From: Gemmatimonadaceae bacterium | GTDB taxonomy: Bacteria > Gemmatimonadota > Gemmatimonadetes > Gemmatimonadales > Gemmatimonadaceae | Assembly (NCBI GenBank): GCA_013697785.1 | Contig: JACCWE010000096.1 | Span: forward strand, 1-42,876 | Reading direction: 5' to 3' | DNA length: 42,876 nt | Part shown: piece by piece, positions 1 through 42,876 of the stretch | Layout: every line of letters begins with the position of its first letter | How positions within the stretch are numbered: position 1 is the stretch's first letter | Translations under genes and position numbers: made by a program | Notes under the pieces: generated by a model | Database searches by the model: none | What the model was told of the DNA's origin: nothing | Seen by the model: the letters and a program-made list of their open reading frames with translations, nothing else

Positions 1-2
1 AC

Positions 3-206
3 TGCGACGACGACGGCGCGCTCCACGAGATGACGGCGGTGTGTCCGCATCTCAAGTGCATCGTCCATTGGAACACGCTCGAGAAGTCGTGGGACTGCCC
101 CTGCCACGGCTCGCGCTTCGACGCACTCGGCAAAGTCTTCACGGGGCCGGCGGTCTCCTCGCTGGCACCGGTCGACGAGGACGGGAAGCCGATCGAAGGG
201 GTGTAA
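3..206 (+). CDS. Rieske [2Fe-2S] domain protein, C-terminal fragment
   Basis: Only the last 67 codons lie in the window; the reading frame is open to the left edge and stops with TAA at 204-206. The fragment carries both halves of a Rieske cluster-binding signature: CPHL early, and CPCHGS about 20 residues later, giving two Cys and two His ligands. The stretch between them (IVHWN then EKSWDCPCHG) resembles the Rieske domain found at the C-terminus of DadA/DAO-type FAD-dependent oxidoreductases more than Rieske subunits of bc1 complexes or ring-hydroxylating dioxygenases. The parent enzyme is therefore probably a soluble FAD oxidoreductase with an electron-accepting iron-sulfur tail, but the FAD domain is outside the window. 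The cluster ligands are seen directly; the parent family is inferred. Confidence 0.85.
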   Translation, partial: CDDDGALHEMTAVCPHLKCIVHWNTLEKSWDCPCHGSRFDALGKVFTGPAVSSLAPVDEDGKPIEGV

Positions 207-272
207 TCGGGGTATTCTTACGGCATGGTCACAATGCAATGCTCGCGCAACGTGACGGGAACGCGTATATAA

Positions 273-1745
273 GTGGCCTCCCGAGGTGACCCCGTGAGAC
301 AGCGGAACCCGAAGGCAGGCCCCCCGCCACCGCTCCAGATCGGCAAGCCGTTCCCCGACGACCAGGCGATTCTGTGGGCGCCGGTGGAAGGGCTCACGCG
401 CGCCATGGAGCTGTCGCCTCCCGCGATCACCATCACGCAGGGCGCGCTTCGCGAAGTCATCCGCCATCTCGCCTCCTCGCCCGAACAGGAGCTCCTCGGC
501 TTTCTCATCGGCGAGCCGTGCGAGTGTCTGCGGACGAAGCGCCGCTTTCTCTGCATCACGGGGACGCTGCGCACCGGACACGCGATCGCCGAGGACGAGC
601 CGGTGCAGATTCCGGACGCTGAGTGGCTGGGGCAGCAGCTCGAGGTGCGCAGGCGGCGCTCGACGCTCATCGGCTGGTATCACTCCACGCCCTATCTCTC
701 GGCGTCGCCAGCGTCGCTCGATCTCGAAACGCATCGCGCGCGCTTCACCGACGCGTGGCAGTGCGGACTCGTGATCGCGACCGAGGGGAACGAGCCTGCG
801 GGCGGATTCTTCCGCGCGCACGCGGATCCGACGGCGGGCGGCGCGTACGTGCCGTTCTACGAGCAGGTCGACGACGACGGCATTCTCGAGGGCGGGAAGT
901 TCCGCACGCTGATCGACTGGAAGAGCTACAGCACATCGGAGCTCGTCGAGCGCGATGAGAACGAGCGCAGCGTGCACATGTCGGGAGCGACGCGTCGCAC
1001 GGAGCCCGACGAGAAGATCCACGCGCTGCCGCTGATGATCCCGCAGCCATCGATCGACCCGATCGGGTCGCTGCCGATGCGGAGCCGCTGGGTGGGGCTC
1101 GGGATCTCGGTCGCGATCGCACTCGCGATCACCTTCGTGTCGGTGCAGGTGTGGAATGCGCGACGGCTGCCGGAGCCGCCGGTGGCTCAGATCCAGCATC
1201 AGCGCGAGCTCGTCGTCGTGCCGAATGCGGCTGCGGTCGCGGCGCAGCGGCGCGCGGACTCGATCGCGGCGGCGAGCGCGATCATCGCGCAGGGAACGGG
1301 GCCCCTCCCTGCGAGTGTGAGCGCGACCACCGCCGTCGTGGCACCTGGTGCGCCCGTCGCCGCTGTTGCGCCTGCGATTGCGCCTCCAATCGCGCCTCCG
1401 ATCGCGCCACCCGTGGCGATGCCGAGTGGAGCGAATGTGAGCGCGCCGGTGCCGGCGGAGATCCGGATGGCGGCGCAATCTCGCTTCGATTCGCTCGCGG
1501 ACTCGCTCGAGCACGGACTGCACAACTATCGCGACCGCCGCACCGACTTCGGGCAGAAGCGGCTTTCGTGCAAGGATCTCTCGTACGGCTACCGCGCGGC
1601 GGACGAGGCGCTGGTGGGCCTCGCGAAGCTCGCGGGCGACACGCGCGCGCTCGACCCGGATCGGAAGGCGCGCTACAACGCGCTCATCGCGGGGATGGAC
1701 ACGGTGAACGACGACTTCGACGCGAGCAAGTGCAAGCGGATATAG
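273..1745 (+). CDS. Membrane-anchored MPN/JAMM-like protein with degenerate metal site
   Basis: 490 residues from a GTG start; a GTG at 294 and an ATG at 405 are alternatives. Residues about 50-200 look like an MPN/JAB domain: ELLGFLIG (E73 at the expected glutamate position) and GWYHSTPYLSASPASLD at 134-150. Compared with the JAMM core (E, then HxH, then S and D), H137 and D150 are kept, but the second His is Thr139 and the usual Ser position is Ala147. Zinc-dependent isopeptidase activity is therefore doubtful. A basic-flanked hydrophobic segment at about 274-295 is a single membrane span. It is followed by an Ala/Pro-rich stretch (repeated APPI units) and a C-terminal helical region with two cysteines. 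The likely topology is a cytoplasmic MPN domain with an external tail. No E1/E2-like or ubiquitin-like partner is visible nearby. The function is unknown. Confidence 0.75.
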   Translation: MASRGDPVRQRNPKAGPPPPLQIGKPFPDDQAILWAPVEGLTRAMELSPPAITITQGALREVIRHLASSPEQELLGFLIGEPCECLRTKRRFLCITGTLRTGHAIAEDEPVQIPDAEWLGQQLEVRRRRSTLIGWYHSTPYLSASPASLDLETHRARFTDAWQCGLVIATEGNEPAGGFFRAHADPTAGGAYVPFYEQVDDDGILEGGKFRTLIDWKSYSTSELVERDENERSVHMSGATRRTEPDEKIHALPLMIPQPSIDPIGSLPMRSRWVGLGISVAIALAITFVSVQVWNARRLPEPPVAQIQHQRELVVVPNAAAVAAQRRADSIAAASAIIAQGTGPLPASVSATTAVVAPGAPVAAVAPAIAPPIAPPIAPPVAMPSGANVSAPVPAEIRMAAQSRFDSLADSLEHGLHNYRDRRTDFGQKRLSCKDLSYGYRAADEALVGLAKLAGDTRALDPDRKARYNALIAGMDTVNDDFDASKCKRI

Positions 1746-2339
1746 TCAGCCGTTGGCAGTCGCCGTCGCGTACCGTGCGCCGCTCGCATTCGCTCCATGG
1801 CGCGGAATAAAAATCGTCGCTCCCATGTTCACGACTTGCAGCAGCGCCGTGCGGCGCACCTCATCCGCGGATTGAGAGCCGAGTAGCGGGTCGTCGAGAT
1901 CGCAGGCACCGGTGGCGTCGGGATCGATGATCGCGTCGAAGCCGCGCACGAGCGCTTCGCGCACCGATGTCGAGACGCACATGTGCGCGTAGAATCCGGT
2001 GATGAGCACGCCCGTGACGCCGTGCGAGCGAAGCCACGACTCGAGATCCGTCGTCGTGAACGCGCCGAAGACTTCCTTCGTGAACAGCCGCTCGCTGTCG
2101 CCATGACCTGGCTGCGGTCCCATTCCCACGGTGAGCTCCGCACCCCAGGTGCCCGGGATGAATGCGCGCGATTCGCCGGGCTTGTTGTGGTGCTGGATCC
2201 AGGCGATCGGGCGGGCTTCGCGTCGCGCAGCGCCCACGTGGGAGAGTATGGCGCGCACGGCGGCGGCGTGATTGGGGACGGGGCGAACGCCGTTGGGGGA
2301 GAATTCGTTCTGGGCGTCGACTACGAGCAGCGCTTGCAT
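1746..2339 (-). CDS. Isochorismatase-like cysteine hydrolase
   Basis: 197 residues. The family catalytic triad is visible: Asp in LLVVDAQNEF near the N-terminus, Lys in FTKEVFGAF, and Cys in AHMCVSTSVREA. Members hydrolyse amides or vinyl ethers (nicotinamidase, isochorismatase, carbamoylases) in the cytoplasm; the exact substrate cannot be read from sequence. An upstream in-frame extension to 2390 exists, but the ATG at 2339 is chosen because it has a good ribosome-binding site (AGGAG about 8 nt upstream) and because the protein then begins directly with the first beta strand. It is divergent from an Lrp/AsnC-type regulator across a 116-bp AT-rich gap, so that regulator plausibly controls this gene. 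Confidence 0.88.
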   Translation of the reverse strand: MQALLVVDAQNEFSPNGVRPVPNHAAAVRAILSHVGAARREARPIAWIQHHNKPGESRAFIPGTWGAELTVGMGPQPGHGDSERLFTKEVFGAFTTTDLESWLRSHGVTGVLITGFYAHMCVSTSVREALVRGFDAIIDPDATGACDLDDPLLGSQSADEVRRTALLQVVNMGATIFIPRHGANASGARYATATANG

Positions 2340-2455
2340 GCTAAAACTCCTGAAAGAATTGATTTTGTTTGTTACCATACTATTATGCAAGGACTATCGT
2401 CATTGATACAACTATGCCGAAATTCCTTCGGCTTGCGAGAAATTGAGGCAATCGA
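2340..2455. promoter_or_regulatory. Divergent promoter region, hydrolase / Lrp-type regulator
   Basis: This gap is markedly more AT-rich than its surroundings. On the plus strand TTGATT (2359-2364) and TATTAT (2381-2386) are separated by 16 nt, a fair sigma70-type promoter for the regulator. On the minus strand, candidate elements lie in the same block. A GAGG about 7 nt before the ATG at 2456 is the regulator's ribosome-binding site. Confidence 0.55.
2416..2432. repeat. Inverted repeat, candidate autoregulatory operator
   Basis: GCCGAA, ATTCC, TTCGGC forms perfect 6-bp arms around a 5-nt centre, between the putative regulator promoter and its start codon. Lrp/AsnC proteins commonly bind short dyads of this size and autoregulate. 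The operator role is inferred from position only. Confidence 0.4.
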
Positions 2456-2947
2456 ATGATTACGCTGGATTTCACCGATCACGCCCTCGTCGCCGCGCTG
2501 CAGCACAACGCGCAGCTCCGCCTCGAGGATCTCGCGAAGCTCGTGCACATGGTGCCGTCGTCCGTGCACGACCGGCTCCGCCGCCTCGCGCGCGAGGGTG
2601 TGATTCGCGGATGGACGATCGACATCGATGCTTCGGCGTTCGGGCTCGATGTGCTCGCGTACATCGGCGTGCGCTCGTCGAAGCCGTGCTCGAAGCTCCT
2701 GCCGCTGATGGAGCCGATCGCCGAGATCGAGGAGTTTCATTCGGTGGCCGGACCACTCGGCATGATGCTCAAGGTGCGCGTCGCGAATACGTCGGCGCTG
2801 CTCGAGCTGGTGGAGCGACTGCGGCAGATTCCGGGAGTGGAAGGAACGGAGACGTCGATCGTGCTGAAGACGCACATCGAACGGCCGACGGCGCTGCCGG
2901 AGGTTGCTGCGCCACTGCGCGCGAGAGTCGCGCTGGAAAAGCGCTGA
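2456..2947 (+). CDS. Lrp/AsnC-family transcriptional regulator
   Basis: 163 residues, the usual length for the family. The N-terminal about 55 residues form a winged helix-turn-helix: LRLEDLAKLVHMVPSSVHDR, then RLRRLAREGVIRGW. The remainder matches the RAM/AsnC ligand-binding and oligomerisation domain, including the VAGPLGMMLKV segment in place of the common G-x-x-D-Y-xx-V motif and a C-terminal strand TSIVLKTHIE. These regulators usually sense amino acids or related small molecules. The divergent cysteine hydrolase is the obvious target. Start chosen at the ATG with a GAGG upstream. Confidence 0.9.
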   Translation: MITLDFTDHALVAALQHNAQLRLEDLAKLVHMVPSSVHDRLRRLAREGVIRGWTIDIDASAFGLDVLAYIGVRSSKPCSKLLPLMEPIAEIEEFHSVAGPLGMMLKVRVANTSALLELVERLRQIPGVEGTETSIVLKTHIERPTALPEVAAPLRARVALEKR

Positions 2948-3021
2948 CAGCCGGTGAAACGATTGAACGGATGAGAGGCGCGGACGATACGGAGAAGAGC
3001 TCTTCGCGCTCATTTACCTTG

Positions 3022-3765
3022 TCAGTGCCCCGTCGCGCCGCGCTCCTCCTCATCCTCGTGCGTACCCCACACCTTCGCCGGATCCGTTTCCCACGGGGAA
3101 ACGTGCACCATCCAGCCGAACACCGTCGCGTGGAAGCGGCCGCCCGCTGCCTTGCACGCGCTGTCGGTGGCGATCGACCCTTGGAATCCGAACAGCGGCG
3201 GCGCATCGCCGCTTGGGTAGAGCGCGAGCTCCCGATCCTTGGGCGGCATGCACAAATTCCTGTGCATGTGCCACTCGGCCATGCTCAGCGGCACGCGTGC
3301 GTCGAGATCCTTGGGCCCGTATCGATTGGGAGCGGTGAACATCGCGCCGACGAGTGTGTAGCCGCCGCCGGTTTTGCGATACAGCAGCGATGTCGGGCGC
3401 GCGGGGTCGAATGAGAAAATCGAACGGAAGGCATTCGGGCGGCTCGTGAAGTGATAGACGCGCTGGGGAATCTTCGGCATGAAGATCACGAAGCCTTCAT
3501 CGAGCGCCACGTGATAATTGCGATACTTCTCGATCGCGCCGCGCAGCGTGTCGGCGATCGCCGCCGCGCGTACGGCGTCGCCCGCGTGCGCGGGGCCGAG
3601 TGTGGTCATCTTCATGTGGGCCATCGGCATCATGTCGCCGGACATCGCTCCGTCGGCGGAGTGCATGTCGCCGCCGGGCATCGATTGTGCACGCGAGGCC
3701 GGCGCGGATGTCGCGAGCACGGCTACGAGCGTGGCTCGGAGAACGAAGGGGTGTCGAGCGCTCAT
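3022..3765 (-). CDS. Secreted Met/His-rich protein of unknown function
   Basis: 247 residues from the ATG at 3765; a GTG at 3789 would add eight residues before the signal peptide. The N-terminus is a clear Sec signal (basic start, hydrophobic core LVAVLATSAPA, cleavage near SRAQS). Mature residues about 25-55 are unusually rich in Met, His and Asp (MPGGDMHSADGAMSGDMMPM, then HMKM), a composition often seen in copper-handling periplasmic proteins. The rest contains aromatic and Cys-containing segments such as MAEWHMHRNLCMP. I do not recognise the family. Metal binding is an inference from composition. It lies downstream of a small membrane protein and glgP on the same strand. Confidence 0.7.
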   Translation of the reverse strand: MSARHPFVLRATLVAVLATSAPASRAQSMPGGDMHSADGAMSGDMMPMAHMKMTTLGPAHAGDAVRAAAIADTLRGAIEKYRNYHVALDEGFVIFMPKIPQRVYHFTSRPNAFRSIFSFDPARPTSLLYRKTGGGYTLVGAMFTAPNRYGPKDLDARVPLSMAEWHMHRNLCMPPKDRELALYPSGDAPPLFGFQGSIATDSACKAAGGRFHATVFGWMVHVSPWETDPAKVWGTHEDEEERGATGH

Positions 3766-3842
3766 CTGATCACGCCGAGTGGGGGACACTCTTTGGACGC
3801 GGATCTCTGCACGACGTTAAGTGCGCGCGGCCGCGCGGTGAG

Positions 3843-4040
3843 TCAGCGAATCGCCTTCGGCACCGGCGTCGGGGGCTTCTTTCCGTTGTCGGGCTCGTCG
3901 ACGTTGTTCATGATGATGACGACGACGGCCGCGGTGGTCACGATCGTGATGATGATGACCAGATAGAGTGGCCAGCGGCGACGGAACTTGCGCTTCTTGC
4001 TCGCCCACCGCACGCGGGCGCGGGAGCCGGTTGTCCTCAT
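3843..4040 (-). CDS. Small single-span membrane protein
   Basis: 65 residues: a strongly basic N-terminus (RARVRWASKKRKFRRRW), one long hydrophobic span of about 22 residues rich in Ile/Val/Thr (YLVIIITIVTTAAVVVIIM), then an acidic and proline-rich tail. By the positive-inside rule the short basic end should be cytoplasmic. The reading frame extends further upstream, but that part is low-complexity and antisense-like, so the ATG at 4040 is preferred. No family is recognised. It lies between glgP and the secreted Met-rich protein, all on the minus strand. Confidence 0.5.
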   Translation of the reverse strand: MRTTGSRARVRWASKKRKFRRRWPLYLVIIITIVTTAAVVVIIMNNVDEPDNGKKPPTPVPKAIR

Positions 4041-4132
4041 CGCGTTGCTGCCTGGTGTCGTCACGGCTCCACGATACACGCAGAGTCCGCCAGCGCGCAA
4101 CGGCAACTGTTTCCGCCCCGCCGCGAGGGGCG

Positions 4133-5899
4133 CTACTGCACCCCCGCCCACGCGCTCTGGACGTCTTCCTTCGCGTTCTCCGCCGCCGCCACTGGGATCG
4201 TGCGCTGATCTTTCGGCGGGAAATACGCGTTGTGCACGTACTGCCCGACCATGCGCTGCGTGTTGAAGAACGAGCCGTTCAACGCGATCGAGTTTCGCAT
4301 GACCTTCGCCCACGAGAACGGCAGTCCATAAAAGAGCGGGAGGATCACGCGCTCGAGCTTCACGTAGAGATCGGCGATCTCCTCGCCTTCATCGGAGCGC
4401 GCCGCGCCGATCGACCAGCCGGTGACGCCGTCGATGCAGCCCTCCACCCACCATCCGTCGAGCACCGAGTACGACGGCACTCCGTTGAGCGCTGCCTTCA
4501 TTCCGCTCGTGCCCGATGCCTCGAGCGGCTTCGTCGGATTGTTGAGCCAGAGGTCGACGCCGGCGGTCATGAGATGTGCGATATCCATCTCGTAGTTCTC
4601 GATGTAGACGACGTGCACCGACGACGGCAGCGACGCGGCCGCAGCGAAGATCTGCTTGATGAGCGTCTTCCCTCCCTCATCGCGCGGATGCGCCTTCCCA
4701 CCGAAGAGCAGCTGAATTCTCCCCGAACGCTCGGCGATCGCCGCCAACCGCTTGATGTCGGAGAAGATCAGGTCGGCGCGCTTGTACGGTGTGGCGCGGC
4801 GCGCGAAGCCGATCGTCAGCACTGCGGGGTCGAGCTTCACACCCGTTCTATGATGCACCTCCGTGAACAGTGCCGCCTTCGTCGCCGCGTGCGCGTCGAG
4901 AATCTCCTCGAGCGGAATGTCGATCGCGTAGCGGAGATACTGATTGTCGCGACGCCACTCGGGAATGCGTTTATCGAAGAGCTCCTGGAACGACTGCGCG
5001 GTCCACGTGGTCGCGTGCACGCCGTTGGTGATGGAGTCGATCGGGTAGTCGGGAAACATCCCCTGCGAGATCTCGCGATGGCGCATGGCGACGCCGTTCA
5101 CATAGCGGCTGAGGCGGAGCGCCAGATGCGTCATGTTGAGCGTGTTGTCCTCGATGATGCGCGCGTCGACGAGCATCTGCCATCTCGCGTCGCCTAGCAC
5201 GGACTTGGTCTCGAAGACATCGAAGCGATCGTGACCTGCGGGAACCGGCGTGTGCGTCGTGAAGATGCAGCGGCGACGAACGCGCTCCAGATCGGCCTCG
5301 GTGATGTCGCGCGGCGCCTGCCCTGCCATCTCGCGCTCGAGGAGCGTGAGCGTGAGCAGCGCGGCGTGTCCCTCGTTGATGTGGTACTGCGCGCGATCGG
5401 CGTAGCCCATCGCCTCCAGAAGTGCCGCGCCGCCCATACCGAGCACGACTTCCTGACAGAGACGGTAGTGCATGTCGCCGCCGTAGAGGCAATCGGTGAG
5501 CGTGCGGTCCCACTCGGAGTTCTCTTCGAGGTTGGTGTCGAGGAGATAGACGGGGACGACGTGGCCGCCAGCGCCGCGCACGTCGTATCGGAAGGCGCGA
5601 ATCTCGACGCGTCTTCCCGCGATCTCCACCGACGCGCGCGCCTTCTCGGCCTTGAGCACGTTCTCGGGGTTCCAGGTAACGGGCGCTTCGTGCTGCTGTC
5701 CGTCGGGATCCAGGGTTTGCGTGAAGTAACCCTTCCGGTGCAGCAGGGTGACGGCAATCATCGGGACTTCGAGATCGGCAGCGGCGCGGAGGGTGTCGCC
5801 GGCGAGGACGCCGAGTCCGCCGCTGTAGGTGGGGATCGCCTGCTCGAGGCAGATCTCCATCGAGAAGTAGGCGACGATGGCGCCTGAAGGGATGGGCAT
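4133..5899 (-). CDS. glgP: Alpha-glucan phosphorylase, short GT35 type
   Basis: 588 residues. It releases glucose-1-phosphate from the non-reducing ends of glycogen or maltodextrin using PLP. The PLP-lysine motif is present: EASGTSGMKAALNG, with K468. Other GT35 landmarks are AYFSMEICLEQAIPTYSGGL at the start, YHINEGHAAL, THTPVPAGHDRF, and NGVHATTW. The length matches the shorter phosphorylases that lack the extra N-terminal domain of actinobacterial proteins and the allosteric N-terminus of the E. coli/animal type, so regulation by AMP or phosphorylation is unlikely. It is the last of malQ-treY-glgP, after a 105-bp gap. Phosphorolysis of linear chains trimmed by MalQ or GlgX fits the context. 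Confidence 0.95.
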   Translation of the reverse strand: MPIPSGAIVAYFSMEICLEQAIPTYSGGLGVLAGDTLRAAADLEVPMIAVTLLHRKGYFTQTLDPDGQQHEAPVTWNPENVLKAEKARASVEIAGRRVEIRAFRYDVRGAGGHVVPVYLLDTNLEENSEWDRTLTDCLYGGDMHYRLCQEVVLGMGGAALLEAMGYADRAQYHINEGHAALLTLTLLEREMAGQAPRDITEADLERVRRRCIFTTHTPVPAGHDRFDVFETKSVLGDARWQMLVDARIIEDNTLNMTHLALRLSRYVNGVAMRHREISQGMFPDYPIDSITNGVHATTWTAQSFQELFDKRIPEWRRDNQYLRYAIDIPLEEILDAHAATKAALFTEVHHRTGVKLDPAVLTIGFARRATPYKRADLIFSDIKRLAAIAERSGRIQLLFGGKAHPRDEGGKTLIKQIFAAAASLPSSVHVVYIENYEMDIAHLMTAGVDLWLNNPTKPLEASGTSGMKAALNGVPSYSVLDGWWVEGCIDGVTGWSIGAARSDEGEEIADLYVKLERVILPLFYGLPFSWAKVMRNSIALNGSFFNTQRMVGQYVHNAYFPPKDQRTIPVAAAENAKEDVQSAWAGVQ

Positions 5900-6004
5900 G
5901 AAGCGGAGTTGGGGGCTTGGGTACGTCGAGGAAGAATTAAGGTACGCGACTGAGGGTAGGTGGGGCCACCGCTTCAGCTTTTGACAGGCGTTGATTCGGG
6001 ATTT

Positions 6005-8884
6005 TTACGGAGCTTTTTGCAGGGTGTCGCGGAGAGGGAGCAGGAGCGCGCAGGGTGCAGCAGCGAGGAGCGCGGAGATCGGGACGCGGACGTTGGTGTC
6101 GCTCGCGGGAGGGAAGCGGTGCTCGAAGTTGGAGATGGCGCAGCGCCAGCGGGTTTCGGCGAACTCCGGTGGTAGATGGAGCTTGGTGTCGCGCCAGATC
6201 TCCGCTGTTGGAGGAGCGTTGGGAGTTGGCGAGAGCGAGTAGGTGAGGCGCGGCACCACGACGATGGCGGCGTCATCGAGGGATGCGGGGGAGGATCTGC
6301 GCTCGAATGCGAAGATGTGATTGTCGAGCGGGCCGTGGGCGGCGAGGGGGCGGTAGGCGCCGTGGGCGAAGAGGGGGGAGTGATCGGCGCGGGTTCGGAG
6401 GATTGAGCGGATGATGGCGAGCTTGAGCGAATCGTTGCGGTGGTCCGTAAGCTGTTCTGTTAGCTTAGGTTGCGTTATGTCACCAAGTGGTGACATTGCA
6501 AGCATTTCGTTGCGTAGTTTGTAGTCCACTGGCCGCCGATTGTCCGGGTCCACCAGCGAGTAGTTCCACAGCTCGTCCCCTTGGTAGATGTCCGGGAGGC
6601 CGGGAGCGGTCAGGTGCAGCACCGTTCTCGAGACGGCATTCCAGACCCCGCTCGGCGCTATCTTCGCCACCAACGATTCGAGGTCGCGCACGAACTCCGC
6701 GCGGTCGAACAGCCCGCGAATGAAGTCCGCGAGCGCGCGCTCGTAGTCCTCGTTGATGTCGATCCACGATGTGCGCCCCTTCGCCTCGCGCGCCGACTTC
6801 CGCGCGAACTCCGTCACGCGCGCGCAGAGCGAATCGCGGTCGGCGCTCTCCACAGCTCCCATCGGCCACATCCCGATGAGCGTCTGGTAGATCACATACT
6901 CGGTGTGCGCGTCCGGCGCGAGCTTGTCGTCGACCCGCTGCTTGAGCGAGCGATGCGCGCGCTCCCACGCCGCGAGCTGCGTCGCCCACTCGCGCGGAAG
7001 CTCCGAGAGCACATCCAGCCGCGCGCGAACATCGGCGCTCCGCTTCGTGTCGTGCGTGCTGGTTGCGAGCATCGTTCCGGGCCAGCGGACGCTCCGCTCG
7101 ATGTTCGCATCGTGGAGATAGCCGACCGCGTCATCGAGCTCGGCCGCGGGATCGGCGCCGACCTCGTTGAGCGACAGCAATGGCGAATACCGATAGAGCG
7201 CAGTGTCCTCGATCCCCTTCGCCGTCGCCGGACCGCTCACCTGCTGGAATCTCAGGACGAACGCATCGCGCTCGGCCCTTTTCTCCTCGCTCAGCGATGA
7301 GCGATCGCCGAGGAAGATCTCCTCGAGCAGCGCGAGCAGCGGCGCGCGGATGAGGGCCAGCGCGCCGGCGTCCGCGAAGGCGCGCTCGAGCGCGGCGCGA
7401 TCGTCCTCGTGCACGTCGAGCGTGCCGGCCTCGATGTAGGTGCGGTAGACGGGGAGGCGCGCGATGATCTGGACGATTCCTTCGGAGAGCTGCGCGCGTG
7501 TGAGCTGCGAGGTGCGCGGGTCATCGCGCGCGATCGGAGCGAGGAGCCGCGCGAGGCGCTGCACATCGGAGGTGAGCGAGCCGCGGAGAATGAATGCCTT
7601 GCCGCGCGTGGCGACGTCGTGGAAGTCGATCTCCGGGCGGCGGATGCCGAGGAAGTGGCGATAGGTCTTCTCGATTTCGCGGCGGCCGGCTGGATCGATG
7701 AAGATCGCGTCGAGCTGCGCGAGGAATTCGTAGCCCGTGGTGCCCGCGACGGGCCACTCCGCGCGGAGATGCTCGCGTCCCGAGAGAATCTTCTCGACGA
7801 AGAGCGGGACTTTTGCGCCGGGTGCCACCTGCTGGATCGCGGCGTTCAGGCGATCGAAGTAGTCGCGCGGATTACCGAGTCCGTCCACGTGATCGATGCG
7901 CAGCCCGTCGAGCTGACCGTCCTTCACCCACTGGATGATGCGGCGGTGTGTCGCGCCGAAGACGGCAGGATCTTCCATGCGAAGCGCGACGAGCTCATTG
8001 ATGTCGAAGAAGCGGCGGTAGTTGATCTCGTGGGCGGCGCGGCGCCAGAAGACGAGCGCGTAGACCTGCGCGTCGAGCAGCGACTCGACGCGCTCGCTCG
8101 CTCCATCGCCGCTCGTGAAGCTCTTCGCGGCGTTCTCGAGCACTTCGTAAACGGCCGTGGAGCGATCAGTGAGCGCCTCGAGCCGGCGAAGAAGCTCGGG
8201 CGCCTCCTTTTGTCTGCGCTCGACGAGTACGTGTCGCGTGGTGAGGCGAGGCGGGAGAGCGCCTAATGCGGCGAGGATGCTCGTGAGCTCATCTCTCTCC
8301 TCTGCGGCCACGTCGTTCGCGAGAGCGTCGATCGCGGGCGCGAGCACCGAAGGCAGCGTCGACGGGTCGAGCGGGAAGGAGTGATCGAAATATTCGAGTC
8401 GGTAGCGACCGCCGACCAACGCGATCGTGAACTCGCGCTTCTCGATCGCCTCCGCGAGCTCGGTGCCGAGGATCGGGATGAGCACCCGGCCCTTGAGTCC
8501 GCGCGCGGGCGTGTTCCAGTCGATGTCGAACCAGCTCGCGTAGCGCGATGACGGGCCGTTCGCGAAGAGATCGTCCCAGAACGGATTCTCGGCGCCGACG
8601 CCCATGTGGTTCGGGACGATGTCGAGGATCATCCCCATGCCGTGCGCGCGAAGCTCGGTCACGAGCGCATCCCAGCTCGCGTCGCTGCCGAGCTCCGGAT
8701 CGAGTCGCGTCGGGTCGACGACGTCGTAGCCGTGCGTGCTCCCGGGACGCGAGCGCAGCACCGGCGACGCGTAGATGTGCGATACGCCCAGCCGCGAGAG
8801 GTACGGGACGATCGCTCTCGCATCGTCGAGCGTGAAGGCGGAGCTCAGCTGCAGGCGATAGGTCGCGCGGATCGGAATCGTCAT
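6005..8884 (-). CDS. treY: Maltooligosyl trehalose synthase
   Basis: 959 residues, GH13 family, TreY type. It isomerises the reducing-end alpha-1,4 link of maltodextrin to alpha,alpha-1,1, giving maltooligosyl trehalose for TreZ. Signature features: the start IRATYRLQL, SHIYASPVLRSRPGSTHGYD, region I LDIVPNH (87-93), the nucleophile region LDGLRIDHVDGL, and the late segment GLPDIYQGDELW then DPDNRRPVDY. The long insert between the barrel halves is typical of the family. Its start lies 19 nt after the malQ stop, so the two are probably co-transcribed. treZ is not adjacent but sits in the other glucan operon about 11 kb away. A linker near the C-terminus is encoded by an AT-richer patch with two palindromes (6448-6496). 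Confidence 0.95.
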   Translation of the reverse strand: MTIPIRATYRLQLSSAFTLDDARAIVPYLSRLGVSHIYASPVLRSRPGSTHGYDVVDPTRLDPELGSDASWDALVTELRAHGMGMILDIVPNHMGVGAENPFWDDLFANGPSSRYASWFDIDWNTPARGLKGRVLIPILGTELAEAIEKREFTIALVGGRYRLEYFDHSFPLDPSTLPSVLAPAIDALANDVAAEERDELTSILAALGALPPRLTTRHVLVERRQKEAPELLRRLEALTDRSTAVYEVLENAAKSFTSGDGASERVESLLDAQVYALVFWRRAAHEINYRRFFDINELVALRMEDPAVFGATHRRIIQWVKDGQLDGLRIDHVDGLGNPRDYFDRLNAAIQQVAPGAKVPLFVEKILSGREHLRAEWPVAGTTGYEFLAQLDAIFIDPAGRREIEKTYRHFLGIRRPEIDFHDVATRGKAFILRGSLTSDVQRLARLLAPIARDDPRTSQLTRAQLSEGIVQIIARLPVYRTYIEAGTLDVHEDDRAALERAFADAGALALIRAPLLALLEEIFLGDRSSLSEEKRAERDAFVLRFQQVSGPATAKGIEDTALYRYSPLLSLNEVGADPAAELDDAVGYLHDANIERSVRWPGTMLATSTHDTKRSADVRARLDVLSELPREWATQLAAWERAHRSLKQRVDDKLAPDAHTEYVIYQTLIGMWPMGAVESADRDSLCARVTEFARKSAREAKGRTSWIDINEDYERALADFIRGLFDRAEFVRDLESLVAKIAPSGVWNAVSRTVLHLTAPGLPDIYQGDELWNYSLVDPDNRRPVDYKLRNEMLAMSPLGDITQPKLTEQLTDHRNDSLKLAIIRSILRTRADHSPLFAHGAYRPLAAHGPLDNHIFAFERRSSPASLDDAAIVVVPRLTYSLSPTPNAPPTAEIWRDTKLHLPPEFAETRWRCAISNFEHRFPPASDTNVRVPISALLAAAPCALLLPLRDTLQKAP
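6448..6496. repeat. Two adjacent perfect inverted repeats inside treY
   Basis: TAAGCT at 6448-6453 pairs with AGCTTA at 6462-6467 (8-nt centre). ATGTCACCA at 6477-6485 pairs with TGGTGACAT at 6488-6496 (2-nt centre). Both lie in a locally AT-rich patch of the treY C-terminal linker, on an otherwise GC-rich background. They could form two consecutive hairpins in the treY mRNA or serve as an internal protein-binding site. Confidence 0.6.
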
Positions 8885-8903
8885 CGACGCATCGGGAGCA
8901 ACG

Positions 8904-10937
8904 TCAGCGGCCAGCGCGGACGGGATCGGGAAAGGCGAGCGCGACGTCCGTATCCTCCGCGATCATCTCGAGCGACTGCGAGAGTCGGCGCGTCCAGCTG
9001 CGAAAGAGATCCGCGCTCACGCCAGGAAGGTTCACCGGCTCGCGCTCGCCGACGAGGTCCTCGAGGTAGACGCCGACCAACGCCGCCGGTGTGGAGCAGA
9101 GAAAGCGATGCACGGCGCCGCGCAGCTCCGCGTTGCTCGGCGATTCCGCCATGCTGCTCTTGAGCGCGCCCTCGGCCACGAGACGCTCGACGAGGAAGCG
9201 GCGCTCGTCGTCGCGATGCGCGTGTGCCGCCGCCGCGTGCTCGGCGGAATCGATGAGGCCGGCCATGTGCTGCAGCTCGATGTCGCGCGCGGTCCAGAAT
9301 CCCGTGATCGTCGCCATGTCGTGCGTGTCCGCGGTGGTGAGCGAGAGCTTCGGATACGATGAGGCGGGACGGAAGCGGCCGTCGCTCTCGCGTTCGAAGT
9401 ACATCACGCGCGAGGAGAGCAGTCCCCAACGCTCGAGCACACCCGGAACCTCCGGCGGAACCGTGCCGAGGTCTTCGCCGACGATGAGCGCGTGATGGCG
9501 AACGCTCTCGAGCGCGAGGATTCCCATCATCTCTTCGGTGGGGAAGCGCACGTAGGCGCCGAGCTTTCCCGGCATCCCGGCGGGGATCCAGAACTGGCGA
9601 AAGAGGCCGAGTACGTGATCGATGCGGAGGGCGCCCGCGTGGCGAAGCGATGCGCGAATGAGCGCGATCCAGAACGCGTAGCGATCTTCGACGAGCTGGC
9701 GCGGATCGATCGGCGGGAGTCCCCAATTCTGTCCCTGCGGCGCGTAGCCGTCGGGCGGTGCGCCGACGGAAACGCCGCTCAGAAAGAGATGGCCGAACGC
9801 CCAGACATCGGCGCTGTCGGGCGCGGCGCCGATTGCCAGATCCTGGTAGATGCCGATGCCGAGTCCGGACTCACGCGCGATGGCCGCGGCGGATGCGATC
9901 TGTCGGTCGAGCTCGAACTGGAGCCAGCGATGGAAGTCGACTTCGTTCTCGTTCGACGCGCGGAAAGCGACGACGTCTGAGGATGCGGGGTGACGGTATT
10001 CGGATGGCCACTGCGGCCAGCCGCGCATCTCGCCCTTGCCTGCGAAGTGATCCTCGAGCGCGCAGAAGGTCGCGAAGTTGACGAGCGACGCGCCTTCCTG
10101 CTCGATGTACGCGCGATAGTCGCGGCCGCGTCCGGAGCGCGCATCGCGGTGACGGATGATGAAGGTGCGATGGAGCATCTCGAGCGCGCGGCGCTTGAGT
10201 GCCCAGGCGCGATCGTAGTCGACGTGCGTGCTCGTGCGAAGGGAGACGAGCGTCGCTTGTGTTTCGGGATCGTCGAGGAGCGCGCGCGCGTCGGCGCACT
10301 CGCTCATTTCGGGAACTGCGGTGACGTCGATGTAGATCGGGTTGCGATAGAGGCGGCTGACGGGGCTGTAGGGCGAGATGTCGTGCCCGCGATTGCGGAG
10401 CGCGTGGAGCGGGTTCACCCCGACGAACGCTGCTCCCTTCTCACCGCTCCACTCGGCGATGGTCGCGAGGTCGGTGATGTCCCCTACGCCCCAGTTGCGA
10501 TCGCTGCGAACTGCATAGAGGTTGGCGATCAGCCCCATCGCGCGGCGGATCGGCGCCATGCCCTTTGGCGGAACGACGATGAGCGTCTGATTTTCGTCGC
10601 CAATGGTGAGCATGTGGTAGCCGATCGGCAGCTCCTTGCCGGGCTTCCAATCGCCGCCGCGCTCGAGGGTGAGCGTCGCGCTGCGCGGGGGGAGGGTGAA
10701 CTCGGAGCCGTGGACGATCACGCGTACGGGCGCGAGCGCGCGCGCAGCCTCGCGCGCATCGAGCAGCGCGAGGGCGGCGGAGGCGCGCTCCTCGGTGGAT
10801 GCATCGAAGCCCATTGCAGCTATGATGGCCACGCGGGTTTCGTCCGCAGCCACGCGCGTCTCGCGTCCGGTCTGATCCACGTACTCGGAGAGAATGCCGA
10901 GGCGGTCGGCGAGCGCGTGAAGGGAGGTGGCGTGCAT
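8904..10937 (-). CDS. malQ: 4-alpha-glucanotransferase (amylomaltase)
   Basis: 677 residues, GH77. It disproportionates maltodextrins by transferring glucan segments and releases glucose. GH77 landmarks: NWGVGDITDLATIAEW, SPYSPVSRLYRNPIYIDV, GALRIDHVLGLFRQFW containing the nucleophile Asp, GEDLGTVPPEV containing the acid/base Glu, and TADTHDMATITGFW. About 150 N-terminal residues precede the catalytic core, as in the longer E. coli-like MalQ rather than the short Thermus type. A longer in-frame extension to 11696 covers the divergent gene and was discarded; the ATG at 10937 begins MHATSLHALADRLGI. It is the first gene of malQ-treY-glgP and diverges from the DUF2911 gene. Confidence 0.94.
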   Translation of the reverse strand: MHATSLHALADRLGILSEYVDQTGRETRVAADETRVAIIAAMGFDASTEERASAALALLDAREAARALAPVRVIVHGSEFTLPPRSATLTLERGGDWKPGKELPIGYHMLTIGDENQTLIVVPPKGMAPIRRAMGLIANLYAVRSDRNWGVGDITDLATIAEWSGEKGAAFVGVNPLHALRNRGHDISPYSPVSRLYRNPIYIDVTAVPEMSECADARALLDDPETQATLVSLRTSTHVDYDRAWALKRRALEMLHRTFIIRHRDARSGRGRDYRAYIEQEGASLVNFATFCALEDHFAGKGEMRGWPQWPSEYRHPASSDVVAFRASNENEVDFHRWLQFELDRQIASAAAIARESGLGIGIYQDLAIGAAPDSADVWAFGHLFLSGVSVGAPPDGYAPQGQNWGLPPIDPRQLVEDRYAFWIALIRASLRHAGALRIDHVLGLFRQFWIPAGMPGKLGAYVRFPTEEMMGILALESVRHHALIVGEDLGTVPPEVPGVLERWGLLSSRVMYFERESDGRFRPASSYPKLSLTTADTHDMATITGFWTARDIELQHMAGLIDSAEHAAAAHAHRDDERRFLVERLVAEGALKSSMAESPSNAELRGAVHRFLCSTPAALVGVYLEDLVGEREPVNLPGVSADLFRSWTRRLSQSLEMIAEDTDVALAFPDPVRAGR

Positions 10938-10954
10938 TTTTGAAAGGTAGCGTG

Positions 10955-10983
10955 TTGAGCGCGCCAAACGCCGCGCTAGCTTT
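10955..10983 (+). promoter_or_regulatory. Candidate promoter for the DUF2911 gene
   Basis: TTG at 10955-10957 and TAGCTTT at 10977-10983 are separated by 19 nt, which resembles the TTTG / TAnnTTTG promoter layout described in Bacteroidetes. It can also be read as TTGAGC-16-TAGCTT. It lies 42 nt upstream of the start codon. The 9-mer GCTAGCTTT recurs upstream of the quinone oxidoreductase gene (26925-26933). Confidence 0.35.
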
Positions 10984-11024
10984 AGAGGAGATCCAAGGTA
11001 CATCGACAATCTCCGGGGGGATGC

Positions 11025-11627
11025 ATGAGAAGGAATCGTCCGAGCGTCATCGCAGCAATTGGTTTTGCGGCAGTTGCACTCGTGGCCGCGCGGAGCACAT
11101 CGGCGCACGAGGTACACCAGGGCGCGGAAGCGTGCTGGTTTCAGGCGAAGCCCGGGGAGCTCGAAAAGAGAAAGAGCTCGCACGACTCGGCATCGGTCGC
11201 TCTCGATGGCGGCACGGTGAAAGTGTGCTACGGCCGGCCGCACGTGAACGGGCGCGAGATCATGGGGAAGCTGGTGCCGTACGGTGAGCCGTGGCGCATG
11301 GGTGCGGATGAGGCAACCGCGCTCTACGTGCCGTTTCGCGCGACGATCGCCGGCGTGAAGGTGGAACCGGGATGGTATTCGATCTACGTAATTCCGTCTG
11401 CGAAGACGTGGCAGGTGGTGGTGAACTCCGATGCGAAGCGCTGGGGTGTCGACATCGATGCGAAGGTGCGCGCGAAGGACGTGGGCACGGGGAGCGTGAG
11501 CGCCGAACATCTCGCGTCGCCGGTGGAGCAGTTGACGATCACGATGAAGTCGGCGTCGCCGAAGCAGGCGACGATGGACGTGGCGTGGGCGGATACGCAC
11601 GTGAGCATCCCGATCGCGAAGCAGTAG
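11025..11627 (+). CDS. Secreted DUF2911 protein
   Basis: 200 residues. A Sec signal peptide (RRNRPSVIAAIGFAAVALVA, cleavage near STSAHE) precedes a DUF2911 domain, marked by VCYGRPHVNGREIMGKLVPY and then GEPWRMGADEATAL. DUF2911 proteins are exported beta-rich proteins of unknown biochemical role, common in Bacteroidetes, Acidobacteria and Gemmatimonadota. A run of six G lies just upstream of the start; an overlapping ATG at 11021 is in another frame. It is divergent from malQ and followed by a strong hairpin terminator. It is apparently monocistronic. Confidence 0.88.
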   Translation: MRRNRPSVIAAIGFAAVALVAARSTSAHEVHQGAEACWFQAKPGELEKRKSSHDSASVALDGGTVKVCYGRPHVNGREIMGKLVPYGEPWRMGADEATALYVPFRATIAGVKVEPGWYSIYVIPSAKTWQVVVNSDAKRWGVDIDAKVRAKDVGTGSVSAEHLASPVEQLTITMKSASPKQATMDVAWADTHVSIPIAKQ

Positions 11628-11674
11628 CGAGCTTCGTACGAATCGCGTGCAGAGCTCGACGTGGCCGGCAGGCA

Positions 11675-11783
11675 CTAACAATATTGATACGGACACAAGC
11701 GGAGTGAACGGACACGAACGGAAAAAGCCCTTTCCGTTTGTGTCCGTTTTTTATCCGTTTGTGTCCGTATCTCAAAATGTTAG
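11675..11783. repeat. Nested inverted repeat with four copies of a 13-mer
   Basis: Four copies of CGGACACRARCGG are arranged two direct on the left (11690-11702, 11709-11721) and two inverted on the right (11734-11746, 11755-11767). The inner pair makes a 16-bp stem around a 6-nt loop and the outer pair another 16-bp stem; each has a single A/G difference that still allows G-U pairing. Weaker complementarity continues to CTAACA / TGTTAG at the ends. The element fills the gap between convergent genes (DUF2911 and M1 peptidase). It could be a duplicated terminator or a miniature palindromic element. Confidence 0.8.
11709..11752 (+). terminator. Intrinsic terminator downstream of the DUF2911 gene
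   Basis: A 16-bp stem (11709-11724 with 11731-11746, one G-U) with loop AAGCCC is followed directly by TTTTTT at 11747-11752. This is the classic intrinsic form on the plus strand, about 80 nt after the stop codon. The minus-strand reading has no T tract directly after the stem. Confidence 0.75.
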
Positions 11784-11804
11784 AGCTTGTGTTCCAGCGG
11801 GCCC

Positions 11805-13511
11805 TCAGCGCTCCGATTGATGCGCTGTGACGTAGTAATTCGAGTCGACCCGGAAGCTGCCGGCAGCCACCGCGAGCTTCTTCGTCTGCGCCGAGGTGGT
11901 CGGGCGCAGCATGAGCGCGCTGTCGCCTACGAAGCCGCGAACCGGCATGTCGAAGCCGAGGACGACGTTCGTCCACTTGTAGGTGAGCGACTTGCCTTTT
12001 GATCTGTATTCGAGCACCGGTATTTTCGTCGTCGTCAGATATTGCGCGAAGACCTTGCTCAGGTCGATGCCGGCCTGGCGGCTGATGTATTCCTCGACCT
12101 GCGCGCCCGTCACGGTCTGGTGGTAGAAGGTCTTGCTCAGCCCACGCAGAATCGAGCGCCACTTCTCGTCGTCGCCGACGATCTGGCGAATCGTGTGGAG
12201 CATGTTGCCGCCCTTCTCGTACATGTCGCCGGAGCCCTCGCGATTCAGCCCGTACTCGGCGACAACCGGCGCGTCATTCTTGATGTTCGCGCGCTCGCCG
12301 ATCGCGTAGAGCGCGCCCTTCTCCTTTCCCTGCTGGCACTCCGTGTAAATCGACTCGGCGTAGTTCGCGAAACCTTCGTGCACCCACGAGTCGGAGATGT
12401 CCTTGGTCGTGATGCTGTTGCCGAACCACTCGTGTGCGCTCTCGTGGATGATGATGAAGTCCCAGCCGAGCCCGAGTCCGGTGTGTGAGCGATCGGTGCC
12501 GCGATAGCCGTTCTTGAAACCATTGCCGTATGCGACGGCCGACTGATGCTCCATACCGAGGTGCGGCGCCTCGACGAGCTTGTAGCCATCGATGTACCAC
12601 GGATACGGCCCGAACCAGTGCTCGAAGCAGGCGAGCATCGGCTTTACCTGCTCCCACTGCTTCTTCGCCGCGTCGAGATGGTAGGCGAGTGGCCAGAAGT
12701 CGAGTGTGAGCTCGCCCGCCTCACCCGCATAAGTCTCAGTGTAGTGCGCGTAGTTGCCCGCATTGACCGCGACATCGTAATTGTTGATCGGAGACGCCAC
12801 GAACCACTCGTAGGTCGTCGTGCCATCGGAGTTGTGCGTCGTCGAGCGCAGCCGTCCGTTGGAGACGTCGATCATCGAGTCGGGAACGGAGATGGCGACG
12901 CGCTGCGAGTCGGGCTCGTCGGCCTGCGTGTCCTTGTTCGGCCACCAGACGCTGGCGCCCAGTCCCTGGTTGGAGGTGGCGATCCAGCGGTTGCCGAGTG
13001 AGTCGACGGACCATGAGTAGCCGCCGTCCCATGGCGGGCGAATTGCCGCTCGCGGCTTGCCGTGATAGTAGACGGTGACTGCCATGTGCGCGCCGATTTT
13101 CTGCGACTCGAGCATCGATGCGAAGAAGGCGTTGCTGTCGCGCCGGAAGTTGAGAATGCGGCGATTCTGTTTGATGCTGTCGATCACCATCGGCAATTGA
13201 AGGTCGATCTGCATCTCGCGCGCGGGCGCGAGCACCTTGTACGTGATGCCGACGTAACCGGAGATGGAGCTGTCCGCGGGCGAGATGCGCGTGTGGAGAT
13301 CGTAGAAGGTCACGTCCCACCATGCGCGCTCGGGGGTGATCGAGCCGCGGAGGGAATCGGCGTGCGTCGGAGGTGCGACCGTCTGCTGCGGGCGCGGATG
13401 CGTGGTAGTGGTCTGCGCGCAGGCAGTAGAGAACGCGAGCGGAAGAGTGAGCAGCGAGAGATGTGTGAGTCGCATGAGGAGGAATCTACGCGAGCTCGAT
13501 TCCCGTCGCAT
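11805..13511 (-). CDS. M1-family zinc metallopeptidase, exported
   Basis: 568 residues. The gluzincin site is complete: HESAH at 356-360 and the third ligand Glu379 in WVHEGFANY, spaced as in M1 aminopeptidases. The exopeptidase GxMEN loop appears as GMEH (319-322), a substitution also seen in outlying M1 proteins. The N-terminus is an export signal ending LPLAFSTACAQ; Cys after STA is a weak lipobox, so lipoprotein or ordinary cleavage are both possible. The ATG at 13511 is chosen because GAGGTGA sits directly before it; a GTG at 13517 overlaps the upstream stop. It is coupled to the alpha/beta hydrolase gene. The role is probably peptide degradation in the periplasm or at the surface. Confidence 0.9.
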   Translation of the reverse strand: MRRESSSRRFLLMRLTHLSLLTLPLAFSTACAQTTTTHPRPQQTVAPPTHADSLRGSITPERAWWDVTFYDLHTRISPADSSISGYVGITYKVLAPAREMQIDLQLPMVIDSIKQNRRILNFRRDSNAFFASMLESQKIGAHMAVTVYYHGKPRAAIRPPWDGGYSWSVDSLGNRWIATSNQGLGASVWWPNKDTQADEPDSQRVAISVPDSMIDVSNGRLRSTTHNSDGTTTYEWFVASPINNYDVAVNAGNYAHYTETYAGEAGELTLDFWPLAYHLDAAKKQWEQVKPMLACFEHWFGPYPWYIDGYKLVEAPHLGMEHQSAVAYGNGFKNGYRGTDRSHTGLGLGWDFIIIHESAHEWFGNSITTKDISDSWVHEGFANYAESIYTECQQGKEKGALYAIGERANIKNDAPVVAEYGLNREGSGDMYEKGGNMLHTIRQIVGDDEKWRSILRGLSKTFYHQTVTGAQVEEYISRQAGIDLSKVFAQYLTTTKIPVLEYRSKGKSLTYKWTNVVLGFDMPVRGFVGDSALMLRPTTSAQTKKLAVAAGSFRVDSNYYVTAHQSER

Positions 13512-13513
13512 CG

Positions 13514-14290
13514 TCACCTCTCGACGGGACCCATGCCGAGATGCCGAAGGAAAAATCGTTCCCAGCTTGCCGCCTCGAACGGTGGCATCCCCGCGTGGCC
13601 GCCGGGATTCACGTGAAGCGTCTTTTCGGCCGATCCGAACGCATCAAAGAGCGCGAGCCCATCAGCGCGCGGAAGCAACTCGTCGTCCCACTGGCACATG
13701 AACTCGATCGGAATGCGAATGCTTCGCGCGGCCTCGGCAAATTCCGGTGTGCTGTCGCCGAGCCCCGCGAGACCGAAGACGGCGGCGGTAATGCGCGGCT
13801 CGCTCGCTACGAAGGGAATTCCGAAGTAGGAGCCGAGCGAGAGCCCCCAATAGCCGACCGCGCCGCCCGAACCGATGAACTCCAGCTGCTGGAGCGCGTC
13901 GAGGGTGGCCGACCACTCGCGCGACGCCTGCGCGGCGTATCGCAGCGTCGTTCGCACCGGCTCGCCTGTCATTCCGCCCGCGCGCTGGAGCTGCTCTCTC
14001 ATCGATGCGAAGAAGCGCGCTGATTCTTCCGGCGTTGCGCGGTCTCCATGCAGCGGAGCATCGATCGCCGCAACGGCGAAGCCGCAGTCGCGAGCCAAAC
14101 GCTTCGCCAGGCCCGCGAGCCTTCCGGCTCCCTTGTGCTGCGACCCACCGTGCCCGAGGAGAAGCAATGGTCGCGGACTCGTCGCGCCCCCCGGCGACCA
14201 AACGACGGCCGGCACGACTTCACCGGCGACCGTCGTCTCGAACAGCCGCTCGGTGACGCCACCTTCGGAATGTTCGCTGGAGAATTTCAA
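13514..14290 (-). CDS. Alpha/beta hydrolase, dienelactone-hydrolase-like
   Basis: 258 residues. Alpha/beta-hydrolase landmarks: LLLLGHGGSQHKG (oxyanion region), the nucleophile elbow GLSLG inside GYWGLSLGSYFG, the acid in CQWDDELLPR and the base in NPGGHAGMP. No signal peptide, so probably cytoplasmic. The start is uncertain: the only reasonable start for the N-terminal strand is a TTG at 14290 without a clear ribosome-binding site. Its stop overlaps the start region of the M1 peptidase gene, indicating translational coupling. The substrate is unknown. Confidence 0.82.
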   Translation of the reverse strand: MKFSSEHSEGGVTERLFETTVAGEVVPAVVWSPGGATSPRPLLLLGHGGSQHKGAGRLAGLAKRLARDCGFAVAAIDAPLHGDRATPEESARFFASMREQLQRAGGMTGEPVRTTLRYAAQASREWSATLDALQQLEFIGSGGAVGYWGLSLGSYFGIPFVASEPRITAAVFGLAGLGDSTPEFAEAARSIRIPIEFMCQWDDELLPRADGLALFDAFGSAEKTLHVNPGGHAGMPPFEAASWERFFLRHLGMGPVER

Positions 14291-14306
14291 TCGATAGTGT
14301 TCAGAG

Positions 14307-15314
14307 CTAGTTCTCGCGCCATGATTTCACAGCATACGCGAGACCAACGCCGATCGTTGCGACCGCGATGAGGGCGGACACCGGACGCAGTGTCGCCGCC
14401 GTGCTCCAGCTCTGCTTCATGACGTGCCCCTTGTAATTGCCGCGCACACGCGGATCGCCGGGGCGCGCATCGAAGAGGGTGTCTTCGTCACGCGCAGGCT
14501 CGTCGGTGCGGCTCCCCTCGAACGTCGACGCGACCTTGATTCGATCGCCGAACGCAGGGACCACCTTCTCGATGAGCGTGAACGCCTTCGCGCCTGCGCC
14601 GACGCGCACGGTGCGATGCGAGTGCGATGCGCAGTGGAGGATCGCATTCGCCACGATCTCGGGAGCGTACACCGGCGGCTGATGCGTCGGCTCGACGTCC
14701 ATATAACTCTTCGCGTGCTCGGGATACGGCGTATCGATCGCCGAGGGCTCGACGAGCGTGACCGACACAGGCGCCTTCTCCTTCTCGAGCTCGATGCGGA
14801 GCGTCTCGGTGAAGCCCTTGAGCGCGTGCTTGCTCGCGTTGTAGTGTCCCTGCAACGGGATCACCGTCTCCGAGAGCTCGCTGCCGACGTTGATCAGTGC
14901 GCCGCCCGAGCTCTTCAAGTATTGGAGCGCGACGAGACTGCCCTGCACCATTCCCCAGTAGTTCGTGTCGAACAGCCTGCGTGCATCGGCGATCGATACC
15001 TCTTCGAGCAGTCCGTAGATCGACACGCCAGCGTTGTTGACCCACGTGTCGACGCGGCCAAATTCGCGGATGGCTGTCGCCGCGAGCTCGCGCACCACAC
15101 TCTCGTCCGCGATATCGCCGGCTGCGTACGCGGCCTGACCACCATTCTCCGCAATCTCCGACACGATCGACAGAAGATCCTCCTCGGCGCGCGCATTGAG
15201 TACGACGGACGCTCCGCGCTTCGCGGCCTGCCTCGCGGTGGCCAGTCCGATGCCGCTCGTTGCGCCGGTGATCACGATCACCTGCTCGCGGACCTTCTTC
15301 AGCGGAATCTTCAT
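14307..15314 (-). CDS. SDR-family oxidoreductase with C-terminal membrane span
   Basis: 335 residues. A classical short-chain dehydrogenase: TGATSGIG for the cofactor at about 17-24, NNAG, Ser in NVGSELSE, and the catalytic YNASK. A hydrophobic segment near the C-terminus (PVSALIAVATIGVGLAYAV) should anchor it in the membrane; this tail is not part of the standard fold. The sequence after the first glycine motif (LNARAEEDLL) suggests NADP(H) preference. Start at the ATG with GGAGA 5 nt upstream. It lies 150 bp downstream of glgB on the same strand but probably has its own promoter. The substrate is unknown. Confidence 0.9.
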   Translation of the reverse strand: MKIPLKKVREQVIVITGATSGIGLATARQAAKRGASVVLNARAEEDLLSIVSEIAENGGQAAYAAGDIADESVVRELAATAIREFGRVDTWVNNAGVSIYGLLEEVSIADARRLFDTNYWGMVQGSLVALQYLKSSGGALINVGSELSETVIPLQGHYNASKHALKGFTETLRIELEKEKAPVSVTLVEPSAIDTPYPEHAKSYMDVEPTHQPPVYAPEIVANAILHCASHSHRTVRVGAGAKAFTLIEKVVPAFGDRIKVASTFEGSRTDEPARDEDTLFDARPGDPRVRGNYKGHVMKQSWSTAATLRPVSALIAVATIGVGLAYAVKSWREN

Positions 15315-15328
15315 GACGTCTCCGGAAT

Positions 15329-15344
15329 TGTGATCGCGTTCACG
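15329..15344. promoter_or_regulatory. CRP-like dyad upstream of the SDR gene
   Basis: TGTGA, six bases, TCACG matches the CRP/FNR-family core TGTGA-N6-TCACA at 9 of 10 positions. It lies 15-30 nt before the SDR start codon, just upstream of its ribosome-binding site. The match is short, and no CRP-type gene is in the window. Confidence 0.3.
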
Positions 15345-15464
15345 CTGGATTCCGTTTCATGAAAGCAATCGACGTACCCGCGAGGCTCGATCCAGGAAAG
15401 AATCGGCGCAAATCGCGTCCAATCACGTTGCGAGGCGAGCTCTGGCTCGAGCGTGTGCCGCTTG

Positions 15465-17684
15465 CTAACGCGGCGCGAGGACCAGCGCGCCGAGCGGCGG
15501 GAGATCGAGCGAGAGCGACTGCGGATAGCCGTGGAAGGACGACGGGTCTGTGTGCAGCTCACCCTCCTGGCCGAATCCGCTTCCGCCAAAGCGCACCGAG
15601 TCCGACGAGAGCAGCACGTCGTACGTTCCCTCGCTCGGCACACCCACCCGATAGTTCGCGCGTGGCTCGGGAGTCATGTTGAGCACTACGATCACATGCG
15701 CATCGCCCGCGCGTCGCACGTAGCTCAACACCGAATTCATCCTGTCCGCGACATCAATCCACGAGAAGCCGTGCGGATCGAAGTCGTCGCTCCAGAGCGC
15801 CGGCTGGCTCTCGTACAGCGCGCCAAGCTCCTGCACGAAGCGCAGAAAGGCGCCGTGCGCCGAATCATCGGCAAGGTGCCAGTCGAGACTCACATCGTGA
15901 TTCCACTCGGCATACGGCGCAATCTCGGTACCCATGAAGAGTAGTTTCTTCCCCGGACGCGTGTACATGTACGCGAGCATAAGCCGCAGATTCGCGAGCT
16001 TGCGCCACTCATCGCCCGGCATCTTCTCGAGCAGCGACTTCTTGAGGTGCACCACCTCATCGTGCGAGAGTGGCATGATGAAGCGCTCGCTGTACTCGTA
16101 CACCATCGCGAAGGTGAGCTGGTCCTGCTGATACGACCGATAGAGCGGATCCTGCGCGAAGTATGCGAGGGTGTCGTGCATCCACCCCATGTTCCACTTG
16201 TACGTGAAGCCAAGGCCACCTTCCTGGGGCGGCTTCGTGACGCCGGGCCACGACGTCGATTCCTCGGCGATCGTGTAGCAGCCGGGAGCGTCGAGGCGAA
16301 CGGCCTCGTTCATCGCACGAATGAAATCGATCGCATCGAGATTCTCGCGTCCGCCGAAGCGATTGCGCAGCCACTCGCCCGGCTTGCGGCTGTAGTCGAG
16401 ATACAGCATCGACGCGACCGCGTCGACGCGCAGCCCGTCGCAGTGGTACTCGCGGAGCCAGAAGAGCGCGTTCGCGATGAGGAAGTTGCGAACCTCGGTG
16501 CGCGAGTAGTTGAAGATCAGCGTCCCCCAATCGGGGTGCTCGCCGAGCCGCGGGTCCTCGTGCTCGTAGAGCGCGGTGCCGTCGAAGCGGCGGAGTGCGA
16601 AGTCATCCTTCGGAAAGTGCGCGGGCACCCAGTCGAGAATCACACCGATCCCGGCCAGATGCAGCACGTCGACGAAGTGCTTGAAGTCGTCGGGTGAGCC
16701 GTAGCGGCGCGTCGGCGCGAAGTAGCCGCTCACCTGATAGCCCCACGAGCCGGTGAAGGGATGCTCCATCACCGGCATGAGCTCGACGTGTGAAAAGCCG
16801 AGGCGCTGGCAGTGCTCGACGAGTCGTGGCGCGAGCTCGCGATAGGTGAGTGGACGATTGTCGTTCTCGGGAACGCGCGCCCACGAGCCGAGATGAAGCT
16901 CGTAGATGAGCATCGGCAGCTTCGTGCTGTCGCGCCCCGGGCGCGCGCCCATCCATTCACCATCGCGCCACTCGTACTTCGTGAGATCGACGACGCACGA
17001 CGCGGTCTCCGGCGGCGCCTCCATCCCGAAGGCGAAGGGGTCCGTCTTTATCCGCGCGATGCCTTCACGCGTGCGGAGCTGGTACTTGTACATCGCTCCC
17101 GGAGTGACGTCGGGAACGAAGAGCTCGAATACGCCCGACGACCCGAGTCGCCGCATCGGAAGGAGCCGGCCATCCCACTGCTCGTGCTGCCCGACCACCG
17201 CTGCGCTACGCGCATTCGGTGCCCACACCGCGAACGACACGCCGCACTCGCCGTCGATCTCGCGCGGGTGGGCGCCGAGCACGTTCCAAAGCTCGCGATG
17301 CGTCCCCTCGTTGAAGAGATGGAGATCGATCTCGCCGACGGTGGGAAGAAAGCGATACGGGTCGCCGCGCTCCCATGTCGCGCCGCCGGCAAAGTAGAAA
17401 CGCAGGCGATAGCGAATCGGCAGCGTGGCTCCGGCGATGAACGCGCCGAACAGTCCGCCGGCGAGACGATCGAGCTCGATGCGCCTCCCATCGGCGAACA
17501 GCGCCTCGGCGCGCACGGCGTCCGGGTGCATCGCGCGAAGGATTACGCCCGAAGCGCCGGTAGCCGTCGAGCGATGGGCTCCGAGTATGCGATGCGGATC
17601 GTCGTGGTCGCCGGTAAGGAGGCGATTGACCTCGCTCGCGTCGATGCCGGCGAGCGCCGCAGGAGACGATCCGGATGTGGTCAT
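15465..17684 (-). CDS. glgB: 1,4-alpha-glucan branching enzyme
   Basis: 739 residues, GH13, full-length type with the extra N-terminal domain (about 20-125) ahead of the CBM48 module (about 125-235) and catalytic barrel. Catalytic residues: Asp421 in DGLRVDAVASMLYLDYSRK, Glu474 in TIAEESTSWPGVT, and Asp in PLSHDEVVH. It introduces alpha-1,6 branches into linear glucan made by GlgE. Its start overlaps the glgX stop by 4 nt (ATGA), and it is the last gene of the glgE-treS-mak-treZ-glgX-glgB operon. Confidence 0.96.
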   Translation of the reverse strand: MTTSGSSPAALAGIDASEVNRLLTGDHDDPHRILGAHRSTATGASGVILRAMHPDAVRAEALFADGRRIELDRLAGGLFGAFIAGATLPIRYRLRFYFAGGATWERGDPYRFLPTVGEIDLHLFNEGTHRELWNVLGAHPREIDGECGVSFAVWAPNARSAAVVGQHEQWDGRLLPMRRLGSSGVFELFVPDVTPGAMYKYQLRTREGIARIKTDPFAFGMEAPPETASCVVDLTKYEWRDGEWMGARPGRDSTKLPMLIYELHLGSWARVPENDNRPLTYRELAPRLVEHCQRLGFSHVELMPVMEHPFTGSWGYQVSGYFAPTRRYGSPDDFKHFVDVLHLAGIGVILDWVPAHFPKDDFALRRFDGTALYEHEDPRLGEHPDWGTLIFNYSRTEVRNFLIANALFWLREYHCDGLRVDAVASMLYLDYSRKPGEWLRNRFGGRENLDAIDFIRAMNEAVRLDAPGCYTIAEESTSWPGVTKPPQEGGLGFTYKWNMGWMHDTLAYFAQDPLYRSYQQDQLTFAMVYEYSERFIMPLSHDEVVHLKKSLLEKMPGDEWRKLANLRLMLAYMYTRPGKKLLFMGTEIAPYAEWNHDVSLDWHLADDSAHGAFLRFVQELGALYESQPALWSDDFDPHGFSWIDVADRMNSVLSYVRRAGDAHVIVVLNMTPEPRANYRVGVPSEGTYDVLLSSDSVRFGGSGFGQEGELHTDPSSFHGYPQSLSLDLPPLGALVLAPR

Positions 17685-19795
17685 GGCGATTCCAGCTGAA
17701 AGCGGAGAAGCACGAGCGAGAAGGGCGCGACGGTAAGCTCGCCGGCCGGCTCATCGATGATGGTGGGGCGATCGGTATCAACCGTCAACAGCCAGGTGCC
17801 GGGAAACTCGAGCTTCGGCACGATCCATTTTTCTTCGGCCTCGCGATTGTTCACAATGAGGAGCAGCGTGTCGCCCTTGATTGCCCGTCCGCGCTCATCG
17901 ATCTCGTCCGCCGCTTCGCCCCGAATGAGCATGCCGAGTGAGTGGCTTTCCTTGTTGCCCCACTCCGCGTTCGTCATCTCCTGCCCATCGGGGCGCAGCC
18001 ACTGCATTTCCTTCGCGCCGGACTCCACGGGTTTGCCGCGGAAGAAGTAGCGGCGGCGCAGCGCAGGATTCACGCGGCGGATCGCGAAGATGCGCTGCGC
18101 GAAGGCGAGGATCTCCTTCTCGCGATCATCGAGATCCCACCTCATCCACGAGATCTCGTTATCCTGCGCGTAGACGTTGTTGTTGCCGTCCTGCGTTCGC
18201 GCCATCTCGTCGCCGTGCGCGATCATCGGCACGCCCTGCGAAAAGGCCAGCGTCGCGAGGAAGTTGCGGATCTCCTTGTCACGCCGCTTCATGGTCTTTG
18301 GGTCGTCCGTCGGCCCCTCGATGCCCCAGTTGCGGCTCGAGTTGTCGTCTGAGCCGTCTCGATTCTCCTCACCGTTCGCCTTATTGTGCTTCGACTCATA
18401 GCTCACGAGATCGTTGAGCGTGAAGCCATCGTGCGCGACGACGAAGTTCACGCTCGCGTACGCCTCGCGCGCGCTCCACTGGTAGATATCGCTCGACCCC
18501 GAAAGGCGCGACGCGAGATCGTCCACCATTCCCGCATCGCCGCGCCAGAACTTGCGCACGTCATCGCGATACTTGCCGTTCCACTCGGCCCACCCGATCG
18601 GGAAGTTGCCGACCTGGTAGCCGCCGGGCCCGAGATCCCACGGCTCGGCGATCAGCTTCACGCGCGAAAGAACGGGATCCTGATGGATGATGTCGAAGAA
18701 AGCGCTCAGCCGATTGACCTCGAACAGCTCGCGCGCCAGCACGGGCGCGAGATCGAACCGAAAGCCGTCCACGTGCATCTCGGTCACCCAGTATCGCAGC
18801 GAGTCCATGATCATCTGGATCGTGCGCGGGTGGAGCATGTTGAGCGAGTTGCCCGTTCCAGTATAGTCCGTGTAGAAGCGCGGATTGTCGGGCTCGAGGC
18901 GGTAGTATGCCTTGTTGTCGATCCCCTTGAGCGACAGCGTCGGCCCGAGATGATTTCCCTCGGCCGTGTGATTGTAGACGACGTCGAGGATCACCTCGAT
19001 TCCCGCGTTGTGCAGCGTCTTCACCATCGACTTGAACTGCACCACCTGACTGCCGAGTCCACCGACTGCGTAGCGAACATCCGGCGCGAAGAAGCCGATG
19101 GTGTTGTAGCCCCAGTAGTTTGTAAGCCCCTTCTCCGCGAGCTGCCGGTCGACTGCGAAGTGATGCACCGGAAGGAGCTCGAGCGCGGTGACGTTGAGCG
19201 ACTTGAGATGATCGATGACCGCATCGGATGCGAGCGCGAGGTAGGTGCCGCGAATCTCTTCCGGGATGTCGGGGTGACGGATCGTCATCCCCTTCGCGTG
19301 CGCTTCGTAGATGATCGTGCGATTCCACGGGATGCGCGGCGGCGCGTCGTTGCCCCACGTGAATGCGTTGTCGATGACGATGCACTTCGGCATCCCGCGC
19401 GCGCTGTCCGCGTGGTTCATCTCGAGATCTTCCTTGTCGCTTCCTATCTGATAGGCGAAGAGTGCATCGCTCCACTGAATCGCGCCGCTGATCGCCTTCG
19501 CGTATGGATCGAGCAGGAGCTGGTTCGGATTGAAGCGATGCCCTTCCTCGGGCGAGTACGGGCCTTCGACGCGATAGCCATAGAGCTGTCCTGGCCGCAC
19601 ATCGGGGAGATAGCAGTGCCAGATCTGGTCGCTGCGCTCGGCGATCGGGATGCGAACTCGTTCGGTCTTGTCCGTGTGTGAATCGAAGAGGCAGAGCGAA
19701 ACTCCGGTCGCATTCTCGGAGAAGATCGCGAAGTTGACTCCCTCTCCGTCCCAGGCTGCGCCGAGCGGATAGGATTGACCGGGCCAAACACGCAT
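17681..19795 (-). CDS. glgX: Glycogen debranching enzyme, GlgX/isoamylase type
   Basis: 704 residues, GH13_11. It hydrolyses alpha-1,6 branches, producing linear maltodextrins for TreY, MalQ or GlgP. Visible marks: the typical start RVWPGQSYPLGAAWDGEGVN with a CBM48 module, IYEAHAKGMT, region I DVVYNHT (271-277), nucleophile Asp348 in DGFRFDLAPVL, acid/base Glu384 in LIAEPWDLGPGGYQ, and VAHDGFTLNDLVSY. Its ATG directly follows the treZ stop codon (TGA then ATG) and its end overlaps glgB, so translation is probably coupled on both sides. Confidence 0.96.
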   Translation of the reverse strand: MRVWPGQSYPLGAAWDGEGVNFAIFSENATGVSLCLFDSHTDKTERVRIPIAERSDQIWHCYLPDVRPGQLYGYRVEGPYSPEEGHRFNPNQLLLDPYAKAISGAIQWSDALFAYQIGSDKEDLEMNHADSARGMPKCIVIDNAFTWGNDAPPRIPWNRTIIYEAHAKGMTIRHPDIPEEIRGTYLALASDAVIDHLKSLNVTALELLPVHHFAVDRQLAEKGLTNYWGYNTIGFFAPDVRYAVGGLGSQVVQFKSMVKTLHNAGIEVILDVVYNHTAEGNHLGPTLSLKGIDNKAYYRLEPDNPRFYTDYTGTGNSLNMLHPRTIQMIMDSLRYWVTEMHVDGFRFDLAPVLARELFEVNRLSAFFDIIHQDPVLSRVKLIAEPWDLGPGGYQVGNFPIGWAEWNGKYRDDVRKFWRGDAGMVDDLASRLSGSSDIYQWSAREAYASVNFVVAHDGFTLNDLVSYESKHNKANGEENRDGSDDNSSRNWGIEGPTDDPKTMKRRDKEIRNFLATLAFSQGVPMIAHGDEMARTQDGNNNVYAQDNEISWMRWDLDDREKEILAFAQRIFAIRRVNPALRRRYFFRGKPVESGAKEMQWLRPDGQEMTNAEWGNKESHSLGMLIRGEAADEIDERGRAIKGDTLLLIVNNREAEEKWIVPKLEFPGTWLLTVDTDRPTIIDEPAGELTVAPFSLVLLRFQLESP

Positions 19796-21619
19796 TCAGA
19801 GGACCTCTTTGTAGTAGAGCGCAGCGGAGAGAGGCGGTAATGCAACCATCGCTCCGCTGTTCAGCGCGGGCTGGCCACCACGATAGGTTGCGAATCGCGC
19901 CTGCCAATTGGAGCCGTCCTCCTCGTCGAGCGGAATTCGGCGCTCTTCGGAGGCGAGGTTGAAGAGCGCGAGGAGCGAGCGAGCGCCCGGCGCGTCGAGT
20001 CGCATCGCGAGCCAGCGCGCGTCCACCTCGCTTCGTACGGTGATGCGCGCGGCCCCAGGGCGGAGCGCGGTCTCTTCCTTCCGAATCGCGAGCAGCTCTC
20101 GATACAGTGCACGCAGCTCGGCGTGCTCACCCTCGCCCCCGAGCTCGTAGTGGAGCAGCGAGCGCTCGAAGGTCTCCTCCGCCTGCGGGTCCGGAACATC
20201 GCCGGTCCATCCGAACGACCGGAACTCCTCGTGACGTCCCTTTCGCACGTTCTCGATGAGATTGCGATCGCCGTGGCTCACGAAGTAGAGAAAGGGCGCT
20301 GGCTCGCCGTACTCCTCGCCCATGAAGAGCATTGGGACGTATGGCGCGAGCAGCAGGAGCGATGCCGCGAGCCTGAGCGCAGCGGGCGAGATGAGCGCGC
20401 CGAGCCGCTCGCCGGCAGCGCGATTGCCCACCTGGTCGTGATTCTGAATCGAGATGACGAAGTGGTCGGCCGAGACATCATCTGCGGGAGCGCCGTGCTC
20501 GCGGCGGCGATGCGATGCGTACTGCCCCTGGAATACGAAGCGCCGCGAGAGTGCATGCGCGAGCGCGGCGATGTCACCGTGCTCCGCGAAGCCCTTGTAG
20601 TAGCCGGCTCGCTCGCCGGTGAGCGCGACGTGCACCGCGTGATGGAAGTCGTCGCTCCACTGTGCATCCATCCCATAACCTCCCTGCTCCATCGGGCGCA
20701 GCAGGCGCGGATCGTTCAAGTCGCTCTCGGCGATCACCTGAACGCGGCGGCCGAGCGCATTCGCGGTGCTCTTCACACGCTGCGTGAGCGCCTCGGTGAG
20801 ATGGACGGCGCGAACGTCATAGATCCCGTGCACGGCATCGAGGCGCAGGGCATCGATGTGGAAGTCGCGCACCCAGTAGCACGCATTTTCGATGATGAAG
20901 CGGCGCACCTCGTCGCTGTCAGCGCCGTCGTAGTTCACGGCGCTCCCCCACGGCGTGCGATACACGTCGGTGAAGTACGGACCGAACTCGCCGAGGTAAT
21001 TCCCTTCGGGGCCGACGTGGTTGTAGACGACGTCGAGCACCACCGCGAGTCCCTCCGCGTGCGCGGCGTTCACGAGGCGCTTGAGCGCGTCCGGACCGCC
21101 ATAACTGTTTTGCGGCGCGTAGAGCTGCACGCCATCGTACCCCCAGTTGCGCTCACCGGGAAATTGCGCGACGGGCATGATCTCGATCGCCGTGATGCCG
21201 AGCTCGCGCAGCGATGCGAGGCGCGGGATGATGGCGTCGAACGTTCCTTCGGGAGTGAAGGTGCCCGTGTGCAGCTCGTAGATGACGAAGTCCGGCATCG
21301 CGAGCCCCTTCCATTCGCGATCCGTCCACGCGAACCCGTCGGGATCGACGATGCGCGATGCGCCGTGCACGCCGTGCGGCTGAAATCGCGAGACAGGATC
21401 GGGGCGCTCGTCGCCGCCATCCAGGCGATAAGCATAGTCATCTCCGGCGCGCACTCCCGCGACCGTGCCGCTGAAGACGCCGCGCTCATCGCGCGAGAGC
21501 GTGTGCTCACCGGCTGCGTCGCCCGTGTGCACGCGCACGGTGAGCGCGGTCGCGTTCGGCGCCCACACTGCAAACGACGTTCCGACAGCGTGCGGATGCG
21601 CGCCGTACGTGAGCTTCAT
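19796..21619 (-). CDS. treZ: Maltooligosyl trehalose trehalohydrolase
   Basis: 607 residues, GH13_10. It cleaves maltooligosyl trehalose, the product of TreY, to free trehalose and a shortened maltodextrin. Marks: N-terminal beta module (YGAHPHAVGTSFAVWAPNA), FVIYELHTGTFTPEGTF, MPVAQFPGERNWGYDGV, region I DVVYNHVGPEGNY, nucleophile Asp261 in DALRLDAVHGIYD, Glu298 in VIAESDLND and Asp in IQNHDQVGNR. The ATG at 21619 is preferred: it starts the conserved domain and lies 17 nt after the mak stop; an extension to 21694 would overlap mak by about 58 nt. Its partner treY is in the other glucan operon. Confidence 0.95.
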   Translation of the reverse strand: MKLTYGAHPHAVGTSFAVWAPNATALTVRVHTGDAAGEHTLSRDERGVFSGTVAGVRAGDDYAYRLDGGDERPDPVSRFQPHGVHGASRIVDPDGFAWTDREWKGLAMPDFVIYELHTGTFTPEGTFDAIIPRLASLRELGITAIEIMPVAQFPGERNWGYDGVQLYAPQNSYGGPDALKRLVNAAHAEGLAVVLDVVYNHVGPEGNYLGEFGPYFTDVYRTPWGSAVNYDGADSDEVRRFIIENACYWVRDFHIDALRLDAVHGIYDVRAVHLTEALTQRVKSTANALGRRVQVIAESDLNDPRLLRPMEQGGYGMDAQWSDDFHHAVHVALTGERAGYYKGFAEHGDIAALAHALSRRFVFQGQYASHRRREHGAPADDVSADHFVISIQNHDQVGNRAAGERLGALISPAALRLAASLLLLAPYVPMLFMGEEYGEPAPFLYFVSHGDRNLIENVRKGRHEEFRSFGWTGDVPDPQAEETFERSLLHYELGGEGEHAELRALYRELLAIRKEETALRPGAARITVRSEVDARWLAMRLDAPGARSLLALFNLASEERRIPLDEEDGSNWQARFATYRGGQPALNSGAMVALPPLSAALYYKEVL

Positions 21620-21636
21620 TTCGAGACCCGGCGCGC

Positions 21637-23106
21637 TCAGCTGACGCTCGATGCGAGCATCTTCTCGATTCCGGTGAGCGGAATCCACGCCCACGTGGGC
21701 CGGTTGTTGAGCTCATAGGCGAGCTCGTAGAAGAGCTTCTCGAGCTCGAAGATCGCGATGAGGGCAGGAGCGCTCGTGTCGCCGTATCCGTCGAGAAAGG
21801 CGGCGCGCACCATCGTCTCCCACTGCGCCGCGCGCTCGCGGTCCGCCTCGTCGTGCGACGCGGCCGTTGCCGCGGCGTACGCGAACGAGCGCAGCATCCC
21901 GGCGACATCGCGCGCCGGGCTGTTGAGCGCGCGTCGCTCGGCGAGCGGGCGCGTCGGCTCGCCCTCGAAGTCGATGATCATCCACTCGTGCTCGGTGCGA
22001 AGAACCTGACCGAGATGGTAGTCGCCGTGATGGCGCGACAGGATTCCGGCGGCGGCGGGGCCGCCGAGCGAGTGGACGATCGCGTCGAGCTTGGCAAGGG
22101 CTTCGAAGCGGCGCCCCGCGAGCTTCATTGCGAGTGGGCTCGAGCGCGCATCCAGCTTCGGGGCGAGACGCGCGAGGAGATCGAAGCCCTGCTCCACTGA
22201 TTTGCGCGCCGCGCTGGCCCAGCGCGCGACGTCGGCCGCGGTGGCATCGTGCGGGGCGAAGGCGGGATCGTCGGTTGGCGTCGCGAGCGCGCGATGGAGC
22301 GCGGCGGTGGCCTGGCCGAGCTGCTTCGCCTCGAAGGCGAAGGGATCGTGCTCGTGATCGGCATCGCTGTGCGTGAACGCCCGGGCGCGCGCGAGCGCGT
22401 GCGCCCACCCGTCCATCGCGCCGGCCACGAGACGCGAGAGCATCCCCGCGACCGTGCGCTCGCCATCGTGATCGACCACGAGCACGGCGTAGAGCTCGGG
22501 GGTGTGGCGGAAGTCCGTGTGCGCGGTGAGATAGCGCGCGATCTCGACGTCGGGGCTCTCGCCGCCCTCGAGTCGGCGAAAGAGCTTGAAGATCGCCGAG
22601 TCGCCGAAGACGATCGAGCTGTTACTCTGCTCGCCACCGATGACGTGCGATGCGCCGCTCAGCCGCGGCCCACGCTTCGCAACCTTCTCCGAGCGAAGTG
22701 ACGCTCCGTCACCGGGGAAGTGCTCGCCCTCGGAGAGCGCGCGCGCGATGCGCGAGCGAAATGCGGGGTCATCGATCGCGTCGAAGAGCAGCCCTCTCAC
22801 CACTGCGCTTTCGACGAGGGCGAGCACCGCGGCGGGCGCGTGCGCGCGGCTCATCTCGCGCTCGCGCACCGCCAGGGGCAGCTGGTAGCTCGAGACGGAG
22901 CCATCCGGGACCGTTACCTCGATGCGCACGACGGCCCAGCGCTGCCCTTCGCCGGACACCGGAATGACATCCACGATGCGCGCCTCGAACGTTGGCTGCG
23001 ACTTTTCGCCGAACCATCGGCGCTCGCGCAGAAATTCCGCGAGCGTCGCCGAGTCGATTGAGCGGAGCGCGTGTGGGGTGAGCGCGTTCTCGAGCGCGCC
23101 CGCCAC
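21637..23106 (-). CDS. mak: Maltokinase (Mak/Pep2 type)
   Basis: 489 residues from a GTG start. An aminoglycoside-phosphotransferase-like kinase that makes maltose-1-phosphate from maltose and ATP, the donor for GlgE. Marks: the N-terminal cap with LAEFLRERRWFGEKSQ, GGEQSNSSIVFGDSAIFKLF with Lys174, the catalytic loop HGDYHLGQVL (HGD 360-362) and the metal motif IIDFEGEPTRP (379-383). It is a stand-alone protein; in many bacteria this domain is fused to TreS. Here treS lies directly upstream with 8 nt between the genes. Confidence 0.94.
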   Translation of the reverse strand: MAGALENALTPHALRSIDSATLAEFLRERRWFGEKSQPTFEARIVDVIPVSGEGQRWAVVRIEVTVPDGSVSSYQLPLAVREREMSRAHAPAAVLALVESAVVRGLLFDAIDDPAFRSRIARALSEGEHFPGDGASLRSEKVAKRGPRLSGASHVIGGEQSNSSIVFGDSAIFKLFRRLEGGESPDVEIARYLTAHTDFRHTPELYAVLVVDHDGERTVAGMLSRLVAGAMDGWAHALARARAFTHSDADHEHDPFAFEAKQLGQATAALHRALATPTDDPAFAPHDATAADVARWASAARKSVEQGFDLLARLAPKLDARSSPLAMKLAGRRFEALAKLDAIVHSLGGPAAAGILSRHHGDYHLGQVLRTEHEWMIIDFEGEPTRPLAERRALNSPARDVAGMLRSFAYAAATAASHDEADRERAAQWETMVRAAFLDGYGDTSAPALIAIFELEKLFYELAYELNNRPTWAWIPLTGIEKMLASSVS

Positions 23107-23114
23107 TGTGAGCG

Positions 23115-24815
23115 TCAGCGTCTTCCCTCCCCGCGCCGCTCGGGCGCTTCTTCGGCAGAGGTCAGCTTGAACCAGTAGAAATTGTGCGGCCCGAGCGCGA
23201 AGAGATACGGATTTTCGGCGATGGGCGGAAAGCGGATGTTGCCGATCATCTCGACGGGCACCTTACCGATGAAGCGCTGGAGATTGATGCGCGCTGGCTG
23301 CACGAAGCGCGAGAGATTGTTGACGCATAGAATCGTCTCGCCTTCGTACGAGCGCAGATACGCGAGCACCGAGCGATTCTCGGGGAGGAGCATCTCGAAG
23401 GAGCCGCGTCCGAAAGCGCGATGCTGTGTGCGCACCTTCACGATGCGCCGCATCCAGCGGAGGAGCGACGTCTGCGTGCGCTCCTGCGCCGCGACGTTCA
23501 CACCCTGGTAACCGTACGGCGGATCCATGATCAGCGGGAAGTAGAGCGCCTGCTGATCCGCATCCGAGAATCCGGCGTTCCATCCGCCGTTCCACTGCAT
23601 CGGCGTGCGCACACCGTTGCGATCACCGAGGAAGACGTTGTCCCCCATGCCGATCTCGTCGCCGTAGTAGATGATCGGCGTGCCGGGCATCGTGAGGAGC
23701 AGGGCGTTCATCAGCTCGATCTGACGGCGGCCGTTGTCGAGCAGCGAAGCGAGGCGGCGGCGGATGCCGACGTTGATACGCATGCGCGCCTGGCTCGCGT
23801 ACTCGCGATACATGTAGTCGCGCTCCTCGTCCGTCACCATTTCGAGCGTGAGCTCATCGTGGTTGCGGAGGAAGATCGCCCACTGGCACTCATCGGGAAT
23901 CGGCGGCGTCTGCGCGAGGATCTCGACGATCGGGCTGCGATCTTCCTTGCGGATCGCCATGTACATTCGCGGCATGAGCGGAAAGTGGAATGCCATGTGG
24001 CACTCCTTCCCGTTGCCGAAGTACGGGATCACGTCCGTCGGCCACTGATTCGCCTCGGCGAGCAGTAGCTTGTTCTCGAACTCCGCGTCGAGCGCCGTGC
24101 GGATCTTCTTGAGGACGACGTGCGTCTCGGGGAGATTCTCGCAGTTCGTGCCGTCGCGCTCGATGAGATATGGAATGGCGTCGAGGCGCATCCCGTCGAC
24201 GCCCATCCTGAGCCAGAAGCGCATCACGTCGATCACGGCGTCGAGCACTACCGGGTTGTCGAAGTTCAGGTCTGGCTGATGGCTGAAAAAACGATGCCAG
24301 TAGAACTGCTCCGCCACCGGATCCCAGCTCCAGTTCGAGACCTCGGTGTCGGTGAAGATTATCCGCGCATCCTTGTACTTCGTCGGATCATCGGACCACA
24401 CGTACCAGTCGCGCTCGGGCGATCCCCGGGGCGACGTGCGCGCGCGCTGGAACCACGCGTGCTGATCGGAGGTGTGATTGATGACGAGCTCGGTGATGAC
24501 GCGTATGTTGCGTGCGTGCGCCTCGTCGAGCAGCCGCTGAAAGTCCTCGAGGGTGCCGTACTGCGGATGCACCGACTCGTACTCCGCGATGTCGTAGCCG
24601 TCATCGCGCAGCGGCGACGGATAGAACGGCAGCATCCACAGCGTGTTGACGTTGAGCGACTGGATGTAGTCGAGCTTCTGAATCAGACCCGGAAAATCAC
24701 CGAAGCCATCGCCGTTGCTGTCTCGGAACGCCTTGACGTGCGTCTGGTAGATGATCGCGTCCTTGTACCAGAGCGGGTCGTTTGCGGAAATGGGTGGCGT
24801 CGATCTATCGGGCAT
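23115..24815 (-). CDS. treS: Trehalose synthase (maltose alpha-D-glucosyltransferase)
   Basis: 566 residues, GH13_16. It interconverts trehalose and maltose. Marks: [20 protein letters not shown] at the start, [23 protein letters not shown], nucleophile Asp212 in [19 protein letters not shown], Glu254 in LLAEANQWP and Asp320 in [12 protein letters not shown]. The length corresponds to the single-domain form without maltokinase. It is second in the operon, 29 nt after glgE, and is followed by mak. With Mak and GlgE it completes the trehalose-to-glucan route. Confidence 0.96.
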
Positions 24816-24844
24816 CGCTCGGGTGTTGGAGACGGGAGTGCAGT

Positions 24845-26842
24845 CTAGCGCTGAAGCCGGAAGATGTGCCCCGGCTGAAGGTTGGGATCGAGTCGAATGT
24901 AGTTGCGCGCGCCGCGCCAGCTGTAGCGCGCACCCGTCAGCAAATCTTCTACGACATACGGAATGTCAGGATCGAGACCCAGCTCCGCGAGCGGTACGGT
25001 GACGACTGTCTCCTGCGCACGTGTCGGGTCGACGTTGGCAATGATGAGGAGATCGTTGCGCCATCCCGGCGCGGTCTTCGTGAAGAAGACGATCTGCGGA
25101 TTCTCCGACTCGCGAAAGACGAGATTGTCCATGCGCTGGAGCGCCGAGTTGTCGCGACGGATTGCGTTGAGGAGCTTGACGTCGCCGTTGAGATTCCCAG
25201 GTGCCTTGTAGTCGCGCACGCGGATCTGGTATTTCTCCGAATCGAGATACTCCTCGCTTCCCGGGCGCACCGGTGCGTTCTCGTTGAGCTCGAAGCCGCT
25301 GTAGATGCCGTACAGTGGTGACATCGTGGCGGCGAGGAGCAGACGCACGCGGAAGGCGGGACGTCCGAAGTGCTGCAGATATTCGTGGAGGATGTCCGGT
25401 GTGTTCGCGAAGAGATTGCCACGCATGTACTCGAGCGACTCGGCGTTGTGCATCTCGGCCCACCAGTCGCGCAATTCGGCGGTGCTGTTCTTCCACGTGA
25501 AGTACGTGTACGACTGCGAGAAACCGAGCTTGGCCAGCAGCTTCATCGTGCGCGGGCGCGTGAACGCCTCGGCGAGAAATACCACGTCCGGATACTTCGC
25601 ATGGACTTCGCCGATCACCCATTCCCAGAACGCGAACGGCTTCGTGTGCGGATTGTCGACGCGGAAGGTGTGGACGCCGTGGTCGATCCAGAACATCAGG
25701 ATGTCGCGGCAGGCGTTCCAGAGTCCCTCGCGATCATCGCACCAGAAATTGAGCGGATAGATGTCCTGATATTTCTTCGGCGGATTCTCGGCGTACTTGA
25801 TCGTGCCGTCCGGGCGCACGAAGAACCACTCGGGATGCTGCTTGAGCCACGGATGATCGGGTGAGCACTGCAGCGCGTAGTCGAGCGCGATCTCGAGTCC
25901 GAGCTCCGCTGCGGTAGCGACGAGCGTGTCGAAATCCTCGAGCGTGCCGAGCTTCGGCTCGACGGCCGTGTGTCCGCCAGCATCGTTCCCGATCGCCCAC
26001 GGACTTCCGGGATCATCGGGACCCGCGGCAAGGGAGTTGTTCGGCCCTTTGCGCGCGGAGATTCCCACGGGATGAACCGGAGGGAGATAGACGACATCGA
26101 AGCCGAGCTCTGCGATGCGCGGGAGCGCGAAAGCGGTGCTGAGAAAGGTGCCGTGGCGATCGGCGTCGGTGGTTTGCGAGCGGGGGAAGAGCTCGTACCA
26201 CGATGCGAAGGCGGCGCGCTCGCGATCGACCCACACTTCGAGCTCGCGCACATAGCAGGTGAGATCGGGGGGCGAGTAGTTGTCATCGAGCAGCGTGTGG
26301 AGCTGCGCGTCGAGCGCTGCAGCCACTCGCTCGGCGCCGGAGAGGCGGCCATCGCGGATGATGAGCGCCGCGGCGCGCAGCTCGTTGCGCGCGTCGCCGA
26401 AGCGGGCGCGCCGAGCGGCGGCGTCGATGATCTCAGCGCCCTCGAGGAGCTCCGACGAGACGTCATGCCCCGCGCCGATCTTTTTCTGAATCTCGCTTCG
26501 CCAGGTGCCGAAGCGGTCGGTCCATGACTCGACCGTGTACATCCACCGTCCAGCCCGGTCGACGCGGAAACTGCCGACCCACTGATCGGAGTTCTGATCG
26601 TAGAACATCGGTACGAAGTGCCATTCGCCATCCACGGGACCGCTGTACTTGATGCGTGCGGCGAGGAGGTCGTGGCCATCTTTGAGAATGTCGGCGCGAA
26701 CCTCGAAGGTGTCGCCGACGATGCGCTTGACGGGATAGCGGCCTGCGTCGAGCTCCGGCTCGACACATTCGATGACCACCGGCGCAGGCGTTCGCGGTGT
26801 CGTGACCTTCGTCGTGCGGCGCCGGGTTGTCGAGGAAGCCAT
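24845..26842 (-). CDS. glgE: Maltose-1-phosphate maltosyltransferase
   Basis: 665 residues, GH13_3. It extends alpha-1,4-glucan by maltosyl units from alpha-maltose-1-phosphate. Catalytic residues are visible: nucleophile Asp396 in [12 protein letters not shown] and acid/base Glu425 in FLAEAFTRP, close in position to those reported for the Streptomyces enzyme. Other marks: [32 protein letters not shown] and [16 protein letters not shown]. The ATG at 26842 is preferred over an extension to 26965, because that extension runs through the divergent promoter and is low-complexity. The N-terminus is a basic Ser/Thr/Arg tail. First gene of the six-gene operon. Confidence 0.96.
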
Positions 26843-26983
26843 TTCGGAGTTCGAGAAAAACGAGGGCTGCGGAGGAGACACGCGCGAGGAAAGATATGCG
26901 AATCGCGGCTGCGGGCGACCACGGGCTAGCTTTCGCAAGACGCAGGCCCTCGCTGGGCAGCCCAATCACGAGGAGCGCACGGC
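26843..26983. promoter_or_regulatory. Divergent promoter region, glgE operon / quinone oxidoreductase
   Basis: 141 bp between divergent starts. On the plus strand GCTAGCTTT (26925-26933) repeats the element seen before the DUF2911 gene, here 51 nt before the start codon, although no TTG box lies at the matching distance. AGGAG about 9 nt upstream of 26984 is the oxidoreductase ribosome-binding site. No convincing box for the glgE direction was found. Confidence 0.4.
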
Positions 26984-27952
26984 ATGAAGGGGATTCAGAT
27001 CAAGCGGTACGGCGGCCCAGAGGTGATGGAATACGGCGAGCTGCCGGATCCGGTGCCGGGCGAGGGCGAGGTGCTCGTGCGCGTGAAGGTTGCCGGAGTC
27101 AATTTCACGGACACGTATCAGCGTACCGGTTTGTATCCCGGCGCGCTGCCGTTCACGCCGGGCGTCGAGGGCGTGGGAATCGTCGAAAAGCTCGGCAGCG
27201 GCGTGACCGACGTGGAGGTCGGAGCGCGCGTGGGGTGGGTGATGATCAAGGGCGGCTACGCCGAGTTGGTGGCGCTGCCGGCGCAGCGGCTCGTGCCGAT
27301 TCCGGATGCGATCGACGATCGCACCGCGGCAGCGCTCCTGCTCCAGGGAATGACCGCGCACTTTCTGTTGACGGACTGCTATCGCGTGAAGAACGGCGAA
27401 TGGATTCTCATCCATGCGGCGGCTGGTGGCGTCGGACTCTTGATGACGCAGATCGCGCACAGAATCGGCGCGCGGATCATCGGGACGACGAGCACGGATG
27501 AGAAGGCGGCGCTGGCGCGTGAGGCGGGGGCGGATGAGATCGTGCTTTATACGAAGGAAGACTTTCAGGAAGCGGCTCGGCGAATTACGGAGGGTGTGGG
27601 GGTGAGCGTCGTGTACGACTCGGTGGGGAAGACGACGTTTCTCAAGTCGCTGGACTCGCTCGAGCCGCGCGGATACATGGTGCTGTTCGGCGGCTCGAGC
27701 GGGCCGGCGCCGAGCATCGATCCGATGATCCTGAATCCAAAGGGGTCGCTGTTTCTGACGCGTCCGACACTCGGCAACTACGTGTCGACACGCGAGGAGC
27801 TGCTCAGGCGAGCAGCCGATATTTTTGGATGGGCGGCGAAGGGCGAGCTCGAGGTGCGCGCGGTGCACGACTATGCGCTCGCCGATGCTGCGATGGCGCA
27901 TGAGGATCTCGAGGGGCGAAAGACGACGGGCAAGATCCTGCTCTCGATTTGA
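26984..27952 (+). CDS. NADPH:quinone oxidoreductase family protein
   Basis: 322 residues, zinc-free medium-chain dehydrogenase/reductase of the QorA/zeta-crystallin group. Marks: MKGIQIKRYGGPEVMEYGE, VAGVNFTDTYQRTGLYP, TPGVEGVGIVEKLG, and the nucleotide-binding IHAAAGGVGLLMTQIA. The structural-zinc cysteines of alcohol dehydrogenases are absent. Such enzymes reduce quinones or enones with NADPH in the cytoplasm. The stop codon overlaps the TTG start of the DsbD-like gene (TTGA), so the redox trio is probably an operon. Confidence 0.93.
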   Translation: MKGIQIKRYGGPEVMEYGELPDPVPGEGEVLVRVKVAGVNFTDTYQRTGLYPGALPFTPGVEGVGIVEKLGSGVTDVEVGARVGWVMIKGGYAELVALPAQRLVPIPDAIDDRTAAALLLQGMTAHFLLTDCYRVKNGEWILIHAAAGGVGLLMTQIAHRIGARIIGTTSTDEKAALAREAGADEIVLYTKEDFQEAARRITEGVGVSVVYDSVGKTTFLKSLDSLEPRGYMVLFGGSSGPAPSIDPMILNPKGSLFLTRPTLGNYVSTREELLRRAADIFGWAAKGELEVRAVHDYALADAAMAHEDLEGRKTTGKILLSI

Positions 27953-28647
27953 TCTCCGCCCCCGATCTCTCGCGCCCGCTGTTCGCGCTCCCGCTGCTCT
28001 TCGGCGCGGGAGTGCTGACGAGCCTGACGCCGTGCATCTACCCGATGATCCCGATCACTGTCGCGCTCGTCGGCGGCGAGAGCACGGGTGCGCGGTCGAG
28101 ATGGCGCCCGTTCGTGCTCACGCTGTGCTATGCGATCGGACTTGCACTCGTATACGCGCTGCTGGGCGTGCTCGCGGGGCTATCGGGAACGCTCTTCGGC
28201 ACCGTGAGTACGAATCCATGGCTGTTGTTTGCGATGGGGAATCTGCTGTTGCTGTTCGCGCTGGTGATGCTCGACGCGCTGCCGCTGCCGATTCCCGCGT
28301 GGGTGATGCGGCGCGCGGCGGATGCGGGGAGTGGCGGGGGGCTCGGCGGCGCGTTCGGGATGGGAGCTGCATCGGGCGTCGTTGCGGCGCCGTGCGGAGC
28401 GCCAGTGATGGCCGCGGTGCTCACGTGGGTGGGCACGACGCACAGCGCGACGCTCGGCTTCATCTATCTGTTCGTGTTCTCGCTTGGGATGACGACACTA
28501 CTGATTGTGGTAGGAACTTTCTCCGGCGCGCTTGCGCGACTGCCAAAGGCTGGCGCGTGGATGGTGTGGGTGAAGCGGCTGTTCGCGCTGTTGATGATTG
28601 GGGCGGCGGAGTACTACTTCGTGACAATGGGACAGGTGCTACTGTGA
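27949..28647 (+). CDS. DsbD/CcdA-like thiol-disulfide transmembrane protein
   Basis: 232 residues with about six hydrophobic spans. Two membrane cysteines sit in the motifs expected for the DsbD/CcdA core: LTSLTPCIYPMIPI in span 1 and VAAPCGAPVMAAV in the matching later span. These proteins carry reducing equivalents from cytoplasmic thioredoxin across the membrane. The start is TTG at 27949, overlapping the upstream stop, and the stop overlaps the GTG of the thioredoxin-like gene. It lacks the N- and C-terminal periplasmic domains of full DsbD; the adjacent thioredoxin-like protein could provide the periplasmic partner. Confidence 0.9.
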   Translation: MISAPDLSRPLFALPLLFGAGVLTSLTPCIYPMIPITVALVGGESTGARSRWRPFVLTLCYAIGLALVYALLGVLAGLSGTLFGTVSTNPWLLFAMGNLLLLFALVMLDALPLPIPAWVMRRAADAGSGGGLGGAFGMGAASGVVAAPCGAPVMAAVLTWVGTTHSATLGFIYLFVFSLGMTTLLIVVGTFSGALARLPKAGAWMVWVKRLFALLMIGAAEYYFVTMGQVLL

Positions 28648-29156
28648 AGATTGTATCGAGGAGATTGGGCTTAGGCATGTTGCTCGGCGCTTTGTCGTTG
28701 ATCGTTGCGCCGGCGATGCGCGCGCAGGATCCGATGGGTCTCGCGATTGGGACGAAGGCGCCGGGGGCGGTGGTGCAGACACTCGACGGCAAGCGTGTCG
28801 ACATTGCGAGTCTGCTTGGGAAGGGCCCGGTGGTGCTCGAGTTCTGGGCGCTGTGGTGCGGCAACTGCAAGGAGCTCGAGCCTGAGCTCAAGTCGCTCGT
28901 GAAGAAGTACGCGGGGAAGGTCACCTTCGTCTCGGTGGCGGTATCCGTGAACGAGTCACCCGAGCGGGTTCAGAAGTACATCGCGAAGTACGGCTACACG
29001 CATCAGGTGCTGTACGACACGCAGGGAAATGCGACGGATGCGTATGCGGTGCCGGCGACGTCGTATGTGGTCGTGGTGGATAAGAGCGGGAAGATCGTGT
29101 ATACGGGGTTGGGTGGCGATCAGAAGCTCCAGGCGGCGGTGTTGAAGGGATTGTGA
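28644..29156 (+). CDS. Exported thioredoxin-like protein
   Basis: 170 residues from a GTG that overlaps the previous stop (GTGA). An N-terminal signal (RRLGLGMLLGALSLIVAPAM, cleavage near RAQD) is followed by a TlpA/ResA-type thioredoxin fold with active site WCGNC (FWALWCGNCKELEPE) and cis-Pro region VPATSYVVV. It is probably a periplasmic thiol reductase fed by the DsbD-like protein. A longer frame beginning at 27825 covers this gene and antisense-quality sequence; it is an artefact. Confidence 0.92.
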   Translation: MKIVSRRLGLGMLLGALSLIVAPAMRAQDPMGLAIGTKAPGAVVQTLDGKRVDIASLLGKGPVVLEFWALWCGNCKELEPELKSLVKKYAGKVTFVSVAVSVNESPERVQKYIAKYGYTHQVLYDTQGNATDAYAVPATSYVVVVDKSGKIVYTGLGGDQKLQAAVLKGL

Positions 29157-29197
29157 TCGCCCCGGAATTCATTCCATACGACGCGACGTGTTCACCA

Positions 29198-29734
29198 TCA
29201 CTTACTCGCGTCGGCCCCTAATCTCAAGTCCAGCACCCGCCTGCTCGGCTGCGGGTGCGGCGTCGAGTAAAACTGCAGTCCGCTAATCACTACCTCGTCC
29301 TCGAACCTCAACGCCAACAGCCGCTTGAGCATTTCCGGATTCATCCGTGGATAAAAGCTCAGCGTCGCATGCGGCGAGAACTGGAATCTCGCCCGCTCGA
29401 ACGGCAGCCCCGTGCCCGCCACGCGCTCGTGCAGCACGCGCAGCGGCCCGTGCGGATCAAGCGGGAGCACGATGATGTCCGTCTGCATGAACCGATGCGG
29501 TCTCTCGAACTTCATCACGATCGGCGCCGTCTCGCGCGTGATCGGCTCGATCTTCTCGCGCAGCAGCTCCACCGGCGTGCCGAGCGGCAGCGGACCCACC
29601 CCCGATGATCCCACCATCGTCACGTGCGGGGGAGTTCCCGCCGCGAGGCGCGGGTCGGCCCACCGCTGCACCTCGAGTATCTCCTCGCGCACCGGGTCGC
29701 TCAGCTCCGCGACCACGAAAATCCCGGCTTTCAT
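29198..29734 (-). CDS. 2H phosphoesterase, 2'-5' RNA ligase (LigT/ThpR-like) family
   Basis: 178 residues with the two HxT motifs that define the family: PPHVTMVG near residue 37 and SPHATLSFYP near residue 121. Family members act on 2',3'-cyclic phosphates or 2'-5' linkages in RNA or nucleotides. The spacing and length fit a single-domain cytoplasmic enzyme. It lies 39 bp downstream of the phospholipase-D-type gene on the same strand, so co-transcription is likely. Confidence 0.88.
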   Translation of the reverse strand: MKAGIFVVAELSDPVREEILEVQRWADPRLAAGTPPHVTMVGSSGVGPLPLGTPVELLREKIEPITRETAPIVMKFERPHRFMQTDIIVLPLDPHGPLRVLHERVAGTGLPFERARFQFSPHATLSFYPRMNPEMLKRLLALRFEDEVVISGLQFYSTPHPQPSRRVLDLRLGADASK

Positions 29735-29773
29735 ATCGCGAAAGATACCGGATCGCGACTCGCTCGACGCTCG

Positions 29774-30973
29774 CTACAGCGACGCACTCGGCAGCTGCGG
29801 CCTCTTCTCCGCGTGCGACACGCTCTTGATCTCCGTCGACTCCTCGAGATCGCGCAGAAACATCGCCTCCGCCTCTTTCCCCAGCTCCTGGCTCTCGATC
29901 ACTGCGTCGAGCTCGTAATTGATCGCGACGCCCAGCGGATTGAAGTCGGTCGAACCCACACGCACCCAGCGGCCATCGATCACGCTCGTCTTCGCGTGCA
30001 TCATGATCCCGTTCCATTCGAAGATCCGCACGCCGTTTCTGAGGAGCTGCTTGTACACGCTCCGCGTCAGCATGCGCACCCACGGATGATCGTACTTGCT
30101 CGGCACCAGTACGCGCACATCCACGCCATCCAGTGCCGCGCCGCATAGCGCCTCGATCTCGGCGCTCGACGGATAGAAGTACGCACTCGCGATCCAAATG
30201 GTCTTCTCCGCGCTCACCGACTGGATCTGCAGCGCACGCGCGACTCGCAGTCGCCATGGCTCACCCTCGATGATGCCGACCACCGCGCCCAGCGCCTGCC
30301 CCGGTGCCGTGTCGGTGTTCCGCGCGCGCCGAACCATGTGTCGTCGCGCCGCTCGGCGCTCCTCGAAGTTCGCGCGCTTCCACATCGCCTCGAACGCGCG
30401 CGCCATGTCCTCGGCCGCCGGTCCGCGAATCAGCACCGCGGTGTCGCGCCACGGCGCCCGCTTCTTTCGCCCCCGCCCAGAGAAACCCGACCACACCTCC
30501 GCGAGCCCGATCCCCCCCGTCACGCACACCTCTTCGTCGGCGACGAGCACCTTGCGATGATCGCGCGGCAGAAGGCCGAGCCATCGTCGGAATCCCGGCT
30601 TGTTGAAGATGCGGACGTCCACGCCTCCCGCCCTCAGCTCGCGCCAGAACGAGCGCGACGTCTCCCGGCTTCCCGCCCAGTCGGCGATCACGCGTACCTT
30701 CACGCCACGAGCCGCAGCCGCGAGCAGCGCGACGCAGAAACGCTCCCCCACGCTGTCGTTTACGAACATGTACGCTTCGAGCATGACCGTCTCTTTCGCG
30801 AGCTCGATCACCTCGATCATCGCGTCGAAAATGCGCGCCCCATCGCGCATCAGCTCCACCTCGTTCCCCGATGACGCGTCGGCCGCCGCGATGCGCCACA
30901 GTCCGCGCGCGAAACGCGGGCCGATCGTCGACGAGAGTGGCTCGGGCGTTGCGATCGTTGTGATTGCGGTCAT
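29774..30973 (-). CDS. Phospholipase-D-type cardiolipin synthase-like protein
   Basis: 399 residues with two HKD motifs: RDHRKVLVADEE (H139, K141, D146) and MMHAKTSVIDGRWVRVGSTD (H326, K328, D333). This is the two-domain PLD architecture used by cardiolipin synthases ClsB/ClsC. There is no N-terminal membrane hairpin as in ClsA, and no signal peptide, so it is probably peripheral on the inner membrane. It is divergent from the enoyl reductase gene. Phosphatidyl transfer is a family inference; nuclease-type PLD members are usually shorter. Confidence 0.87.
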   Translation of the reverse strand: MTAITTIATPEPLSSTIGPRFARGLWRIAAADASSGNEVELMRDGARIFDAMIEVIELAKETVMLEAYMFVNDSVGERFCVALLAAAARGVKVRVIADWAGSRETSRSFWRELRAGGVDVRIFNKPGFRRWLGLLPRDHRKVLVADEEVCVTGGIGLAEVWSGFSGRGRKKRAPWRDTAVLIRGPAAEDMARAFEAMWKRANFEERRAARRHMVRRARNTDTAPGQALGAVVGIIEGEPWRLRVARALQIQSVSAEKTIWIASAYFYPSSAEIEALCGAALDGVDVRVLVPSKYDHPWVRMLTRSVYKQLLRNGVRIFEWNGIMMHAKTSVIDGRWVRVGSTDFNPLGVAINYELDAVIESQELGKEAEAMFLRDLEESTEIKSVSHAEKRPQLPSASL

Positions 30974-31061
30974 TGCTGGTAGACTGGTGGCCTGTGGTGT
31001 AAGCTACTTTGCCGCGGCGCGTTACGCTCCGCACGCACTCCAGCCAACGGACGAAAGCGAC

Positions 31062-31952
31062 ATGCTGAACATCGATCTCACCGGCAAGCGCGCACTCGTC
31101 GCCGGCGTCGCCGACGACGCCGGATATGGTTTCGCCATCGCCAAGGCGCTCGCCGAGGCAGGCGCCTCGGTCGTCGTCGGCACGTGGCCGCCGGCACTCA
31201 ATATTTTTCGCAATCTTCTCGAGCGCGGAAAGATGGACGAGTCGCTCCAGCTGTCCACCGGCGGGAAGTTCGCCTTCGAGTCGATCTATCCACTCGACGC
31301 CGCGTACACCACGCTCGACGGCGCTCCCGAATCCATCCGCACCAACAAGCGCTACGCCGAAGTCGGCGATTTCTCCATCGACGGCCTCGCAACAAGGCTC
31401 GTCGCCGACCACGGCGACGAGCCGCTCGACATCGTCGTCCACTCGCTCGCAAACGGCCCCGAAGTGAAGAAGGCACTCCTCGACACGAGCCGCGACGGCT
31501 ATCTCACAGCACTCAGTGTCAGTGCCTACTCGCTCATCGCGATGGTGAGCCGCTTCGGCCCGCTCATGCGACCCGGCGGATCGGTGCTCTCACTCACCTA
31601 CATGGCGAGCGAGCGCGTGATTCCCGGATACGGCGGCGGCATGTCGTCGGCCAAGGCCGCGCTCGAGAGCGACACGCGCGTACTCGCGTACGAAGCCGGG
31701 CGGCGCTACGGACTTCGCGTCAACACCATCTCCGCGGGCCCTCTCGCATCGCGCGCCGCGAGCGCGATCGGCATCATCGAGAAGATGGTCGGCTACGTCG
31801 CCGCGAACTCTCCACTCACCGAGCCGCTCACCGCGACCGAGGTCGGCGCAACCGCCGCCTTCCTTGCGAGCCCACTCGCGAGCGGCATCACGGGAACAGT
31901 CGTCTACGTGGATAAAGGCTATCACTCCATGGGGATGGCGCATCAGGAATAG
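31062..31952 (+). CDS. fabI: Enoyl-[acyl-carrier-protein] reductase, plastid/Chlamydia-like FabI
   Basis: 296 residues. It reduces trans-2-enoyl-ACP, the last step of fatty-acid elongation, with NAD(P)H. Marks: GVADDAGYGFAIAKALAEAG for the cofactor, GTWPPALNIF, VHSLANGPEVKK, Tyr180 in SLTYMASE, and Tyr190/Lys198 in GYGGGMSSAKAALE. The Tyr-to-Lys spacing has seven intervening residues, one more than E. coli FabI, and the GTWxPALNIF and ANGPEVxKxLLxTS stretches are typical of plant plastid and chlamydial enzymes. Start at the ATG at 31062. A possible promoter element, GCTACTTTG, lies about 50 nt upstream. Confidence 0.94.
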   Translation: MLNIDLTGKRALVAGVADDAGYGFAIAKALAEAGASVVVGTWPPALNIFRNLLERGKMDESLQLSTGGKFAFESIYPLDAAYTTLDGAPESIRTNKRYAEVGDFSIDGLATRLVADHGDEPLDIVVHSLANGPEVKKALLDTSRDGYLTALSVSAYSLIAMVSRFGPLMRPGGSVLSLTYMASERVIPGYGGGMSSAKAALESDTRVLAYEAGRRYGLRVNTISAGPLASRAASAIGIIEKMVGYVAANSPLTEPLTATEVGATAAFLASPLASGITGTVVYVDKGYHSMGMAHQE

Positions 31953-32004
31953 TCAGGACAAAACCCCCCGAACACAAAGAGGCACGCGAGTTGCCCACTG
32001 CCCT

Positions 32005-32024
32005 TTCGTGAAATCATTCACGAA
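32005..32024. promoter_or_regulatory. Perfect palindrome, candidate operator before the GlsB-like gene
   Basis: TTCGTGAA, ATCA, TTCACGAA: perfect 8-bp arms with a 4-nt centre. It lies 21 nt upstream of the start and directly before the GGAGGAG ribosome-binding site. A possible promoter, TTGCCC-16-ATCATT, would place the palindrome over the -10 element, a repressor-like arrangement. Confidence 0.55.
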
Positions 32025-32045
32025 CTCCTGGAGGAGAGACCTATT

Positions 32046-32312
32046 ATGCAACCCCTGATCTGGTGGCTCGTCGTCGGGCTCGTCGCCGGCGTGCTCGCCT
32101 CGCTCGTTGTAGGCGGCGTCGGTTATGGCATTGTCGGCGACATCGTCATTGGCATCGTTGGAGCGTTTCTCGGCGGCTGGATCTTCAGCGCCCTCGGCGC
32201 AGGCGCCCCGATGGGCGGACTCGCGGGATCGATCTTCGTCGCCTTCATCGGCGCGATTGTCCTCATCTTCATCATTCGTCTGATTCGCGGCGGCACCAGG
32301 CGCGCTCCGTAA
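32046..32312 (+). CDS. GlsB/YeaQ/YmgE-family membrane protein
   Basis: 88 residues, almost entirely three hydrophobic, glycine-rich segments with the family pattern: WWLVVGLVAGVLASLVVGG, GIVGDIVIGIVGAFLGGWIF, then GSIFVAFIGAIVLIFIIRLI. A basic C-terminus follows (RGGTRRAP). These small membrane proteins are often induced by general stress; their mechanism is unknown. Strong ribosome-binding site (GGAGGAG) and a palindromic operator candidate upstream. It follows fabI by 93 bp but probably has its own promoter. Confidence 0.92.
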   Translation: MQPLIWWLVVGLVAGVLASLVVGGVGYGIVGDIVIGIVGAFLGGWIFSALGAGAPMGGLAGSIFVAFIGAIVLIFIIRLIRGGTRRAP

Positions 32313-32322
32313 CGCGCTACTA

Positions 32323-32357
32323 CATCACGTGGCGCTCTTTACGTGCGCCACGTGATG
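32323..32357. repeat. 13-bp perfect hairpin across the convergent gene ends
   Basis: CATCACGTGGCGC at 32323-32335 pairs perfectly with GCGCCACGTGATG at 32345-32357 across a 9-nt loop. It includes the stop codon and last codons of the DinB-like gene and starts 11 nt after the GlsB-like stop. No T tract follows on either strand. It may act as a bidirectional terminator or 3' stabiliser. Confidence 0.6.
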
Positions 32358-32855
32358 CTTGCCGTGCCACGCATACAGCGCGGCCTGGCGATCGAGCGGA
32401 TAGCGTCCCATCTCCGGATGCATATACACGCGATGCCACTGCGCATCGGTCATCGACCGCATGATCGAGACCCATCGCTCCTGCACCGATTCGAGCAGCC
32501 GTAGCGACGTCTCCACCGGCACGTCGCGCGAGTCCGGCAGCTCTGCCCACCGATCTTCCATGTAAGTCGAGATCATCGGCGCATCCTCCGTGAGCGCGAG
32601 CTTCATGCGCACATAGGCATTCATGTGGCTGTCGGCGACGTGATGCACCACCTGCCGAATCGTCCAGCCACCCTCGCGATACGGCTTGTCGAGCTCCGCC
32701 TCACTCAGCCCCTTCACCGCCGCGCGCAATGCCGCCGGCGCAGCGGCAATTTCCTCGATGTGCTTCGCCGTTTCCTCGGGCGATAGCTTCTCGGGGACGA
32801 CGAAGCGGCCAACGGGATAACGGCGTGCGTCGAGCGTATCGGAAGTCGTAGGCAT
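32325..32855 (-). CDS. DinB/YfiT-like putative metal-dependent hydrolase or thiol transferase
   Basis: 176 residues, a four-helix-bundle DinB-superfamily protein of the YfiT/BstA type. The opening (ARRYPVGRFVVPEKLSPEE) and the metal-binding histidines fit: VVHHVADSH near the middle and YAWHGKHHVAHV near the C-terminus. Relatives act as metal-dependent hydrolases or S-transferases using bacillithiol; which thiol, if any, is used here is unknown. No signal peptide. Its last codons form one arm of the 32323-32357 hairpin. Confidence 0.88.
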   Translation of the reverse strand: MPTTSDTLDARRYPVGRFVVPEKLSPEETAKHIEEIAAAPAALRAAVKGLSEAELDKPYREGGWTIRQVVHHVADSHMNAYVRMKLALTEDAPMISTYMEDRWAELPDSRDVPVETSLRLLESVQERWVSIMRSMTDAQWHRVYMHPEMGRYPLDRQAALYAWHGKHHVAHVKSAT

Positions 32856-32925
32856 CGTTGTGGTGAAGTGTTTAGGGAGTGCATAGCGCCGACGGGTCGC
32901 GGAGCAGCAAGATCAAAGGCAATTT

Positions 32926-32970
32926 AAAAACGAGTGAACCGACTGCACGGACGTTGCACCCCCCGTTTTT
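32926..32970 (-). terminator. Weak possible terminator after the cyanophycinase gene
   Basis: On the minus strand AAAAACG and CGTTTTT pair (7 bp) around a long loop that contains a smaller TGCA/TGCA dyad, and the second arm ends in TTTTT. The gap 32856-33005 also has to hold the promoter of the DinB-like gene. Weak evidence. Confidence 0.3.
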
Positions 32971-33005
32971 GTCGCCGTTCCAATCGCAGGTACTCATCCC
33001 TCCAG

Positions 33006-33893
33006 CTAGTGCGGCAGCACGACCTTCCCCGTGACAGGATAGTAGCTGCTCCCCGAGGGCAGCACGCTCAGAATCAGCCCCCACTCACCGAGCGCCGGAG
33101 CGCCGGCTTTGGTGATCGTCGCGTGCCTCGCGTCATAAATCGAGACGACGCTCTCGCCGAGCACGCTCCAGTGTCCGTCGGGGTTCACGATCAGCGCGGT
33201 GGACTCATCGATGCCCGCGCCAAGATGGGGAGACGTCTCGAGTACGGCGCTGATGAAGCGGTTGTGACGGCGCCGGCGAGTGAAGTGCTGATCGATCAGC
33301 ACGCCCTTGATCATTCCGAAGCCTGGAACGAGTTCCATGTTGTCGCGCGCTATCGTCATATAGTGTGATGTGGTGTCGTCGGGCGGGCGCACGCCGCCGG
33401 GATGCCGCTCCTCACCCGTCAGCATCGGATTCGCCATCACCGCGGCCCCCGCCGACGTCCCTCCGATCACCGCACCGTGCTCGTACAGGTCATGGATCGC
33501 TTTCTCGACCCGCGTGCCGAGCAGCGCCTTGGTGAGGAGTACCTGATCGCCACCTCCGAACCATACGCCCGTCACGCCCTTCATGTTCGTCGCCATGGAA
33601 TCGGAGTTCGCTTCATCGGCATTGATGTAGAAGGCGTGGGCGTCTACGCCGAGCTTGCGAAGATCGTCGGCCTTCTCCTCGCCGCTCGCCTTTCCCTCCG
33701 AGCTCGCCATCGCGAACACGACGATCTTCCCCTTCTTCCCTCCCGCGAGGTCGACAAAGCGCTGTACCAGCTCCGGCGGTTGCGGCCCACCGCCGACAAT
33801 GAACAAGTAGCCGCGCGAGTGCGTAGACTGTGCGTACGCGCCGATGCTCAGGAGCGCAAAAGCCAACAACGCGATGGTGCGGGAGAATCTCAT
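33006..33893 (-). CDS. Exported cyanophycinase-like serine peptidase (S51)
   Basis: 295 residues. An N-terminal signal peptide (RFSRTIALLAFALLSIGAYA, cleavage before QSTHSRG) precedes an S51 fold: YLFIVGGGPQPP, VWFGGGDQVLL, nucleophile Ser147 in GGTSAGAAVMA and LIDQHFTRRRRHNR. Cyanophycinases cleave the Arg-Asp polymer cyanophycin to dipeptides. Export implies action on polymer from outside the cell. No cyanophycin synthetase is in the window. Related S51 members include aspartyl dipeptidases, but the QHF-x3-RRHNR segment favours the cyanophycinase branch. Confidence 0.9.
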   Translation of the reverse strand: MRFSRTIALLAFALLSIGAYAQSTHSRGYLFIVGGGPQPPELVQRFVDLAGGKKGKIVVFAMASSEGKASGEEKADDLRKLGVDAHAFYINADEANSDSMATNMKGVTGVWFGGGDQVLLTKALLGTRVEKAIHDLYEHGAVIGGTSAGAAVMANPMLTGEERHPGGVRPPDDTTSHYMTIARDNMELVPGFGMIKGVLIDQHFTRRRRHNRFISAVLETSPHLGAGIDESTALIVNPDGHWSVLGESVVSIYDARHATITKAGAPALGEWGLILSVLPSGSSYYPVTGKVVLPH

Positions 33894-33967
33894 TTGACTC
33901 GTCCTGAGTTCGTCGTGAATCGAGCACCCAGCTCATTTACGCTGCCGATCGGCGCATCGCTGGAAGC

Positions 33968-33997
33968 TTGACTCGCGTGCGGAGACCCCGCTACTTC
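33968..33997 (+). promoter_or_regulatory. Candidate promoter for the beta-propeller lipoprotein gene
   Basis: TTGACT (33968-33973) and TACTTC (33992-33997) are separated by 18 nt, about 35 nt before the start codon. The GCTACTT context echoes elements upstream of fabI and the DUF2911 gene. The 33894-34030 gap shows nothing else recognisable. Confidence 0.4.
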
Positions 33998-34030
33998 CCT
34001 CACACACTAAAGACAGGTGGATCGGTGCAG

Positions 34031-35002
34031 ATGATGGCCGGCGGGAATCAGGGGCGGGCGCTTGCGGCGGCAATGGTGCTCGCGGCGGCGGCGTGCGGGC
34101 GCGACAAGGAGGCGTCGAACGCGGCGACGAAGGGCCCCGTCGTCGACAGCACGGCCCCTGGCCGCGCCTCGACGACGAACGGCTTCAAGACGCCGGAGTC
34201 GGTGCGCTACGACTCCGCCAACGACGTCTTCTACGTCTCCAACATCAACGGCAGCCCCACCGACAACAGGAAGAACAACGGCTTCATCTCGCGCATGAAG
34301 CCGGATGGCACGATCGACTCGCTGATGCTACTCGCCGGCGGCCGCGACGGTGTCACGCTCAATTCGCCGAAGGGGCTCGCGCTGATCGGCGACACGCTCT
34401 GGGTCGCCGACATCGACGCGGTGCGCGCATTCAACGTGCGCACGGGCGCAACGGTAGCGACGGTGGATTTCTCGCCGTTCCACGCGCTCTTCCTCAACGA
34501 CATCTGCGTTGGCGGCGACGGCGCGCTCTACATAACGGACAGCGGTCTGCAAGGCGACGCGATGACGCATGTCGCGGGCTCCGACCGGATCTTCCGCATC
34601 GACGCGGCGCACAAGGCGACGATCGCGCTCGCCACCGACTCGCTCCATTCGCCCAACGGCATCACCTGGGACAAGACGGGAAATCGCTTCATCATAGTGG
34701 CGAACGACAAGCTGCCCCAGATTCTCGCCTGGCGTCCCGGTACCGCGCAGCCTTTCACCATTGGCTATGGTTCCGGGGAAAACGATGGCGTCGAGATCCT
34801 CGCGGACCGGCGGCTCATCGTCACGAGCTGGGCCGACTCCACCGTATCCATCCGCGACGGCAGCGTACGTTCGGCAATTCGCAACCTTCCGTCGCCTGCC
34901 GACATCGGCATCGACACGCGTCGAATGCACATCGCGGTGCCGCTGCTCGAGAAGGATCGCGTCGAGATCATCACCATCCCCGCCCGCAAGGAAGCCCCGT
35001 GA
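34031..35002 (+). CDS. SMP-30/NHL-like beta-propeller lipoprotein
   Basis: 323 residues from ATG 34031 (an adjacent ATG at 34034 is equivalent); AGGTGG lies about 12 nt upstream. The N-terminus is a lipoprotein-type signal (ALAAAMVLAAAACGRD). The rest has repeated beta-propeller blades with motifs typical of SMP-30/gluconolactonase-like proteins: FKTPESVRYDSANDVFYVSN, NSPKGLALIGDTLWVAD, NDICVGGDGALYITDSG, SPNGITWDKTGNRFIIV. The enzymatic metal site is not established, so a binding or hydrolytic role remains open. Its stop overlaps the GTG of the next lipoprotein gene. Confidence 0.87.
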   Translation: MMAGGNQGRALAAAMVLAAAACGRDKEASNAATKGPVVDSTAPGRASTTNGFKTPESVRYDSANDVFYVSNINGSPTDNRKNNGFISRMKPDGTIDSLMLLAGGRDGVTLNSPKGLALIGDTLWVADIDAVRAFNVRTGATVATVDFSPFHALFLNDICVGGDGALYITDSGLQGDAMTHVAGSDRIFRIDAAHKATIALATDSLHSPNGITWDKTGNRFIIVANDKLPQILAWRPGTAQPFTIGYGSGENDGVEILADRRLIVTSWADSTVSIRDGSVRSAIRNLPSPADIGIDTRRMHIAVPLLEKDRVEIITIPARKEAP

Positions 35003-35544
35003 TACGCCGCACGATTCGAATCGCACTTCCGCTGGTCGCGATGCTCGCGACGGCTTGCGCGAAGGACAGAAAGTCCACGCCGAAGGTCGACACGCTGACT
35101 GACTCCGCGGCGACGGCATCGGCGAAAGCGCTTTCTCGCGCCGCTGCCGGCACCTCCGTCTCGATGACCGTGACGGGGAGAGAGAACTTCGACGGGAAGC
35201 TCACCGGTCGCGCGACGTGCTCGTTCGGTGGCGACAACAGCTCGCCGACGACGAAGGTCGAGGCCTTCGGACGTGACGCGCAAGTGTCGTTCGAGATCGT
35301 CAAGCCGACGGAGGGAACGATTCCGGTAAAGAGCGGAATCGTCAGGAAGAAATCGGGCTCGCGCATCTCGAATCTCCAGTTCGTGGTGCACAGCCAGACC
35401 TACGGCGACGGCAACGGCACGGCGACGATCACCGACCCGGTCGGCCGCGTCGGCTCGCTCAGTGCGCGACACTTCTCGAAGATCGGAACGGGGAAGCGGC
35501 ACGGCTCCGATCTCTCCATCACCGTGCGCTGGGAGTGCGAGTAG
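34999..35544 (+). CDS. Small lipoprotein of unknown function
   Basis: 181 residues from a GTG overlapping the previous stop (GTGA). A lipoprotein signal ends LPLVAMLATACAKD. The mature part is Ser/Thr/Gly-rich and probably beta-structured, with SMTVTGRENFDGKLTGRATC and a late Cys in TVRWECE; the two cysteines could form a disulfide. No family is recognised. Tight coupling to the beta-propeller gene suggests a joint envelope role. Confidence 0.75.
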   Translation: MIRRTIRIALPLVAMLATACAKDRKSTPKVDTLTDSAATASAKALSRAAAGTSVSMTVTGRENFDGKLTGRATCSFGGDNSSPTTKVEAFGRDAQVSFEIVKPTEGTIPVKSGIVRKKSGSRISNLQFVVHSQTYGDGNGTATITDPVGRVGSLSARHFSKIGTGKRHGSDLSITVRWECE

Positions 35545-35562
35545 CCGCTTGAAGAGGCAGCC

Positions 35563-36591
35563 GTGAGCGTCAAGCGCTGGATCTTCGCGATCGGCTCCTT
35601 CGTTGTGGCGATCGGCGTGTCGCTCTACATCGTGATCAAATCGTGGCCGAAGGAGCACGCCGCGGTCTCGATGGACCTCGGGCCGCACGTCGTGCTTCTC
35701 GGCATCGCCGTCGCCGAGCTCCTCGCGCGCGGCGCGAAGGTATGGCTCAGCGCGATCGCCATGCGCATCCCGATGTCCTACCGCCTCGCCGTGCGCGCGA
35801 GCGCGGGCGGCGATTTCGGCGCGGCAATCACGCCGAACAAGTCGGGGGCCGAGCCGGCGCGCTATCTCATCATGACGGAAGCGGGGATGCATGCCGCGCA
35901 GATCCTACTCGTGATCTACGCGGAGCTCTTCCTCGAGATGATTTCGCTCGCGCTCGTGGCGATCGGACTGTTCGTCGTCTTCCACAACGCCGGGTCGACG
36001 TTGGTCGGGGTCGTCGGCGCAGTCGGCCTCTACGCGGTCTTCGTGCTCGGCACCGGCGCGCTCGGCTTCTTCCTCTCGAAGAAGTACGGCACCACCGGGC
36101 CCGCCCCCGGGTGGGCGCGGCGCTTCAAGCTGCACGGCACGCGATGGAAGAAGGTACAACACGCGCTCGCGACCCTGCGCACCGCGATCACCGGTATCCG
36201 CCACATGCGCATCGGCATGACCGCGCTCGCATTGCTGGCTTCGGTGCTCCACATCTGCCTCCGCATCGCGATCCTTCCCGCGATCGTCTATTCGCTCGGC
36301 GAGACGCACGTGCCGCTCGCGCCGCTCGTGCTGTGGCCCGTCGCGCTGATGTGGGGGAGCGCGGTCTCTCCGCTGCCAGGTGGCGGCGGCGCGGTGGAGG
36401 TCGGCTTTCGCGCCGCACTGGGCAACGCGATCCCCGCGCGAATATTCGGCGCGGCGCTCGTCTGGTGGAGGTTCTACACCTTCTATCTCTTCATTCTGCT
36501 CGGCGCGCTCGCGGCGGGGAACACGGTTCTAAAAGCACTCCGCGATGACGAGCACGAGAACGACGAGGAAGCCGAGCCGGCTACGGCGTAG
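35563..36591 (+). CDS. Lysylphosphatidylglycerol synthase-like (UPF0104) membrane protein
   Basis: 342 residues, GTG start with GAGG 6 nt upstream. About seven or eight hydrophobic spans. Family motifs: ASAGGDFGAAITPNKSGAEP (the usual NxxTPxxxG region of these flippase-like proteins) and PLPGGGGAVEVGF near the C-terminus. This is the membrane domain of MprF-type proteins without the aminoacyl-transferase domain; stand-alone members are thought to move lipids. An acidic tail follows. The last 11 nt overlap the end of the convergent anti-sigma gene. Confidence 0.88.
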   Translation: MSVKRWIFAIGSFVVAIGVSLYIVIKSWPKEHAAVSMDLGPHVVLLGIAVAELLARGAKVWLSAIAMRIPMSYRLAVRASAGGDFGAAITPNKSGAEPARYLIMTEAGMHAAQILLVIYAELFLEMISLALVAIGLFVVFHNAGSTLVGVVGAVGLYAVFVLGTGALGFFLSKKYGTTGPAPGWARRFKLHGTRWKKVQHALATLRTAITGIRHMRIGMTALALLASVLHICLRIAILPAIVYSLGETHVPLAPLVLWPVALMWGSAVSPLPGGGGAVEVGFRAALGNAIPARIFGAALVWWRFYTFYLFILLGALAAGNTVLKALRDDEHENDEEAEPATA

Positions 36592-37651
36592 CGCGATCCA
36601 GCGCCGCCTTCAGCTGCGACAACAAATCGAGCGACACACGGCCGCGCAGCGTTCGCATGCGGCCCTTCGAGTCCGTCCACTCGACGATGTTCATCTTCGC
36701 ATCGCGCTTGTCGGATTGATCTTCGATGGCCGAGACGAGGGGCTCGGTGATGGTGTGCCGCGTGGTGTCCGGCTTGAGCCGATCGATGAAGGCGACGTAG
36801 ACCTCGTCCACCTGATAGAGCGATATCTCCACCGGCTCGCCATTCTCGGCGGACGTCGCGCGCGTCGCGAGCGTCGCGACGACGCCGTTGGAGAGGGTGA
36901 TCACCGGACGTTTCACGCTCGACATCGACGTGAGGCCGCGGACGCGAATCGGCTCTGCGTTCGGAGGCGCATCCTTCGGCGCATCCGCAGACGCGATCGC
37001 GACGCCGAGCTTCTCTGCGGGAGAAATAGTTCCGGCCCCGGTGATGACGACTCCATTGAGCCTCGCGCGCTGCGAGGCGGCAGTGTCTTCGAGCCGTGCT
37101 CGCGGGGACGCGGGTGCGGGAGCCTGCGCCTGAGCGACCATCGCATCCGCGGCTTGCGCGCTCGGCGCTTTTGCTCGCACGGGCGCCGGCGCATTCGCCG
37201 CTTTCTCGCTCGGCGCCGGAGCCTTCGCGACGACGGGTGCACTCGCCCCTGCGGATGCCGCGCTCCGCGCATCCGCGCGCTCCTCTTTCAACTCATCGCT
37301 CACCGCGACCGTCGAGACTACGCTCTCGCGCTTCGGCCGAATTGCGATCACCGTCACCGTGCTGAGCACGAGCACCGCAGCCGCCGCCATCCAGGTTCGC
37401 GAGAGCGTGAACCGCCTCGGCGCGCGCGTCTTCGCGATCGAGCTCGGCGTCGAAGCTGGCAGCACTCCGCCTGGCACCGCATCGAGCGCCAACAGGATGC
37501 GCGATGCGCCCGCGACGAATCCCCGCGCCTCCGCTACCGCCGCCCTGCACTCATCACACGTGCCCACGTGCGCCTCCGCCGCCGCCATTTCCGCTGGGGG
37601 CAGCTCGCCATCGAGCCACGCGTGAATCGTCCCTTCGTCAAGATGCTGCAT
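36581..37651 (-). CDS. Membrane-spanning zinc-finger anti-sigma factor
   Basis: 356 residues. The N-terminal anti-sigma zinc finger is present: HVGTCDECRAAV (H28, C32, C35). One membrane span lies at about 87-105 (WMAAAAVLVLSTVTVIAI). An Ala/Pro-rich periplasmic linker of about 70 residues leads to a C-terminal domain. That domain contains GVVITGAGTISPAEK (200-214) and PIRVRG; similar short motifs occur in the VIT/VWA protein upstream. The gene overlaps the sigma gene by 14 nt with a strong ribosome-binding site (GGAGGGAAGG) inside it. It should hold the adjacent ECF sigma factor at the membrane until an envelope signal releases it. Confidence 0.9.
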   Translation of the reverse strand: MQHLDEGTIHAWLDGELPPAEMAAAEAHVGTCDECRAAVAEARGFVAGASRILLALDAVPGGVLPASTPSSIAKTRAPRRFTLSRTWMAAAAVLVLSTVTVIAIRPKRESVVSTVAVSDELKEERADARSAASAGASAPVVAKAPAPSEKAANAPAPVRAKAPSAQAADAMVAQAQAPAPASPRARLEDTAASQRARLNGVVITGAGTISPAEKLGVAIASADAPKDAPPNAEPIRVRGLTSMSSVKRPVITLSNGVVATLATRATSAENGEPVEISLYQVDEVYVAFIDRLKPDTTRHTITEPLVSAIEDQSDKRDAKMNIVEWTDSKGRMRTLRGRVSLDLLSQLKAALDRATP

Positions 37652-38156
37652 TGCCTTCCCTCCTCTGCTGCTCCTGCTGCAACCGCTCGTACTGCTCCAC
37701 GAGCCGTCGCCGCGCCCGGGACAGCGTGGTCCCGATCGAACCCACCGACATCCCGAGCGCCGACGCGATCTCCGAATAATCCAGCCCTTCCTCCTTCATC
37801 AACAGCGCGAGCCTGTCACGCTCGGCGAGCCCATCCACCGCGGCCCGCGCCATTGCCGCATCCTGCGCGCGCTCGATCGTCGTCTCCTCGGGCTCGACCA
37901 CGCGCTCCTTCTCCTCTTCGAACAGCATCGTCAGATGCCTGCGTCTCCGTGAATCCTTTCTCGCCTCGTCGCGCACGAGGTTATTCGCAACCGTGAACAG
38001 CCACGCACGCTCGTTGGTCATCGTCTCCTGCCGCAATGCGCGCACGAACGTCTCCTGCGCGACCTCTTCCGCCCAGTCGCGGTCCCCGAGCCTGCGCGTC
38101 AGATACCGCACGAGCATCTCGTTGTAAGCACGGAAGAGGCGGTCGACGTCGTGCAC
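37638..38156 (-). CDS. ECF-type RNA polymerase sigma factor
   Basis: 172 residues from GTG 38156; an ATG at 38195 would add 13 residues and overlap the upstream gene by 35 nt. Region 2: RLFRAYNEMLVRYLTRRLGD, then DWAEEVAQETFVRAL. Region 4: LAERDRLALLMKEEGLDYSE followed by IASALGMSVGSIGTTLSRAR. An acidic inter-domain linker (EEEKERVVEPEETT) separates them. It begins 4 nt after the VIT/VWA stop and overlaps its anti-sigma gene, so the three are likely an operon. It probably directs RNA polymerase to its own envelope regulon. Confidence 0.93.
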   Translation of the reverse strand: MHDVDRLFRAYNEMLVRYLTRRLGDRDWAEEVAQETFVRALRQETMTNERAWLFTVANNLVRDEARKDSRRRRHLTMLFEEEKERVVEPEETTIERAQDAAMARAAVDGLAERDRLALLMKEEGLDYSEIASALGMSVGSIGTTLSRARRRLVEQYERLQQEQQRREGNAAS

Positions 38157-38160
38157 GCTG

Positions 38161-40491
38161 TTACCACTGCTCCTTGAGTGAGCGCAGCTCGGCATCGCCG
38201 AGCTGCTCGGCGCCGGCGCTGGTGATCTCGATCGCGACGTTCCTGCCAGCCACGATCACCTTCTCTCCCACCGCGAACGACGCGCGCAGCTCCGGTATCG
38301 CATCGAGCACCTTGAAGTATGCGGGTGAGAACGCCTTGATCTTCACCACCTTCATCCCGTCCTTGAAGGCGACGTCAGTCCACTTCTCATCGCGAAGCGT
38401 GAAGAGATGATTGTCGGCTCGACGTGGCACCTCGCGCTTTGCCTCGTTCATCGCGGCGCCGGGCTTTTCGGAAGACGACGTCGTGCCCGCCCCGGTGACC
38501 ACCACACCGCTCATCATCAACTTGTCCATGGCGCCCACGGACTGCGCGTCGCGCTGCGCCGTCGACTTTCTCGCCGCTTCGAAGCTCTTGTCCTTTGGCG
38601 CTTCCGCCGGAATGGGCGCCGGCATCTGCGCGTTCTGCGGCATCGCGATCATCCCTCGAATGCGAATCGGCGTTGCGACCTGCTGCGGCTCCTGCACGAG
38701 ATATGACGTGAGCTCCGTCGGAATGCCATAGCGCTCGCCGAGCGTGCGCAGCTCGTCGTCGACCTCTGGCGATGCGCCGTTCTGCCTGCGCGCGGCGCTC
38801 AGCCATCCGATTCTGCGCGTCGCCCACAGCCTGGGCACGAACGCATTGTCGCGATCGTGATCGGGGAAGTCGACGTTGCTCTCCCAGTGCACCGGGCCGG
38901 TCGCGCTCCGCCCGTCGAAGCTGAGGCGCGCCGAGCCGCTGCCGGTATAGCGCGTGAGCAGCACGAGATCCTGCCCCGCGAACAGATCGACGGGGCCGTC
39001 GGGGAGCGAGTGGACGAGGTGCGCGCAGCGGAAGTAGCCCTTGCACTGGACGCTAACGCGCAGGTCGCTCGCAATCGGACTCGTGAGCCGCGATGCGACC
39101 ACACCAACCGCGCGCTCGACATCCTCGTCGGGGCGCACGAACTGCGCCGTGCCATGCCCCTCGAGCGCGAGCTGCTCGATGAGCTGCGCATTCACGTCGG
39201 CGCCGAGCCCGAAGGTGAAGACGCGCTGTGATCCGCGGAGTCGCGCGGCGTGCGCCGCGATGGCGGCGGGCTCGCGCTCACCGACCGTGGGCTCCCCGTC
39301 GGTGACGAACAGCACGAGCGACATCCGCGACAGTACCTGGTGGCTGTGCGCTTCCGCGTACTCGTCGTCATCGCCTTCCGGATATCGCGGCTGCGACAGC
39401 GCGCGGTCGAGCGCACCATCGATGTTCGTACCTCCGTTGGCCTGGAGCTGGTCGAGATATTTGCGCGCCGCGTCGAGATTGGCCGGCGTCGCGTCGACGA
39501 AGTCATCGCGGAAGGTGCGGACATCGCTCGAGAAGTCGATCATCCGGAAGCGATCGTTGCGCGTGAGAGTGCCGAGCAGCTGCCGTCCGGCGGCGCGCGC
39601 CTGCTCCATCTTGCGGCCGCTCATCGAGCCGGACACATCGAGCACGAAGGTGATGTCGCGCGGCACCGTCGCCGCCTGGGCCGACGGCGGTGTCAGCGTG
39701 ATGAGCGCGAAGCCATCCTGCGATCCATCCGCATTCGCCAGCATCGATATCGACGCGCGATCGTTCCTCGGCGCCGGAATCAGAATCGTCACCGCGGCAC
39801 CTTCGCCGCCGACGTCGATCGTGCACTCGCTGCCGCTCGAGTGCGACTGCAGCTCCTGCGTCGGAGAATACGCGTTGCAGCGCCCCGACCGTGGATAGCG
39901 CAGCGAGAACGACGACTCACGTGTGTCGTGCGAGCCACCGGCGGTGAACGTGTGCCCGCTCCCGCGCTGATAATCGACGCGAATGGCATCGCCCTCGCGC
40001 GGCGCGATGACCTGGAAGCGCAGCACGACGCGCTTCTCTTCGCCGGGATTGATCGGGAAGATGCGCGCGCGCAGGAGTCCGTAGCCCATCCACTCGACGA
40101 GCGCGGGATCACGCTGGCGTCGCACGATCTCTTCGTATGTGGATCGCGCGCGTCCGGCGTCCATGATCTCGCCGCTCACGAGCTGTCCGTTGATCGAGAG
40201 CTGCAGCTCCTGGAAAGCGGCGCCGGCGGGGAGCGGATACATGTAGTCCGCCTCCTGCACGGTGCCCCCGCGGTTGCGGAAGGTCTCTTCCACTTCGTAG
40301 CGGAGCACATGATCGGCGAGCGTCGCGCGGACGTTGCTCGACGTGCGCTCGAGCACGACGGGGCGCGGCGCGAGGCACTTGTCGAAGCACACGGGCGGGG
40401 GCACGTCAGGGTGACGCGGGATGATCCATCCCTGAGCCAACAGGGAGGCGGGGAGGGCGAGGTTGAGCAGAAACAGGGCTTGGGCGCGCAT
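38161..40491 (-). CDS. Exported VIT and VWA domain protein
   Basis: 776 residues from ATG 40491, with AGGAGA 8 nt upstream. The signal peptide (RAQALFLLNLALPASLLAQ) is followed by a VIT domain (about 45-165; HVLRYEVEETFRNRGGTVQE, YMYPLPAGAAF) and a VWA domain with an intact MIDAS: DVSGSMS (285-291), then VTDGEPTVGE. The long C-terminal part holds PIRIRG, then GVVVTGAGTTSSSEK from about 662, and a beta-rich end. This layout recalls inter-alpha-trypsin-inhibitor-like bacterial proteins of unknown role. It is coupled to the sigma/anti-sigma pair, so it may be a sensor or target of the same envelope response. Confidence 0.92.
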   Translation of the reverse strand: MRAQALFLLNLALPASLLAQGWIIPRHPDVPPPVCFDKCLAPRPVVLERTSSNVRATLADHVLRYEVEETFRNRGGTVQEADYMYPLPAGAAFQELQLSINGQLVSGEIMDAGRARSTYEEIVRRQRDPALVEWMGYGLLRARIFPINPGEEKRVVLRFQVIAPREGDAIRVDYQRGSGHTFTAGGSHDTRESSFSLRYPRSGRCNAYSPTQELQSHSSGSECTIDVGGEGAAVTILIPAPRNDRASISMLANADGSQDGFALITLTPPSAQAATVPRDITFVLDVSGSMSGRKMEQARAAGRQLLGTLTRNDRFRMIDFSSDVRTFRDDFVDATPANLDAARKYLDQLQANGGTNIDGALDRALSQPRYPEGDDDEYAEAHSHQVLSRMSLVLFVTDGEPTVGEREPAAIAAHAARLRGSQRVFTFGLGADVNAQLIEQLALEGHGTAQFVRPDEDVERAVGVVASRLTSPIASDLRVSVQCKGYFRCAHLVHSLPDGPVDLFAGQDLVLLTRYTGSGSARLSFDGRSATGPVHWESNVDFPDHDRDNAFVPRLWATRRIGWLSAARRQNGASPEVDDELRTLGERYGIPTELTSYLVQEPQQVATPIRIRGMIAMPQNAQMPAPIPAEAPKDKSFEAARKSTAQRDAQSVGAMDKLMMSGVVVTGAGTTSSSEKPGAAMNEAKREVPRRADNHLFTLRDEKWTDVAFKDGMKVVKIKAFSPAYFKVLDAIPELRASFAVGEKVIVAGRNVAIEITSAGAEQLGDAELRSLKEQW

Positions 40492-40573
40492 GAGTGGTCT
40501 CCTCTGGGTCGAGGATGAGACGCCGCCCGCCGCCTGACTTGCACACTCGTCGTTAGAGCTGCGAAACGCGCTC

Positions 40574-40602
40574 TTGACTGCCAATCAGATATTTATTACC
40601 AT
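40574..40602 (+). promoter_or_regulatory. Sigma70-type promoter for the ArsR gene, possibly leaderless
   Basis: TTGACT (40574-40579) and TACCAT (40597-40602) are separated by 17 nt. Transcription would start near 40609, the A of the ATG. No ribosome-binding site is visible before that ATG, which fits a leaderless mRNA. Confidence 0.45.
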
Positions 40603-40604
40603 TC

Positions 40605-40636
40605 GGTTATGGAACTATATGGTTATGGAACGATAA
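40605..40636 (+). repeat. 16-bp tandem duplication over the ArsR start codon
   Basis: GGTTATGGAACTATAT (40605-40620) is followed directly by GGTTATGGAACGATAA (40621-40636), 14 of 16 identical. Copy 1 contains the start codon. The ATG of copy 2 (40625) is out of frame and opens only ATG GAA CGA TAA. Confidence 0.75.
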
Positions 40637-41001
40637 TCCCCGCGCGCCTCGACGCCACCTTCTCCGCCCTCGCCGATCCCACGCGTCGCGCCATCCTCGC
40701 GCGGCTCGCGTCCGGCGACGCATCGGTGGCCGAGCTCGCGAAGCCGTTCGCCATGAGCCAGCCAGCGATCTCGAAGCACCTCAAAGTGCTCGAGCGCGCC
40801 GGGCTCATCTCGCATTCACTCGACGCCCAGCGCCGCCCCCGCAGGCTCGAGGCGATGCCGCTGGCCGAGGCGACGGAGTGGCTCGAGCGCTATCGCGAGT
40901 TCTGGGAGAAATCCTTCCTCCGCCTGGACGACCTGCTCGAAGAGCTCAAGGCGAAGGAGAAAAAGTCCGCTCGCCCTAAGAAACGAGGAAATAGGAAATG
41001 A
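40609..41001 (+). CDS. ArsR-family transcriptional regulator
   Basis: 130 residues. A winged helix-turn-helix: LDATFSALADPTRRAILARL, then SVAELAKPFAMSQPAISKHL followed by KVLERAGLI. The metal-binding ELCV motif of ArsR/SmtB sensors is missing, as in the subgroup paired with SRPBCC (AHSA1-like) proteins. The C-terminus is Lys-rich (EELKAKEKKSARPKKRG). It heads a plus-strand trio and probably represses it. The start codon lies in a duplicated 16-bp unit. Confidence 0.92.
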   Translation: MELYGYGTIIPARLDATFSALADPTRRAILARLASGDASVAELAKPFAMSQPAISKHLKVLERAGLISHSLDAQRRPRRLEAMPLAEATEWLERYREFWEKSFLRLDDLLEELKAKEKKSARPKKRGNRK

Positions 41002-41014
41002 AAGGAGATCACGC

Positions 41015-41518
41015 ATGAAGCACAGCGGCAACCTCACAGTCACGACGCCGAGCGATCGCGAGATCGCGATGGCGCGCGTGTTCGATGCCCCGCGCAGGCT
41101 CGTTTTCGATGCCTACACCACGTGCGAGTACCTCAAGCGCTGGCTCGGCGCCTTCGACACGTGGTCGCTCGACGAGTGCTCGATCGATCTGAGAATCGGC
41201 GGCGCCTACCGGTGGCATTGGACCCAAGCCACCGACGGCATGGTGCTCGGAATGCGCGGCGTATACCTCGAGCTCACGATTGGCGAGCGCATCGTCTGCA
41301 CCGAGCTGTTCGACGATGCGTGGTACGAGGGCGAAGCGATCTGCACCATCACGTTTGTCGAGAGCGGCGGCAAGACGACACTCACGCAGACGGTGCGCTA
41401 CGCCACGAAGGAAGCTCGCGACGGCGTGCTCGAGAGCGGCATGACGGGCGGTGTCACCGCGAGCTTCGACGCACTCGCCGAGCTGCTCGCTTCATCCTCC
41501 ACCAACACCAACACATGA
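41015..41518 (+). CDS. SRPBCC (AHSA1-like) domain protein
   Basis: 167 residues with the AHSA1/START-like helix-grip fold: REIAMARVFDAPRRLVFDAY, WLGAFDTWSLDECSIDLRIG, GGAYRWHW, then TLTQTVRYATKEARDGVLES and GMTGGVTASFDALAELL. GAAAGGAG-like purine sequence (AAAGGAG) precedes the ATG. Such proteins bind hydrophobic ligands; many are encoded beside ArsR-type regulators, as here. The ligand is unknown. The stop overlaps the next gene (ATGA). Confidence 0.92.
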   Translation: MKHSGNLTVTTPSDREIAMARVFDAPRRLVFDAYTTCEYLKRWLGAFDTWSLDECSIDLRIGGAYRWHWTQATDGMVLGMRGVYLELTIGERIVCTELFDDAWYEGEAICTITFVESGGKTTLTQTVRYATKEARDGVLESGMTGGVTASFDALAELLASSSTNTNT

Positions 41519-41970
41519 CATCCGCCACTTCCGCAGGCGCACGCAAGTCGACGGCCTGGAAGAGCATCTGGTCCATTTTCGCTTCCTTCATACTCGTCTT
41601 CGTTCTCTCCCTCGGCACCGACCAGATCCTCCACATGCTCGACGTGTATCCGCCGTGGAAGAAGCCGATGTACGATCCGAAGCTCAACGCGCTCGCACTC
41701 AGCTACCGCATCCTCTTCGACACGCTCGGCAGCTACGTCACCGCGAGGCTCGCGCCCTACGCACCAATGCGCCACGCGATGATCGGCGCGGCCATCGGCT
41801 TCGTTCTCTCGCTCGCCGGAGTGATCGTGTCGGTGAAGGGGAACATGGGACCCGTCTGGTATCCGATAGCGCTCGCGCTCTCGACTCTCCTCACCGCATG
41901 GCTCGGCGCGAGTCTCTTCATTCGCAACTCGAACGTGGCGGAGACCGATGCGCTGCAGCCGGCGCACTAG
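41515..41970 (+). CDS. Four-span membrane protein of unknown function
   Basis: 151 residues from the ATG overlapping the upstream stop. Four hydrophobic segments: SIFASFILVFVLSLG, a middle pair around YRILFDTLGSYVTARLA and AMIGAAIGFVLSLAGVIVSV, and YPIALALSTLLTAWLGASLF. A PPWKKPMYD loop follows the first span. I do not recognise a characterised family. Translational coupling ties it to the SRPBCC protein and the ArsR regulator. Confidence 0.82.
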   Translation: MTSATSAGARKSTAWKSIWSIFASFILVFVLSLGTDQILHMLDVYPPWKKPMYDPKLNALALSYRILFDTLGSYVTARLAPYAPMRHAMIGAAIGFVLSLAGVIVSVKGNMGPVWYPIALALSTLLTAWLGASLFIRNSNVAETDALQPAH

Positions 41971-41973
41971 ACG

Positions 41974-42876
41974 CTAGTGATGGATCGCGTCGTCCGGGAT
42001 GATGATCTGCGACGCGGTCGGGGTCTTGATCCGGGTGTCGCGGTCGATCTCGGTGATCTGCGAGTCGAGACGGCGCATCATCGACGTGAATGACGTCGCG
42101 ATGTCGCTCTCGAACTCGCGCCCCGCGCGCTCGTCGATGAACACCAGCGCGCGCTCGGGAGGATAGGGCGCACGATGCGCGCGCTCGATGCGGAGCGCGT
42201 TGTAGACGCTGCACACGCGAACGAGCTTGCTCGCGTAGTGCGTTGGGCGGCGGAAGAGACGATTCGGATAGCCGCTCCCGTCGGGGCGCAGATGATGCTC
42301 GTAGGCGACGCACGCCGCGAGCTCCTGGCGGCGATCGCTCGAGAGGATGATGCGCGCGCCCTCGGTCGTGTGGCGCTCGATGACCGTGCGCTCCTCGACC
42401 GTGAGCTCGATCGGCTTGAGCAGGAGCTCGCGCGGAATGCGCGCCATGCCCAGATCGTGGAGCAGCGCCGCCATTCCGAACTCGTGCACATCCCGGCTGC
42501 CGAGTCCGAGGAATTCGGCGAGCGCCATCGTGAGCACGGCGACGTTGATCGAGTGGATCGCGTTGTACGGGTCGGACGCCTTGAGTCTGAGCAGCGGGAT
42601 GATCATCGAGCTCGAGCCCTTCATCGCGACGGTGAGCGAGCGCACGACGGCATCGGCCTCGACGAGCGGCACCGCGTCCGACGCGGCGACCTGCTCGTAC
42701 ATCCAGGTGACGGCGCCCGCCTCTTCGTCGAGTCCGAACGGAATTCCGAAATCGCCGGTGGGCGTGCGCGAGCCGGTGCCGCGCCGGCGACCGCGCCCGC
42801 GTCCGGTGCCGGTTCCGCCTCCGGAACCGCCGCTTCCGCCGCTTCCACCGCCACCGCCGCTTCCACCGCCACCGCC
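41974..42876 (-). CDS. HD-GYP-like phosphohydrolase domain protein, N-terminus cut
   Basis: 300 residues visible, open at the right edge. An internal ATG at 42702 exists, but the frame continues upstream through a Gly/Ser then Arg-rich linker, so the true protein is longer. HD-GYP features counted from that Met: AIHSINVAV (H50), LLHDLGMARIP (H82, D83), RHTTEGARIIL (H111), YEHHLRPDGSGYP with the GYP motif. The usual HDxGK is HDLGM here, so Lys is replaced by Met. HD-GYP domains hydrolyse cyclic-di-GMP; with the Lys substitution, activity is plausible but unproven. It is convergent with the preceding membrane-protein gene, 3 nt apart. Confidence 0.87.
   Translation of the reverse strand, partial: GGGGGSGGGGGSGGSGGSGGGTGTGRGRGRRRGTGSRTPTGDFGIPFGLDEEAGAVTWMYEQVAASDAVPLVEADAVVRSLTVAMKGSSSMIIPLLRLKASDPYNAIHSINVAVLTMALAEFLGLGSRDVHEFGMAALLHDLGMARIPRELLLKPIELTVEERTVIERHTTEGARIILSSDRRQELAACVAYEHHLRPDGSGYPNRLFRRPTHYASKLVRVCSVYNALRIERAHRAPYPPERALVFIDERAGREFESDIATSFTSMMRRLDSQITEIDRDTRIKTPTASQIIIPDDAIHH
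42841..42876. repeat. 18-bp tandem repeat encoding a Gly/Ser linker
   Basis: Two perfect 18-bp units encode GGGGGS on the minus strand, followed by degenerate GGS, GGS and GGGT units and an Arg/Gly stretch. The array touches the window edge and may be longer. Confidence 0.8.

Follow-up and report, generated by a model that had tools for sequence, protein, structure and literature searches.

The near-identical stretch shared by an anti-sigma factor (ASF) and a VWA protein encoded in one operon is, as judged from sequence, a TonB box followed by the opening stretch of a plug of the SusC type. The operon lies on the minus strand of the window (the whole 42,876-nt stretch of DNA analysed), as do all features described below. 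A reading that we hold to be slightly favoured is that this receptor-derived box persists in the ASF tether and in a VWA protein linker as a short linear motif, TonB engaging the former and the VWA protein competing for it; TonB binding, the involvement of force or proteolysis, and competition are inferred. The computed support consists of receptor homology, enrichment, co-occurrence, within-genome matching, predicted disorder and a conserved promoter-like sequence.

The first gene of the operon (38161..40491) encodes a VIT and VWA protein of 776 aa (Pfam VIT 4.3e-20, VWA_3 2.9e-19), the top Foldseek match of which was inter-alpha-inhibitor heavy chain 1. The ATG at 40491 was favoured as its start over an upstream TTG at 40584, the predicted promoter lying between the two. 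The gene is overlapped by 35 nt by that of an ECF sigma factor (37638..38195; Pfam Sigma70_r2 and r4_2), and a sigma match adjoins the ASF in relatives as well. The ASF (36581..37651) was assigned from a Pfam zf-HC2 match (8e-9) and a structure model; the model shows a folded C-terminal domain, for which Foldseek gave zero matches at E <= 0.001, together with a disordered tether and a single predicted membrane helix. The zf-HC2 (class I) anti-sigma criteria are met by an N-terminal zinc-finger domain, the adjoining ECF sigma gene and one predicted membrane helix, sigma binding being inferred. No relative of the ASF was found in the viral contigs searched.

The shared stretch reads LNGVVITGAGTISPAEKLG in the ASF and MSGVVVTGAGTTSSSEK in the VWA protein (38464..38514), with the cores VVITGAGT (37028-37051) and VVVTGAGT (38482-38505), respectively, in agreement with the initial annotation; box and plug start of the ASF together are LNGVVITGAGTISPAEKLGVA (36998..37060). 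In the structure models both boxes fall in predicted disorder, within the ASF tether and the VWA linker. At the DNA level the two stretches share 71% identity across 59 nt and come first in the list of direct repeats for positions 36500-40700. The occurrence of PIR(V/I)RG in both proteins in opposite order, also pointed out previously, was reproduced (PIRVRG from 36952, PIRIRG from 38670). In the ASF it opens PIRVRGLTSMSSVKRPVITL (36893..36952), which aligns with the plug hallmark IRIRG..S.S....P, and in the VWA protein PIRIRG (38653..38670) resembles the plug IRIRG hallmark and precedes the box, the reverse of receptor order. This likeness is the weaker part of the observation: (V/I/F)(R/Q)(V/I)RG was found in 1/78 ASFs and 2/76 VWA linkers (0.22 and 0.05 expected from shuffles), one of each contributed by the window. 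PIRVRGLTSMSSVKRPVITL sits within an insertion of the window ASF that is missing from the ASFs of three same-genus genomes.

The genome-wide motif search proposed with the initial annotation confined VV(V/I)TGAGT to these two genes: in a degenerate DNA search of the 3.8-Mb genome (169 contigs), VV(V/I/M)TGAGT occurred in two places only, the ASF and the VWA protein (reversed control 0). The looser pattern Lxx(V/I/M)V(V/I/M)TG, which misses the VWA copy (M for L) and the receptor L052 (L before VITG), occurred in seven places, comprising four Plug-matching receptors, the ASF, a transmembrane-like stretch judged by eye and a 48-aa frame.

The resemblance to SusC/RagA-type plug starts, previously put forward as a likeness, is supported as homology by the comparisons that follow. 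Against a plug-start profile of 14 receptors (those of 49 loci fitting a pattern that demands box and IRG), the window ASF scored 19.4 bits over two colinear stretches (11.0 + 7.4; top shuffled sequence 9.6), the second being the match of PIRVRGLTSMSSVKRPVITL to profile positions 82-102, weak taken alone. Aligned with receptor L052 of its own genome, the ASF displays box, EKLG and IRxRG colinearly and in receptor order (E 7e-6, single comparison). In the ASF of the same-genus genome G001 (L005), PF13715 immediately precedes the box, with 52% identity over 117 aa to the window-genome receptor L047 (E 3e-31). PF13715 was over the cut-off in 5/8 ASFs scanned (L005, L007, L012, L019 and L034). A same-genus receptor (L221) has the sequence VVVTGAGTTSTVEKLG. 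SusC/RagA-type receptors such as Bt1763 carry a PF13715 N-terminal extension, then the TonB box, 82-DEVVVTG-88 in Bt1763, and then the plug (PMC7782687); the shared element corresponds to this box. The window ASF and some orthologous ASFs are thus like these receptors in box, EKLG-like plug start and order, and some orthologous ASFs in the whole PF13715 too, but here the module is carried by ASF and VWA proteins. The criterion of a TonB box, a short hydrophobic motif like DEVVVTG within a flexible stretch ahead of a plug, is met by profile and pairwise matches and by predicted disorder; plug start and a short piece follow, without a plug domain. No Plug or receptor match was obtained for the window ASF or VWA protein (Pfam, E up to 1), nor a Plug match among the eight ASFs scanned, and the criteria of a TonB-dependent receptor (plug and outer-membrane barrel) are not met. 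PF13715 was not found by Pfam in the window ASF, which therefore does not meet the criterion of a SusC N-terminal extension. The genome itself holds 19 Plug matches, none of them on the window contig, and two TonB_C matches over the cut-off, both on one contig.

Orthologous VWA-sigma-ASF loci were collected as a first set of 90, of which 87 belong to family f1 and three to f2 (L025, L026 and L028); 90 of 179 genomes searched were matched and 81 read, nine matched genomes being left out. Loci with too short an ASF or an unrecognisable linker were excluded, leaving 78 ASFs and 76 linkers, and both proteins in 65 loci. Four linkers came in via a second anchor pattern, L037 was removed from the enrichment count onward as a duplicate of L081, and no VIT-VWA match was obtained at seven loci, in some perhaps owing to a short stretch. 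A box matrix was built from 16/19 own-genome Plug loci (L051, L058 and L059 left out, no box being read), and the 73 linkers compared with it still included L037. Pattern and segment choices in this set were post hoc, made on data already seen. Among the 65 loci, boxes were present in both proteins in 14, in the ASF only in 5, in the VWA protein only in 2 and in neither in 44 (p 1.9e-8; genus-stratified p 0.0011). Within the 14 double-box loci, the two boxes share 8.9/18 residues within a genome vs 6.2 between genomes (p 5e-5).

The earlier proposal of a shared binding partner or of competition for it is compatible with this co-occurrence and matching, binding itself being inferred. Both results require a common partner, but neither names TonB. 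The matched boxes might instead bind a non-TonB protein, or might pair strand to strand with one another or with a domain of the partner protein, the VWA protein then reporting directly to the ASF. A point in favour is that in FpvA, when ligand is absent, the TonB box is bound by the receptor's own signaling domain (PMC9249621). We regard this alternative as unlikely, although it retains some weight: homology to the plug starts of receptors extends over both the motif and its flank, and beyond the ASF and receptors the genome has Lxx(V/I/M)V(V/I/M)TG only in the transmembrane-like stretch and the short frame.

Since most loci have no box in either protein (44/65 in the first set and 36/49 in f2), the system works without it. 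Such patchiness, the location of the boxes in disorder, the entire PF13715 modules of some ASFs and the DNA identity of the window stretches all speak for neutral debris, a receptor N-terminus having been fused to the ASF long ago and pieces of it copied into the neighbouring gene, leaving roleless remnants in disordered linkers. This account appears improbable in view of the following. Among four same-genus ASFs, identity is 50% in the box, 27% in the tether, 46% in the C-terminal domain and 15% in the stretch behind the box, the last value being lowered because gaps were counted as differences and by the window's insertion; within the genus, the box is thus conserved better than the tether and about equally with, not more than, the C-terminal domain. 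Box position varies between genera in both proteins. Residues match while synonymous sites are randomised: at identical ASF/VWA box residues, 47/122 synonymous codons are the same, against 50.2 expected, which is chance level, and a recent transfer of DNA from one gene to the other was rejected on this ground; an ancient copy later shaped by selection remains possible. Co-occurrence and enrichment of the boxes also stand against debris. The initial annotation had stated that disordered sequence without conservation in orthologs would refute its proposal, and this was half borne out: disorder is predicted, as is normal for TonB boxes, and the box is missing at most orthologous loci, but within the genus it has diverged less than the tether, and elsewhere it occurs far above shuffle expectation.

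Boxes were found in 20/78 ASFs and 18/76 VWA linkers of the first set, where shuffles, which preserve composition but break up local runs of hydrophobic residues, expect 1.56 and 0.24. The pattern fixed on this set was applied unaltered to family f2 (61 of 102 genomes matched; 58 genomes plus L025 in the set, G214 and G268 left out, G036 and G044 common to both sets), giving 9/55 ASFs and 13/53 VWA linkers against 0.63 and 0.05. Co-occurrence was repeated in f2 (L026 removed as a duplicate of L262, L025 entered under an f1 label), but the genus-stratified p of 0.13 was not significant. The linkers have an obvious excess of A, V, G, T and P, which might point to hydrophobic-glycine stretches that are alike by chance or through low complexity; this explanation was rejected on these shuffle controls in two sets and keeps only a vanishing probability.

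A predicted autoregulated ECF promoter, TGTGCAAG-N15-CGTC (40519..40545), lies 27 nt before the VWA ATG; it was first spotted by eye and then confirmed upstream of the VWA gene in 12/12 sequences compared. The classic ECF promoter GGAA(C/T)... was rejected, having one match in the 12 upstream regions, within a coding start. The window's is the single exact match in its own genome, and across 31 genomes there were 27 exact matches in 20 of them (reversed control 7). The first gene behind the match is the VWA gene by BLAST in 14 cases, a sigma-like frame by eye in two (L190, L202), and carries DUF4349 in two (L194, L197) and SIMPL in two (L198, L214) by Pfam; one gene (L195) looks by eye like the beginning of L194, and the remaining six were without Pfam scan or identification. 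A sigma regulon including receptors was likewise rejected: the genes behind matches elsewhere include SIMPL and DUF4349 genes but no recognised receptor, and a link to nutrient uptake is therefore unsupported.

Under the favoured reading of TonB engagement, the box would have been acquired from TonB-dependent receptors and retained in two disordered places, the periplasmic tether of the ASF and a linker within the exported VWA protein. The TonB C-terminal domain would grip the ASF box by strand addition, as with receptors, and the energised Ton complex, by pull or by occupancy, would change protease access to the ASF and alter sigma factor release. With the VWA gene downstream of the predicted autoregulated promoter, the matching box of the VWA protein could compete for TonB and provide feedback. 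The fuller proposition, held only tentatively and with the balance against it, is that the PMF-driven Ton complex acts on the ASF itself through the receptor-derived box. Sigma activity would then be a measure of Ton energy or of how far TonB is occupied, and a co-evolving copy of the box would allow the exported VWA protein, itself made under that sigma factor, to compete for TonB. That both proteins carry the element by which TonB grips outer-membrane nutrient receptors suggests that the TonB motor may act directly on gene regulation; if true, transcription would take a direct input from the Ton motor through matched receptor-derived boxes on an inner-membrane regulator and its operon partner.

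TonB acts on outer-membrane receptors, and on colicins. Group B colicins are non-receptor proteins with a TonB box, and in this resemble the present proteins, but they are imported toxins, not regulators. Cell-surface signaling comprises an STN-bearing TonB-dependent transducer, an anti-sigma factor and an ECF sigma factor (PMC11637429, PMC9249621). The window shares with it an ECF sigma factor, a membrane anti-sigma factor and possible TonB involvement; it differs in that the box is on the ASF itself, no Plug match lies on the contig, and zf-HC2 takes the place of FecR or STN, for which Pfam gave no match in the window proteins. The FecIRA-type criteria (an STN receptor encoded alongside and a FecR domain in the ASF) are thus not met. 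No literature joining the TonB box with von Willebrand, or with VWA and anti-sigma together, was found, most subscription papers lying outside the search.

The box also recurs on VWA proteins of the YfbK type (PF12450/PF12034) in relatives, PF12450 having no match in the window's own genome. These carry PF13715 and, in some cases, the box, but have a vWF_A/YfbK_C architecture in place of VIT. PF13715 was over the cut-off in 4/4 scanned (L183 and L186 were outside the Pfam scan), and among six loci read the box pattern was present in two, a box-like stretch was seen by eye in three and none in one. That the box recurs on VIT-type as well as YfbK-type VWA proteins offers a clue to proteins of unclear envelope role. 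In one genome (G020), a vWF_A match lies 1.4 kb from an ASF match on the same strand.

The two motif-bearing proteins are encoded by the first and third genes of a minus-strand operon, in which a VIT and VWA domain protein (VWA protein; ATG at 40491, running to 38161) is followed by an ECF sigma factor (38195-37638), whose ends overlap both neighbours, and by a zf-HC2 anti-sigma factor (ASF; 37651-36581), which overlaps the end of the sigma factor gene. The initial annotation, which described a stretch shared by the two proteins with PIR(V/I)RG in reverse order, was found to be correct when both sequences were read in the window: ARLNGVVITGAGTISPAEKLGVAIAS precedes PIRVRGLTSMSSVKRP in the ASF, and PIRIRG precedes LMMSGVVVTGAGTTSSSEKPG in the VWA protein. 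A whole-genome pattern search located VV(V/I)TGAGT nowhere in the window's own genome beyond these two proteins. In a Foldseek comparison, the model of the VWA protein (38161-40491) was similar to the inter-alpha-inhibitor heavy chain (6fpy, E 3e-32).

The further proposal of a likeness to the start of SusC-type plugs was supported by alignment and profile comparisons. The own genome contains 19 Plug (PF07715) matches, several with LGEIVVTGVGLTSSTEKLG, LQQLVITGEGTITTNEKLGV or LSEVVVTGYGT immediately N-terminal of the plug, and a receptor from the same genus carries VVVTGAGTTSTVEKLG, almost identical to the VWA motif. In a single pairwise comparison (E 7e-6), the window ASF aligned with the own-genome receptor L052 over a segment that spans the TonB-box-like motif (box), EKLG and IRxRG and is interrupted by a gap of about 27 residues. 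A profile built from the plug starts of 14 receptors matched two colinear stretches of the ASF with a total of 19.4 bits (best shuffled sequence, 9.6). The IRVRG part lies within an insertion that the ASFs of three genomes of the same genus lack. The ASF of one same-genus genome (G001) retains a PF13715 domain and shows 52% identity over 117 residues to a receptor encoded in the window's genome; PF13715 exceeded the cut-off in 5 of 8 ASFs scanned, the four besides that of G001 (L007, L012, L019, L034) each coming from another genus. In Bacteroides thetaiotaomicron Bt1763 the TonB box (82-DEVVVTG-88) comes after a PF13715 domain and has no ordered structure in solution; its deletion or replacement by alanines is reported to cause a growth defect resembling loss of the SusD partner (PMC7782687).

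The named relatives found were Gemmatimonadetes/Gemmatimonadaceae metagenome-assembled genomes. In relatives the ASF adjoins the sigma factor, and in most of them the VWA gene precedes this pair; at E <= 1e-60, a VWA match was obtained in 90 of the 179 genomes of the family. In a first set of 90 loci, including three from a second family (f2), the strict box pattern occurred in 20/78 ASFs (1.56 expected from shuffles) and 18/76 VWA linkers (0.24 expected), and p <= 0.01 was reached by 14/78 and 17/73, respectively, using a matrix derived from 16 own-genome receptors. Both boxes were present at 14 of the 65 loci with both proteins, the ASF box alone at 5, the VWA box alone at 2 and neither at 44 (p 1.9e-8; genus-stratified p 0.0011); a relaxed pattern gave 17/4/1/43. 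Applied unchanged to f2, whose set has two genomes in common with the first, the pattern was found in 9/55 ASFs (0.63 expected) and 13/53 VWA linkers (0.05 expected), with both boxes at 7 loci, the ASF box only at 1, the VWA box only at 5 and neither at 36 (p 6.6e-5); stratified by genus, co-occurrence in f2 was not significant (p 0.13).

The boxes are also matched within genomes, sharing 8.9 of 18 residues compared with 6.2 for boxes from different genomes (14 loci, p 5e-5) and, in f2, 9.0 compared with 7.5 (7 loci, p 0.00045), as exemplified by LQQIVVTGEG and LE(A/S)VVTTGAA, each present twice in one genome (G003 and G030, respectively). In the absence of binding data, the most economical function of boxes that are kept and matched in two proteins of the periplasm is a shared TonB, for which the own genome has two TonB_C matches over cut-off; the main rival is a common partner of both boxes other than TonB. 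The C-terminal sheet of TonB takes up the TonB box as an added strand (PMC9249621, PMC11637429). If TonB is the partner, it would, by inference and again without binding data, engage the ASF tether and might thereby alter ASF proteolysis, with the VWA protein putatively competing for TonB.

In the window's genus the VWA linker box is placed C-terminal of a conserved FEAAR segment, in several other genera N-terminal of it, and the ASF box lies either N-terminal of the C-terminal domain or within a loop of that domain. Inheritance of a frozen segment explains these differing positions less well than does a short motif that was gained repeatedly or has moved. Fresh DNA copying as the source of the matching was ruled out, since of 122 residues common to both boxes of a genome 47 use the same codon, where codon use predicts 50.2. 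Among four same-genus ASFs, pairwise identity, with gaps counted as differences, was 50% for the box, 27% for the tether, 15% for the stretch behind the box (including the window's insertion) and 46% for the C-terminal domain. Both boxes fall between folded parts in regions modelled with pLDDT below 50 (ASF residues 179-229, VWA protein residues 592-686), the models being of moderate overall confidence (mean pLDDT 64 and 66, respectively). By eye, the periplasmic end of the ASF varies by genus between a Y.V..G..VTL...W.D..G....L.G type and a GCY... type, as if swapped. Both plug hallmarks of the window VWA protein recur in the VWA linker of L122 (G186, a genome of another genus), where IQIRG immediately precedes LDQVVVTGAGT.

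Among six YfbK-type VWA proteins of relatives, two fit the box pattern (L184, L185), three are box-like by eye (L186, L187, L188) and one, L183, has no box. PF13715 was over cut-off at the N terminus of all four proteins scanned (L183 and L186 were outside the scan), preceding the box or box-like stretch, and receptor parts were absent from these four. In G020 a distance of 1.4 kb separates a YfbK-type gene from the matched portion of an ASF that has a box and is encoded on the same strand, and a single frame in another relative (G026, L018:1438-3531) combines a zf-HC2-like anti-sigma part (19.7 bits, below the cut-off of 22.2), a stretch weakly resembling PF13715 and a vWF_A/VWA part.

Searches combining TonB box with von Willebrand, or with VWA and anti-sigma, returned no paper in the literature searched, from which most subscription papers are missing, and among the matches listed for cell-surface signaling, sigma/anti-sigma factors, SusC and TonB none concerned this arrangement. 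Upstream of the VWA gene, a predicted promoter-like sequence, TGTGCAAG-N15-CGTC (40519-40545), is conserved in 12/12 cases (the window and 11 relatives compared), and its sole exact match in the own genome lies 27 nt before the VWA ATG. Across 31 genomes the pattern gave 27 matches (reversed control, 7), located ahead of VWA genes (14), sigma-like frames (2), DUF4349 (2), SIMPL (2), a likely DUF4349 start (1) and unidentified genes (6). This distribution points to autoregulation of an envelope system rather than to a regulon for nutrient uptake. The exact copies ahead of DUF4349 and SIMPL genes in relatives are those at L194 and L197, and at L198 and L214, respectively.
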